The notes beneath the pieces were generated by a model. It was not told the origin of the DNA, did not search any database, and worked only from the letters and a program-made list of their open reading frames with translations. The position numbers were made by a program, and so were the translations under genes. From Vanrija pseudolonga (Eukaryota; Basidiomycota; Tremellomycetes; Trichosporonales; Trichosporonaceae): DNA of 64,000 nt. This document shows positions 1 through 64,000 of the stretch, in pieces; position 1 is the first letter of the stretch; each line of letters begins with the position of its first letter. The stretch spans positions 2,046,001 to 2,110,000 of the forward strand of contig NC_085855.1 of the NCBI RefSeq assembly GCF_020906515.1. The letters are read 5' to 3'.

Positions 1-2944
1 CAACGGGGATGGGGAGGGACGGAGACAGGGCCGGTGGCGAAACAGCCGTCTCCTTGTGAAGCTTGTTCAGATTAAGCGCTGACGAGAAGGACCACTTCTT
101 GCTCATTGTCCGTGTGCGTGGAGTCTCATGCGATGTCGTGCTCTCAGGCGAATACTTCTGTGGCGACGGGAAGGCGACCTTGGGAACATTGGAAGTGTCG
201 GGAGATTCCCTTTCGACTGGCACCTCCGCGTGCAGCGGAACGTACTGCATCGGCGCCGCAGCCGGCGTACCGGAGGCAAGGCTGGACAAGCCCTGGCGCA
301 TCGATTGGTAGCCGCGTGGTAGAGGGGGAACCGGCGGGACAAAGCCCTCCGAAAGACGGTCATCGACACCGCCGCCTTCTGCAGATGACATGTCGCTGGC
401 AAGGCTTGACCGTCGTGGTGCCTTTTCGAGGCGACTGTCCCGGTTTCCGGAGGGCGGGGTGGCCGACGAGTTGACATGAGAGTACGAGTCGCGAGAGGTG
501 GGCGTACCCACGACGCTTGGTGACGATTCGCGTTTCTCAAAGGTTAACGGGGGGAGGTCTTGGGCGCTTGCGACGCTGTCATGGCCAACTCGGCGGTTGA
601 CAGCTGGCAGATCCTGGCCGACGTCGTACCAGTTGTTGAGAGGCGAGTCCTTGCCCCTCTGGGCATTACTGTGGACGCTAGAAAGACTATTCTTTCTGTT
701 CAGACGCTTTGCGGTCTCTGGAGGGGTCACAGGTCTACCGCTGCCAGCCTTGGGAGTCGACGACGAGCCAATTGAACCGTTGCTCTTCTTGTTTGGTGTC
801 CCCAATCCATCAAGTTTGCGAAGAGCTTCGGCGGTCGACATCGCGTCGGTGACCTTGAGCGACTGTGCTCGCGAGCGCATCGACTCGGAACGGCCCAGGT
901 TGGACTTGGAGCCATGACCGGAAACCGACCCCGGAGGGGTACGTGTGGAAAGGCTGGGGCCCAGCGGGAGGCCAGAGCCCGACGTCAGGTTGGTTCCCGA
1001 ACTCGACCCCTTCAAGATCTGGTTGATGGAGGCTCCAGATGGGCTAGGTGGCAAGTGGGAAAAGTCCTTCGGGGTCATGAGCTTTAAGATGTCGTGGTGC
1101 GTGGCACTAGGACTTGACGGGGGACGCCGCTTGGAAGTCGACGGTTCCCGCGAGCCGGGAGGCGTTCTGCGCTGGTCACGGCGGTGCTCGAACGTCTGAG
1201 AGTCGGCCGAGTTTGGAGGAGACATCTTGCTTGGTGGGAGCGGCGCGGCTTCCATCAATTGCGAAGGCGACTGGTGAGGGGCACCGCCAGAAGCCGCCCG
1301 CGACGCCCTGCGTGCGTATAAACGCTCGCGAGCGCTGCCTGGCACCGGAGCGCCGCCAAGAGCGGCTTCGGTAGGGAGGGGTGAACTTGGTAAGCCCTGT
1401 CCGGTGGCCAGCAACTGGGCGTATGCGGCGTAGTCTTTGGCCGAAGGCGGGGCGGAGGCTCTAAGCTTTTGGTTGCGCACAGGTGACATGGGCTCGGGCA
1501 TGGCGAGGGATGCGGCCAAAGCACCATTGTCGATGGACGACTCAAAGCTGAAGTCACCGATGGACGAGATGGAAAGCAGGGAGTCGAGAGCCTTTACGCC
1601 AGACTGGGACGACTCATTTAGCGGGCGCTTGGGGGTCTCATGAGAGACGGAGCGGTGCCGCATGCGCTGCTGGTGCCGTGGGCTCTCCTCGGTAACACGT
1701 TCCATAACGCCCACGCCCGAGTGGTCCGCCGCTCCCCAGACCGCGCCCCCTTTTGGTAAGGACCCAGGCTGCAGGGCGGAAGCGGGCAGGGGAGGCATTG
1801 GAGGGCTGAGAGAGAAGTCATGCGGCATGCTAGGGGTGCGGAGATGGTGCCGGCTGGCAGAGGTCGCTCCCCATCGAGGTGTCGCCAGCTCGCCGACACC
1901 AACAAGTCCACGGCGATCAATATCCGAGGGGTCGGTGTAATCTGGCGTCGTGGGATGGAAGGACGTTGGGGGAGGCGACAAGCCGCCACCTGTACCCATG
2001 TAGTCGTGAGGTACAGCGCCGAGATAGTACGAGTCGATGCTGAGCAGAGTCAGCCAACAGCAAGCTGTCTGCACTCACGATACACGGTCGCCATTGGCGC
2101 CAGAGCTGGCGATGGAGGTTCTCTGGTCAGCAGTCGACATTTGTTGGTCGTCCATGCCAAAAGCCGAGAGCGGGGCATGAAGAGGGAGGGTTGAGGAGGA
2201 TGCAATTAGTGGGGAGCTGTTTGAGGGGAAGGGGACAGGCTCGCCGTTGCGAGCCGATGACTGGACAAGATGAGCGAATTCCTCTGCGCGCGTGGGAGGG
2301 GCCGTAGGCAGCGGACGAGACAGGCGCTGCAGGTGTAAGCAAAAGGGTGTCCGCGACGTGACACGTACGCGAGCCGAACGAGCTGGGATATGTGGTTGGG
2401 GCCAACCTGGTGGTTCCTCGGGAATCTGCTGCGACTCCTCGATAGCCTGACGTGAACGAGGACTCAGATCCAGAGCTGCAGGCGCCGGAGCTCGCCGTCC
2501 CCGCATGCTCGAATTAAGCGTTGACGATGACTGGGAGCTTGGAAGTAATAGTTCCCGAGAGTACGCAGATGGTGGTGTGTACGCCTCGATCTGATCCCTC
2601 GGTGGCTGCGATATGGGGCTGCTCGTCCATGACTGTGGCTGCGGTTGGTAGGTGCCGCCATTATTAAACGACGCGGTCGCAGCGTTGGACGCGGCACCTC
2701 CGTCGTCGCTCGCCGCGTCCTCGAAGCGATCCGGGTCGTTGAGCGAACGTGGTGACGCCCCTGGTGACCAGCCGAGTCCTATTGGAGCCGGGGCGAGGCT
2801 TGAGGAGGCGGCGGTAGAGCCCGGACCTGCAGTCGACCAAGCGGAAGAACCGCTAGCCTGACGATAGGGCACCGAGGGTTGGCCGGGCGCGTGCAATGGA
2901 CCGCCAGCGCTGGGCGGAGAGCCTCGCGCGGCGGAGTAAGTCAT
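1..2944 (-). CDS. N-terminal region of a large disordered protein, probably Pom1/DYRK-type kinase (partial)
   Basis: The frame stays open from the ATG at 2944-2942 to the left edge, so the C-terminal part lies outside the window. Two introns are needed: 2327-2368 (42 nt, GTACGT donor, a multiple of three, so it is invisible as a frame break) and 2040-2078 (39 nt, with a CTGAC branch site). The visible part of about 950 residues is rich in Ser, Pro and basic patches and holds no folded domain. Two short stretches, a TPKDFSHLPPSPS-like motif near 1080 and KKWSFSSALNLNKL near the left edge, recall the N-terminal extensions of fungal Pom1-type DYRK polarity and cell-size kinases; this is from memory of the family. 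The kinase domain itself would be beyond position 1. Another disordered cytoskeletal or polarity protein remains possible. The function is inferred; the coding frame is seen. Confidence 0.5.
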
Positions 2945-3078
2945 TGCGCTGGGCGAGCGAGGGCGAAGGGGGGGCGACAATTTACTGCGAGTAGGTCGAC
3001 ATGAGAAAGTCGAGCTGCGATGGCGTGTCAGTGATGAAGGCGTGTGTGGAAGTAGGCAGGGCCGTGACGCTGTACGCA

Positions 3079-3097
3079 GGGGGGGGGGGGGGGGGGG
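3079..3097. repeat. Poly-G run of 19
   Basis: Uninterrupted run of 19 G on the plus strand, which is poly-C in the probable 5' leader or promoter of the left minus-strand gene. Long G runs are prone to length error in sequencing. Confidence 0.9.
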
Positions 3098-3699
3098 CAA
3101 GCGTGATGCGGGCCCCAAGGGCGTTGTGATAGGTAGGGAGGGGAAGGGCGGGGGGGAATGAGAGAAGGTGATGGGAACATCGGCGGGCGGGGGTGCAGCA
3201 GACAAACGTACTTCTAGATGGGAAGGGGTGCCGGGCGGCGGCGTGTACAGCGCAGAGTTGCGAGTTTCAACCAAGAGCAGCGTTTGTGTGATGGTGGTCG
3301 TTTGATCGTTGGGGCGCGCGTGGACTGAATGCCAGGCAAGAGGGGGTGTGTGAGAGGCTCGCCGAGTGTGGTGGGAAGGGCGAGAGAGTGTGTGTGGAAG
3401 GGATGTCGTCGGGGTTTTGTCGACGAGGGAAATGGGTGCAAGAGTGAGTGGGTTGTGGTAGGTGGGGACTGTGCGTTGTCGCTCGCCGATTAGGTGTCGG
3501 TGGTGATGGTGGAGAGCGACCAAAGGTCAATGGCGGCGGCGAGCAAGCCCAAGCGGGGGGGATTGATTGGACGACGGCGACGAGATAGGATAGAGAGAGA
3601 GAGGGGGGTGGCTAGTACAATGTGTTTGCGCACTGGAGGAGGAAGGTGGGGGGGAAGGAGGGGAAGGAAGGCGGAGGCGAGGGCGACGACGGCAGAGTG

Positions 3700-3717
3700 C
3701 ACACACACACACACACA
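3700..3717. repeat. (CA)9 microsatellite
   Basis: Nine CA units; a second shorter CA tract lies at 3861-3872. Confidence 0.9.
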
Positions 3718-5332
3718 AGGGGTGAGTGACTAAAGGTGTGTGTGGGTGAAACGTCGGCCGTGGTAACTAACAATTGGGACAGACCAGAGGGGGGTGGGGT
3801 GGGAGGGGGAGGTGGTTTGGGTGGTGTGGTTTGGTGGGATCTGACGTCGTAACACAACGACACACACACACAAGCCAAGTCGTCGGCGTCGTCGTTCCTT
3901 GTCGTCGTGGTTCGGGTAGTAGTGGTAGTCGAGTTTTGGGTTGCAGCCAAAGCCAAGCTGGGCACGCTGCCAGCCAGCCAGCAATGCAAATACAACTCCT
4001 GGGCGGTAGAGGCGGAGGCGGCGGCGGCGGCGCGCGCGGCTCGGGGGCGGCGGCGGCGGCACGGGAACCTGAGTAGTAGCGCCTGGCGCTGGCTGGCTGG
4101 TATGCAGTGCGCGCGTCACTACTGTAATGCTCTTGTTGCTTTTGCCTTTCTGCGCGGTAACAGAGGCGGCGGCAGCGCGATACAAGTGGCGACCACACTA
4201 TTGGATTGGACACAGGGTGCGCGGGGTAAAAGGACTCAAAGGGGCGGTAGACTGCGCGAGGCAGTGGGTCGTCGGTGTGAGCCAGAGGAGACGCAGAGAG
4301 ACACCCAGGGGCACCAAACAGGGACAAGGACTTGCCTCGAGCTCGCCGTGGCGGTCACCTCGGCAGACTCTTTCTCAGGGCAGGCAAGAACAAGGAGGCA
4401 ACACGCGCCGAGCCAAGTCGGTATAATTCACAACGGCTCGTAGTGAGCGGCTTTGATTGTTTGATGCATTCCAGTCTCCTCTAGCTCCTCTCTGCACAAC
4501 GACTAAAGAGAGACAGGGGCAGGGGGGGACTGTAAAGTGGTAAAGAAAACCATGCACCTTGTTCCCCACCCCATGGAACTCGATATGGTATTGGACGAAA
4601 CCGGCGGTGTCTCCAAGCATTCCGTAGCCCCGGCACTTGAATAGCGTAAACCTGATGCACGACGCAACATTCGATGACACCATGGTCGGCCAACGACCCA
4701 ACGACAAGCACTTATTTTGCTCTACTACCTACTACCCCCTTCCTTCCTTGTCCACATCCCTGCGCCGATGCGGGATGTGCGCACAAGTGGATGATGTGCA
4801 GCGCCTCTTGCACTCGCACCTGTGCTTACTCCTATTGTGTCTCACCTGCCTCGACGTGTCAAACCCGCTGCTGCGCGTCCTGGTCGGTCGCTCCTCTCCT
4901 GATGGAGCAATGCCCACGCGTTTTGGCCCAACGCCACCCACCCTGGGCCACACTGATGGTGTATGCCCTGGGCGCCGCATTCAAAGGCAAGTGGGAAGAG
5001 CAAGAAAGAGGCACCCGATCCACTTTGATAATCAATCAAACTTATACGTGTAAATGCCGTCATCGCCTCCCACGCACAAGCCACGTGATTATATTACGTA
5101 ACCACTCCAACCTGACCAAGTCAACCCTTGGAAACCAACAACAACAAACCCGACCCGGGCGTCACCCAAACAGCTCCATCTGACCACTAATCGCCCCTCA
5201 TCGCACACTGCGCATCCATTTTCTCCTTTCTCACTGTTTCTTGTAGACTAGGAGACACGACTACGACTAGAGGTATTATACGACAAGACTGAACGCAGCC
5301 CCACTCGCCGCCTGTCTTGGCACCGAACCAAC

Positions 5333-8300
5333 ATGTCTTCCTCGACCCCAACTCGAGGAAGCCAACATCGGCCTTCCCCAGGACCATCAAAGCCATCACT
5401 AGCCGAGCCACCATTCTCGCCATTACCAGGAGATGACACTATGATCTCTGCAGATGCCGATGCCCTCGACTTCTCGTCCTCGGATGACGAGGCTGGTGTC
5501 TTCTTCGGCGCCCATCTCCCCGTTGAACGCAAGATCATCGCGGCGCTCTCACGCTCCGTCCCAAGCGTACCGGCAGTGGAGTCCGCGCGATCAGCACCGA
5601 GACGCTCTTCATTGGCCGCCCGCGTCAAGAAGCGAGACTCGCGAGAGTTCGTTCGCCGCAAGACGTTGATGCCTGGCACCGAGCCATTGGCAGGGGAGAA
5701 GGTCTGGGAGGGCGGGTTCTTCGAGAAGCCCTCCGAGGACGTTGATGAAGCCAACTTGGCTGGCCCAAGCCAGTCGACCCCTCGTGACGACGTCGAGGTC
5801 ACCACCGTGCTCGAGTCAATGCGCATCGATGAAAACGACCGGTCAATAGACTCCGACCACGGGGCATTCGTCGAGGACGAAGAGACGGACAAGGAGAACA
5901 CTGTAATCCCTGAACCTGAATACTCTTCAGAGGAGGAGGAAGAAGAGGACTTTGACCAGCCTACCGACGACCTGACGGTCACTCTTGGCTTCCCGAAGGG
6001 CGGACACGATGACGATGGTGAGTGGCTGTGCGTATCAGTCCCTAACGCTGCAGATTTCTCCATGCACCTCGACATGGGTGGTCTGAGCATGCTCGACATT
6101 GACGACCCCGAGGTTGGCCACATTGAGAGGGCAAGCGATGCCGATTGCGACATTTTCTTCAGCAGTACCGACAGCGGCAGCCTCAACTCGAGTATGACGA
6201 CAGACTCTGAAGGGGTCAAGGATTCGTTGAGCTCAAGTGGGGCCAGTGACTCTGCGGCGGACCCCTTCGTTGACAGTTCGACATTACCCCCGACCCTGGA
6301 TAGCCTACCGCATGCTGTGGAAAGCGCCGACGAGTCTGACGCCAACGTTGCAGACATCTCCTACGCCTCGGACATGGACTCTCCCGTCGGTCGTGGACCT
6401 GTTGTCATCCCAGTGTTTGCAGTTCCGTCGCCCACAAAGACGACGCCGATGAGAGGACTGAAGCCGCAGGAGTTTGACAACGAAATTGCACTCCCAGCGA
6501 CAGCTACGGAGACTGTCGGCGTCTCGCTCCCGTCTCTGGACAGTCCCCAGTCGCGCAACCCCTTCACCCAAGCTACCCCTCTTCGACCCGTCGCCGTCCC
6601 CGCACCAGCATCTGTGCGTCTGAGTGAGAGTACGCCAGCATCGCAACGCCCCATGGTCAGCTCAGTGCAAAGCCAGAAGCTCAATCGCGTCCTCAAATCG
6701 TCGTCAGTCCTTGGGTCCTCGAGCACCGAGAATCCCAAGAAGACTGCGAAAGAGGAGGCCGAGGCAACAGCTAGAAGCAAGGCCCTCCGAACCCAACTCG
6801 AGGCGGCCTTCACGTCCAAGGTGTCCAGTGCGCCCAGCGTGTCCAGCCTCGGCGCGTCATCAAAGGCCGTCTCAGCAAGCACATCTCGACCTCCGTCGCG
6901 AATGGCTGATAGCACTCGCACGTCCAAGCCTAAGAGCCGTAGCGACGTGCCGCCTGTCCGGAAGGAACCTACCCGGCCTATCTTGAGCGCACCGAAACGG
7001 CTTGTTGATGGGCGCCCAGTACAACGACCAGCGCCGGCCACCAAACCAGCTCCATCGAAACCTGGTCCACCCGCCATTCCCTCCTACCGCGCCTCCACAG
7101 CATCGTCGATATCCTCAGCAAAGCCTGGCATCCCACGTCCTGTCGCCAAAAGACCAATGGCTCCTCCAGTCCAGCCGAGCCGCCCTCTTGGTGCCACCAA
7201 GTTGACACGACCTGTCGAGAGGTCCAAGCTCCCTGATGCTGAGGTTGCCACTGTGGTGCCGCTGAAGCGCCCCGTGCCATTGCATGCGGCGCTATCTCGC
7301 TCTCTTGTGGCAGTTGGAGGTGGCGGTCCGTCGCGCCCAATGCCATCACGTCTGGTAAGAGAATCGCCTGCGGCGTCAGCGGCAACACGGCTGGTTCGCG
7401 AGTCGCCTGCGTCTCGGCCCATGTTCTCTACCGGCGGCCTCTCAGGCTTCACTGGCGGCCCCAGTACGGCGTCTTTCCCTGCGGCACCCCAACCTGCCTT
7501 CCAATCCGCCTTATCACAACCTGCCTTCCGTTCACCAATTAGACCTGCCACGGCGCAAGCAAAAAGACCGTTTGGCGACGGCCCATCGCGTGTCGGGGCT
7601 ACGCCGACTCCGCAGAGGATGTTGAGCGTGAGTTGGTACGACGGGCATGCAACTAACAACAATAGCTAGGGACACCTTCTCGTGGGCTTGGGACTCCACT
7701 TAGAGCCCATCACCTCTCTGGGCTCTCTCGACGACCACCGATGTCTGACTCGAAACGTGTCATCGCGCCGATGCCTTCCTCTTCTGCTAATGGCGGCACG
7801 GTGCAGACGGTACCTGAGGAGTCCAAGCCCGTGGATAACGACGGGTCTGAAGCGGTCGAGGTTGTGTCGCAGCCGGAGAGCCAAACGCAAGGCGCTGCGA
7901 GGCAGGAGGGTACTGAACAGCCAGGAGACGACGCTGCTACGTCACAACCCTTGTCCTCCGAGTCTTCGCAGAACGGTACGACATTGAGTGCATCGCCACC
8001 GACATCAACGTCCTCTGAGGCAGTATCAGCGGAGCTGCCCTCGGAGCCTGCCGCGAGACCCGCTGAGTCTGGCAAACAGGAGGAGACTCGGCAACCCTCA
8101 GTGGAGGCCAAAGCATCATCACCTCCTCCGCCGCCGACCAACTCCGAGTCGGAGCCGCCTGAAACCACGGACCCTCCCGCAGACGAACCAGGTCGTCGCT
8201 CTCGCCGGGTCCCCCGCCCCCGCACCGTTCCTGTTGTTGCCATCGCTGCTCCGAAACCACGCCCGCCACCCGCGGTTGTACCTTCCATCGCCCCGGGCAT

Positions 8301-8943
8301 GTCCGAGAAGGAGCTGAAGGCGGCCACTACACGCAACACCATGCGCAATCAGGTGTACTACTGCTCCATTGACAGGCAGATTGTCCGTGTACCTGGCCCC
8401 CGTCCGCCTTCGCCTGGTGCCAAGATCCGCACTGCCGCCGAGCGGGAGGAAGCGGACCGCAAGATCCGGAGAGAGCAGCGTGCTCGACGGAGGAACCGGG
8501 GCGATGACGAGTCGAGCGAAGAGGAGGGTACGCCGCTTGTTGAACGTGTGCCGCATCAGCCACGGGCACCCGGTGACGAAGAAGACTACACCACACCGGC
8601 GAGGCCACGGAAGCGGTTACGCGTGTCTGACGACGAAGCCGAGGACACTTCAAGCGCGTCGTCGGGCGACAGCCGCCAGGTGCGCTGGGACAAGGGCCTG
8701 ACGGTGATTCGCGGCGCGTTAGGCGAGTTTGGGGGACCAAGCAAGTCGGCTTCGACAACCCCCAAGCCAAGCAGCCTGAAGCAGGCTGCGCAGATCCCGC
8801 TCGACCCTCACGGCAACTGGGCCGAGCGGCACAGGCACGTGGACCGCACCAAGCCAACCAAGGTTGTCGTGACGGCCGTGTTCTACGACGGCGAGGAGCC
8901 AGTGACGCTGCCGTCTGCGGGCACGCGGTCGAAGAAGAAGTAG
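5333..8943 (+). CDS. Large disordered acidic/Ser-Pro-rich protein with KEN box, function unknown
   Basis: Three exons give about 1178 residues: 5333-6017, 6054-7627 and 7666-8943. Intron 1 is only 36 nt with a CTAAC branch site. Intron 2 (38 nt, CTAAC) joins two long frames in phase 0, so the frame starting at the ATG at 7741 is not a separate gene. No folded domain is recognised. The N-terminus carries an acidic stretch with a KEN tripeptide at residues 187-189, the usual form of an APC/C degron. The middle is Pro, Ser, Lys and Arg rich. The C-terminal third has a conserved-looking block (RNTMRNQVYYCSIDRQIVRV) and a basic stretch (KIRREQRARRRNRG). A nuclear, cell-cycle-regulated protein would fit these features, but this is inference and I do not recognise the family. 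Confidence 0.7.
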
Positions 8944-9124
8944 GGGGAGTGGTACGATGTACTGTACATATGCATGATGTCGGTGTCGGCCGTGGGATGA
9001 CCGAGGTCTGCGTCCATTCGCCACAGTGACCCTGGTGGCCAGATGCCACCCTCCACCTCCACTTGACGCAATCAGCCAAGACCGAGACTGTCTGTCTGCT
9101 TACTTACTCCATTGCCCATCCAAC

Positions 9125-10661
9125 ATGAACATGTCGACCAGCAGCCTGCACAACCTGATAGCGCACTACCTAGCGCAGAACTACCCGCTCGCGCTGCCGC
9201 CCTTCCTAGGCGCGACGGGCATCCCGCCACCGGACCTCGCGAACCCGCCCGTGCCCGACCTGCCAACGCTGGTCGCGGACGCCGTCTCGGCGCAGCTGGC
9301 CCAGCAGCTGGCCGCGACCTCGCTGTCTGCCGGGATCGACGGCGAGCAAACGCTCGCCGAGCTGATCAAGGCGCCCCTCCCGCCGACAGCGACGCTGGGC
9401 GCCGTCATCCGCTCCGTGGACGACGTGAGCGCGGCCAACCTCCTCGCCGTCAAGGTGGCCACTCTCCCACGCCGCAGCTTCGACACGGCGACCGCGAGCT
9501 ATCACGCACAGTGGGTCAAGTCTATCGTCGCCGCGAGCGCGGACAGGGCGATCCGCGTGATCGACTATGCGACTGGCGAGGTGGGTACGCTGGCGGCGAG
9601 CGCAAGCTGACGAAGCCCAGGTCACCTCCCTGCTCGAGCTGCACAAGGCGCCAGCGCTCACGTTCGCCGTGCACCCCACCAACAGCCGATACCTCGCCAG
9701 CGGGAGCATGGACGGGAGCACGGTGCTGTCCGACCTGGTGACGGGGGCGGTGCTCCAGCGCTTCCAGGCCGGCAAGTTTGTCGTGCGCGTCGCGTTCTCG
9801 GCCGACGGGCGCTGGCTCGCGGCGGCAAGCTACGACAAGAGCGTGACGCTCTTCGAGGCGGTGGGAAGCGCGCACGCGCCCCCGCCCACCGAGGACGACC
9901 TGCCCCTCGACGAGGGGGACGACGCGGATCTCGCGATGGAGCCGAGCTTGCGGTACGAGGAGCGCTTCAAGGTCGCTACTGAGGGCAATCCCGAGGCGAT
10001 CCTCTTCCACCCGCGCGGCGAGTGGCTCTTGTTCACTGTTAGGGGCAGCCACGAGCTGCAGTACTTGCGTCTGCCGGGAGCCGACGCCGGGGGCATGGAC
10101 TTCGACAGCGCCGCCGCCGCCGCGGAAGGCTCGGTCGCCGCCCGCACGGCGCCGTGGACGATCGCGACCAAGTCCTTCAACCCGCACCCGCTCGACACGC
10201 ACGTGTCCTTCGCGGTACTCGACCTCGCGCTGCACCCTTCGGGTAGGGTGGTGGCGTGCTTGACGGGCGACCATTCGGGCCCGGCAAAGGAGCGCGTGTT
10301 GCTGTATGGCGTCGAGCCGGAGGAGGTGGGTCTCGTGTTCTTGTTCTGCTCAAAGCTGACCCACGCCCAGACCGAGCGCCTCGCATGCCTCTGGACCGGG
10401 TCAGAGGGCGACGACTACGTTCTCCCCCGCCTCGCGTGGCTGCCCGACGGCACGGGCATCGTGACGACCACGCCGACGGGACACTTGCACCTGCTCTCCC
10501 TTGGCGGCGAGAAGCGCGCCACGCTCAAGGCGCACGGCTCGCGCGGCGCCGGTACCGGCACGACTGATGTGGTGCGGGACCTCGATGTCAGCCCCACTGA
10601 GGACGGTGGGTACGAGGTCGTCAGTGTGGGTTATGATCGGCGGGTACAGATCTCGCGCTAG
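9125..10661 (+). CDS. LisH and WD40-repeat protein
   Basis: Three exons (9125-9580, 9621-10325, 10371-10661) encode about 483 residues. The last intron is 45 nt, a multiple of three. The N-terminus (SLHNLIAHYLAQNYPLALPP) matches a LisH dimerisation motif. The rest shows WD40-type blades, for example YLASGSMDGSTVLSDLVTG, WLAAASYDKSVTLFEAV and a terminal VVSVGYDRRVQI. Such proteins usually act as scaffolds in larger complexes; I cannot name the orthologue. I chose the start at 9125 because upstream in-frame sequence has no plausible initiator. The gene is convergent with the hydrolase gene, 289 bp between stops. Confidence 0.75.
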
Positions 10662-10950
10662 CGAGCGAGTGAGGGAAGCGAACGAGCGGCGGCGAGCGAA
10701 CAAGGCAAAGTGATGGAGGCGAACGTGCAGGCGGTATTACGCCGAGGCCAACGCCACGCCGAGACCAACACCAACACCGGTCTAGATGATAGATGCATGC
10801 GGGTATGATACATGGGCCCCGAACCCCGGCGTGCAGTGTATACAGGATGAGACGTGAGAATAATGCAGTGTGTGGCGGCAAGGGCCAGTGCCACGTTGAA
10901 TGGAATGCTTGTACAATCGGAGGGCAGTGCCGGTGCGCAGGAGAGTGCGC

Positions 10951-12990
10951 TCACCGGCGCCGCCTGGGCTGGATCTTGGCTGGGGGCGGCAACGCAAGCG
11001 GAGGCGGCGTCACCTCCTCCTCCTCTTCCACCTCCTCCTCGTCGTCGCCGCTGCCCCCACCCTCATACCACCCCTCGTCGGCCTCGCCAAAGTCCCACTC
11101 GCCCTTCTCCATCTGGCTCGTGAAGGGGGTGAAGATCTCGGCGGCCGACTGGGGGAGGTGGAGCGCGTCGAGGTCGAGCGGGGGGATGTCGATGAGGTGC
11201 AGACCCTCGGCCTGCATGTCGCCGTACATGAGGCGCGGGGTGTCGCGGTACGGCCTGAGGCGAGGGCTCTTGCCGACGAGGAGCGACGCGCGCGCGGCGC
11301 GGCTCGCGCGGTGCGACTCTCTGCGCGCGAGCGCAGCCTGCAGCTTGGGCGAGGTGGCGAACAGCTCGGGCGACTTGGCGAAGACTTCCTCGGCCAGCGC
11401 GCCGGCGGCCTCGGCCTCCCCGTCCGACTCGGAGTCGGACAGCAGCAGCTGCCGCAGCCAGTCGTCCATGTGCTCGAACACGACCGCCGCCTCGTCGGCA
11501 AAGTGCGGGAAGATCATAAAGTCGTGCACTGCGTCTGGGCGCACGACGAGCTCGTCGCCGACGCCCCTGAGCGGCTTGTTGCGCGCCAGGAGGATACGGT
11601 GGAAGAGCTCGTGGATTTCGTTCTCGAGGCGCTCGGCGCCACCGCAGACAATGAACACTGGTGGGAAGTTTTCAAAGCTGTTTGGGCCTGTCGACGCCGG
11701 CGGTATGAGCTGCGACGACGGCGACAGGTACGTGTTGGTGTGCATCAGGCTGGCTGGGAGTGCGCGGAGGAGGAGCGATACGGCGAACGGGCCCAAGCTG
11801 TTGTCGATCGTGTCGCTCTCGGCGTTGCGCGCGAACGCGTCCTCGCCCCATGAGTGCGTGAAACCAATGTCGGACCACGGGCTGAGCGCAATGATGCCCC
11901 GCGGGCCGTTGAGTCCGAGTGCGCGGCCCTCGTCGCGGAGGTAGCGAGCCAACGCCAGGGCCAAGTGCGCGCCGGCACTGTCACCGCCGAGTAGCAGATC
12001 GCACTCGTCCACACCATCAACCTTGACAATGTGGTGGTAGGCGCTGATCGCGTCCAGCAGCGGCAGAGGCCACGGCCCGGCCCCGGCCAGCCGGTAGTCG
12101 ACCGACAGAATGTGCCGCACGGGTGTGTGCTGCACCGCCGCTTTTGCAATCGAGCTCGTCAAGTCGCTCTCAGCCGCAGTGCCAAGCACGTAGCCACCAC
12201 CATGGAACAGGAGGAGCACCGGGTCGCCTGGGTGCCGGGCCCGTGGGCGTGACGTGGGCGTCACCTTGCGCCCCGTGTACCAGAACGCCGGGACCGGCGC
12301 GAAGTTGTACGGCGTGGCTGGTGGTGCGTGAGCCGGCGGGTTCCAGCGCCCCCAGACACCGGCCTTGGCAGCGCGGTACCGGTGTACAAAGTGCGGCACC
12401 CAGTTGCCGCGCGACTGGTGCAGCTTCTCGAGCATGGCGGCCGGGTGGCCGCGCAGCCAGTGCGCTGGCGCCGGCTGCAGAGTCACCGGATGGGACCACT
12501 CGAGCGTCTGTGGGTCCTAGTTTGCGTCAGCACGCGTATGATGGTCAGCCAGGATAGCCTTACAAGGTCAACAGACAGGTCCCTGCCGAGGTAGTCAATC
12601 TCGCACCGCGCGACGACAGCGCAAAGCCGCCGGCTCCAGCGCACACGGAGACATCTCTTGAGTGTCCACGACCTCCGTGGCCGGTTGGCACGCGGGAGGT
12701 ACAGCAGCGTCCAGAGGGGGACGAGGACGAGCAGCGTGCACAGCACAAACAGCAGCAGATACGCGCGTCTGAGGAGCGGGTTCCGGACGAACGCGTTGCG
12801 CGGGGCATGGTGCGACTGATAGACCATAAGCATCATCATCCCCTCTCGCGCGCCACGACCGACTCACGCATCGCTCCATGATCGCCTCCGAGGTCATCTC
12901 TCCCCAGTCATCGTCGATAACGGGGCTGTGGTTGGCCTCGCGGGAGGGTGCTGGGCTGCCCTTCTTTTCGACGAACGTGCCGTCAGGCAT
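10951..12990 (-). CDS. Membrane-anchored HSL-type alpha/beta hydrolase (fold-3)
   Basis: Three exons (12868-12990, 12564-12815, 10951-12516) give about 646 residues. The second exon encodes a single hydrophobic segment at about residues 59-81 followed by a basic stretch, suggesting a membrane anchor, probably in the ER. The third exon carries the hormone-sensitive-lipase family motifs: the oxyanion HGGG in LLLFHGGGYVLGT, the nucleophile serine in GGDSAGAH and a catalytic His in PDAVHDFMIF. The substrate is likely an ester of a lipid or sterol, as in fungal steryl-ester deacetylases of this fold, but this is not shown by the sequence. The C-terminal 150 residues are acidic and low complexity. 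Confidence 0.85.
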
Positions 12991-14460
12991 TTTGGGTGGT
13001 GGCGCTGTGCCGATGTGGGCGAGCAATGCGTCGATGTAAAGAAATGAAACACAGGACGGTTTGTCGACACGACGACGGTGACCACGACGACGCGGTATCA
13101 ATGGCGTAGGCTAGACCTGTTTTGCGACGCCTGCCGCGCCTGTCTCGAAGCGGTGTGGTATGGTCGTTGTCGGTCGTGCCGGCGGCCGTTGACGAACGTG
13201 GGTGGGCCGTGCGTGGCGGTCACTCGAAATTATTGTCGGTGGTCACACGAGCCTTTGTCTGGGCAGTGGGCACTGGGCGCGCAGAAGGGATGACACAGAA
13301 GGGAGTGAGTAATGATACAGGGGGCAAGTCGGGCTCGAGCGTCGTGTTGTCAATAAGGTCCCCGGTTAGTTGTGCCAAGGTGGACAGTGTGAAAGAGAAA
13401 AGTGGTCGCGTGAGCAACAAAAGGTTGTAGCTAGAGTGGAGCCAGCTCAGCCAGCCAGCCAGCCCAAAACCGCCACCCACGACATTGGTGAGCGATTTCA
13501 GGCACGGTTGGGCAGCCAAAACATCCATGACGTGGTGTGAAGGGGCAGAGGACCCTGCCAGTTGTGCATGACCCCAAGTCCGTCCCCTGGAATGAGACAA
13601 GACAATGGTGGGTGGGAATGCAATGGCGACATGACAAAAGAGAGAGTGAATGAGGGGTCGAGCGAGGTGGCGACGCCAGCTGCAAGCCAGAGTGCAAGGC
13701 TGATGTGATGCTGGCGCAGGCTCGCGTACGCCAAGTCAGTGGTATGCAGCCGCGTCGACGCCACGCCCTCGACGCGTTGTTTGCAGCAGCAGTAGCAGCA
13801 CTGCCGCCGCCAGTCAACGACGCCAAGCATCAAGCCGGCCGGCCGACGCTGCAGTGGTGTCGCCCACCCACCATCCCGCCCTGTCTCATCATCCGTCTCC
13901 GTCTCTTCTGCCACTTTGAGCGCAGCCGCTTGCTTTCCCTCGTCGTAAGTGTTACATGGAGACCTGACCGCGCGGTGACGACGAATGCCACGGTTCCTGG
14001 CTGGCTCATGAGCGCTGGCTGGGTGACGGCGTACGGCACGTTGTTTTGCTAAGTTACTAGGGTTGGATTGATGCGGTGATTTGCTGTTGGACAAGGTCAT
14101 AATGGCGCAGGTTTAGCGTGCATGCAGCGAGGGTATAGTTGGGTCGCGTTTGCTGTTGTCGCTGCTGCTGCGGCGGTATGGTATGCGGCAAGTCGAGGAC
14201 CGGTCCCTTCTCGACGGCGACGACGCGCGGCAAGAGGGGCGGGTAGAACAAGTCGAAGTCAGGACAACCAACTGTCGCGACTTGGCGACAACAACGACAA
14301 CGACGGACGGGTTTGAATTGACTCGGCTCAATCCGACAACCACCCAACCACCACCACCACACACCGTTACACCTCCATCTCACATCCTCCACATCACACA
14401 CCTTGGCCCCCTTCCCATCACTTCGTCTGCATTAACAAACACCCACCACGCACCGCCATC
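12991..14460. other. 1.47-kb divergent intergenic region
   Basis: Lies between the starts of the hydrolase gene and the MFS transporter gene. Short overlapping open frames on both strands have noncoding composition. I see no gene and no strong repeat. Confidence 0.65.
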
Positions 14461-17400
14461 ATGGCATCATCCCCGCCGCCAGACCGGCTGGCGCTCCCAC
14501 CCCTCCCAGAGAGCGAAGGCAGCTCATTCCTCGGCCTCGATAGCGGCAACACGCCCGGCACGCCGACGCCGTTCTCATCAGCCGCTGCGCAGCTCGGGCG
14601 GGGCGGCCAGCGGTCCATGCTGGGAATCACGTCGGGTACCGGCCGGCAGGACGACCCGCTGGCCACGCCCGTCGCCGCCGCGCCGTCGTCTGCAGCGCGC
14701 CGCGTGAGCAACGTCCGCCCGTCCTTCTCCACCGCACGCGGCTCGATTCGAACCACGCGCCGCGTGTCACGCCTGCACCACCATCATGGCCTCGACGACG
14801 AAGACGACGAGCAGCCAAAGCTTCCAACCTTAGTCCCCGGTATCCGTCCGGCCTACTCCACCCCCCTGCCCACTCTCCCGCTCGTCGTCCTCTGCATTGT
14901 AGGTGCTGCGGGCTTGTCGCCACCGGGCGGCGCACGACGCCGCTCGCTCCCGTGTTTGTTTATCCTAACACCGCGATCCAGGGCATGATCTCCGAGCTCC
15001 TGGCCGCAAACCTGTCCCAACCTTTCATGATCAAGATGGTCAAGAGTGCGTAGAGGAGAGTGCGACGTCGTCGCTAATTGCATAGACTTCTTGTTGAGCT
15101 CGGGGCACGAAGGCGACTTGGAGGAGTCGGCAGGCAAATGGACCGGTGAGTTGGCACAGAAGCAACAGTCGTGGCTCACGCCCCAGGCAACCTCGTGTCC
15201 GTGTTCTACATCACCCAGTTCTTCACCTCTCTGCTGTGGAGCGGCATCGCAGACCGCCATGGTCGTCGTGCCGTCCTCGTAGCGAGCATGGCAGTGAGTG
15301 GCGCTGGCCCAGTGGCGTGTCGCTTAGATACTAACTCATTCACAGGGCAGCGCCATTGGTGCGTTCTATCTACTGACAACAATGCTGACCTGCAGCACTT
15401 GTCATGTTCGGCACTTCGACCTCGGTGAGTCACCACCAATGTCTCGATTATGGTCAGTGCTGACCCGCCCAGCTTCCTGAAGCGATCTGTGTGCGACTGA
15501 TCCAGGGCATCTTTGGTGGCTCCATCGGCGTGGTGAGTGCAATTGTCTGTGTGCACTGCTAAACCCCCAGTTCCGTGGCTCTATCCGCGACATTACCGAT
15601 GAGACAAATGCCAGCCGTGCCTACAGTATCCTTGGATACATGTGGGGTATGGGTGGTGTGATCGGACCGGTATGTGTATGGAGCTTCCGCCGGTACTGAC
15701 TGCAGATCCTTGGTGGTGTGTTTGAGAGCCCGGCGACAAACTTCCCAGGCACTTTCCTCGGACGCGTTGCTCTGTTCGAGCACAAGCCCTACCTCCTCCC
15801 AACGCTCATGGGCTCGTCGGTGCTCTTCATCGGCGCGATCCTGGCGTGCTTCCTCTCGTGGGACGGCGGTGTTCGTGGCGGATCGCGTATCCAGCTCGAG
15901 GTCGAGAAGGACGAGCCTTTGGTGCCCTCACGGACCGACACCCAGTCGCCGACGCGCGAGGGTGGTCGCGTTGCGTCGCTGCGTATCAAGCCCAGCCGCG
16001 TCTTCTCGTCCCACGAGGAGGAGGCCGGGCCAACGGGCCAGTCCCTTCTCAGCACTTCCATGAAGCTCCGCCGCGAGAGCCTGGCGAGTCTGGGCACGGC
16101 CTACGGCTACGGTGGTATCCGTTCCAAGCACCCTACGCTCGCTGCCCGCCGCGCCATGCAGCAGGCTCGCCGCGCGTCGCAGTCGTCCGCTCGTGACGGC
16201 GACGAGGATGGTGACGGTGCCGACCCGCGCCGCGTGAGCCTTGCGACAAAGTTCCTCCTTGGTGAGTAATCGACCCGCCCACCTCGCTGACCACCAGCCG
16301 CCGACGAAAACACGTTCAACATCAACGACCTCTGGCTTTCCGCCGCTGTTGCCCAGGAGACCAACGTCTTTGACGACGATGACGACGAGTACTCTGAGGA
16401 CGAGGGCGACAGATCGGACGTGATTGACGACGACGAGATCTCACTTGCCCAGACCGATAATGGTGAGAACGCGACGCCAATGCAGTCTTCGCCTTCGTCC
16501 CCAGGCTACCACAACCGCCACACCTCGTCGTCCTATCGCCGCCCGAGGGTAGCCTCTGGAGGTAGCGAGCTGCAGCGCGCGCTTCGCAGACCCTCGACGG
16601 CATCCCGCCGCCACTCTGGCTCGGGACCTGTACCGGCCATCTTTGCCAACACTGGTCTGAGTCTGACCTCGACTCCTGGCCTCGCCGCGTTCGAGGACAA
16701 TGACTCGGCATTCGACCCCTTCTCGCCTCCCGGGACCGTCCGCCGTGTTGGTGCCCCCGCCCCCCTCACGGCAATCCAAGAAGCCCGCGTGCCGACTCCT
16801 GTTGCGAGCCCCGGGGCCTCCATCACGGAGAAGCCCGAGTCACGCTGGAAGCTGCTGCCACTGCTCGTCATCTGCCAGTACGGCATGCTGTCGTGCCACG
16901 AGTCGATTCACAGTCAGCTCTTCCTGTCCTTCATCCTGACGTAGGTCTTTAACCTTGTGTACCACGCTGACATCTAGCGACTACAAGTCTGGTGGCGTGG
17001 GTATCAACCCCGCGCACTACTCGGTGCTCGTCGCTCTCATGTGTGTTGGGCAGCTCGTCTGGCAGTTCTACCTGTTCCCCAGACTGGGCCCTCCCCTCGG
17101 CCGGTTCAACCACCTGCAAATGTTCCGCCTCGGCAGCGCCCTCTACATCCCCGGCTACCTCCTCGTCCCGCTCCTGCACAGCGTCGCGTCGCCCGACTCT
17201 GAAGGCGGCTTCTTTGTCATGACGATGATGTCGCTCATCTCTGCGCTCCGTTACTGCGGAAGCACGTTTGCGTACACGTCGATCATGATTCTGATCAACG
17301 CCATGACGCCACCTCATCTCATTGGCGTGGCGAATGGTCTTGCCCAGTCGGTCGTGTCGTGCGCGCGTTTCATGGGACCGGCCATTGGTGGCAGCCTGTG

Positions 17401-17503
17401 GGGTGCAAGCATCAAGGACAACCCGTCTGGGTACCCCAAGGGCTTCTACGTTGTCGGCGTGCTCGCGGTCGTGCAGTTGTTCGGCTCGTTGTTCATCCAC
17501 TAG
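14461..17503 (+). CDS. Major facilitator superfamily transporter (DHA1/YCR023C-like)
   Basis: Eleven exons can be joined in frame: 14461-14898, 14982-15045, 15086-15145, 15187-15293, 15346-15358, 15396-15424, 15473-15532, 15571-15669, 15706-16261, 16298-16940 and 16978-17503, giving about 864 residues. Exon 5 is a 13-nt microexon. The order is a disordered N-terminus of about 135 residues, TM1-6 with the MFS signature (SGIADRHGRRAVLV after TM2, RLIQGIFGG in TM4, LGYMWGMGGVIGPILGG in TM5), a very long acidic and Ser-rich cytosolic loop of about 340 residues, then TM7-12. This layout fits the YCR023C/zinc-induced-facilitator-like branch of drug:H+ antiporters, often vacuolar; the substrate is unknown. 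Confidence 0.85.
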
Positions 17504-17959
17504 GCGTCCCCCACCCCTCTCTCCCACCCACTTCATTCACCACGCGCGTCGCCACTCGACGTACACCTCCCGACGTATAATCGCATCTATCACCTTCTTG
17601 ACCTGTACTTCCATAACCTCACACGGTCGCCACGGCGCCACGACTCCATACACCCAGTCTGCCTACACCCTGTCTTCTTCACCCCACGTATGTTCCCTAC
17701 CATATCATCTTCACGCACATGAGCTTGTGAATGCATGGTTGTTGCGAAGCGCAGTGCGGAGGCGCATGGCCGAAGGCCGCGTGCTGAGATGGTGGCGCGG
17801 CCGGCGCGGTAGAAGCTCGCGAAGCATGCCATCAGTCGCGCCGTCGAGGATCATCACCGCCGCCACTGAAATTGTTGACTTGCAACCTCCACTTTCGTCG
17901 AACAACACGTCAACCGCGCGTCAACACGACTTTACATTGTCCACATCACCAACAACGAA
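17504..17959. other. Intergenic, 456 bp
   Basis: 3' region of the MFS gene and promoter of the small downstream gene, both on the plus strand. Nothing else recognised. Confidence 0.6.
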
Positions 17960-18553
17960 ATGGTACGCAGCATGGCTCACAGTGCACTAACGATCTCCAG
18001 CCAAAGCGATCAGACGTGCACCACATCACAGCGCACCTGCACAAGTCGGCCGTGTTCGTGAGCGTGCCCGAGTCGACGTGAGGCCCCTTCCTTTTCCTTC
18101 TGCGGAGTCCACGCTCACGCGACGCCGCAGCACACTAGCGCAGCTCAAGACGCAGCTCGTCGCCGCGCTGGCCTCGCTTGAAGGCCGCGTGCCCGTCCTC
18201 CCCGCGTCCGAGGCCGACATCCAGCTCTGGGAGGACCGCGAGATTGACGGCGCCGCAGAGGGCGAGCAGGGGATCCGCGTCGTCGAGGGCGAGGGGAGCG
18301 TGTTGAGGCTTGGCTGGCCGCGCTGGAAGCGTGTGTATGTGAGGTGAGTCGTCGAGGCCGAATGCCGCGCAGCGAGCGGCATGAGGCGTGGTGGGTTGGG
18401 TACCGACGAGCTGGGAGAGGAAAAGGAAGGCCAGGCAGGGCGAGGCTGACATGACGCCCCAGCGTCCGCGCGCCCGGCGGCGAGTTCGAGCGCCCCGTCT
18501 ACACCGTCCCAGATCCGATGGACGGCGAGGGCGAGGAGGATGAGCAGGCGTAG
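17960..18553 (+). CDS. Small conserved-looking protein, function unknown
   Basis: Four exons: 17960-17962 (the ATG alone), 18001-18077, 18131-18343 and 18463-18553. They join in phase to 127 residues ending at TAG 18551-18553. Three independent splice sites all keep the frame and remove stops, which supports a real gene. The N-terminus (HKSAVFVSVPESTTLAQLKT) has the beta-strand, turn, beta-strand, helix pattern of a ubiquitin-like or other beta-grasp fold, but I cannot assign a family. The C-terminus is acidic. The gene is convergent with the LysM gene, 175 bp between stops. Confidence 0.65.
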
Positions 18554-18728
18554 GCGTGGGTGCAGGCATGCAGCGCAGCTGCGCGCCGGTGAGTGATCGG
18601 TTGCGACGTAACGCAACAACCACGCGACTCGACTAGGCCGGCCCACCCTTCGCGGCGTGGCTCGGCTCGGCGTCGCGTAGACTACATAGTTCATGGCAAG
18701 ACTCTATATGGCAGTAACGGTACAACTA

Positions 18729-20375
18729 CTAGTCGCGCTTCTTGTCAGTCGGCTTGCGGGGCTTGATGTGCCCGCCCGCCGAGGCCATGCGGCGCAGGTC
18801 CTCTGGGCGCACATCCGTCCGGCGCGGCACGGCACGCGCGTCCATCTCGAGCTCGACGGCCGGCACGGCGGGGTGGTAGCTCGGCGTGCTTGCGCCCGAC
18901 GTGGGGCGCGAGCCGCCCGTCGAGCTCACGCGGGGGGACGAAGCCGACGCCGCAGCGGCAGCGGGGTGCGCCGGCGGCGGCGCGACGCTGAACAGCATGC
19001 TCAGGCGCGTGGCCAGGCTCTGCTCCCCCGCCGCAGGCGCAGGCGCGAGCTCGCGCGGCGGCCGCAGCCGCACGACGCGCTTCGTGCTCTTCCCCGGCGG
19101 CGGCGGCAGCGGGTCGTCGGGGCTGAACGTGCCCGCGTGTGTGCGCGCGCGCTGCCGCCGCGCCGCGCGCTCGGTCGCGCTCAGCGCGCGCACGCTGTCC
19201 GCGCTCCGGCCCACCTCGTTGTCGAGCGACCGGCTGCTGTGCCGCCCGCTCGGCTCGCGCCGCTGCCCCGGGAAGAAGCGCAGCTGCGAGGCCGGGAGCC
19301 GCACAATATCGAGCGTGACGCCGCCGTCGTGCGCGGCAGCGGCGGCGCTCGAGCCTGCCCCGTTGCTGGCGCCGCTGCTACTGCTGCCCTCGCCGTTCTC
19401 GCCCGCACGCCGCGGCACGATCGTCACCTGCCCCCCGGCGCGCACCATCGTGTCGCCCTTCGCCGTCGGCCTGCACGCGTCGAGGGGCACGTACAGGTGC
19501 GTCCGGAGATGCAGCGGGTCCGAAGGCCACATCTTGTTTGCCTTTCGCAGCGTCCCTAGCTTGGGGCTGTCAGCGCGGCAATGCCACACACACACACTAC
19601 TCACCTCGATGCCGTAGCGCAATGCAATGCCAGGTAGCGACTCGCCCTGCTTGATCTGATGCGGCATCAGCAACCCCCGCTTGGCCCACTACACCACCAA
19701 ACCCACCTGATGCACAATCACCTCGACCTCCGCGGCAACGCGTAACAGGTCGACGCTCCCCCGCTCGCTCGCGCTCGCGCTGCTCCCCTGGCTCTCGGCC
19801 ACCGCGCGGTCCATCTCGCTGGTCAGCCGGCGCAGATTGGGCCGCGACACATCCGACACGTCGTCGTCGTCGCGCTCGTCGAGGCGCAGCGACGCAATCT
19901 TGCCGTCCAACGTCCCGTTCCGCAGGCCGAGCGCGAGCTCGTCCAGCGCGAGCGGGTGCGACGTGGCGCGGGGCACGCCCTTGCCCATGCCGCCGAGCGC
20001 GCCGGGGGCCGAGGCGGCAGGCGACGCCGGCGTGCGTGGTGCGCTTGCGCTCGGCAGCGCCGGCGACCGCAACGTCGACGACGACGCGGCTCCTGGTCCC
20101 CCTGGCCCTCCTATCCGCGGGCTGCCGCGCAGCTTCAGGTTGCTCGGGGTCCGCCGCGGTGCTGGATCTGGCGGGTCGAGCGCCGGGTCCAGGTCGAGCG
20201 TCTCTGCTATTGGTGGTGGTGTTGGTGCTGGTGGTCGCCGCGCAACTATCGTCTCGGGGTCCGAGCTCTCGCCGCCGCCGCCGCCGTCGTCGCTCGCGGC
20301 CCACGGATCCAGCTCGCCGTCATCGAGCGAGCTCCGCGCCGTGAGCGGCGCTGGTCGCACGGGGGAGGAGAGCAT
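18729..20375 (-). CDS. Intracellular LysM-domain protein
   Basis: Three exons (19707-20375, 19605-19655, 18729-19559) give about 516 residues. The first intron is 51 nt, a multiple of three. A single LysM domain sits at about residues 222-266, split over the tiny 17-codon second exon: IKQGESLPGIALRYGIE then LGTLRKANKMWPSDPLHLRT. It resembles animal LYSMD1/2, in which LysM sits in a cytosolic or nuclear protein. There is no signal peptide, so it is not a secreted chitin-binding effector. Flanking parts are Pro, Ser and Ala rich and disordered, with an RSLDNE patch and a basic C-terminus (KPRKPTDKKRD). The role is unknown. Confidence 0.75.
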
Positions 20376-20709
20376 GGCTGCTGCTGCTGCGTGTGGTGGA
20401 CTCCTCGCCGCTCTGCATTCGATGGCTGGGCTGTTGTGTGCGGCCTTGCGATGGGGTGAGTGAGTGAGACGAGACAATGGGCGGTTGCGATGGTGGAGGC
20501 TGGACACGGCAATGGCGTCGGTCGTCGGTCGGTAACGTGGCTTGACCACCACCAAGGGTGGGTTCACAAAGGCACAACCCTGAGAATGTAGTCACTGTGT
20601 CACAGTGTTGTCACAGGCTCTCTCTCTCTGCACTGCCATGCATGTCCCCTCCTGACCGACTACCCAAACCCCCATGCATATGTTGATACAATGTCACAAT
20701 ATACTCTAC
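20376..20709. other. Intergenic, 334 bp
   Basis: Between the start of the LysM gene and the end of the SF3B1 gene, both on the minus strand. Contains a short CT repeat near 20619-20629. Nothing else seen. Confidence 0.6.
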
Positions 20710-23700
20710 TTAAACCCACATGAGCAAATGGTGGCGCGTGTAGTCTTGTCCAGACGCCAGGTCAGCAGCCGACCCCAATGCAGGGTAGAATGGCACCATG
20801 GCGTCAACCGCGCCCAAGACGAGCGTGTTGTACATTCGCCAGTAGACCTCACGGATTCGTCGCGCTGGGTGGAACAAGCCCTGCAAGACATAACTCAACA
20901 CGACACCAGGTCCGATACCGATGCGCATAGCCTCGATAGCGTCCATGACACCGCCAATGACGTGTGGACTTGTCTCCAAGATGTTGGGCCACACGAGGTT
21001 GAGCAGGTGCGTCAACGCCTCCTCGTAGCCCAGGCCGGCAACACCAATCGTCAGGTGCTTGACAATCGCACATGCGGTTTGTCGGTGGACGTGGTCACGG
21101 TCGGTGAGCGAGTCCTCGAGCAGACCGACAACCGAGTGGATGTAGTCTTTCGACATTTCTCCAACGTACTCGAACACGTACGCCAATGCCTTGAGACAAC
21201 CGTTGCGGACATTGAGCTCCGGCGTGCGGTACTCGTTGAGAATGGCGGGGATACACGTGAAAGGACCACAGGTCTCGGCGACAATGGCAATGGCGACAGT
21301 CGACAAGACACGGCTTTGACGCTCCTGCACCTTGAGGTTGGTGAGGAGAACACTCAGCACGTCCTGGGGACCAATGGCCTTGGCAATGTAGCCAAACGAG
21401 TTGACGGCCGCACGACGAATAGCCTTCTTGTGCGCCTTGAGCAGGTCGAGCAGCTCAAAACAGATACGCATCCACTCCTTGGCGGCGACAAACTCGGCAC
21501 CACGGTCGGCTGCGAGGGTTAGCACTGTCCACAACGTTCTCATAGTACTCACCAATACGACCAATCAAGTTGATGGTCGCCTCTTGCACCTTTTCGTGTC
21601 GGTTACGCAGAATTGGCGTCATGCGCGGAAGCAGGTCCTTGACGGGCGGGTTCATTTGGGTCATGCCGACAACGTTGGCGATGGCAGCCTCGGCGGCGAT
21701 GATACTTCCAAGAGCATCGGGGTACTCTTCACCGAGCTGCTCGAACAGCACAACACCGAGCTTGCTGAGCAGCGCGTCCTCGTCGTTTTGCTTGATAATC
21801 GGGGCGAGTTTTGTTGTCAGGTCGGCAGCGAGCATACGGACCTTGGCAGACTTGTTTGTCAAGCGCCACAGAATCATCGACACAATCTGCGGGAGGTAGG
21901 GCTTGACGCGCGAGCCAAGCGCGGCGACAACAGCGCCAAAGCCATCCAGCATGACATTGTCCTCGAGGGTCTGCTCCTGGAACGCGAAGATGATGCCGTC
22001 GATAAGCTGGACCTCGAGTCGCTCGTCGATATCCGCAGCGCCATTGTTCTGGACCACCTTTGTGATCGTCTCCATGACCATCTTGCGGTATGGTTCGCTC
22101 TCGTCCTTGAGGTCGTTGGAGATGCGGCCGACAATGTCAGAGACACCGGCCTTGCTGGCGAGCTCGACAGTCGTCTCGACCAGCTGCTTGTAGTTGCGGC
22201 GGTCGAGGGCCATGCGGCGGACCCAGAATGCCTTGAAGAACTCTGGGAGAATGTCCTGGCGGACGAATGTCGGCGTGACACCCTCAGTGCCAGCACACTG
22301 CTTGATGACCTGCAGCACGATGCGGCGCATCTCCTCGTCCGACGTCTGGAACTCGCGGATGAGAATGGGCATACACTCGCGCACGTAGTAACCCGCGTAC
22401 TCGGGGTCCATGAGCGGGACAATGTATCCGATCGCCTTGAGGAAGGCGGCGAGCGTCTTGCCACGGTGCTGGCGCAGGCCGATCCAAAGCGGCTTGAGGA
22501 CATTGTCAAACGACTCGATACCGTAAGGCGCGGCAGCCTCAGCAAGAGCCGCAAGCGCAAGCGCAGTCATTGTGCGGACCTTTTGCTGGTCGTCCTGCAG
22601 GCCATCGGCGACGGCGTCGACGAGGTTGCGCAGGTGGGGGAGCACCGCACAGCCCATCATGACGGCAATCTGCTGGATGATACGAATACCGGTGTGGCGA
22701 GCCTGCCAGCTCTTCTTGGAGCGACACACGGCCTTGAGGAAGGGCAGAAGGGCGGGAATGCCGAGCGCCGAAGCGACAACCGCGAACGCACGGGCAGTCG
22801 TGTTGCGCACATACTCGTCCACGTGGTCGATATCAGGACGCATGGTCGAGATCATGTGGGCGAGACCGGCAGCCTTGGCGAGGTTGCTGATAATCTCGCG
22901 ACCCTCGACACGCGCATAGTAGTCCTCGTCAATAAGCAGGGGCTCAATGACCACAAGAATCTTGTGGACGTAGGGGCGAACAAGATCGTCGAGCTTGTAG
23001 AGCACACGGTCAATGACCTTGACGAGCAAGTGCCGTTCCTGGTCCTCGAGCGTGCGCTCCATCAACAGCGGGAGGATCTTGTCGAACAATGGGCCGGCGC
23101 CAAACTCGCGTGCCTTGTCGGTGATCTGTCGCAGCGCAGTCTTTCGCACGGGTGGAGTACCGTTCTTGATCTTGAGCAGCAGACGCATAATCTTGCGCTC
23201 CTTGAGCTCGTCGAGCGAGTACATGACGTCGTCGGCCTCGCCACCACCCTCACCGAGCACCTTGGCGAAGTACTGGGCGTCCTCGGGCTTGAGGAACTGG
23301 AGGGTTCCGATGCCGTCGATCTCCGTCTGCTCGCCAGCGCCCTGGAATCCACCAGCAGCAGCGACAGCTCGTGCCGCGGCGTTCTCGTCCTGCATCATGA
23401 ACCCGCTGCTCTCAGCATGCTGCGATGACGCCGAGACCATCTTGCGGACGGGTGCGCTGGGGACATAGTCCTCGGGGACCGGCACAATCGAGTAACCCTC
23501 CGCGGAACCAGGAAGCAGCGAGTTGAGCTCGTCGTCGGTGATAGCTCTGTATCGCCTGTCCTCGACCATGGCCTGGGAGGGCTTGGCATCGCCATTACTT
23601 GACGACGACGCAACAGCCGAGCTCGACTCCTCGACGTCGGGCTTCTGGTCCCAGCGCGACCGCTTCGGCGCAGCCTCGGCAACCTCGCCCTTGTCCTCTG

Positions 23701-24232
23701 GCGTCTGGTCCCATCGCGAGCGGCGCTTCTTGGGTGCAGGCTCGTCGGCATCCGGCTTCTCCTCCTTGACCTCGGCTTCGGGCTCGTCCCATCTCCGCCT
23801 GCGCGTGGTAGGTGGGGACCCGGCGTCGCCAATAGCGCCACGGGGCGGGGTTGCGTCGTCGGCGACCTGCGATCGTGGTGGCGTCTTGTCGTCGCCGCCG
23901 GCCGGCTCGCGCTTCTCAATCGCCGCCTTCTCGGCCTCCTCCTGCGCGAGCTTCTCCTTGTGCCGTCTCACGCGCTCCTCTTCGCGCTCGAGCTCGACGC
24001 GCCGCATGCGCAGCTCGTAGCTCTCGTCCTCGCCCTCGCCCTGCCCATCACGACGGTTGAATCGTCGCAGCTGGTAGTCGCTCTGGCGCGCCGAGATCTG
24101 CTTCGACTTGGCGCGGTCCTGGATCTCATCCGGGGCGTCATCCTCCTCGGCCATCTGCGCATGCTCGTCGAGAATATCCTGCGGCGCCGTGTACGACGTG
24201 AGGCGGGGGTAGGACCCGTCTTCTTCAGACAT
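20710..24232 (-). CDS. HSH155: Splicing factor 3B subunit 1 (Hsh155/Prp10)
   Basis: Two exons (21553-24232 and 20710-21509, separated by a 43-nt intron) encode about 1159 residues, close to the usual fungal length. It is the HEAT-repeat scaffold of the U2 snRNP SF3b complex that holds the intron branch site. The N-terminus has the conserved SYTAP-type start and three UHM-ligand motifs around Trp ([24 protein letters not shown]) that bind U2AF-type proteins. The HEAT region is highly conserved, for example [20 protein letters not shown] and [20 protein letters not shown]. At the position of human cancer hotspot K666 this protein has Arg ([11 protein letters not shown]), while H662 and K700 equivalents are kept. 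The residues matching human K1071, R1074 and V1078 at the pladienolide site are also kept. Confidence 0.97.
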
Positions 24233-24604
24233 GGTGGCGGGTGGCTCTGACGAGTGTTCGGGGTGATCGAGTGTCGAACTTTTTAGGGCCTTTTTGTCGT
24301 GTCGTGCGTCGGCGTCGATGCCCTAGACGTGTGTGTAGTAGTTATCTAGTGCACCAGCCCGCAAACGTCGACGGGATGATAAGTTGAGATGATATTATGA
24401 TGGACCTGACCAAGTCGAGATGCCGAAGTCTAAGACGCCTCCCTCCACCGTCGCCTGGGTGGCGGCATTTCAACAAACCCCGCCAGTGGCACTGGAACCT
24501 TCGTTGCTATGACGCTGTGGTGGTTGATATCTGCGTCGGTCACTCTTCGTTGCATCGCAACATTCGTCCACCATCACGACTCGCAACACGCAAGCACCAG
24601 CACA
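24233..24604. other. Divergent promoter region, 372 bp
   Basis: Shared 5' region of the SF3B1 gene (-) and the roadblock-like gene (+). No further element recognised. Confidence 0.6.
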
Positions 24605-25200
24605 ATGGTGCTCATCTCCCCAGCACGCATAAACGACCTCCTCACAAGTCTGCTCGACAATGACGCCGGCGCCGGCCCCCACACCGCCCTGCTCATCACG
24701 CCGCAGGGCCAGCTATTGAGTCACGTCACGCTGTCGTACGACGACGACGGCGACGAAGGCGCGGAGGAGGAGGAGGAGGACGCCGAGTTCACCGACGCCG
24801 AGGCGAACGGGGACGCTGCAGACGGTGACACGGAGGACGACACCGAAGAGCCATGGCTCGAGGGACCCGAGCGCCTGCGCCTCCTCCTCGGCCTTGCGTC
24901 CCAATGGGAGGAGGACGAGTCGCCGCGCGTCGAGTGCGAGGTGGGTGTAGCTAACCTGCAGAGCATCGGAGCTGACTCTTACAGCTCGGACGGCTCTTCC
25001 TCCGCCCCATCCCCCTACCTGACGCTGAGCGCGCCCCGGAGACTGGCATGCCCGTCGTCCGCCCACCACACGTCTCGTCGTTTGTGCTCGTCCTCAACGG
25101 CACCTCGTCGACTCCGTGGACTGCTCTTGCGCAGAAGGTGTGTAGGCTTTAACTCGGACAGAGCTGACGTCAGGCCGACACCTTTGTGACCGAGTGGTAA
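24605..25200 (+). CDS. Roadblock/LC7-like protein, possible LAMTOR2 orthologue
   Basis: Three exons (24605-24940, 24985-25137, 25174-25200) give 171 residues. The pattern is N-terminal helix (ISPARINDLLTSLLD), a strand pair (HTALLITPQGQLLSHVTLSY), an acidic insert of about 45 residues, a helix, then strands (SSFVLVLNGTSSTPWTALAQ) and a last helix ending TFVTEW. This resembles LAMTOR2 of the Ragulator complex, which links Rag GTPases and TORC1 to the vacuole or lysosome. The acidic insert makes it longer than human LAMTOR2. Another roadblock protein is possible. The gene is convergent with SEC13, 184 bp between stops. Confidence 0.55.
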
Positions 25201-25384
25201 ACAAGGCTCGCACATGGGCCCCATACACATGCCCCCATCACACTTGTACAAATACCCAGCAACACAACTACCTCTTGTTACAGCAACACAACTATCCTCT
25301 GTTAATGTCAAACAAGCCCCTACACCACGATCCCCTACATCACCACTAGTCGTTGTATTCATCATGCATCGTGACCACTGCCGC

Positions 25385-26687
25385 CTAGCTCGAAAAGTCG
25401 CTCACGCACTCCCAACCCTTTCCAACGCCCTCCTTCCACAAGCTGACCTTGCCGTCACCGCACGACACGGCCAGAATGTTGCCAGCAATGGACCAGGAGA
25501 CGCGCCAGACGGCGTCGGGGAAGTGTGGGTCGTCGGACTGGGGTGCCTGGGGCTTGAGAGGCGTCGACTGCCAGGGCGACGTGGGTGAGGAGCGGGTGTG
25601 GATGAGGACGGTGCGGTCCTGTGACGTTAGCGGGTGATGGCAAGTCTCCAGCACACCCAACTCACCTGCGACGCAGACGCAATGTACATGCCAGGAAGGC
25701 CGATGTTTGGTGCCCACGAGACGTCGCGGACCCAGTTCTCGTGGCCCTTGATCTCCTCCTCCTCTGACCACTTCTTGGCAGCCTCGTCGTAGCCCCAGAC
25801 GCGGATGGCGTTGTCCGAACCGCCGGAGACGATGCGCTTCTGCGACTCGACCTGTCCGGACGTGGCGGCACCCTTCTGTCCAGGTGCGCTCAGAACTGAT
25901 GGTGCCCACGAGACGGCGTTGGCGCCCGAGCCGTGAGCGGGGAAGATGACAGCGTCGGTGGATCCGTCGTCTGGGCGTGTCAGTGGTGCACACTCACGGG
26001 GATTCGACGCCACTCACTCTGGAAGCTAAGGACGGAGATCTTGCCGTCGCTCGAGGCGCAGGCGAGGATCGGTCCGAGGTCATAAGGCGCCCAGGCGATC
26101 GAGTTGACTGAGGTGTGAGTGCTGTTCTCCCAACGCCTGACCAGCACCCCACTCACCACTCGCCGAGTGCAGCGTGTGCTCCTTGATCCGCTCCCAGCCG
26201 TCCTGGATCTCGCCGCCAGAGCCCTTGCCGTGCCCGGGGCCGACCTCCTTCCAGATGAAGACGCGGCCGTCGTACGAGCACGAGGCGAGGATGGATCCGA
26301 ACGAGGGGTGCGCCCAGGACACCTGCCAGACGGGCGCAGTGTGGCTGCGCGGGGGTCAGCCAACATCCAGCGAGGCCGGCGATGCTGCTCGGCGGCTCGG
26401 CCACTCCACAACTCACCCCTTGAGCACGATCGGGTCGCCCTTAGCCTCGCCCTTGACCACGTTGAAGATGCGCACCGTCTTGTCGGACGACGCAGTGGCC
26501 AGGCGCTTGCCGTAGTAGTCGAGCTGGGCATCGTGCTGGCGGTCAGTACGGCGGTTCACGGTGCCGTCACTCACGATCATGTCCTCATGTTGCGTCTCGA
26601 CCGGCACGGCCTTGGACGCTTGTGTCGCCGACTGGGGTGTGAGTGCGCTGTGCTGGGCCACAGGCTTGAACAGCGTCGACTTACCAT
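25385..26687 (-). CDS. SEC13: COPII coat and nuclear pore protein Sec13
   Basis: A WD40 beta-propeller protein spliced from seven exons. The first coding exon is the ATG alone (26685-26687), followed by GTAAGT. Conserved blocks in order are [76 protein letters not shown] and [20 protein letters not shown], all typical of Sec13. It partners with Sec31 in the outer COPII coat, with the Nup84/Y complex at the nuclear pore and with the SEA/GATOR2 complex. It is divergent from the MCM-binding protein gene, with 330 bp between starts. Confidence 0.97.
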
Positions 26688-27017
26688 GTTTGTGAAGAGT
26701 GCGGATGTGTAGGAGATGCAAGCTCTACAATAGCAGTCAGTCGTCGTGGCGCGGTCAGTCGTCGATGATGCTCGTCGTTGTAGTTCACGGCGTGTTGCGT
26801 TTGGCGCGCTGACGATGAGCGCACTGCTGGAGACGGAATCAAATGCCACGTGGGATGTGACGGAATCAAAAGTGACTAGCTACGGTCGCGTCGATCGACG
26901 AGGCCACACGCGACGGCGCAATGTTCACGGCGCGCGTCGCAAGATTACAACCAGGCGGGCAGGACAACGACATCTCGGTCACTCACTCTACACTCTACAC
27001 ACTTTACCCCACACACA
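26688..27017. other. Divergent promoter region, 330 bp
   Basis: Lies between SEC13 (-) and the MCM-binding protein gene (+). No specific element recognised. Confidence 0.6.
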
Positions 27018-28732
27018 ATGTTGTCAGTCGAGCAGATCACAAGGATAGCCCTCAGGGAGAATGACGGGCAGGGTGAGCTACCGCAATGCCCGTAACACCA
27101 GCTCACACCCAGCCCCGTCCGACGTCGAGGCGTACATCGCGGCGGTGGAGGCCGCGCTGAGCAAGCCCGACGAGGTGTGTACAGCTAGACTACGCGGGAC
27201 GCAGCTGACCCTCCAGATCCCTGCATTCACACCGACCTCGCGCCCCCTCTCGGTCGTCCGCTTCCGCTGCCTCCTCCAGGACACGGGCTACCCCGCCGAG
27301 GTGTACCTCCCCGACGAGGCCCCGGCGGGGGAGCAGGTTGACTGGAGCAAGCTGCGCGAGCGCTGGGTCGGATGGGCTGTCGAGTGAGCTGACTATCCGT
27401 GTCTCTCTGGGACAATAGCTGACGTCGCAGGGTACCTGGCGAGCAGCCGTGGTCAAAGCTCGGCAGCGACCTCTCCTCGCAACTCGCCTCGCTCGGCCTC
27501 GACGCCGCCCTCCCGCCCGTGATCAAGGGCAAGTACCCCTTCGCGCAGGACAGCTACACGGGCGCCCTGCTCAAGATCTACGACGACGCGTCGTTCCGCC
27601 CCGCGTCGGCGTACGACGTCGTCGGCATCGTGAGCTCTGCGCCCGTGCCGACACCGTACTCGGGCGACGAGGACGCCGAGGCGCCGCTCGCGCCCGCGAT
27701 CCACGTCCTCACTACCCCCGTGCAGGCGTACCCGCCCGCACCTGGCCCCACGCCTGTGGGAGACAGCAGCGTGCGTGCCCGCCTCGTGTCGTACCTCGCC
27801 TCGGCGTTCTCCCCGCCCGACGAGGCGGCCGGCGAGCTGCTGCTGCTCACGCTCATTGCGTCGCCGGCCACCCGGCCCGTGGGCCTCGCCCCGCTCGGCA
27901 CGCTCAGCGTCAATCTTCTCCGCCAGCCTGTGCCCTCTGCGAGCCTGCACGCCATCCTGGCGTCCGTGTCCCCGACGTTCATCGCGCTCAAGCTCACGCT
28001 CGAGCTGCTGCATGCGCGCGCGTTCCGCCCGTCCTCGAGCGACGGCACGTCCCTTACCCCGGGCCTGTTGCAGCTCGCACCGGGAACGCTCCTCGCGCTC
28101 GACGAGAGCGGGCTCGGCGAGGGCGGCCAGCTGCGCGAGCTCGCAGTCAAGAATGTGCAGGCGCTCGGCGAGGCCATCGGCGAGCAGGTCGTCAAGTACG
28201 AGTATCCGTTCATGGACGGGCTCAAGATGGAGACGGCGGTGCGCGCGGTCATTGAGAGCGAGGGCAAGAGTTTGCTTCCTGCGGATGTACATGTGCCAGT
28301 CACGCTTGCGGCTGGCGCTGCGGTGGCCAGCGACGCTGACCTCGCGGAGTTCCGCGCGTACCTCGCGTACCACGGCTCCAGCGGGCAGGCGGCCAAGATT
28401 GTCATTCCCGACGAGGTCGGCACGGCGATCCAGGATGGGTTTGTCGAGGAGCGCAAGGCTGCCGGTGCGGGCAGTGTCGAGGCGGCAGAGGCACGTCTCC
28501 GGCGCCGTATGAAGCTCGCGAGGTGAGTAGCTGGACGCAGCTTCGAGACGTCAGCTCACACCCCAGACTCGTCGCGCTCACCTACCCCGACGCCACGCTC
28601 GCGACCGAGCGCTGGGAGCAGACTGTCCGCCTCGACAACGAGGTCGACGCACGCCTCGCCAAGCGCGAGGAGGAGAGGAGAAATACAAAGCTTGGCGCGC
28701 CGACTGCCAACGGCACAGCAGCATCAACATAG
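27018..28732 (+). CDS. Mini-chromosome maintenance complex-binding protein (MCMBP/ETG1)
   Basis: Five exons starting at ATG 27018 and ending at TAG 28730-28732. The protein begins MLSVEQITRIALRENDGQ, has the N-terminal region with VVRFRCLLQDTGYPAEVYLP, then a conserved core with AAGELLLLTLIASPATRPVG, a LLQLAPGTLLALDESGL block, EGKSLLPADVHVPV and a C-terminal LRRRMKLARLVALTYPDATL. These match the MCMBP family, which binds Mcm3-7 and helps assemble or unload the replicative helicase. The family is absent from budding yeast but found in many other fungi. It is convergent with the V-ATPase subunit B gene, with 69 bp between stops. Confidence 0.9.
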
Positions 28733-28801
28733 ATATACGAGAGACTGGATGCATCATCGTCACCGCAGCTAGGCTTATACATTTACGAGACAACTAAACT
28801 C

Positions 28802-30802
<2,001 letters not shown>

Positions 30803-32176
30803 GGTGTGCTCGATGGTGTATAGTGAGATGGGTAGCAGCTCGTTGTCGTCGATACGAGCGAGCGGGCGGGCTGGAGCAGGCCAGGCAGCGGCACGACGGG
30901 GGGGATGAGATCACGCTGGTGCTGCGTGATACGGCGCTTGGCCAATCGTCACTGTGTCAGGGAAGCGAGGCAAGGCGAGGCGAGGGGGGGAAGTACACGT
31001 CATTTTGTGCCGGAGGTTGTGGCGCCTGCTGTGATTGTGGCTTTGAGCGGGGGGGTTCAGTTCCATCGCTGTATGCATGCGTTCGCTCTGGGTGCTTGAG
31101 GTCGAGGCTGTCGGTGGTGATGGCCGGTGGGTGTATGTTCTGAGCAAGAGATATCGCGAGGTGGAAGAACTGGCTGGGGTGGGGGTTAACTCTCGCGGCT
31201 GTGGCTTCGCGGGCCTTATCAGCCGTCATGGGGGGGCATTCTAGCTGCTCTCGGCCACTCTGGGCGGTGCATGGCCCATTGATAGAACGACAGTGGTCGT
31301 TTTCCAATAAATGTGGGATAGCGGAGGTGGCAATGGAAGTCATGGACCTGAAGCGATCTGTTGGCAGGCCAGTATCCAGAGTGCCATGTCGTTCACTCGA
31401 GTCACCCCTTCATGACCGTCATGTCCTCTGACAGATCCCCCTCACGTCGAGTTGTATTCATGACTCTGTCATCACCCAGCCACCCGGCTCACATGGTATC
31501 GGGTCGTCGAGGGAACCACGGCAACGGCACAGCAAACGTGCCACTGAACTGCCCTACAGCCTGCGTTAGCTCCGTCGTGCCCCTATAGCCCACTCTCGTC
31601 TGCACACGTCGACCCGTGTCTACTATCAGTTCAGTCATCAGGCAGTACTCTGCCAGACTGCCCTCGCTTGACAGGCAGGCAGAGTTGCCTGCTACCCCCC
31701 CAGCTCAGCCCCCCAGCTCAGCGCACCCAGTGTAGTGCCGTGGCGCTCGTATTACGGCCCCTGCCGAGGCTTATCACGCGTCGCGCTGCCTGACTGCCGA
31801 CCCCCACTGTCTCTCTGCCCTTGCTCAGGCCCGCAGTCGACGTGCGCGGAGCCACACTACCTCACAGTGCCACTGCATGCCCCCCACTCGTGCCCCTCGC
31901 GCCTCAGTTAGTAGGGATGTCTCCTGCCCCGACCACGCCAAGCCCGCTCCTATATTGCCCTGACGCTCTGCTCCCACCTCATGCCACGCCACGCCCTATC
32001 ATACCCCAACGCCCACGCCTCATAGAACATCTCATTGCATGCCGTGGCCGTGTCGTCACCGGTCAGACACATCCAGTGTACGCCCGGAGATCTCTAGTGT
32101 TAGTAGGTGGAGTTTCGGAAGGATGGATAACGGTCCCGGCTAGGAGTGGCTAGAAGGGGTGGCCCGGTCTAGACGT
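30803..32176. other. Intergenic, 1.37 kb
   Basis: Between the VMA2 start and the cofilin stop, both minus-strand genes. It holds the VMA2 promoter and the cofilin 3' region. Open frames here have no protein-like composition; nothing else recognised. Confidence 0.65.
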
Positions 32177-33279
32177 TTATCGGCGGTTGGCACGCTCAAG
32201 GACTGCGGCGGTTAGCGGGGCACGCCGTCTACCAAACAGCCTCGCTACTCACTGGCCTCCTTGGTGATCTCCGAGTAGTCGGTGGCCTGGACATCGATGT
32301 GGATGCCCTCGAGACGGCGGTGGAGGGCGTCCTTGGACGAGGCGTAGATCATCTTGTTGCGGACGTTGGCATCGTCGGGCGACCTGGGACGGTTAGATAC
32401 GACACGCAAGCGGGGGCGGGGGTCAGGGGGTGCCGAGTGTAAAGCGGCTCTGCTGCACCGCCTCGGCGCTGCGCTCCGAGCGCGGCGGCGCGCACCAGCG
32501 CCGCACACAACCACCCCACCGCCAGCCAACAACAGCCTACTCACCACTGGACAAAGACGAGCTTGTTGCGGATACCCTCGCCGGGGAGCTCGTACTGGAA
32601 GTCGTAGACGGCCCACCTGCACTCCTTCTCGGGCAGGTCGGCGACAAAGTCCTCAAAGTTGCGCGACTCGGACGTCTTGAGCACAACAATCGACTTCTTG
32701 TCGTCCGAAACGCCGTAGATGACGTACGCGAGCTTCTTGCCAGTCTTGAGCTCCTGGTACTTCTCGAGGGTCTCGGGGACCTGTGGGGGGGTGATTGATA
32801 GCGGTGCGGGGGTGCGTGGGCAGGGCAGGGCGTTATGACCAGATCAGATGACGTCGGGCGCGGCGTGGAGACGGTTCGGTGCGTTTGGTTTTTGGGTGAG
32901 CAGGCCAGCCATACCCACACGCCAGCAAATCACGCGAGGAGAGCGGACGGTGCGGCGCACGGCAGGATGAAGCGAGGAGCGAGCGGCGGCCAGGGGCACG
33001 ATGTGTGTTTACCGTTTTGCGCGGGGGTAGCAAAGGCAGTCGTTGGGGGGCGGCGGGACGGGCGGCATCACGACATGGTAAGCATCGGGGTCAAGAGCGT
33101 ATCGGCAGCGGCAGCGGCGAGGACAGCGACGAGGACAACAACAATAACAAGAGCGAGGGGGACCCGGTCAGCGATTCGCTCTGGTCCGAGACAAGACTCG
33201 TCGACGCACCGGCTGGACACCAGACGACTGGGGGATGTTAGTGCTTGCTCTCGTAGGTGCAGGACTCCATGCTCACCAT
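32177..33279 (-). CDS. COF1: Cofilin (ADF family actin-severing protein)
   Basis: Five exons join in phase to 137 residues: 33277-33279 (ATG only), 33210-33227, 32545-32780, 32253-32383 and 32177-32202. The protein starts [20 protein letters not shown] and has [58 protein letters not shown] and ends KEAILERANRR. The SSPDDA/K-long-helix pattern (SKDALHRRL) is the F-actin binding site. The second intron is 429 nt, about ten times the local norm, near the 5' end as often seen in strongly expressed fungal cytoskeleton genes. The next upstream gene is alpha-actinin, so two actin regulators sit in tandem. Confidence 0.95.
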
Positions 33280-33615
33280 CTTTGCGGGGTGTTTTGTAGA
33301 GGTGGGGGTAGGAGAAGTAGAGGGGGCGATGGGTGGATGGGAGAGGAGGAAGGGGAGGAGAGAGATGTATAGCTGTGCGGTGCGCTGCCGTGGTCGAGCG
33401 AGCGAGCGGACTGTACGAGCGTCGTCGGTGGGTGTTGGCGTGGCGCACAGTTCCACCATGTCAGGGTTGCGCAAAGGGGTTGGGTGGGGGGTTATTCTTG
33501 ATAGCGCCCCCCAATTAAACAAAAGTGGCACCCCCACGCTCGCGACTGATTTCACCGTCCACACCCGCCCCACTGCAATGTACAACTGCATCCCAATGCG
33601 TCCTATACACAGACT
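33280..33615. other. Intergenic, 336 bp
   Basis: Cofilin promoter and alpha-actinin 3' region. No specific element recognised. Confidence 0.6.
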
Positions 33616-36474
<2,859 letters not shown>

Positions 36475-36830
36475 TGCAAGTGGGCCCAGAGGGCTGAGTG
36501 CGCTGTCGTGTGTGAAGCTGGGGGCTGTCGGTGTGGGAGAGAAGCAGTGTGACGATGCTGGGCGAGGGCGAGAAGGACAGAAGGGCAGATGTGCTGGGGG
36601 GTGATCGACGCCGCCGTCGTCGTCGCCGCCCGTTTCCCAGCTTGTTGTCTCTCTGGCCGCCGCGACAAACAAATAAATCAGGGACGCTTTAGCTCCCGCC
36701 ACCCTCAAACCAGAGCCAGAGTGAGGTATGCTATATGACATGCAGCGATTCATTCATGCTGCACGACTATGCAGCCGACGGTCGCGACAATGCTAGACTG
36801 CAAATGCATACATGGCGACTCCACGACGCC
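36475..36830. other. Intergenic, 356 bp
   Basis: Alpha-actinin promoter and 3' region of the Ctu2 gene. Nothing recognised. Confidence 0.55.
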
Positions 36831-38506
36831 CTACTCGTCGTCGTCGTCAATCAAAAACTGCGCCACCTGATCACGTAGCTCGCTGGGCGGAACGTGGCGC
36901 CGCTCCTGGACCCTCGCCCCCACCCACAGTGGCAGTGGCACTGGCTCGGCAGTGGGCCGGTCCTTCTGCGCCGCCGTGAGGGGCGTGAACATTGTCAGGC
37001 AGGCGTAGCAGAGGAGCGGGGCGAGGGGGTCGGCCGAGGGGGCGGCAGCGACACCGTCGCCTTTACCAGGCAGCGATGTGAGCGCTGAGCGTGCCTTCCA
37101 GTCGATGGCGGAGGCGTCGACAGGTCTGGCGCGCGTCAGTGGCGACACACGGACACATACTCACAGCTGGCACACGGGGCACAATGGCCCATCGGCCTCG
37201 CCTACAAAACACAGCTTGTCGCCCGTCTTGTTGATCGTCGTCACGGTTGACGGGTGCGAGACGTTGAGCCCGGCGATGAAGCCTGGGGTGTCAGCAAGCG
37301 AACACATGGCGGCACTCACGCTCAGTCAGCGCCTCGATGCTCGCTGTTGCGCCCTTGCCACGCGCGTCGCGTCGAGCGCCCCCGCCCGTCCCGTCCCACC
37401 GGCGCTCATTGTACGTCTCCACCCGGCGGCCATGGCACCAAATGGCCGCCTCTTTCAGCGATACGTTCTTCATAACCTTGATCCGGGTCACGGTGCGGCC
37501 AGCGCGAGGCAGCGGAGCCGAGCTCGCAAGCTCAAGCGGCAGCGCCCAACCACGCCCGGTCGCCGTACCGGCGATCACTCTCTGGGCCTCCCGTGTCGAC
37601 GTCTCTCCAACCAGCAGGTGCGAGATGTTGGGAAGCGCGTGCGCCACCACGCCCAGCAACCCATCGAGGATGTGCGCGAGGAGCGCGGGGCGGGAGGGAG
37701 GGGGGAGGGAGGTGAGGAGCGCCTGGAGCGACTCGAGCGGGGTGGCTGTTGACGACGAGGGGGTCGAGAGGAGTGGTAAGTCTGGACATCCGTCAGCGCT
37801 CGCGCCGCTTGTACCACTCACCAGGCTCATCAAGCCGAACAGCGACCGCCTCGGCGTCGTCGCTTCCCTCCTCCGTACCACCGCCAAGCGCCGCCACCCG
37901 CCGGCTCAACAGCGGGTCAAAGGAGTCCTCGGCACGCACGCAGACGAAGCGCAGCCCGCGCTCCTCCGCAAACGCCCTCAGCAGCCCCTCGCGGCTCGGC
38001 AAGCCAGTCACGGCAGAAAAGTCGACGTGCACGGCCCATCCGCGCTCCCACACCGCCTCGCGCTGCCCGCGCGTCGTGTCCCGCACCTCGCCATCGCGGC
38101 CGACGTAGCGCTCGTGCACGAGGTCCGCGAGCGCCGAGGAGCCCGCGCCGGCCGAGAGCGCGAGCAGGACGTTGGCGCCCGTCGGGCGCGGGAACGGCTG
38201 CGCTGAGCGCGCGTCGGCGGGCAGCAGGGGCGGGTGGAGCGACTTGACCACCGAGACACGCACTGCCGACTCGAAGCAGCCGCTACTGGTTAGGACACTG
38301 CCGTGGGGGAGGGACGTACCGGCACATGGTGACTGAGCGCACGATGTACAGACACTTGTTGGTCCGGCAGCGCTGGCACACGCCCTTCTCGCGCTGGTAG
38401 ACGCGCTTACGGCCTGGCGTCAGCTGTGGGTGTCGACGGTGGGTCACGTACGCGGCATGACGACTGCCTCGTCGCCCTGTCCATCGGGCTGGTTTGCACA
38501 GGACAT
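36831..38506 (-). CDS. NCS2: Cytoplasmic tRNA 2-thiolation protein 2 (Ncs2/Ctu2)
   Basis: Six exons from ATG 38506-38504. The N-terminus has the Cys motif of the family (GVCQRCRTNKCLYIVR, then MCRGCFESAV). The middle has an adenine-hydrolase-like GANVLLALSAGAGSSALADL, and later blocks include DGLLGVVAHALPNISHLLVG, RVIAGTATGRGWALPLEL, KEAAIWCHGRRVETYN, TEGDKLCFVGE-like GDKLCFVGEADGPLCPVCQL and a C-terminal FLIDDDDE. Ctu2 works with Ctu1/Ncs6 and the Urm1 pathway to thiolate the wobble uridine of tRNA-Lys, -Glu and -Gln. It is divergent from ERG28 with 220 bp between starts. Confidence 0.9.
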
Positions 38507-38726
38507 GTTGCCTGAGATGTGGAGATGTGGAGATGCGAGTTGTCGCAGTCAGCGGCGGCGAGATTTCGTTGACAGCTGACTGACATTGCTAACGACGGAA
38601 AAATCCGTCAACAACCGTGCCTGGAGCGCAAAGGCCACCAGCAACCACCATCGCATCGTGCTACAATTGATCCAGGTTTCTTGAGTTTGCTCTTTCCTCG
38701 ATCCTCGACCCGACTGCTTGCCGACA

Positions 38727-39277
38727 ATGAGCTCTTGTAAGATTAAAGCACGCGTATGAGCTGACCCCAGACCTCCCCCCTGTGCCCGCTACCGGCGGCG
38801 TCCTGCCCTACTGGCTGCTCATCACGTCGGTCGCGTCGGCGTACAACGTGGTCCAGAACTACTTTACCCTCAAGCAGAGCAAGGAGGTGTACGGCGGCAA
38901 GCCGGAGCTGAGTGGGTCCAGAAACCCAGTGCATAGCTGACTCCAGTGAACCCCCTTGCTGGACGCCTCTTCTCCGCATGGACCGCCATGGCCGCCGCGG
39001 TGCGCTTCCTCGCCGCATACGACATCAGCAACAAGGGGTGAGTTGGTCCGCGGGCCGTGCTGACCTCTAGCCTGTACGACCTCGCCATTGTCGCGTTCGG
39101 CGTCGCCACGTTTCACTTCACCACCGAGCTCCTCGTCTTTGGCACGGTCAAGATCAACCGCGCCAGCATCGGCCCGCTCGTCATTGGCTGTGAGTCCTGC
39201 AGAGGAGCGACGCTGACACGGCAGCCAGCGGAGTCGCATGGATGCTCACTCAGCGCTCGTACTACCTCGGCCTGTAA
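38727..39277 (+). CDS. ERG28: Ergosterol biosynthesis scaffold Erg28
   Basis: Five exons (38727-38736, 38771-38911, 38947-39037, 39071-39189, 39225-39277) give 137 residues. It starts MSSYLPPVPATGGVLPYWLL and has the conserved QSKEVYGGKPELMNPLAGRL, WTAMAAAVRFLAAYDISNKG and FHFTTELLVFGTVKI blocks. Erg28 is a four-helix ER membrane protein that tethers the C-4 demethylation enzymes Erg25, Erg26 and Erg27. It is convergent with the enoyl-CoA isomerase gene, 63 bp between stops. Confidence 0.95.
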
Positions 39278-39340
39278 ACCCGATGCACATCATTGCTTGA
39301 ACACTTTCGACGTACAGCACATAAAACTACGGATACAGGT

Positions 39341-40264
39341 CTACAACTTGGCGAGCTTGGCGGCAGTCAGCTTCTCGAGCTGCTTGCGCTTCTCAAAGCC
39401 GATTGCGGCGTGCGCTGGCATGAGAACCTTGCGGTTGGAGCGCGACTGGTCAATGAAGCCGTGGTACAGGCCCTCCTTGATGGCGCCCCACGAGCCCGAG
39501 CCGATGGTCGCGCTGGCCTTGAGGCCGAGTTCGACGGCACGCTTGAGCACGGCGCCCTCCTTGCCCGGGCCCTGGTCGTCGACAATCTCGTCGAGGATGC
39601 CCTCCTTGAGGAGCTCGGGCTGGGTCCAGCGCTTGCCGAGCATAGTGTCACGGGCGTTGCGGGGGGTGAGGCGCGACGAGATGATCTCGTTGAACGAGTT
39701 GGGGAGAGGGAGGCCGATGAGGATCTCGTTCATCGACACCATGCCCTTGCCCGAGGTCATGATGCGGAAGTCGCAGCTGAGGGCGAGGACCATGCCGCCG
39801 GCGAAGGCTACGACGTCAGCTACAGTAGCCGCCACACTCGGCGTCTACTCACCGTGACCGTTGATCGCGGCGACAGTGACGAGGGGGAAGGTCATGAGGC
39901 GGTACATGGTCGGGTCATAGTCGGCTGCAGTTATGTCAGCTAGCTGCGCCAAGCCTATCGGCACTCTCCACTCACACTCGAAAAAGTTGGGGTCGGACAG
40001 GCAGGCGGGGTCGAGGCCGTTGCTGAAGAACTTGGGCAATGACGACGTGATGACGAGGGTACCAGCGCCCTGGTACTTGCCGCGGGCCTTGGGGTCGGGG
40101 TTTCCAGCGCCCGTCGCGCGCCACTCTGCCTCGACAATGTCGAGGTTTGCCTTGAGCTCGTGGAGCAGCTCGGGGGTGAGGCGGTTGTCGGGGGCCGAGT
40201 GGAGCGAGATGACCCACGCGACGGGGTGAGGGCGGGAGAGGGTCATGAGAGGGGTGGCCGACAT
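39341..40264 (-). CDS. Peroxisomal enoyl-CoA hydratase/isomerase family protein
   Basis: Three exons (39976-40264, 39853-39924, 39341-39807) give 275 residues. The crotonase fold motifs are present: oxyanion-hole region INGHAFAGGMVLALSCDFRI and the isomerase-type MNEILIGLPLPNSF, similar to plant and fungal delta3,delta2-enoyl-CoA isomerases, where the Glu acts as base. The protein ends AKL, a type 1 peroxisomal targeting signal, so it should act in beta-oxidation of unsaturated fatty acids. Hydratase activity cannot be excluded from sequence. Confidence 0.88.
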
Positions 40265-40289
40265 TGTGCTGGATCTGTGTATGTGGTGG

Positions 40290-40290
<1 letters not shown>

Positions 40291-40323
<33 letters not shown>
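40291..40323. repeat. (GTT)n microsatellite, about 11 units
   Basis: Trinucleotide tract just upstream of the enoyl-CoA isomerase start. Two further 12-G runs lie at 40358-40369 and 40459-40470, in the same 455-bp divergent promoter region shared with the Zn2Cys6 regulator gene. Nothing else is seen in that gap. Confidence 0.9.
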
Positions 40324-40324
<1 letters not shown>

Positions 40325-40719
40325 GAGAAGATTGAGAAAGAAATTATATATGTGGGAGGGGGGGGGGGGTTGTGATGCGCTGGCGGCTATCTGTTGCCGA
40401 CGTCGAGATGCACAATGGCCGCCAGAAAAGGGACATCAGCGACGCCGTCATAACCGGAGGGGGGGGGGGGTCTTAACAGGGCGGTGTGCATAAATAAATC
40501 CGCTGGGCGGGATGCTCCCCGGCCGCCCCCACACTTGATGTTTAGTGGGTGGGCCACCATCCACCCCTCTCCCCTTCCTTTGCCGCCGGCGGGGTCCAGT
40601 GAGCCCACCTCGAACGCCAACAACAAGCGATCAGCAAGGTATCCGATCAGAAAGAGACATTTAATCCCCCCTCGGCCCGGCATCTTACTCATCCCCACGC
40701 ACCACCCACTCACTCAATC

Positions 40720-43472
40720 ATGGGCTCCCCAGAGGACGGCGCGGGCTCTGAACCACTCAAGCGCCGCAGGATAACTGTACGTCAGCGCAATGACGTGGGG
40801 CTCAGACGCGCTCATCACACCCACCACAGCGCGCATGCGACAGGTGTCACCGAAGCGGGGTAAAGGTAAGCAATGACCGAGGTGACCGAGGCGACGACTA
40901 ACCGCTCGTGCGCGCACAGTGCTCGAATGGCCCAAATCCCGCAGTCTGCGGCCCGTGTGCTGCGTTTGGCTCGGAATGCACCTACAACCGCCCCGTCAAG
41001 CGCCGCGGGGTGAGTGTGGCTTTGGCTTTGGGCGCACGCGCACGCGCGCGCTCAAGCGAGGTTAAACGTACTCGTGCTCATGCTCACGCTCAGCCTGTGC
41101 CCCGCACGCTCGGAGTCCGAGCGCCGTCTATCTCGGCCGAGGGGCAGACCAACGGCCCAGATCACGGCCCAGGCAGCAGCTGGGCGCCGGATCTCGTTGC
41201 CGAGCCCCAGGTGGTCGATGCCCTCGTGGACATTTATCACCGGATCGTGTACCCAATGTGCGTGAGCGATCGAGCGTAACCGGCGGCAGTGGAGATGGGG
41301 TGGCAGGGGACAGTCAGCTTGAACGCAGCCGGCGAGGAAGGAGAGGTCCGAGGAGGGTGGGGGTCGACACCATCGTCGTCGGCAGGCCGACATTGCCGTG
41401 CCGAGGGTGCCCCATCGTTCGTGAACCGACATCTCCCCGGGAAACCGGCTACCTGTTGCATTGGTGCTTGGTGGCACAAGGATCGAGGTGTGGCAGACGT
41501 GACGAGACGAGCCCCAGAGGCGGGTCTCGACTCAGCCGTCGGCACGCCGCGATTGTCGTGCCCGAGTTGGTCATATGGCGGCTGGCTCAAGCCGGTTGTC
41601 GATCGCAGCGAGGTGCTGCTGGGGCGGGGAGCCGGGTACTCGTCGCTCAGCGGCCGATGTGGTGGCCACTGAAGCTCTAACATGCCTGAAGCCTTGCTGA
41701 CAGGCCCTCAGAATGGTCTTCTTCCACTGGCCAACCTTCTCCCGGGATGTGCGGGAAAGGCGGTACCTCCACGACCGGGCGTTCTATGCGACCACGATGG
41801 CAGTGTGTGCGATCGCTTCTGCGAGGGTACGCGACGGTGCGGACGCGATGGGTGACACAGAAGGCGGTCTGAGCCTCATGTCGACGTTGCCGGCGTCCAC
41901 GCCGCCCTCAGAGGTCTTCTACGAGGCGACGATGCGCGCCTTCCCGCGCGACCTGAGCCAGGCGCCAGACTTTGACTACAAGCGCTCAAAAATCGTCCTC
42001 GCCATGCTGTGTATCCAGTACGGACAGGTCAGGCAGCTCATGACCCACCTCCACGACTACATCACGCTGTGTGCCGCCGATGCCTTCCACCTCGAAAGCA
42101 GGTGGCCGCCAAATCTCGCAGAGACGGAGCTGCAAGAGCGGAGACGACTGGTGAGTGTGCAGACTGCGACACAAGACTGACAATCACAGTTCTGGGCAGC
42201 TTACACCATCGACGTCTACTCTGCCACCACCTGGGGAGGCATTGTGTCACACCGAGAGGCACAAAGTACAGTGCTGTACCCCGCCGAAGTATACGACGAC
42301 GACGAGATTACACCAGACGGCATAGTTCGGCTGCCCGGCCCCAACGGGCAGGAGTCTCGAGGAGTTTCATTCTTGGCTGGGTGGAACTTTACAAGCGACC
42401 TTTACCGCATCCTCGAGCACGCCCTCGACGATCTCCGCAAGCGTCGCCAACCCCTGGAGAACACCGGCCGAGTCTCGGCACTCTACGCCGATCGGAATGG
42501 GCCCTCGGCTTCGGAGGTGCTTGACGTGGTCAACAAGCTGTATGCGGACCTCCCGTCCGAGTTCAAGGGCGCCAAGGCCATGACTGGGAATCTTGAGGAC
42601 GACCGCTATGGCTACCAGGGTGAGGATGGCAAGGCGGGCAGAAGGCTGACCCTACAGCCGCCGACATCATCGTGTGTATGCAGACGGTCAAGATGGTCAT
42701 GACGGGACTGGAGGACGCCAGTGTGGAGAAGCGTTGTGCCATCGCCGGAGAATTGCTGGACGCACTATCGACTGTGCCCACGGCCTACATCCAGGCGATC
42801 AGCTCGCCTATAGTGAGTTGCACAGAAAGACAGGACCGCTGACAACAGTTGCACCACCTGGCCGGCGTCGGACACTTGCTAGGTAGCGTGATTCAGTCAC
42901 CCCTGTCACACTGGTCGTACCTCCAGGTCCGCAATGTTCTTCTCGCCCTCGCGGACCTGCTGTCGACGCTCGAGTCGACCCTGTCATTCGTCCCCGGTAT
43001 CGCCGAGAAGCTTCGGGATCACGTCTCTCGAATCGATCACTATATGACGACGGCTGCGATGGACCGGTCACGCAGAGTGGGAGTGTACCACAATGCACTG
43101 CCGCCGTCGGCGTGGACGTCGGTTCAGGGGGCGAGTAGCACCGTTTCACCATCGACCGCTTCCGGCGTGGCAGACAGCAGCATTCGCACGAGTGCGCCGC
43201 CGCCAGCCCCAGCGTCTCTCCAGTCAACCACGGTCTCGCCGGGCACCGAAAGGGGCGGCAGCTCTTGGGCTACCCCGTCCGCAGGCCCCGCGCCTGAGTC
43301 CGGCACGCAGACGGACGAGCAGTACGCATCGGTCGCGGGGATCGTCGACGACCTGTTCAAGCCGCGCAGCGGCTCGACGGGTGACGCTCAGTTCACGCTG
43401 CCGATGGACTTGCTCGTCGACTGGCCGTTTGACATGGGCGAGGCATTTGACTTTTTGGGTGGCACTGTATGA
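40720..43472 (+). CDS. Zn2Cys6 fungal transcription factor
   Basis: About eight exons, about 660 residues. The start MGSPEDGAGSEPLKRRRIT is followed by the zinc cluster ACDRCHRSGVKCSN and CGPCAAFGSECTYNRPVKRR, with six cysteines in C-x2-C-x6-C...C-x2-C-x6-C order. The fungal transcription-factor middle homology region follows, with YPIMVFFHWPTFSRDVRERR, LCIQYGQVRQLMTHL, FWAAYTIDVYSATTW and a helical C-terminal part ending in an acidic DWPFDMGEAFDFLGGTV. One intron, 41258-41711 (454 nt), lies inside the YPI/MVFFHW motif and is far longer than its neighbours (84 nt or less). The target genes are unknown. It is the closest regulator to the peptide/OPT region, about 7 kb upstream. Confidence 0.88.
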
Positions 43473-44771
43473 GTATAGACCTGGAGTTGTAAGCACTTGC
43501 ATGCATTGGGGCGTCGGGGTGTCGAAGAGACTGCTCTTCGAGCGAGGTTGGCGGTGAACTGCTGCAGTCCCAGGTGCGGCTCCACTCGGGCGGGTGGGTG
43601 CTGGAACGTTGAGCCGACGACGAGGGATCTGTGGGCACAACAGTAAACCCCACCCCCAAGATCTCGACCTGCCCAACCCCAACGGCTTGTCGCGACCTCT
43701 CGACGATGTCCCCGCAACGGCTCCAACGGCGGGGTGTAAGTGCGGTGGTCAAGGTCACAAGACCTTCCCTCAACGTCACCGCCTCGCCCGAGCTCATTAA
43801 CGCCCCACACGGCACTGACACCACGTTGGGCACTAAAGCCACACTGGGGGCACTGGGGGGTGGGGGGGAGCTGGAACTGGCTGGAGCCTGCCACGGTAGA
43901 GTTGGCAGTTTGTCAGACACGAGACACGGTGGGCAGCGGTGGTTGCGCTGCTAGGTGGGAGTGTGAACGGGGGTCCATGAGAACGACAAACCCATGCATG
44001 GACGATGCTGGAGAAAATCGGGGTTGTGTTGGGGCAGCAGCAGCAGCAGGTACCTGCTCACCAAGCACGCCAGGTGCAACCCCCTCCCTGTTGGACCGAC
44101 CAGAAAGGGAGAAATGGGGACTGGCAACGTGAATGACGACCGGCGATACGTTGTTCCCAGACCCAAGTGAACCCAAAGTTTAGTGGCCTGATCGCGACGG
44201 ACTATGCAGCGGGCGGGGTCCACCACGCGGACCGCTCGCGCGGATGCTGCTGCTGCCGGCGTCGGGGTACGGAGGTAGGTGGTTGGTCGTACCTCGAGAC
44301 GAGAGGGGGGAGGGGGGGATCGGGGCCTGGCCCGCGCGACCCGCTCTGTGCTACACGTACACGCACTGCTGTTGCTGCTCACTCGCTCGACGTGACTGTG
44401 ACGAGACCTGCGACTGCCTGCAGGCCGCGCCGCGTGCAGGCCGAGGCAATCTCGGTTGCCTAGTTGAGCGTTATTTGGTTCCTGGCGCTGGCTATATCTT
44501 GCACGGCGTTGCACAGTACAGTTGTGGTCCACACGACGGCCCGTGGGACGGGTACAGCAGGAACATAACATGCTGCACGCGTGCATCGTGCTGTTACTGT
44601 GACACGTCGTTACGAGGGATCTCGAGATCAAGCGCAAGGTTGGCGTTGAAACACGGCGACCTGGAGGGGGTGGGTGTGGGCAGCAGCAAGGTCAGCGGCA
44701 GCGTGGCGGACATGACGGCTGGCTGGAACGAACGTCATCTGCAGTTTGGTTGGTCGGCAACACCGACCAAA

Positions 44772-44792
44772 GACGACGACGACGACGACGAC
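44772..44792. repeat. (GAC)7 microsatellite
   Basis: Seven GAC units in the gene-free region. Confidence 0.85.
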
Positions 44793-45229
44793 TTGTCGGG
44801 AGGGCTACTGATGCATTGTGTGTGCACATCGGGGGCCATGACAACGGAGGGGGGACTGGCGAAGAGGCGAGGCCCATCACGGCTGGCCCGTTGGGCTGCG
44901 AGCGAGCGGGAGTGGTGAAGCGACGACCGAGGCGAGCTTACGGGCTACTGCGAGGCATGGCTGCGCTTCAGACTAGCATTCTCGGTCGGCATGGACTGCG
45001 CTCGGGCAATGCAAAGCGGCCGTGCCGTCCGTCACACACGTGCATGGCGCCGGGCACGAGGCCGTCGAGGAGCGCGAAGTGGACGAGCTCGAGAGCTCGA
45101 GCTCGAGCTCGTGCAGCTCGAGAATGTCCTCGCTCGCTCGATGGCGACAACGGAACGTCGGGGACGCCGGTGTACCCGCCCGGCGAGTGCGTCACGATGG
45201 CGTGGCATACAGTTCGGCCGACGGGGTTC

Positions 45230-45231
<2 letters not shown>

Positions 45232-45264
<33 letters not shown>
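45232..45264. repeat. (CTG)11 microsatellite
   Basis: Eleven uninterrupted CTG units, the longest trinucleotide tract in the gene-free region. Confidence 0.92.
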
Positions 45265-45266
<2 letters not shown>

Positions 45267-48200
45267 ACGGCCCCCGGCTCGCTCGCTCAACAGGCTCAAC
45301 GCTTGCACGTTTCGCACTCCACTAGACACACGGAGCATGATTAAGCGCAGGCCGATCTTAGCACGAGGGTGAAGCGGCGGGATTCTGGGGCAAGGCAAGG
45401 CAAAGGCCACGACGCAAGGGCCAGGCGGCGGCCACCAGGTACGTACCGCCAAGTTACTTGTCCGCGGCCCGCAGTCAGTTGAATAAATTCTCGCCCTCGT
45501 TAGCAGTAGCGGCCAGCCACAGCCAAGCGGCGCGGCGCGCGGAGATTGCCTGGGCCTTGGAGTCCGACATTGGCACACTGGCTCGCCCCAGGCCCACAGC
45601 CAGCCGACTGGCGCCGCGCCGTTCCGCACGTCGGGGCCGTGGCGCCAGCAGGCCGCCTCTACCCCGACCGCCCGACCCTCGACGCTAAACTCTGTTTTTG
45701 TCGCCGGGACGACGGCGACGAGCGGGAATCTTGGTTCCAGTGCCGCTGTCGTCGCCGCTGCCGCTGCCACCGCTGAGCTCGACGTAGTCGTCGTCGTATT
45801 CCGCGGATGCAGCAAGGTTTGAATGGTGAAAAGGAACCGCTACGATCAGCGAGCAAAGAAAGCTACGCGCCGCCGCCACCTAATGTCGAGCAGCCGCTAG
45901 GCGAGGCATGAGTCGTCATCTGTAAGCCGCCCCGCAGCGGCATGGGTTGCATGATGATGGCTGGCGAGAGGCGTGTGGCTGATCACGCGGCGGGTCGTCA
46001 TGACATTGCGGTGCAGCGGCGGCGGCGGCGGCGGCGAGTGGTTGGGAACTTTGATGGACAGTGCAGAACCTTGAACACAATGGTCAGGAGTCAAAGTGGC
46101 GGCATCACCTTTTGGTTTACGACACGCGAGTACCCGAACCGAGCCCGAGGGTGGTGGCCGTGGTGGCCAGTGGGTCCCAACCGCCCGGGTTGTCCCCTTA
46201 CATGACACTTTCAGGCACACGACTCGGAGGTCTCGTGTTCCTTGTCGTGTGGGTGCGAGTGTGCTGCGTGCGCTGCCGAGTGCACACCCAGGACACTGGG
46301 GCTAGGATACAGGACAGTTTGGAGAGGTTCCCGGTCGGGTGGTGTGCAGCACACAGCACACGACAAACGGCACACGGTCAGTCACCGGCACGCGCCAGCA
46401 GCGGCGGCGGTGGCGGCGGCTGGCGCCTGCAACCACAATTTTGTCCACAGACAACAAGGTTTGCCTAGCGGCTGTGTCGCATGTCTCGGACGGAAGCCTA
46501 TTGTGAGCGTATCACACACCCTATCTCTCGAGGGAGAGCGGCATACCCCGTGTGTTGCGTGTAGAACGTTCGGGCGAGTGAGCGAGCGAGGCGAGCCGAG
46601 AGCGTGACATTTGTGACGCAGACGACGACGACGACGAACCGGACACTGGCCGGCTCGCTGGCTCCACCACGCATTCATTCCGCAAGCCACACAGCACCAC
46701 CTGTGACATGACGAGGCGACATTACGACGGCATATGCTCATGCACCGAAGATCTCTCCTAGCTCCGCGCTGGCGCTGTGCGTCATCGGGGCAGATTCTGG
46801 GAGGTGATTGACTCTCGGGGCGTGCGGCGCGCGCCACTGGATCCAGCTGCTGCCAGCATCCAGCATCATGTGGACGAGAGGGCGACAGCTGCTACGACAT
46901 TGCCAGAGCACGAGCTTGCAAACAGGAGTCATTCGCCTCGGGAATGTCCTCGGCTCGGGTCAGGTTCAGGCCGCAAACCCGCCGCCGTCCACCCGCGCGC
47001 TGCCTCCTCCAACATGCACCCACCATTTTGCCCTGGTGACAGGTGTCAGGGAGGCCATGTTCGTAAGAAAAAAAGGCGGACCCAAACCTTGTATGCTGCT
47101 GGCAAACCGCCATCCTCACCAGGTCCATGCTGCCGTATACACCGGTACTTACATGGCAACGGTGCACCTTGAATTAACTTGCGGTATTTGGCCAGCGCAG
47201 CGTAGCGAGTGCTTGCGCTTGCTCCCAACTGTATCTCTGACCGAGGGGGCTACAGGCACGCACCACCGGTCTCAGCCACTGCAGTCGTCCTGGGACCTGG
47301 GCGGGGGGGCGTCGCGCGCAGGCAAAAGAGTGCACGCACAAAGAGAGAAAGCGAAAAGAAAAGACAAAAAAAGGCGCCAGTCGTCAACGAGTGTACATGC
47401 AGAGGGGGGACGAGGCCAGGCAGGCCCGAGCCGAGCCGAGGTCGCGCCACTGCGTGCGAAACATGACGGCCACCGCCACTGTCGTACCGTGGCGACAACG
47501 CGTTTACGCCTCGCGCCTCTTGGCGCTGCGCCGCGTCGTGCGCCGCGTCGCTCTACATTACAGTGCAACGACGCGTCGGGAACTGCCAACATCGCTTCGC
47601 GTGCCTTGAAACTTCATTTGCCTTGCGCCTTGCGCGCCTCTTACCCCTTGTCGTATTCCCTTTTCCCAATGGCTGACGAAAGGGAGGAGCCGAGAGATCC
47701 GCGACACTCTTCCATGCATACTTGGCACGAATGTCTCACACTGTTGCACTCTAGTGCTTCCCGCACGTCTCGGGGGGGCTCGGCGGGTGTCTCCAAGCAT
47801 GCGTAGCTGTGACCCACCTGATGGGCGACGCTGTGGCGTTCCTTGCTGTATCAGCCTAACGCGAGTGGGATGCCCAGTGGGACCTCTTAGCACCGGAGCA
47901 TTCTCTGGTCCGATCGCTAGCCTGCCTCTGCGCGGACGCGGTCCGTCTGCGTCCGCCGCCCGCTGGTGTGCGTGAATCGCATCGGCGTCTGAGCGGCACG
48001 GCACCATCGCTGCGGAGCATCCGTTCCCAGGCCAAGCAGCCAGGACGGAGGACGCCAGGAGCTAGGCGCATGAGGCACGTACCAAGGGTCATGGGTGTGT
48101 GCGGCTGCCGTCAGACTTGTTGACGGGCTGGCACCACCGCTGCCGCTGTCAAGCCGTCCCATGCCGCCGCATACTAGCACCCAGTTAGTAGCCTGCAGGC

Positions 48201-50227
48201 GGCGTGGGCCACAGCTGCCGAGACAGGCTTGGCAAGTGCAGCTCCTCGTCCACGACCACCATCACCGTCAACACCGACCGGTATGCATTTGGTTGCGTGA
48301 GGGGCCATCTATTTGAAGATGAGAACAATGCATCGCGCAGCTCAATGTCGAGATCTCGGAGGCGGGGCGTGCAAGGGTTGTTGCCATCGCCACGAGGGAG
48401 GATGAAGGTTGATGCAAGCCACGCGCGAGGGGGCACCACCTGCAGCACCTGACGACCCAACAACCCATCCGAACCCAACCCAACCCGCCAAGGCATGTCC
48501 TCTGAACAACATCGTTCGTTAGCTTGGTTATGGGACGCTGCTAGCCTCGTCCACGTCCGTCCGGCACGGCACCCATGACCCCACTCCCCGGTTCGGTCAC
48601 GCCACGCCCACCCTGTTTGAGCCGGGCCTAGTAAGGTATCCCATCAATTTAGAGTTTGTCCTTTGGTTAAGGCGACGACCATGTGGTGACCTCTCTTGTG
48701 CTCAGCGTGGTGCGCGCGCGTGCGCCTCAACGCACGCGCTCCAAAGAGTCATCACCCCGCCACCCTTCAAAATTCACAGCGTCAGCCAAGCTCGTGGGAT
48801 ATTGCATACGCGTATGCCAGCCAAGGCGCTGTGGCCGTGCGTCGTCGTCGCCGTGCACAGGCAAGCAAGGCACTTGGCTTTTTGGCAGGCTGCCTGATGC
48901 TGCTGCGGCCTCTGCTACTACCTGATATTCAGCATTCCCGGATATTCCAAAGTGTGCCAAACAGTTGCTCGCTTGATCTCTATTTCAGCATGAGCAGGTA
49001 CACATACCAGAGCTAGTGTGTCGTATTAGGCCATCATGCTGGCCCGTTCGTTTCTTACTGAAACGACGAGGCAGACCCGCTTTCGTGAAAAAAAAGGCAG
49101 AGCCAGCGCGCCGCGGCACCCCTGTGCGAGCTTTTCGGCTTACGTTGTCGCGTCCGTCCTTGGCCCCTTGGCCTTTCGGGGCTGCCCTCGGCTCTCCCTC
49201 GCCCTCCTGGCCCTCCTACTGCCTCCCTCCCTCCCCCCCCCCCGCGCCTCCGCCGTCTCCAGGCGACGAGGAACAATCTCGGACACAATGAATATTTCAG
49301 CATCCTTCGATTCCCCGCAGGTTCATCAATCCTTTACAGGCACGTGGCGTCAACTTTACCGGACCTGGGGGACCTGACGACCTTAGTCTTCTAAGGTTCA
49401 ACACACCAGGACTCGTCTTGGACTCCTAGCGGCGCGGAGGCATGGATCCTGCTGCCATCCTATGCGTCTCAGGTCAAACTCGCGGTCAGCCCGCCGCCGA
49501 CACCCATGCAACGGCGCGCGACGCGACACACACCTCCCCCCCCCTCTCCTCTCCCCACCGCAAGGTCCAAAAAAAAAAGCGCACCAAAATGACCAAACCC
49601 AACCCGTCCGCCCACCCACATGCGTGCCCGTTTTCGAACCAGCGGGCCAGAGACAGAGGTGCGCATCAGGTCTGGACCATGACCAAACTTGGAGGGACCG
49701 AAACCCGGTCCAAAGTCAAAGCCCTGCCCCTCTCGCGTCATCCACACCAGCCAACGTTGTCCTTGTCACCACGCTACGCGCCACACCTCCTTTCTCCCCC
49801 CCCTCTCCCTCCCCCGCAGCTCAAGCCGTCGTCGCCACGGCACGAAACGCACCCGATGCCCAAGCCGCTCGTGCCGCACCGTTGAGTTTGCCCATCACAC
49901 CCTCCTCTCCCTGGCGGCCAAGCTCGGTTGTCGGCCAGACTCTCCTGCCCTTCATCTCTCGGCGTCCTCTAAGGCACTGGAGCTACGTTGTGACGTTGCC
50001 TCGTCCTCGTCCTCCTGTCGCGCTCCGACAACGGCCAGGCGTCTTGGGTCAACGCCGCTCGACCAGTTCCCTTTCCTTCAAACTTACTTTATTCCTTCGT
50101 TATTCCTCTGTCCGACGCGCAAGTCGAGAGCTCGTATCCCATCGGTCTCCCCATCGTGCTACCGTCTCGCGTATTCCCTCGCAATCCCCACCGGCATCCC
50201 CTCGTGCCTCCCAACCCTCGTTAGACA

Positions 50228-50233
50228 TATAAA
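50228..50233 (+). promoter_or_regulatory. TATA box candidate for the peptide precursor gene
   Basis: TATAAA 175 bp upstream of the precursor ATG, followed by a C/T-rich leader up to the start codon. Position and leader type fit a strongly expressed fungal gene. No transcript data were available. Confidence 0.5.
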
Positions 50234-50407
50234 GCTCCTGCTGGTACCGGCCTTGTCGATCCCCATCTTCCCCGACCTAGATCCCCCATACGCGACGATT
50301 CACCTCTGGTCAATCAGCTTCACCTCTTGGTCAACCAACAACTACTCTACCCCTACCCTACCCCTACCCCTCCTCAACCTTAACTCGAACAACTTCACCA
50401 ACCTACA

Positions 50408-51511
50408 ATGAAGACCGCCGCTCTCCTTGTCGCCCTCGCCGCCTCTGTCGCTGTCGCTGCCCCTGTTGCCGACGCTGAGGCCCAGGGTGGTTTCTTCGGT
50501 GGTGGTGGCTCCGCTGGCGGCGCTGCCCGTTGGAAGCGCGACGCTGAGGCCGACCCCCAGGGTGGCTTCTTCGGCGGTGGTGGCTCGGCCGGTGGTGCCG
50601 CTCGCTGGAAGAAGGACGCTGAGCCCGAGGCTCAGGGTGGCTTCTTCGGCGGTGGTGGCTCGGCTGGCGGCGCTGCTCGCTGGAAGAAGGACGCTGAGCC
50701 CGAGGCCCAGGGTGGCTTCTTCGGTGGTGGTGGCTCTGCCGGTGGTGCCGCTCGCTGGAAGAAGGACGCTGAGCCCGAGGCTCAGGGCGGTTTCTTCGGC
50801 GGTGGTGGTTCGGCCGGCGGCGCTGCTCGCTGGAAGCGCGACGCCGACGCCGAGCCTGAGGCCCAGGGTGGCTTCTTCGGCGGCGGCGGCTCTGCTGGCG
50901 GTGCTGCCCGCTGGAAGCGCGACGCTGAGGCTGAGCCCGAGGCCCAGGGCGGCTTCTTCGGCGGTGGTGGTTCGGCTGGCGGCGCTGCCCGCTGGAAGCG
51001 CGACGCCGACGCTGAGCCCGAGGCCCAGGGCGGTTTCTTCGGCGGTGGTGGTTCGGCCGGCGGCGCTGCTCGCTGGAAGCGCGACGCCGACGCCGAGCCT
51101 GAGGCCCAGGGTGGCTTCTTCGGCGGTGGTGGCTCCGCTGGCGGCGCTGCCCACTGGAAGAAGGACGCCGAGCCCGAGGCCCAGGGTGGCTTCTTCGGCG
51201 GCGGCGGCTCCGCCGGTGGTGCTGCTCGCTGGAAGCGCGAGGCCGACGCCGAGCCCGAGGCCCAGGGCGGTTTCTTCGGCGGCGGTGGCTCCGCTGGTGG
51301 TGCCGCTCGCTGGAAGAAGGACGCCGAGCCTGAGGCGCAGGGTGGCTTCTTCGGTGGTGGCGGCTCCGCCGGCGGCGCTGCCCGCTGGAAGAAGGACGCC
51401 GAGCCCGAGGCCCAGGGTGGCTTCTTCGGCGGTGGTGGCTCCGCTGGTGGCGCCGCTCGCTGGAAGAAGGACGCCGAGCCCGCCGCCGAGGTCGAGGTCG
51501 CTGCCCAGTAA
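50408..51511 (+). CDS. Secreted multi-copy peptide precursor (kexin-processed, alpha-factor-like architecture)
   Basis: Single exon, 367 residues. Residues 1-17 or so form a signal peptide (MKTAALLVALAASVAVAA). Thirteen copies of a 17-residue core, QGGFFGGGGSAGGAARW, follow from residue 26 to 354. Copy 9 differs by one residue (AAHW). Each core is followed by KR (6 copies) or KK (7 copies), the Kex2-type site. Every spacer between the dibasic site and the next Gln consists of Asp/Glu-Ala/Pro dipeptides, 6 or 8 residues long (DAEPEA, DADAEPEA, DAEAEPEA, EADAEPEA, DAEADP), as in yeast alpha-factor precursors trimmed by Ste13. The part after the signal peptide, APVADAEA, fits the same rule. Third codon positions differ between copies while residues do not. 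The tail is DAEPAAEVEVAAQ, without a CAAX box, so it is not a lipopeptide mating pheromone. Mature products and role are inferred. Confidence 0.92.
   Translation: MKTAALLVALAASVAVAAPVADAEAQGGFFGGGGSAGGAARWKRDAEADPQGGFFGGGGSAGGAARWKKDAEPEAQGGFFGGGGSAGGAARWKKDAEPEAQGGFFGGGGSAGGAARWKKDAEPEAQGGFFGGGGSAGGAARWKRDADAEPEAQGGFFGGGGSAGGAARWKRDAEAEPEAQGGFFGGGGSAGGAARWKRDADAEPEAQGGFFGGGGSAGGAARWKRDADAEPEAQGGFFGGGGSAGGAAHWKKDAEPEAQGGFFGGGGSAGGAARWKREADAEPEAQGGFFGGGGSAGGAARWKKDAEPEAQGGFFGGGGSAGGAARWKKDAEPEAQGGFFGGGGSAGGAARWKKDAEPAAEVEVAAQ
50483..51469 (+). repeat. 13 tandem coding repeats (75-81 bp units)
   Basis: In-frame tandem repeats inside the precursor gene. There are two unit types: 27 codons (core, KR, 8-residue spacer) and 25 codons (core, KK, 6-residue spacer). 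By the dibasic site that follows each core, the order is KR (with a 6-residue spacer), KK three times, KR four times, KK, KR, KK three times. The next copy starts with Gln in every case. Confidence 0.95.
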
Positions 51512-53031
51512 AGTGCTAGCCTGCTGCCACGGCGGGTGTGCCTTGGACGTGACTTGTGGTTCATTTTCGGGACCCTTGCGTCAACACGCAATCGACCTGT
51601 GAGTACGTCAACGACCCCTGTTCCATTGCCGTCATCCCATGGCACTAACACCGAAACGCAGTGTCCGGACGCAATTAATTTCTTGAACCCCGCCTACGCG
51701 CCGAGACCTCGAGTGCAAACCTTGTCTTCGAGGTCATCGCAACTTCCGCACTCCCTTCTTTTTCACCTTTAAACGACCCCCGCCTCCCCTTCCGTGTAAC
51801 AACACCTCCCTTCTTCGGCCTGTCGACGACGGCCGACAGCTTGACCTTGGGACGGACCCGACCGACCCAAATCGGCTTTGTTGTGCTTGCTTTTTTGCTT
51901 GTTGCTTCCCCGCCGTCACACTGTCTCTCCGACGTACGACTCGCCACCCTCAAACACGCGGCTTGGTTTCCGGGCAGCGCCTCTTTCCAAAACTCGACCC
52001 AGGCACCGCTCTGCGCGTCGTCGCGTCGCGTGTTACGTGTTCTTCCCCTTTGTAGACTTTTTTTTTTTTTGTTCAGTAGCAGTAGTAGAATTTGACGCGA
52101 ACGCCATGCCAGCAGCGGCCGCGGTCGCCCTGACGATCTCAACGATGAGAGTAGACATGCCTATGCAGGACATTCGTACGTCTTGTGAGTTGGTTGCGGC
52201 GCAGTGCAGCACGGCGCGTCGGTGTCGCGGTGGGTTGAGGGTTGCGGGTCCGGGTGCGTGTTAGCGCTAGCTAGTAGCGGGAGGTGTTACTACGCCATTA
52301 CCGCCACATGGTGCGCCTTGAATGGCCTAGTCTGCGACGGGAGCGTGAGATGTTATGATCAGATCGGGCAGGCATCAATCAGTGGCTCAGTGGCTTAGTA
52401 GGCTGGAAACAATGGACGTGGTGGTGGTGATGATGGTGAGCACGAGATCAATGTTGTTTGTGTGTTTGTGTGTTTGTTGACAGCGTGGCAGCGGGACTGA
52501 CGGGATGTGTGTGTGGAGGTGGCGGGTGCACGGGCCACCACCATGACGTTCATGGCCAGTGCTCCACCTGTTGCGAAACGCATCGACATGTGAGGAAGCG
52601 AGCGAGGGAGGTGTGCAGTCGCCTCGACAGACGACTGTTGCCCCTTGAGTGGCGAGACCTGGTCGCCATGTACTTACTTGCATGTACGGTACGTACGTAC
52701 ACACGCGACAGTCTTGGCGCAAGGCACAGACAGACCCCGACGCGACGCGTCACGCTGTTTGCTGCACGACCAGACCAGTCGCCGGGTTGGCTCCACTCAA
52801 TGGGACTGGAGGTCCAAGCCATCGTCGTCATAAGCAAGTCGTCGCGCCGCACAACTCGACAATGCCATGCCTACCTACTCAATGTTAATCAGGACCTCAG
52901 ACCAGCCCGGCCCGGCCGCCTCTGACATATGCGCCGCACGGACCGGAGCGGCCCTCGCCTCGTCTGAAACAAACATCTCACACACGGCTGTTTGGCTTCC
53001 GCCAAGGGCGCTACGGTAGTTGGTGGAACCC

Positions 53032-53157
53032 CAACCGCCGGCCTGTCTGAGACAAAGACGATGTTTAAGACGGCCTAACAGCCGGGGATCTAGGATTCGG
53101 CTGTTGGCGCCCTCGAGGAACGCTTACACGGCGTGTCTTAGACAGGCTAGGAGGTTG
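53032..53157. repeat. Imperfect inverted repeat, 126 bp
   Basis: Outer arms 53032-53054 and 53134-53157 match in inverse orientation at about 20 of 24 positions (GCCTGTCTGAGACA against the complement of TGTCTTAGACAGGC differs at one base). A perfect inner pair, AACAGCCG at 53077-53084 and CGGCTGTT at 53098-53105, is nearly concentric. It could be a small foldback element, a structured RNA or a transcription end signal. Confidence 0.65.
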
Positions 53158-53237
53158 CGTCATGCCGGACAAGGCCTGGCGGCACCGGCGAGGGGGCTGC
53201 AGATAGATGGGAACGGCTGGACGAGGACGGCATGCCC

Positions 53238-53390
53238 GTCGCCCATCAAGGAGCCGACTACACCTCGGACTGGACGGCCTCATCCACATCCGCGGCGCCG
53301 CGCAGCTCGGCCTGTTGCCAGTGTTGCGCTGGGATCGTCGAGGCGGTGCATGCGGCGTGACGGGGACGGCGACAACGTCGCCCATCAAGG
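53238..53390. repeat. Direct repeat pair, 14 bp perfect
   Basis: GTCGCCCATCAAGG occurs at 53238-53251 and 53377-53390. The 15 bases upstream of each copy are also partly alike (GGACGGC in both), so about 30 bp is duplicated 139 bp apart. Confidence 0.7.
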
Positions 53391-53644
53391 CGTCTTAGGC
53401 ATGTCGCACAGCCGTCAGCAATCGTTGACCTCGGCCCCACCCCTGTACACTCCCCGCTTGCTTCGCTGAACCAACTGACAGCGCCAAGGACCTACATAAC
53501 ATGACACATTGAAATCCTACTACCCTTACAATCTGCCATTATGCGCAACCACGACTGCCCTCACTCCCCCACACCCTAATAACCTGCTCAAGATGAAAAA
53601 GAAAAAAGAAAAGAAAATACGCGTTACACCTGGTTAGACGTTCC

Positions 53645-56600
53645 CTACGGCCTTGTCAGCGCCCAGACGAGGGAGGAGACGCGGATTCGCTCACATGTGT
53701 CTGGTCCAAAGGTCGAGTTCGGCGGCAAAATTCTGGATACTGCTCCATAATAGTCCCCGGCTGATATGGTCAGCACAAAGATTATGAGGCTGCACTTACT
53801 CCTCCTGTACACGTTGTTGCCCCACCAGTTGAGGGTTGCACCAGGTAAACGCAAAACAAGGAAGATGAAGACCGCGCAGGTGAGCGTCCCGACATCCAGG
53901 CCTGCGCCGAGGACATAGTTGTACTGGGGGTTTAGCAATAGTCGATGACGTTCAACGCACCTTGGCCCACCACGCAAAGTAGTAGCGTCGGACCCAGTAC
54001 TGGAAAACAAAGCCAAGCACCAGGAACATGGCGACGTTGACTCCAGTTGCCGGTGGAATGGCGAGGCAGACGCTGAAGACCAGGGTGATGTTGAGGTTTC
54101 TCAGGATGGAGCGGGGGTACTTGCGACACCAAAGCCAAAGCGGGATCGGCAGGACCGCTCCAACCAACATCATCCACAGCTGCGGCCGATAAATGCCACC
54201 CTTGTCGAACAGTCGATTAGGTCCGATTAGACCCCAGATCACTGATGCCGTGAACGTCGTCTGCGAGTTGGCGCAGGTGAGGAGGTACTTGTTGTGCTGG
54301 GTGCAGATATCGGGGATGTTGGTGAACATCAACCACTTTACGCCGACCTGCGCAAAGGAGGCAATACTGCACGCCGTCATCTGAGCGATGAACATGGACC
54401 GTGGCGGGATCTTCATGTAGTGTCCCAGCTTCATGTCTCTTGCAAAGTACATGGCCTCAGCGAGTGTCTGGACGGCAAAGGTTTTGAAGATCTTGGTGGT
54501 CAGCAGGCAACCCATGTGCGGATACACTTACCATTCCAGGAATGGGCTGGCCCTTGAAGGCGTAACCCGGGATGAGCTCTGCGATGAGGTTGAACGTCGG
54601 CTCCATGTTCGTCATGGCGAAAATAATGCCGATCGGGACGATGTAGACTGCCGCCATCGCAATCGCAACGGCATAGCCCCATACGGGAAGTCCAGTGGCG
54701 AAGACTTCGATTGTTACGATGCCCAAAACCACGCAGCCAAGGAATGCAATAATGTACCACCAGTCGGGAACCTCGGGGTAGCGGCGCATCAACTTCATGT
54801 GAATGTCGTCCGGCTCGGTCTTTCGGTTCCGAGAGGTCAAGTAGATTCGCTTGCCGTGGTAGAGAACCGTGTAGACGATGAGCGAGGTTGTGAGACCAAA
54901 GGCCAACATGTACGTCACGGTGAACGCGGCCGTTAAGTAGACCGGCGAGTACTCGGCGTACGCAGTCGTGTTGAGCTTGAAGTCTGGCGTCAGGATCCTG
55001 CCAATGTCGTAAGGTTGTTGGTAACGGTCCCCAGGTGCAATGGTCAAGATGGGAAGGTACGCAGTGTACCACACCTGACGGTCAGCGTCACTCGGTCTCC
55101 AGGCCTTACATTGTTGTAGTAGAGCAACGGTGTGAGGAGCCAGTAGAACAGCAGGAAGCCCAGGGCAATGTTGACCTGGGCCCACCATGGAGCAGTCAGA
55201 GGATTCCCCACCCACGCAATCTGGGCCCAGTCGAAGGTGAGAATGCCCATGCCGAGGCCGGTAGTCACGCCGAAGAGCTGGTTCACGGTGGCGTTGTTCG
55301 GTTTGATCCAGCAGAGCCAGGAGAAGTATGACAACCCCGTGAAGAGGAACCCTGGGGCGTCAGTCGCAGTCATACTGAGTTACTCACCTGGGACAAAGTA
55401 CCAGAAGAACGCAACAACCGAAACCAAGATGAAGAACTTTAGACGCGTAATCTTGGCTCCAACAGCGCCATCACTCTCAGCGTGAAGAATGTTGAGCGTC
55501 GTGGTTGTGACCAGGCAGCCTGGCCACAGCATTGAGGCCGGGAAGACAACGAATCGTCGAACGATGCCAGCCATCGACAATCCAGTCAACTGGCTGGACA
55601 GGATGTACATGATGGTGAAGCCGTAGGTGAAGTTTCGCTTGTACCACTGGTTGGCGGCCACAACACTGTGGAGACCGTATGCGGGGATGATCGAGACGTT
55701 GGCCATCATGACAATGATCGTGTGCTCCTTGATGTTGAATGGGCAGGGGTTGAAGCTGAAGTCACCGCCGCCGAGCCAACGTGGAAGCTTCCAAGTGCGG
55801 AAAGGAAGCGCCCAACCGAAAAACTTGCCGATGGGATAAGCGGCAACCTGGACGACGATGGCGGGGAGTGATGGTGAGGGAGTACGGAAGGTGAAGAAGG
55901 TGTTGATAGCACCTGTCACACATGAGAGCAAGATACCGATGAAGATTGAGCGGAAGGTCAAGGTCGCCATGTGCGGGTCGTCAATGTTGGAGACCGAGGC
56001 TCGCACTTCTGCGTAAGGGCTGTCTTCGTCCCAGTCGATGTCGTCGCCCTCTTCACTCTTGAGGACACCACCCAAACCATCGCCCCAGGTCGTCCTGCCA
56101 TCCGGAACTGTCTGGTCGCCGCTGAGCTCGGTCATGTTGCCGCGGGTGGACGGGCGAAGATCGTCGGTGACGACTGACGACCGAGCACGGAAACGGCCAG
56201 AATGGTGATCAGTGTCGAAGTCATCAAGATCGCTGCCGTTTGTGACGACAGATGTCGCGTCTGTACGGCCCGTCGCAGGTGGAGTGCGATGGTTGGCGGT
56301 CGTTGGCCGCCTGACCGGCGTCGTGAGCGTGCGCATGGCAGTAGACGTTCCATGGTCCGACCCAAACGCTTCGCGACGTTGACGAATGGAGGCCCAGAAA
56401 ACCCCATTGTTCAGGTTGTCGCGCCCACTCAAAGGCGGGGGGTGGGCGGTGTCGAACTCGAATGGGTGATCAGAAACAAGGTTTCCCGGTGGTAATGAGA
56501 AGTCGACCTTGTCTGAGTCGGCGTCGTGCGCGGGATTGGCAGTTGTGGGCCTGTGGAATGCAAAGACGTTGTCATCGTCGTCCTCGTTATCATCGTCGTG

Positions 56601-57521
56601 ACCCTCATCCGACGCTGCCTGGGAGAAGAACTGCTGAGTCGGGGTGTCGCCGGCAGACAAGGTGGACTCGAGGGTATCAGGCCTAAACTGTGTCGCCGGA
56701 TCCCAGGCAACAGAACGGCGGGGTACTGGCGCTGCCGCGGGCTGAGGGCTGCTTTCCTTTGGAGGTGCACTAAAGTCGGGCACACTTGGCGTGTGCGGGT
56801 CTGCCGAATCTCCATGGGAGATCTGAGTCTCGAGGTGTGGCATTGGCTCAATGTCCAGTGGCACTGGACGGTTGGCCGGTGTTGCTGGGGTGAACTGAAT
56901 TGTCGCTGGAGCGAAGTACGGAGGGGGACTTGACGAGGGCAGGGCATCATCCTTCTCTGATAATGTAGGATGTTGCGGCTGCTCTGGTTGCTGTGGCTCT
57001 GGTTGCTGTGCAGCAGCTGACCCGAATGAGAATGCAAATGGGGAGGAGGTTTGGGCGTGGCGTTCAGAGGATTGCGGTTGCTCAACGGATTGCGGCAGCT
57101 CAGAGGATTGCGGTATCCTTTCCGCCACGGGGACATCAACTGCCCGCTGTGACAGGTCATGGGTGGCCTCTGTTGGAGTGGTGACGACGAAAGAGGTAGA
57201 GGCGAGCCCCGAGCTGGTAGGTATCCTGCCAGCTGCGTCGTCGGTGACAATAGATACTGGTCTGGGTCGTGAGAAATCGATAGAGGTGCGAGCGCTCGCA
57301 GGGTGTTCGTGCTGATGGTTGCCCAGGACGGTCGACGCGCGGGACGGCGGATCTGACGGCCCGGCATGAGCTGTTGCAAAGGTCCCTATTGTTGTCGCCA
57401 CGCTACCCGCCGCGCTCGCTGGGCGCGCGATACCACCCTCACGAAGATGCTCCTCGACCTCGACGGCCTGACCGACTACTGGGGGTCGGGCAGATTCATC
57501 ATCGGGTCGTGGTGTCGACAT
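53645..57521 (-). CDS. Oligopeptide transporter (OPT family) with long disordered N-terminus
   Basis: Several exons; the first (to about 55388) starts at ATG 57521-57519. About 500 residues rich in Ser, Pro, Gln, Asp and Glu precede the family core, which begins with SPYAEVRASVSNIDDPHMAT. OPT motifs follow: FNPCPFNIKEH near residue 593 (the usual family motif is NPGPF; here Gly is Cys), TTGLGMGILTFDWAQIAWVG, GQPIPGM, RDMKLGHYMKIPPRSMF, and a C-terminal LPGATLNWWGNNVYRR. Total length is about 1200 residues against 700-900 for most fungal OPT proteins. OPT proteins import small peptides with protons across the plasma membrane; Opt1 of Cryptococcus neoformans imports the signalling peptide Qsp1. 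It is tail-to-tail with the peptide precursor gene, 2.1 kb apart. Substrate here is unknown. Confidence 0.93.
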
Positions 57522-60500
57522 GGCGAGGCGCTCGAGCTATGGCTATCTGCGGCGTCAGCTGATCTGAGATCTAGGAATTGCTCATGCCGGAGGCCCTTGC
57601 GCGTGGCTGTTGATGCATGTCGCATGTTGACCTTGGCGTATCGTGGCGCGCGTCACGAGCAGCACGGTCAAAGCCACTTACCTCAAGACGCCAGGAGGAA
57701 GACGACGACGGTGAGGGGCGGGAGGTGCAGGGGGGGACGCGTAGACGCCGTGATGCTCGGCCAGCCCGATAGACGTTGGGTTAGCCGGCCAAAGGAATGA
57801 TAAAGGAGCGTAGGTGCTCAAGGCGCGGCCAGACGGGGAAGAATGAGTGAGTCGTGCGATGGGATCAAGAACAAAGGGGATGGCGGTGAGGCTGAAACGG
57901 TGGCCGCGAGTGTGCGGCTTGGGGGAGAGCCCAGCTCGGAGCGCGCGCGCGCGTCGTGTGTGTATGTGTGTGTATGCGTGGGGATGTGTGTAAAGGAAGG
58001 GAGACTGATGTAGTAGTAGTAGTCGTCGTCGTGACAATGTTCCGGGGTCGACGGGGGGCGCGCAGCGAACGGAGAGGGGGGAGAGACGGACGCCTGGGAC
58101 GGAGGCGCGTCTTGGCGCTCAGCGAACAGTGCCGCGGGGGGGCGTTTGAGTATGCCGGGGGCGGGGGGCGTGCGAGGAGTGGTGGTCGCCGTGTGAGGAT
58201 TGTCTAGCACATCTAAGAGCGACGAGTTGTGGAGAAGAGTCTAGAGATCATTGTCGATTTGTCTGGCTGCAGCAGCTCTCTCTCGACGTGCAACCAGCAA
58301 CCATGCACCAGCAGCAGGAGCAGCACAATGTCCAGGTTTTGCAGCGAAGCAACAGCGGGCAGGGAGAGGAGAGGGGCAGCAGGAGGAGTACGCCTCGGAG
58401 TGCAGCACCAGCAGGCAGCAGCAGCAGGCGGAGGCCAAGCAAGGCAAGGGGTGCCGACCGGCCGGCAGACTGACAGGCTGTACCGCACGGCGAGGAGGGG
58501 AGGAATCCAGGGTAAAAAAAGAGCGTTTGATACAGCAAGGAAGGGGGCGGCCGGGCGCCGAGGCGGTCTGTGCACTCTGTCGGCGGCATGGCATGGGCAT
58601 GGGGTGGGAACCTTGCTACGCCACGGTGCAGCGTCGAGCGGGTTCTGCCAAGGCCGGACGGGCCTAGAGTCCAGAGCATCGAGTGAGCAAGAGGGAGAAC
58701 ACGGCGGGCAGACAAACGCGGAACAGACATGCATCCTGCGAGGGGGGGAGTGACAGGGAGGGCACAAGAGCAGAGGGGCACCCTCCAGTCCCCCTCGTTT
58801 TCTTTGGGCCGACCCTGAACGTCCCCTTGGACTTTCTTTTCCTTGGATCTGATGCGCTGTTCCACTGATGGAAGCAGGGAAACATGTCAGGGAAGACTTC
58901 ACATCACCCTGAGGAGGATTCCAGTGGGCCAAGGCATGGCACCAGAAGAAATGCGTCTGGCTGCAACCCTGAGTTGGTCCACAGTCCCGCCCATGTGTCG
59001 CTTTCGCACTTTTGCCCTTGTTCTCACGGCGGGTTGTCTGCCTGCAGTGTCTGTCAGCCTCGGACGTCTATGCACCTAGAAAAGGTGCCTTTACGTTACC
59101 CACTCTCCTGACAGAACGATCCATCTTCGCGCGCAGCAATGTCAAGCAAGGAAGGAGCAACACAGTCATCGGCAGCCAGGACGGCGTTGGTGTCATGTTG
59201 CCGTCCTTTACGGGCCCTAGAGAGAGAACGTGCTTGACTGACTCTCTGCTGGCCTGCTGGCTTGCGTGCCAAGGGAGGCTTGGGCCGGCTGGCGCAGCAG
59301 AGGCGCGTTCCGCTGCCGCCGAGGCTGGCTGGCTCCACGATCGAGAGGCAAAGACAGACAGACGCACGCACACCTTGAAACGATGGAAGCGCAGGACCTC
59401 GCGACAGTCAACGACGCCAAGGTGAACTTTGTTGCGCCAACGCTTGACCGGCGGCACGTCTGGCACGCTGCCAAACGGGCGATAGCAGGCCGAACCCGCT
59501 CTGCGCTCAGGATCATGCCTCAAGCCACCGAAAGATCATTGTGCCTGTGGCGGCATCCCTACACAGTTTCCAGACTTGGAACGGAGCGAGCTGCGTAGAA
59601 ATGCCCATTACATGCTCGTGGTGCTGCTGCTGCTGCTGCGAGCTGCGAGCTGCTACTGAGCTACTGATGCGTTCACGATCCACACTCGATCCACAATCGA
59701 TCTACACGGGCATTACGAGTGGCGGCCGCCGTCCGTCGGCGTGCTGTGATCGGAGCGTTTACACTCTCTCGCTCGGGGGCAGTGATCTCGCTCGGGGGGC
59801 GATGTTCGCTTTGTGGGTTGAGTCAGCTCAGAGCCCCTGTGTGTGTGTGTGACAGAGTGCTGCGCTCACATGATGGACGAGGCTAGCGAGTGGCAACTGA
59901 GAGAGAGCGACAACGTGTGTAACGTGCAAGATCACCTGCAGGTGCCATCGGGACGTCGGCACTTGCCGACCCGTCGGCACTTGCCGACCCGTCGTAGCCT
60001 CCTCGCCACTCCAACACAACGCCCGCGTCCACGACTCCTCGCATATGTAATATGACGTAGCGTAGCAGTGAAACAAACCCACGGCGCAGCGTAATGATAA
60101 CGGCGGCGGTTCACACAGACGCTCAGTCAGTTACTGCGGCACGGCGGTGGCAAAGGTACGCTCTCGGCGTTGGCCTTGCTCACAGCAAGCATGATTGATT
60201 GATGTCGGCCGAGGTTACTTCCTGCCCTGCCGCATGCCGACACTACGCCGCGCAGTGGGCACTTTAATTGTCGCACTGGCGTCGATGCGTCGCGACAGGC
60301 CGAGCGACAATGCAGCGGCGCACAATGCAGTCTGCGATTAGCTTTATAGCTTTGACGTGTGGCGGTCCTTGTTCCTGCCGCCGAACACATTAGCCTGAGC
60401 GGGAATAGGCCTCGCGGCGCTGGCGTCGTTCCTGTGAGGGTGAACGAAGGATTGATTCTGTCGGCACGGCTCTTAGGGCGAACGGAGGAGCGCGCGGCAA

Positions 60501-60645
60501 GACGGCACGTACACGCGTGCGGCCGTGCACAGGCAGTAGCTGCTGCACAAAACTTGAGCAAAAGTATAGAGTCATACATGCAAGGCGTCTCCGTCTCCAA
60601 AGCACACAGACACCGATCTAACGCCGTCACCGCCACAGCCACACA
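57522..60645. other. 3.1-kb region without recognisable gene, upstream of the OPT gene
   Basis: Between the OPT start and the Nop15 stop. Contains GT-rich sequence near 57955-57985 and the tandem CGG-N6-CCG palindromes at 59955-59988. Open frames have noncoding composition. Confidence 0.6.
59955..59988. promoter_or_regulatory. Two tandem CGG-N6-CCG palindromes (zinc-cluster site type)
   Basis: GTCGGCACTTGCCGAC occurs twice, at 59955-59970 and 59973-59988, separated by CC. Each is a 7-bp perfect inverted repeat around CT and contains CGG, six bases, CCG, a spacing used by Zn2Cys6 dimers such as Ppr1. It is 2.4 kb upstream of the OPT start, so assignment to that gene is inference. Confidence 0.5.
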
Positions 60646-62015
60646 TCACTTGTGGCCCTCAAACTCGTAGTCAATGCCCGCGGCCTTGATCTTTTCCCTC
60701 CTCTCCTCCTGGCGCTTGAGCACCTTGGCGTTGGCCTTCTCCTGCTGCTCTGCTGTCCTGGGCTGAGGGGGGTGTCAGCAACTGGTGGGCTTACACGGCC
60801 AACAGTGATCCCGGTGAACAACTCCAGCGCCACGGCACCACCGCCACTACTCACCTTGTCCTGGCGCATCTTCTCGAGGCGCGCACGGGGGACCTTGCGG
60901 AACTTCTTGTTGGCACCGACCCACAGCTCGGGGTGGACCTCGTCAGATGGGATGACCTAGACGCCGTCAGGTACTTGCACAACAGCCCCGACTTACGTTG
61001 CAGCGCAAGAGGTGGCCCATGAGGAGGTAGTTGTTCATCGTGTCGGCGACAATCTCAGCCACAGGGAGCGACGAGAACTCAATGTAGGCGTAGTGTCGTG
61101 ATGCGCCCGTCTTGGGGTTGCGCGCCAGACGGAGACGGGTCACGTCGCCGAACTGGGAGAAGTAGTCCTTCATCTGCTCCTCGTAGAAGCCGTGCGGGAT
61201 GCGGCCGAGGAAGATGGTACCAGTCGCGGTAGACTACGCGGGTTAGAAAACGCCTGGCCTAACCGCCTACCCACCTTCTTCTTGTTGGCACGCTTGAGAC
61301 GAGCCTGCACAGTCTTGTCGTCCTTGGCGTGGGGGATCTTGCCGGCCTGGACCTCCTTGCCGGCCTTGCGCACGGCCTCGTCCTCGGCGTCGCTCTCGTC
61401 GTCCGAGCTGTCGGCGCCGCCCTCCTCCTCGTCCGTCTCGAACGCGCCGATGAACGACTCGGACTCGGACTCGGGCTCGGCGGCCTTGGCGGCAGCGGCC
61501 TTCTTCGCGGGGGCCTTCTTGGTCGCAGCAGCGGCCGCAGCGGGAGCCTTCTTGCCCTTGGTGTCCTTTGTCTTTTCCATGAGCCCACTCGCCTCGCCAA
61601 ACTCCCTAACCACGCCCTCGAGCGCCGCTCCCACCTTGTCAACGATTGTCGTCGCAGCCTTCTCAGCAGCTCCCATAAAGTCGTCGGCCGTCTTGCGCTT
61701 CTTGGAATCGGCGACGGCCTTGGGGCCGGCAGCAGCCTTCTTGCCCTTGGGCTTGACCTCGGCGGCCTCGGGGGTGGGGGCGACGTCGTCCATGATGATG
61801 TCGCCGGCGTGGTCGATGGCCTCGTTGATCTCAGCGGCGACCTTCTTGCCGATCTTCTTCACCGTGTCGACAACGGTCTCGGGGGCAGCGGCAGCCTTGG
61901 CCTTGGTCGCAGCAGCGCGCTTGGGACGAGTCGAGGCAGGCGCAGCGGCAGCGGCAGCCTTGGTCTTCTTCGCCGTGGGGGCCGGAGCCGTGGTCGTGGC
62001 AGCACGCTTCGCCAT
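60646..62015 (-). CDS. NOP15: Nucleolar RRM protein Nop15/NIFK-like
   Basis: Four or more exons. The N-terminal 250 residues are Ala/Lys rich, histone H1-like (TKAAAAAAPASTRPKRAAAT), then acidic (ESESESFIGAFETDEEEGGA). One RRM follows: TGTIFLGRIPHGFYEEQMKD (RNP2 region), LRLARNPKTGASRHYAYIEF (RNP1 region) and YLLMGHLLRCNVIPSDEVHP, LWVGANKKFRKVP, which is the conserved extension of Nop15 and human NIFK. The end is DYEFEGHK. Nop15 binds pre-60S particles near ITS2 and is needed for 27S pre-rRNA processing. The long basic and acidic N-terminus is larger than in budding yeast Nop15 (220 residues). Confidence 0.88.
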
Positions 62016-62910
62016 TGTGTAGTGGCGAGGGGTGTAAGTGTGGGTAGGAATGTAGATGAGATGGGTGTGAGCCTGAACAGCTCACTTGCGCATCCACAAC
62101 CACCCAGCCTGGACGTCACTTGTTGCCTGCTCATACAAAAATCCTCTCAGGCACGCTTGGTCGTGTGGCGGAGGCTACAAGAGTTACGTAATAAATAGGA
62201 TCGGCTTCTTTGGGCAATACAACTGGTTTGTATTTCGGGATGGCACCGAATTAGAATTTGGGAGTTAATGCAATTAGTTGAATGGAGACAGTGAAGCCGG
62301 GCTGAACACAACGCGTGTACATGAGTATCTTCAACACTTGCTCAAGACGTTGCCGTTCATTCAAGCAGCCTCCTGTCCAGCCCTTCCTCTTCGGGATCCC
62401 CGGCCTCTTGGACCAATTAAGCAGCCCGCTGCGCGTCCTTGTTAGTGAGCACGTTATGAGTAGTATGTAGTAGTGTTAGTCGGCTACATCCGCTACAACC
62501 TCCACCTACCTCCACATCACCTAAAATTCAAAATCGTCGTCAGGGGGGGGGAGTGAGCGGGGTGGAGTGCGCGGAGGGCGGCCCGGAGTGGAAGTCAGTG
62601 TTGCCTGTATTAGGATCTCGGGTCGCCCGGCTGGCTGACGACTGACGTTCTGCTTACTGCACCCGCCCCACCCCCCCTCTCTCCGCCGCGCGTCACAATC
62701 ACACCCAACCCCCCCCACTTCCTTCCTTCATTCGTTCTCTTTCCTCGTTCCAAAAGGCATTGACCGTATCAGAGCCCGGCCTCACCTCGGCATACCGCTC
62801 TCTTACACCCCTCACCCCCCTCGCCCGCTCACTCGAGGACACGGTTACAGGTGTAGACATCTGGTAAATTTCCATCGGCCGATCGGTGTCTCCGCCGCCT
62901 TCCCCCAACC
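62016..62910. other. Divergent promoter region, 895 bp
   Basis: Shared 5' region of the Nop15 gene (-) and the ABC transporter gene (+). Short C-rich tracts near 62700-62830 precede the transporter start. No gene seen. Confidence 0.6.
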
Positions 62911-64000
62911 ATGTCGGCTGCGCAGTGGTTCGCGACCACCGCCCTCGCCCACAGCGGCGGCAAGAAGCACACCCCGGGCACGATCAAGTGCTCGTGGCCC
63001 ATCCAGGTCGTGTCCCGCCGCCGCGAGTTCGACCTCACCGAGTGCTTCGAGCTCGCCATCCTCCAGCCCGTGCCCCTCGTCCTCTCCATCCTCGTCGGCC
63101 TCGCGCAGATCCTGTACCGTACCCGCAAGCTCAAGCAGACTGGCCCCGACAGCCTCGACTGGATCACCCGCTCGGCCCGCAACGAGAAGGTGGCAAAGAC
63201 CAAGGTGGTGAGTGCTTGTTGCTGCTGCTGCTGTGGCGCGATTGGAGATGCCCGAAGCCGGACTCGTACGCTCGGGCCTCGGGTCTGACGTAGAGACTGA
63301 CTAACCTCGCCAGGCTCTCCTCGGCTTCTCGGCCATTCTTGCGGCCGCAGCGGCCGGTTTGGCAGCCCCCCAGCTCCCCTCGTCGCCATGGGCATTCATT
63401 CACTATGCGCTCTTGGCAGTCACTTACGTCGTCTTCGCGTACGTGGTATGGCTCAACCACCACACGTCAAGAACTTCTTCGGCCCTGGTCCTCCTGTTCT
63501 TCCCTCTGTACGCTCTGATCTCGGCTGTGACCGTCCGCACGGCCATCCTCACCGGTCGTCTCAACCCCGATCTGGGCCACACCCTCCCCGGCAGGCTGAC
63601 CCTGGCCCGTGAGGGACTGTGGTTCAGCAGCCTCGGCATCGGATTCATTGCCTTTGGCTTTGAACTCTACTGCCCCGAGACCCAGTGGAAGGCCTGGCAC
63701 GCGCCGTGGTCGAGTGGAAAGATTCGCCTCGAGGACGATGAGGAGAACGACACTGTTGCCGAGCCCAAGCTCGACGACGAGATTGAGAGCCCCGTGGCCA
63801 CCGCCAACATCTACGAGAGGCTCACCTTCTCCTGGCTCACGCGTGAGTAACCGTCTCCTGAGCTTCCACTGAAACCCCAGCGCTGCTTTCCCTCGGCACA
63901 AAGAAGTACCTCGGAGAGGAGGACATGTGGATGCTGCCTCCGGCGGATTCGGCCGAGGCGCTTTCCGAACGTCTGGCAAAGGCTTGGCGCGAGCAGATCG
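62911..64000 (+). CDS. ABCC-type (MRP/Ycf1-like) transporter, N-terminal part
   Basis: Runs off the right edge. Exons so far: 62911-63207, 63314-63842, 63881 onward, with introns of 106 and 38 nt. About five hydrophobic helices (TMD0) at the N-terminus are followed by an acidic linker and the typical ABCC start of the first core domain: SPVATANIYERLTFSWLTPL, then LGTKKYLGEEDMWMLPP. ABCC proteins export glutathione conjugates, heavy-metal complexes or drugs, often at the vacuole. The nucleotide-binding domains lie outside the window, so the subgroup cannot be fixed. Confidence 0.9.

What the first reader, a model, noticed from the sequence alone, without database searches (positions are those of the whole stretch)
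50408..51511. Alpha-factor-style multi-copy peptide precursor in a basidiomycete
The sequence shows a signal peptide, 13 near-identical copies of QGGFFGGGGSAGGAARW, a KR or KK after each copy, and spacers of D/E-A/P dipeptides. This is the processing layout of ascomycete alpha-pheromone precursors (Kex2, Kex1, Ste13). Known basidiomycete mating pheromones are farnesylated CAAX peptides, so this is likely a different signal or surface peptide. Kexin-processed repeat proteins and Ustilago Rep1 are known families; I do not recognise this core. The predicted product is a 17-mer starting with Gln, which could cyclise to pyroglutamate and resist further trimming.
Basis: partly seen in the sequence, partly recalled or inferred. 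Interest (0 to 1): 0.88.

Follow-up and report, generated by a model that had tools for sequence, protein, structure and literature searches.

The report
Thirteen-copy secreted peptide beside importer gene
A yeast gene encodes thirteen copies of a small secreted peptide and lies next to the counterpart of the transporter that carries a known density-signal peptide into Cryptococcus cells, suggesting that both yeasts carry versions of the same cell-to-cell signal.

Summary
Window 50408-51511 (+) encodes a 367-aa secreted precursor with 13 copies of QGGFFGGGGSAGGAARW (one R to H), each followed by KR (6) or KK (7); all 41 spacer dipeptides are D/E-A/P. The genome is Vanrija pseudolonga (Tremellomycetes). 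The architecture is published: KEX2-processed repeat proteins (KEPs) with a STE13 signature and Trp-ended cores are known in Basidiomycota. I found five more such precursors in the genome, four in one 4.5-kb cluster.

[quoted passage not shown] In C. neoformans QSP1 (CNAG_03012) and OPT1 (CNAG_03013) are neighbours. Best explanation: this precursor is the positional counterpart of QSP1, a secreted signal re-imported through the neighbouring Opt1, but encoded as a 13-copy alpha-factor-style precursor. Against it: core similarity to Qsp1 is not significant (p about 0.06-0.10), and adjacency in other species, and import, are untested. New variant of a known kind; confidence 0.55.

The parts
50228..50235 (+). 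TATA-like element TATAAAGC, 180 bases upstream of the ATG
   Evidence: within 400 bases upstream, also found before precursor e at 115 bases, not before precursors a-d
50408..51511 (+). Precursor gene, 367 aa plus stop, one open frame
50408..50458 (+). Predicted signal peptide MKTAALLVALAASVAVA (cleavage site inferred by eye, no SignalP run)
50459..50482 (+). AP-VA-DA-EA: four X-A/P dipeptides between the presumed signal cleavage site and core 1
50483..50533 (+). Core 1 QGGFFGGGGSAGGAARW, then KR
50558..50608 (+). Core 2, then KK
50633..50683 (+). Core 3, then KK
50708..50758 (+). Core 4, then KK
50783..50833 (+). Core 5, then KR
50864..50914 (+). Core 6, then KR
50945..50995 (+). Core 7, then KR
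51026..51076 (+). Core 8, then KR (DNA identical to core 5)
51107..51157 (+). Core 9, variant QGGFFGGGGSAGGAAHW, then KK
51182..51232 (+). Core 10, then KR
51263..51313 (+). Core 11, then KK
51338..51388 (+). Core 12, then KK
51413..51463 (+). Core 13, then KK and a short tail DAEPAAEVEVAAQ
53634..57521 (-). OPT1 counterpart, 7 exons, 1216 aa (about 515 aa N-terminal extension, then the OPT domain); introns 55352-55387, 55075-55109, 54492-54531, 53924-53960, 53761-53799, 53645-53694
   Evidence: the spliced protein equals the public Vanrija record P0002 at 100%

Best explanation
The gene encodes a secreted multi-copy peptide signal that is the positional counterpart of Cryptococcus QSP1. The precursor enters the secretory pathway. 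Kexin cuts after each KR/KK, a carboxypeptidase removes the K/R, and a Ste13-type dipeptidyl peptidase strips the D/E-A/P pairs up to Gln-Gly. This releases up to 13 copies of QGGFFGGGGSAGGAARW (or its pyroglutamate form). The peptide accumulates outside and is taken back into cells by the OPT transporter encoded next door, the counterpart of Cryptococcus Opt1, to act inside as a density or autoregulatory signal. Shown here: the precursor anatomy, constraint on the core, the neighbouring Opt1 counterpart, and one kexin-type and one Ste13-type match in the genome. Inferred: processing, import, and signalling function.
For: Anatomy: 13 cores and 41 of 41 X-A/P dipeptides. Machinery in the genome: one P_proprotein (kexin) match, one DPPIV_N match, 14 S10 carboxypeptidase matches that I group into five loci. 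Neighbour: OPT gene at 53634-57521, 2.1 kb away and convergent. It is the Opt1 counterpart: the C. neoformans protein P0016 has P358, M484 and W932, the three residues published for Opt1/CNAG_03013, and is the only C. neoformans entry among the 120 hits listed of 1849. P0016 searched back against the whole genome hits this locus best: four of its five pieces at 54-56%, a weak N-terminal piece at 39%. Long pieces at other OPT loci reach 26-39%, short ones up to 44% (44 of 64 candidates were scored). The two proteins fall in one Tremellomycetes clade (support 93/98), and share the N-terminal motif MTELxGDxTVPDGxTTWGDG and the C-terminus FGPDTW. In C. [quoted passage not shown] On Chr3 the published Opt1 changes run from 211,137 (P358) to 213,165 (W932), and CNAG_02858 lies at 594,765, so tag numbers fall with coordinate; that would put QSP1 on the 3' side of OPT1, as here (inference from two tags). 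Qsp1 requires Opt1 and acts inside the cell (PMC7537855 passages; PMC5959062 passages). Both mature peptides are Gly/Ala-rich and end in Trp. Chance that one of four KEP loci falls within 2.1 kb of this one gene in 24.9 Mb: about 0.15% (hand calculation, no call).
Against: The core shows no significant similarity to Qsp1: permutation p 0.085 for ungapped identities, 0.056 for an FG..GA..W motif chosen after looking, 0.10 for alignment score. Pro-Qsp1 is matured by Pqp1 outside the cell (PMC7537855), and CNAG_03012 is described as short (PMC3618354 passages). The same paper gives an inversion of the first ~210 kb of Chr3 that affects both genes; if its break lies between them at ~210 kb, QSP1 would be on the 5' side of OPT1 and not on the 3' side, so the side is unsettled. 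Adjacency rests on two species; no other Tremellomycetes genome could be read here. The other five W-ended precursors do not sit beside any of the about 21 OPT loci that I count, so most of this peptide family is not linked to an importer. Close relatives of this OPT occur across Basidiomycota, so the transporter also has wider uses. No transcript or peptide data. KK, at 7 of 13 sites, is recalled to be a weaker kexin site than KR.
Confidence: 0.55

Rival explanations
1. An alpha-factor-like KEP whose linear peptide is sensed by a cell-surface receptor (GPCR) or acts on other organisms; the neighbouring OPT gene is a coincidence.
For: STE13-signature KEPs occur in several Basidiomycota, many with C-terminal Trp cores, and authors propose unknown GPCRs or effector roles (PMC6339444 sections 9, 15; PMC9769878 section 6 and passages). 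Five sister W-ended precursors in this genome lie nowhere near an OPT match. C. cinerea kep knockouts gave no detectable phenotype (PMC9769878 abstract passage).
Against: The neighbour is not any OPT but the best match of the one that imports Qsp1, beside which QSP1 lies in Cryptococcus. No STE2-type receptor was found, but that search's controls were silent.
Confidence: 0.28
2. A glycine-rich cell-wall or surface repeat protein, processed or not, comparable in role to Ustilago Rep1 peptides.
For: Very Gly-rich core with FF; codon usage of a highly expressed gene; Rep1 peptides control hyphal wall properties (PMC6339444 Background passage).
Against: The perfect STE13 dipeptide phase (41 of 41) has no evident use in a structural repeat and is absent from Rep1 (PMC6339444 section 15); linkage to Opt1.
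Confidence: 0.1
3. Precursor of a modified, cyclic RiPP of the dikaritin type.
For: Kexin repeat precursors feed the ustiloxin-type pathway (PMC7329392 passages); core contains Phe and Trp.
Against: No Tyr in the core; no UstYa/DUF3328 match in the genome (though all 14 controls were silent); no domain typical of peptide modification among the 20 ORF pieces of the window scanned with Pfam (many pieces had no match and exons may have been missed).
Confidence: 0.04
4. An alpha-type mating pheromone in the strict sense.
For: Alpha-factor architecture.
Against: Basidiomycete mating uses a-type pheromones (PMC6339444 section 8); this genome has STE3 matches at one place on another contig (C1:3633 kb) and no detected STE2 (controls silent); the precursor matches no Pfam family.
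Confidence: 0.03

Closest known systems
Cryptococcus neoformans Qsp1-Opt1 quorum-sensing module (QSP1/CQS1 = CNAG_03012, OPT1 = CNAG_03013)
   Same: Secreted Gly/Ala-rich peptide ending in Trp; gene lies next to the matching OPT transporter, perhaps on the same (3') side.
   Different: Qsp1 is an 11-mer from a short precursor matured by Pqp1; here 13 copies of a 17-mer in a kexin/Ste13 layout; core similarity is not significant; import not shown.
STE13-signature KEPs of Basidiomycota (PMC6339444; C. cinerea KEP 490115 and Pleurotus/Lentinula KEPs in PMC9769878)
   Same: Signal peptide, dibasic sites, X-A/P dipeptides; KEP 490115 cores begin with Gln and end in Trp.
   Different: Core sequence unrelated by eye. 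PMC9769878 does not mention an oligopeptide transporter in its main text; the other KEP papers were not checked for that term.
Trichosporon (Cutaneotrichosporon) oleaginosus KEP QSWGGCGGRGTPCW
   Same: Same family of yeasts, same architecture, Gln start and Trp end.
   Different: Cys pair; looks closer to sister precursors c and e than to the window core (by eye).
Ascomycete alpha-factor precursors
   Same: Kexin, carboxypeptidase and Ste13 layout.
   Different: No Pfam match, no STE2 receptor detected (controls silent).

Membership tests
KEX2-processed repeat protein (KEP) | Signal peptide | tested here: met
   Hydrophobic N-terminus by hydropathy rule; no SignalP
KEX2-processed repeat protein (KEP) | Internal repeats separated by KEX2 sites | tested here: met
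   13 repeats, 6 KR and 7 KK
STE13-signature (alpha-pheromone-like) KEP of Basidiomycota | XA/XP dipeptides after each dibasic site | tested here: met
   41 of 41 in 12 spacers, 0 of 20,000 shuffles
STE13-signature (alpha-pheromone-like) KEP of Basidiomycota | Peptides actually released | not testable with these tools
   Needs mass spectrometry; shown for relatives in PMC9769878
Qsp1-Opt1 module | Peptide gene adjacent to OPT1 counterpart | tested here: met
   a small gene in the 2.1-kb gap is not excluded; Cryptococcus adjacency from papers
Qsp1-Opt1 module | Same side and orientation of the pair | tested here: inconclusive
   Tag order suggests the 3' side; the ~210-kb inversion in PMC3618354 may point the other way
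Qsp1-Opt1 module | Peptide sequence homologous to Qsp1 | tested here: inconclusive
   Permutation p 0.056-0.10
Qsp1-Opt1 module | Peptide imported by Opt1 and active inside the cell | not testable with these tools
   Needs genetics
Qsp1-Opt1 module | Maturation by Pqp1 | not tested
   No Pqp1 sequence was obtained
Basidiomycete a-type (CAAX) mating pheromone | C-terminal CAAX box, cytosolic precursor | tested here: not met
   Ends EVEVAAQ, no Cys, has a signal-like N-terminus
Ascomycete alpha mating pheromone | STE2-type receptor in the genome | tested here: inconclusive
   No match, but all 14 controls silent
Dikaritin RiPP precursor | UstYa/DUF3328 enzymes nearby | tested here: inconclusive
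   No match in the genome, all 14 controls silent
Dikaritin RiPP precursor | Tyr in the core (cyclisation site; recalled, with a passage of PMC7329392 on Tyr content) | tested here: not met
   Core QGGFFGGGGSAGGAARW has none
Rep1-type repellent | Peptides of about 37 aa without STE13 signature | tested here: not met
   17-aa cores with STE13 signature

The most novel reading that the evidence does not exclude
OPT1 and a neighbouring secreted Trp-ended peptide gene form a signal-and-importer pair that predates the split of Trichosporonales and Tremellales. The signal changes fast in sequence, length and copy number while the importer stays. In Vanrija it became a 13-copy alpha-factor-style precursor, with sister precursors in a four-gene cluster giving further peptide 'words'. 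Some of the alpha-pheromone-like KEPs of Basidiomycota would then be imported quorum signals and not ligands of an unknown surface receptor.
Probability: 0.4. Interest if true: 0.88.

Novelty: new variant of a known kind. Interest (0 to 1): 0.7.

Why it matters
The function and receptor of alpha-pheromone-like repeat precursors in Basidiomycota are open, and published knockouts in one mushroom gave no detectable phenotype. Linkage to the Opt1 counterpart turns this one into a specific, testable claim: a re-imported signal. It also suggests that the Qsp1 pathway, which the papers seen here describe only in Cryptococcus, may be a wider trait of Tremellomycetes yeasts and could be studied outside that pathogen genus.

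Tried and rejected
Protein database searches with the window precursor (one distant JGI metagenome hit, P0001, 280 aa, YG-rich, repeats ending IWKR; only the 8000 candidates sharing most words were scored) and with sister precursor d (2574 candidates, none at E 0.001) found no ortholog of the core. The third and last search went to the OPT protein. Absence of orthologs is therefore weak evidence, since low-complexity words may flood the first look. The precursor itself did not appear among the hits, so it may be missing from public annotation.

Core similarity to Qsp1 looked attractive by eye (G..GGA..W; FG..GA..W) but did not pass permutation. I do not use it as support.

Mating-pheromone reading: STE3 present elsewhere, STE2 not found. 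RiPP reading: no UstYa match. Both negative searches had silent controls and are weak.

Pfam scan of the six W-ended precursors at E up to 10: no match for the window precursor, a or c; only hits far below cut-off for b, d and e.

Coding-segment scoring trained on the OPT gene missed the precursor itself, so it cannot exclude a small gene between 51512 and 53633. The scan for signal-like ORFs showed one 62-aa ORF wholly in that gap (52395-52583, minus), which I take as chance.

The pattern for KR/KK-type sites followed by [DE]A[DE][AP] gave 66 places against 9 for the reversed pattern. Beyond places already known I followed up only the pair on C3; the lone places of that list were not inspected.

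Full report
OBSERVATION. The reading frame at 50408-51511 (+) is real and as described: 367 aa, a hydrophobic N-terminus, and 13 copies of a 17-residue core. Twelve copies are QGGFFGGGGSAGGAARW and the ninth ends AAHW. KR follows six copies and KK seven. The 75-base period array has 13.0 copies. The 12 spacers between cores are 6 or 8 residues long and consist only of D/E-A/P dipeptides (41 of 41). The eight residues between the presumed signal cleavage site and core 1 (AP-VA-DA-EA) keep the same phase. In 0 of 20,000 shuffles of the pooled spacer residues did A/P fall on every second place. Five of the six KR sites carry 8-residue spacers and all six internal KK sites carry 6-residue spacers, so there are two main repeat units, of 75 and 81 bases.

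The copies differ by 453 synonymous against 13 non-synonymous pairwise changes, the latter from the single His. The synonymous differences are 94% of what random draws from the cores' own codons give. Codon choice is extreme: 0 of 104 Gly codons end in A or G, all 21 Lys are AAG, all 26 Phe are TTC and all 29 Glu are GAG, while the neighbouring OPT gene is more relaxed. This is what a highly expressed gene with a strictly kept peptide would show. Expression itself was not measured.

ORGANISM. The spliced OPT protein of the window matches a Vanrija pseudolonga protein (P0002) at 100% over 1216 aa, on a contig of 2,436,261 bases. That is the length of C7, the contig that holds the window. Vanrija pseudolonga belongs to the Trichosporonaceae, Trichosporonales, Tremellomycetes.

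SISTER PRECURSORS. A pattern for W-K-x-[DE]-A gave 60 places in the genome against 20 for the reversed pattern. Of the 60, 13 are in the window gene, 7 in one cluster on C1 and 4 at one locus on C2. Of the other 36, which stand alone, 30 were scanned by script and none is a Trp-ended repeat precursor; 6 were not looked at. The cluster holds four genes on the same strand within 4.5 kb (C1:2449188-2453681): a, cores GRWGNEG(N/P)ADW and AGWGNVKGPAHW; b, five FIGWGAISGPPKW; c, three of the type QTWGGGTGGGPGGGWGPPGW; d, four (R/G)TFG(K/M)GAP(H/R)W. Gene e on C2 has three QGQNINGWGINPPYW and one QNHNGWGTNPPYW. All 19 sister cores end in Trp before a dibasic site, but the search pattern asked for that. 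Not all sisters share the clean dipeptide layout: two copies of b follow KR with no spacer, and the spacers of d (such as DADVVD) are not all X-A/P. The first 25 residues of the window precursor resemble those of a, b and d (0 of 1000 shuffles each), of c (p 0.006) and weakly of e (0.019). Signal peptides share composition and the shuffles break their order, so this is modest evidence of common descent. A seventh precursor on C3 (L058) has two repeats of about 49 aa ending in KR and is not of this type.

NEIGHBOUR. The next gene found downstream is an OPT oligopeptide transporter on the opposite strand. Spliced by its six introns it gives 1216 aa, ending at 53634, 2.1 kb from the precursor's stop. 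By sequence model its two main exon pieces match the ISP4 small-oligopeptide type best (TIGR00727, each piece below the whole-protein cut-off). Its nearest listed relatives, P0003-P0023, are 21 proteins of Tremellomycetes at 52-65% identity, one per species as listed, including P0016 of C. neoformans at 58% (120 of 1849 hits listed).

P0016 is Opt1: PMC8092252 (passages) reports Opt1/CNAG_03013 changes at P358, M484 and W932, and P0016 has exactly those residues at those positions. Searching the genome with P0016 puts the window locus first, with four pieces at 54-56% and one weak N-terminal piece at 39%. Long pieces at other OPT loci reach 26-39%, short ones up to 44% (53 matches, 44 of 64 candidates scored). 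I count about 21 OPT loci from the 71 matches. A tree of 31 selected hits (of 120 listed) groups the window protein with Trichosporonales and with Cryptococcus and Kwoniella in one clade of 18 (support 93/98, just under the strict mark), with Naganishia and Phaffia outside it. The tree holds no paralogs of the own genome, so orthology rests together with it. A motif upstream of the membrane domain (MTELSGDQTVPDGRTTWGDG here) recurs in 12 of the 18 members of that clade under the pattern used, including Opt1, and in 0 of the 13 others.

WHY THIS MATTERS HERE. In C. neoformans, Qsp1 (NFGAPGGAYPW; passages of PMC5959073 and PMC5959062) is a secreted peptide that needs Opt1 and acts inside the cell (PMC7537855 passages). 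QSP1/CQS1 is CNAG_03012 (PMC6687208 and PMC8561399 passages). CNAG_03012 and CNAG_03013 are neighbours: PMC2848560 and PMC8187385 insert constructs in the intergenic region between them (passages), and PMC3618354 names them as the two genes affected by one inversion (passages). From Table 1 of PMC8092252 (passage), OPT1 reads with rising coordinate at 211-213 kb of Chr3 and tag CNAG_02858 lies at 595 kb, so numbers fall along the chromosome and QSP1 should lie 3' of OPT1. In the window the precursor is also on the 3' side. This order is inferred from two tags. The inversion in PMC3618354 is said to take in the first ~210 kb; if that figure is exact and the break lies between the genes, QSP1 would be on the 5' side instead, so the side is unsettled. 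The Qsp1 discovery paper is not held.

By a hand calculation (no call), the chance that one of four KEP loci (C1 cluster, C2, C3, window) lands within 2.1 kb of this single gene is about 0.15% (9.2 kb of 24,868 kb, times 4). I thought of Qsp1 as a lead before seeing the neighbour (note), but formed the linkage hypothesis only after seeing it.

AGAINST. The cores are not significantly similar to Qsp1 (p 0.085, 0.056, 0.10). None of the five sister precursors lies near an OPT match: the nearest on the same contig is about 0.9 Mb (e) or 2 Mb (a-d) away. Qsp1 is matured by Pqp1 and no paper seen here describes it as a kexin repeat protein. Close relatives of this OPT exist well beyond Tremellomycetes, so the transporter has a wider role. 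Adjacency is known in only two species.

KNOWN OR NEW. The architecture is known. PMC6339444 (sections 8, 9, 15 read) describes Basidiomycota KEPs with STE13 signatures, including T. oleaginosus. PMC9769878 (section 6 read, other passages) detects such peptides, some with pyro-Gln, ending in Trp, and finds no knockout phenotype in C. cinerea. PMC7329392 (passages) reports on average only 1.00 KEP per Tremellomycetes strain; by my reading this genome has at least seven, though my criteria differ from that survey's. I found no report of the link to Opt1: of papers in the held library, none holds both Qsp1 and Kex2, and the listings (10 of 19 shown) showed no title or abstract start that joins KEPs with OPT1; I did not read those papers through. 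PMC12820176, on Trichosporonales genomes, has no occurrence of Qsp1, quorum, oligopeptide or KEX2 in its main text. Papers outside this library were not searched.

Against the calls I mended the identity range of other OPT loci, the side of QSP1 (now called unsettled), the wording on OPT relatives outside Tremellomycetes, and the account of what was not inspected.

VERDICT. A genuine, well-kept multi-copy secreted peptide precursor, of a known architectural kind. The new and testable part is its place beside the Opt1 counterpart, which makes a re-imported, Qsp1-like signal the best single explanation (0.55).

Noticed in passing
L035 688-5181 (G000 C1:2449188-2453681): Cluster of four same-strand secreted precursors (a-d) with different Trp-ended cores; a candidate locus for diversified peptide signals.
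   Followed up: partly
L037 4917-5297 (minus; G000 C2 about 2260.9-2261.3 kb): Fifth sister precursor, three QGQNINGWGINPPYW plus one QNHNGWGTNPPYW, all four sites KK; TATA-like element 115 bases upstream of its ATG.
   Followed up: partly
L058 (G000 C3:1882400-1883500): A different KEP with two repeats of about 49 aa ending in KR; not Trp-ended.
   Followed up: no
G000 C1:3633178-3634104: STE3 pheromone-receptor matches at one place only, far from the precursor cluster on the same contig.
   Followed up: no
G000 C4:2911606-2921558: OPT matches that look like three transporter genes in a row.
   Followed up: no
P0001 (JGI metagenome, 280 aa): Tyr/Gly-rich repeat precursor with IWKR sites and DAEA-like spacers, the only database match to the window precursor at E 0.001.
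   Followed up: no
window 20785-23401 and 28808-29908 (minus): Ordinary neighbours: HEAT-repeat protein pieces (best matches PPP2R1A-like and TORTIFOLIA1-like) and a V/A-type ATPase or ATP synthase subunit.
   Followed up: no
window 39042-39854 (+) and 39344-39817 (-): Erg28-like match on the plus strand and enoyl-CoA hydratase-like match on the minus strand close together, probably two convergent genes.
   Followed up: no
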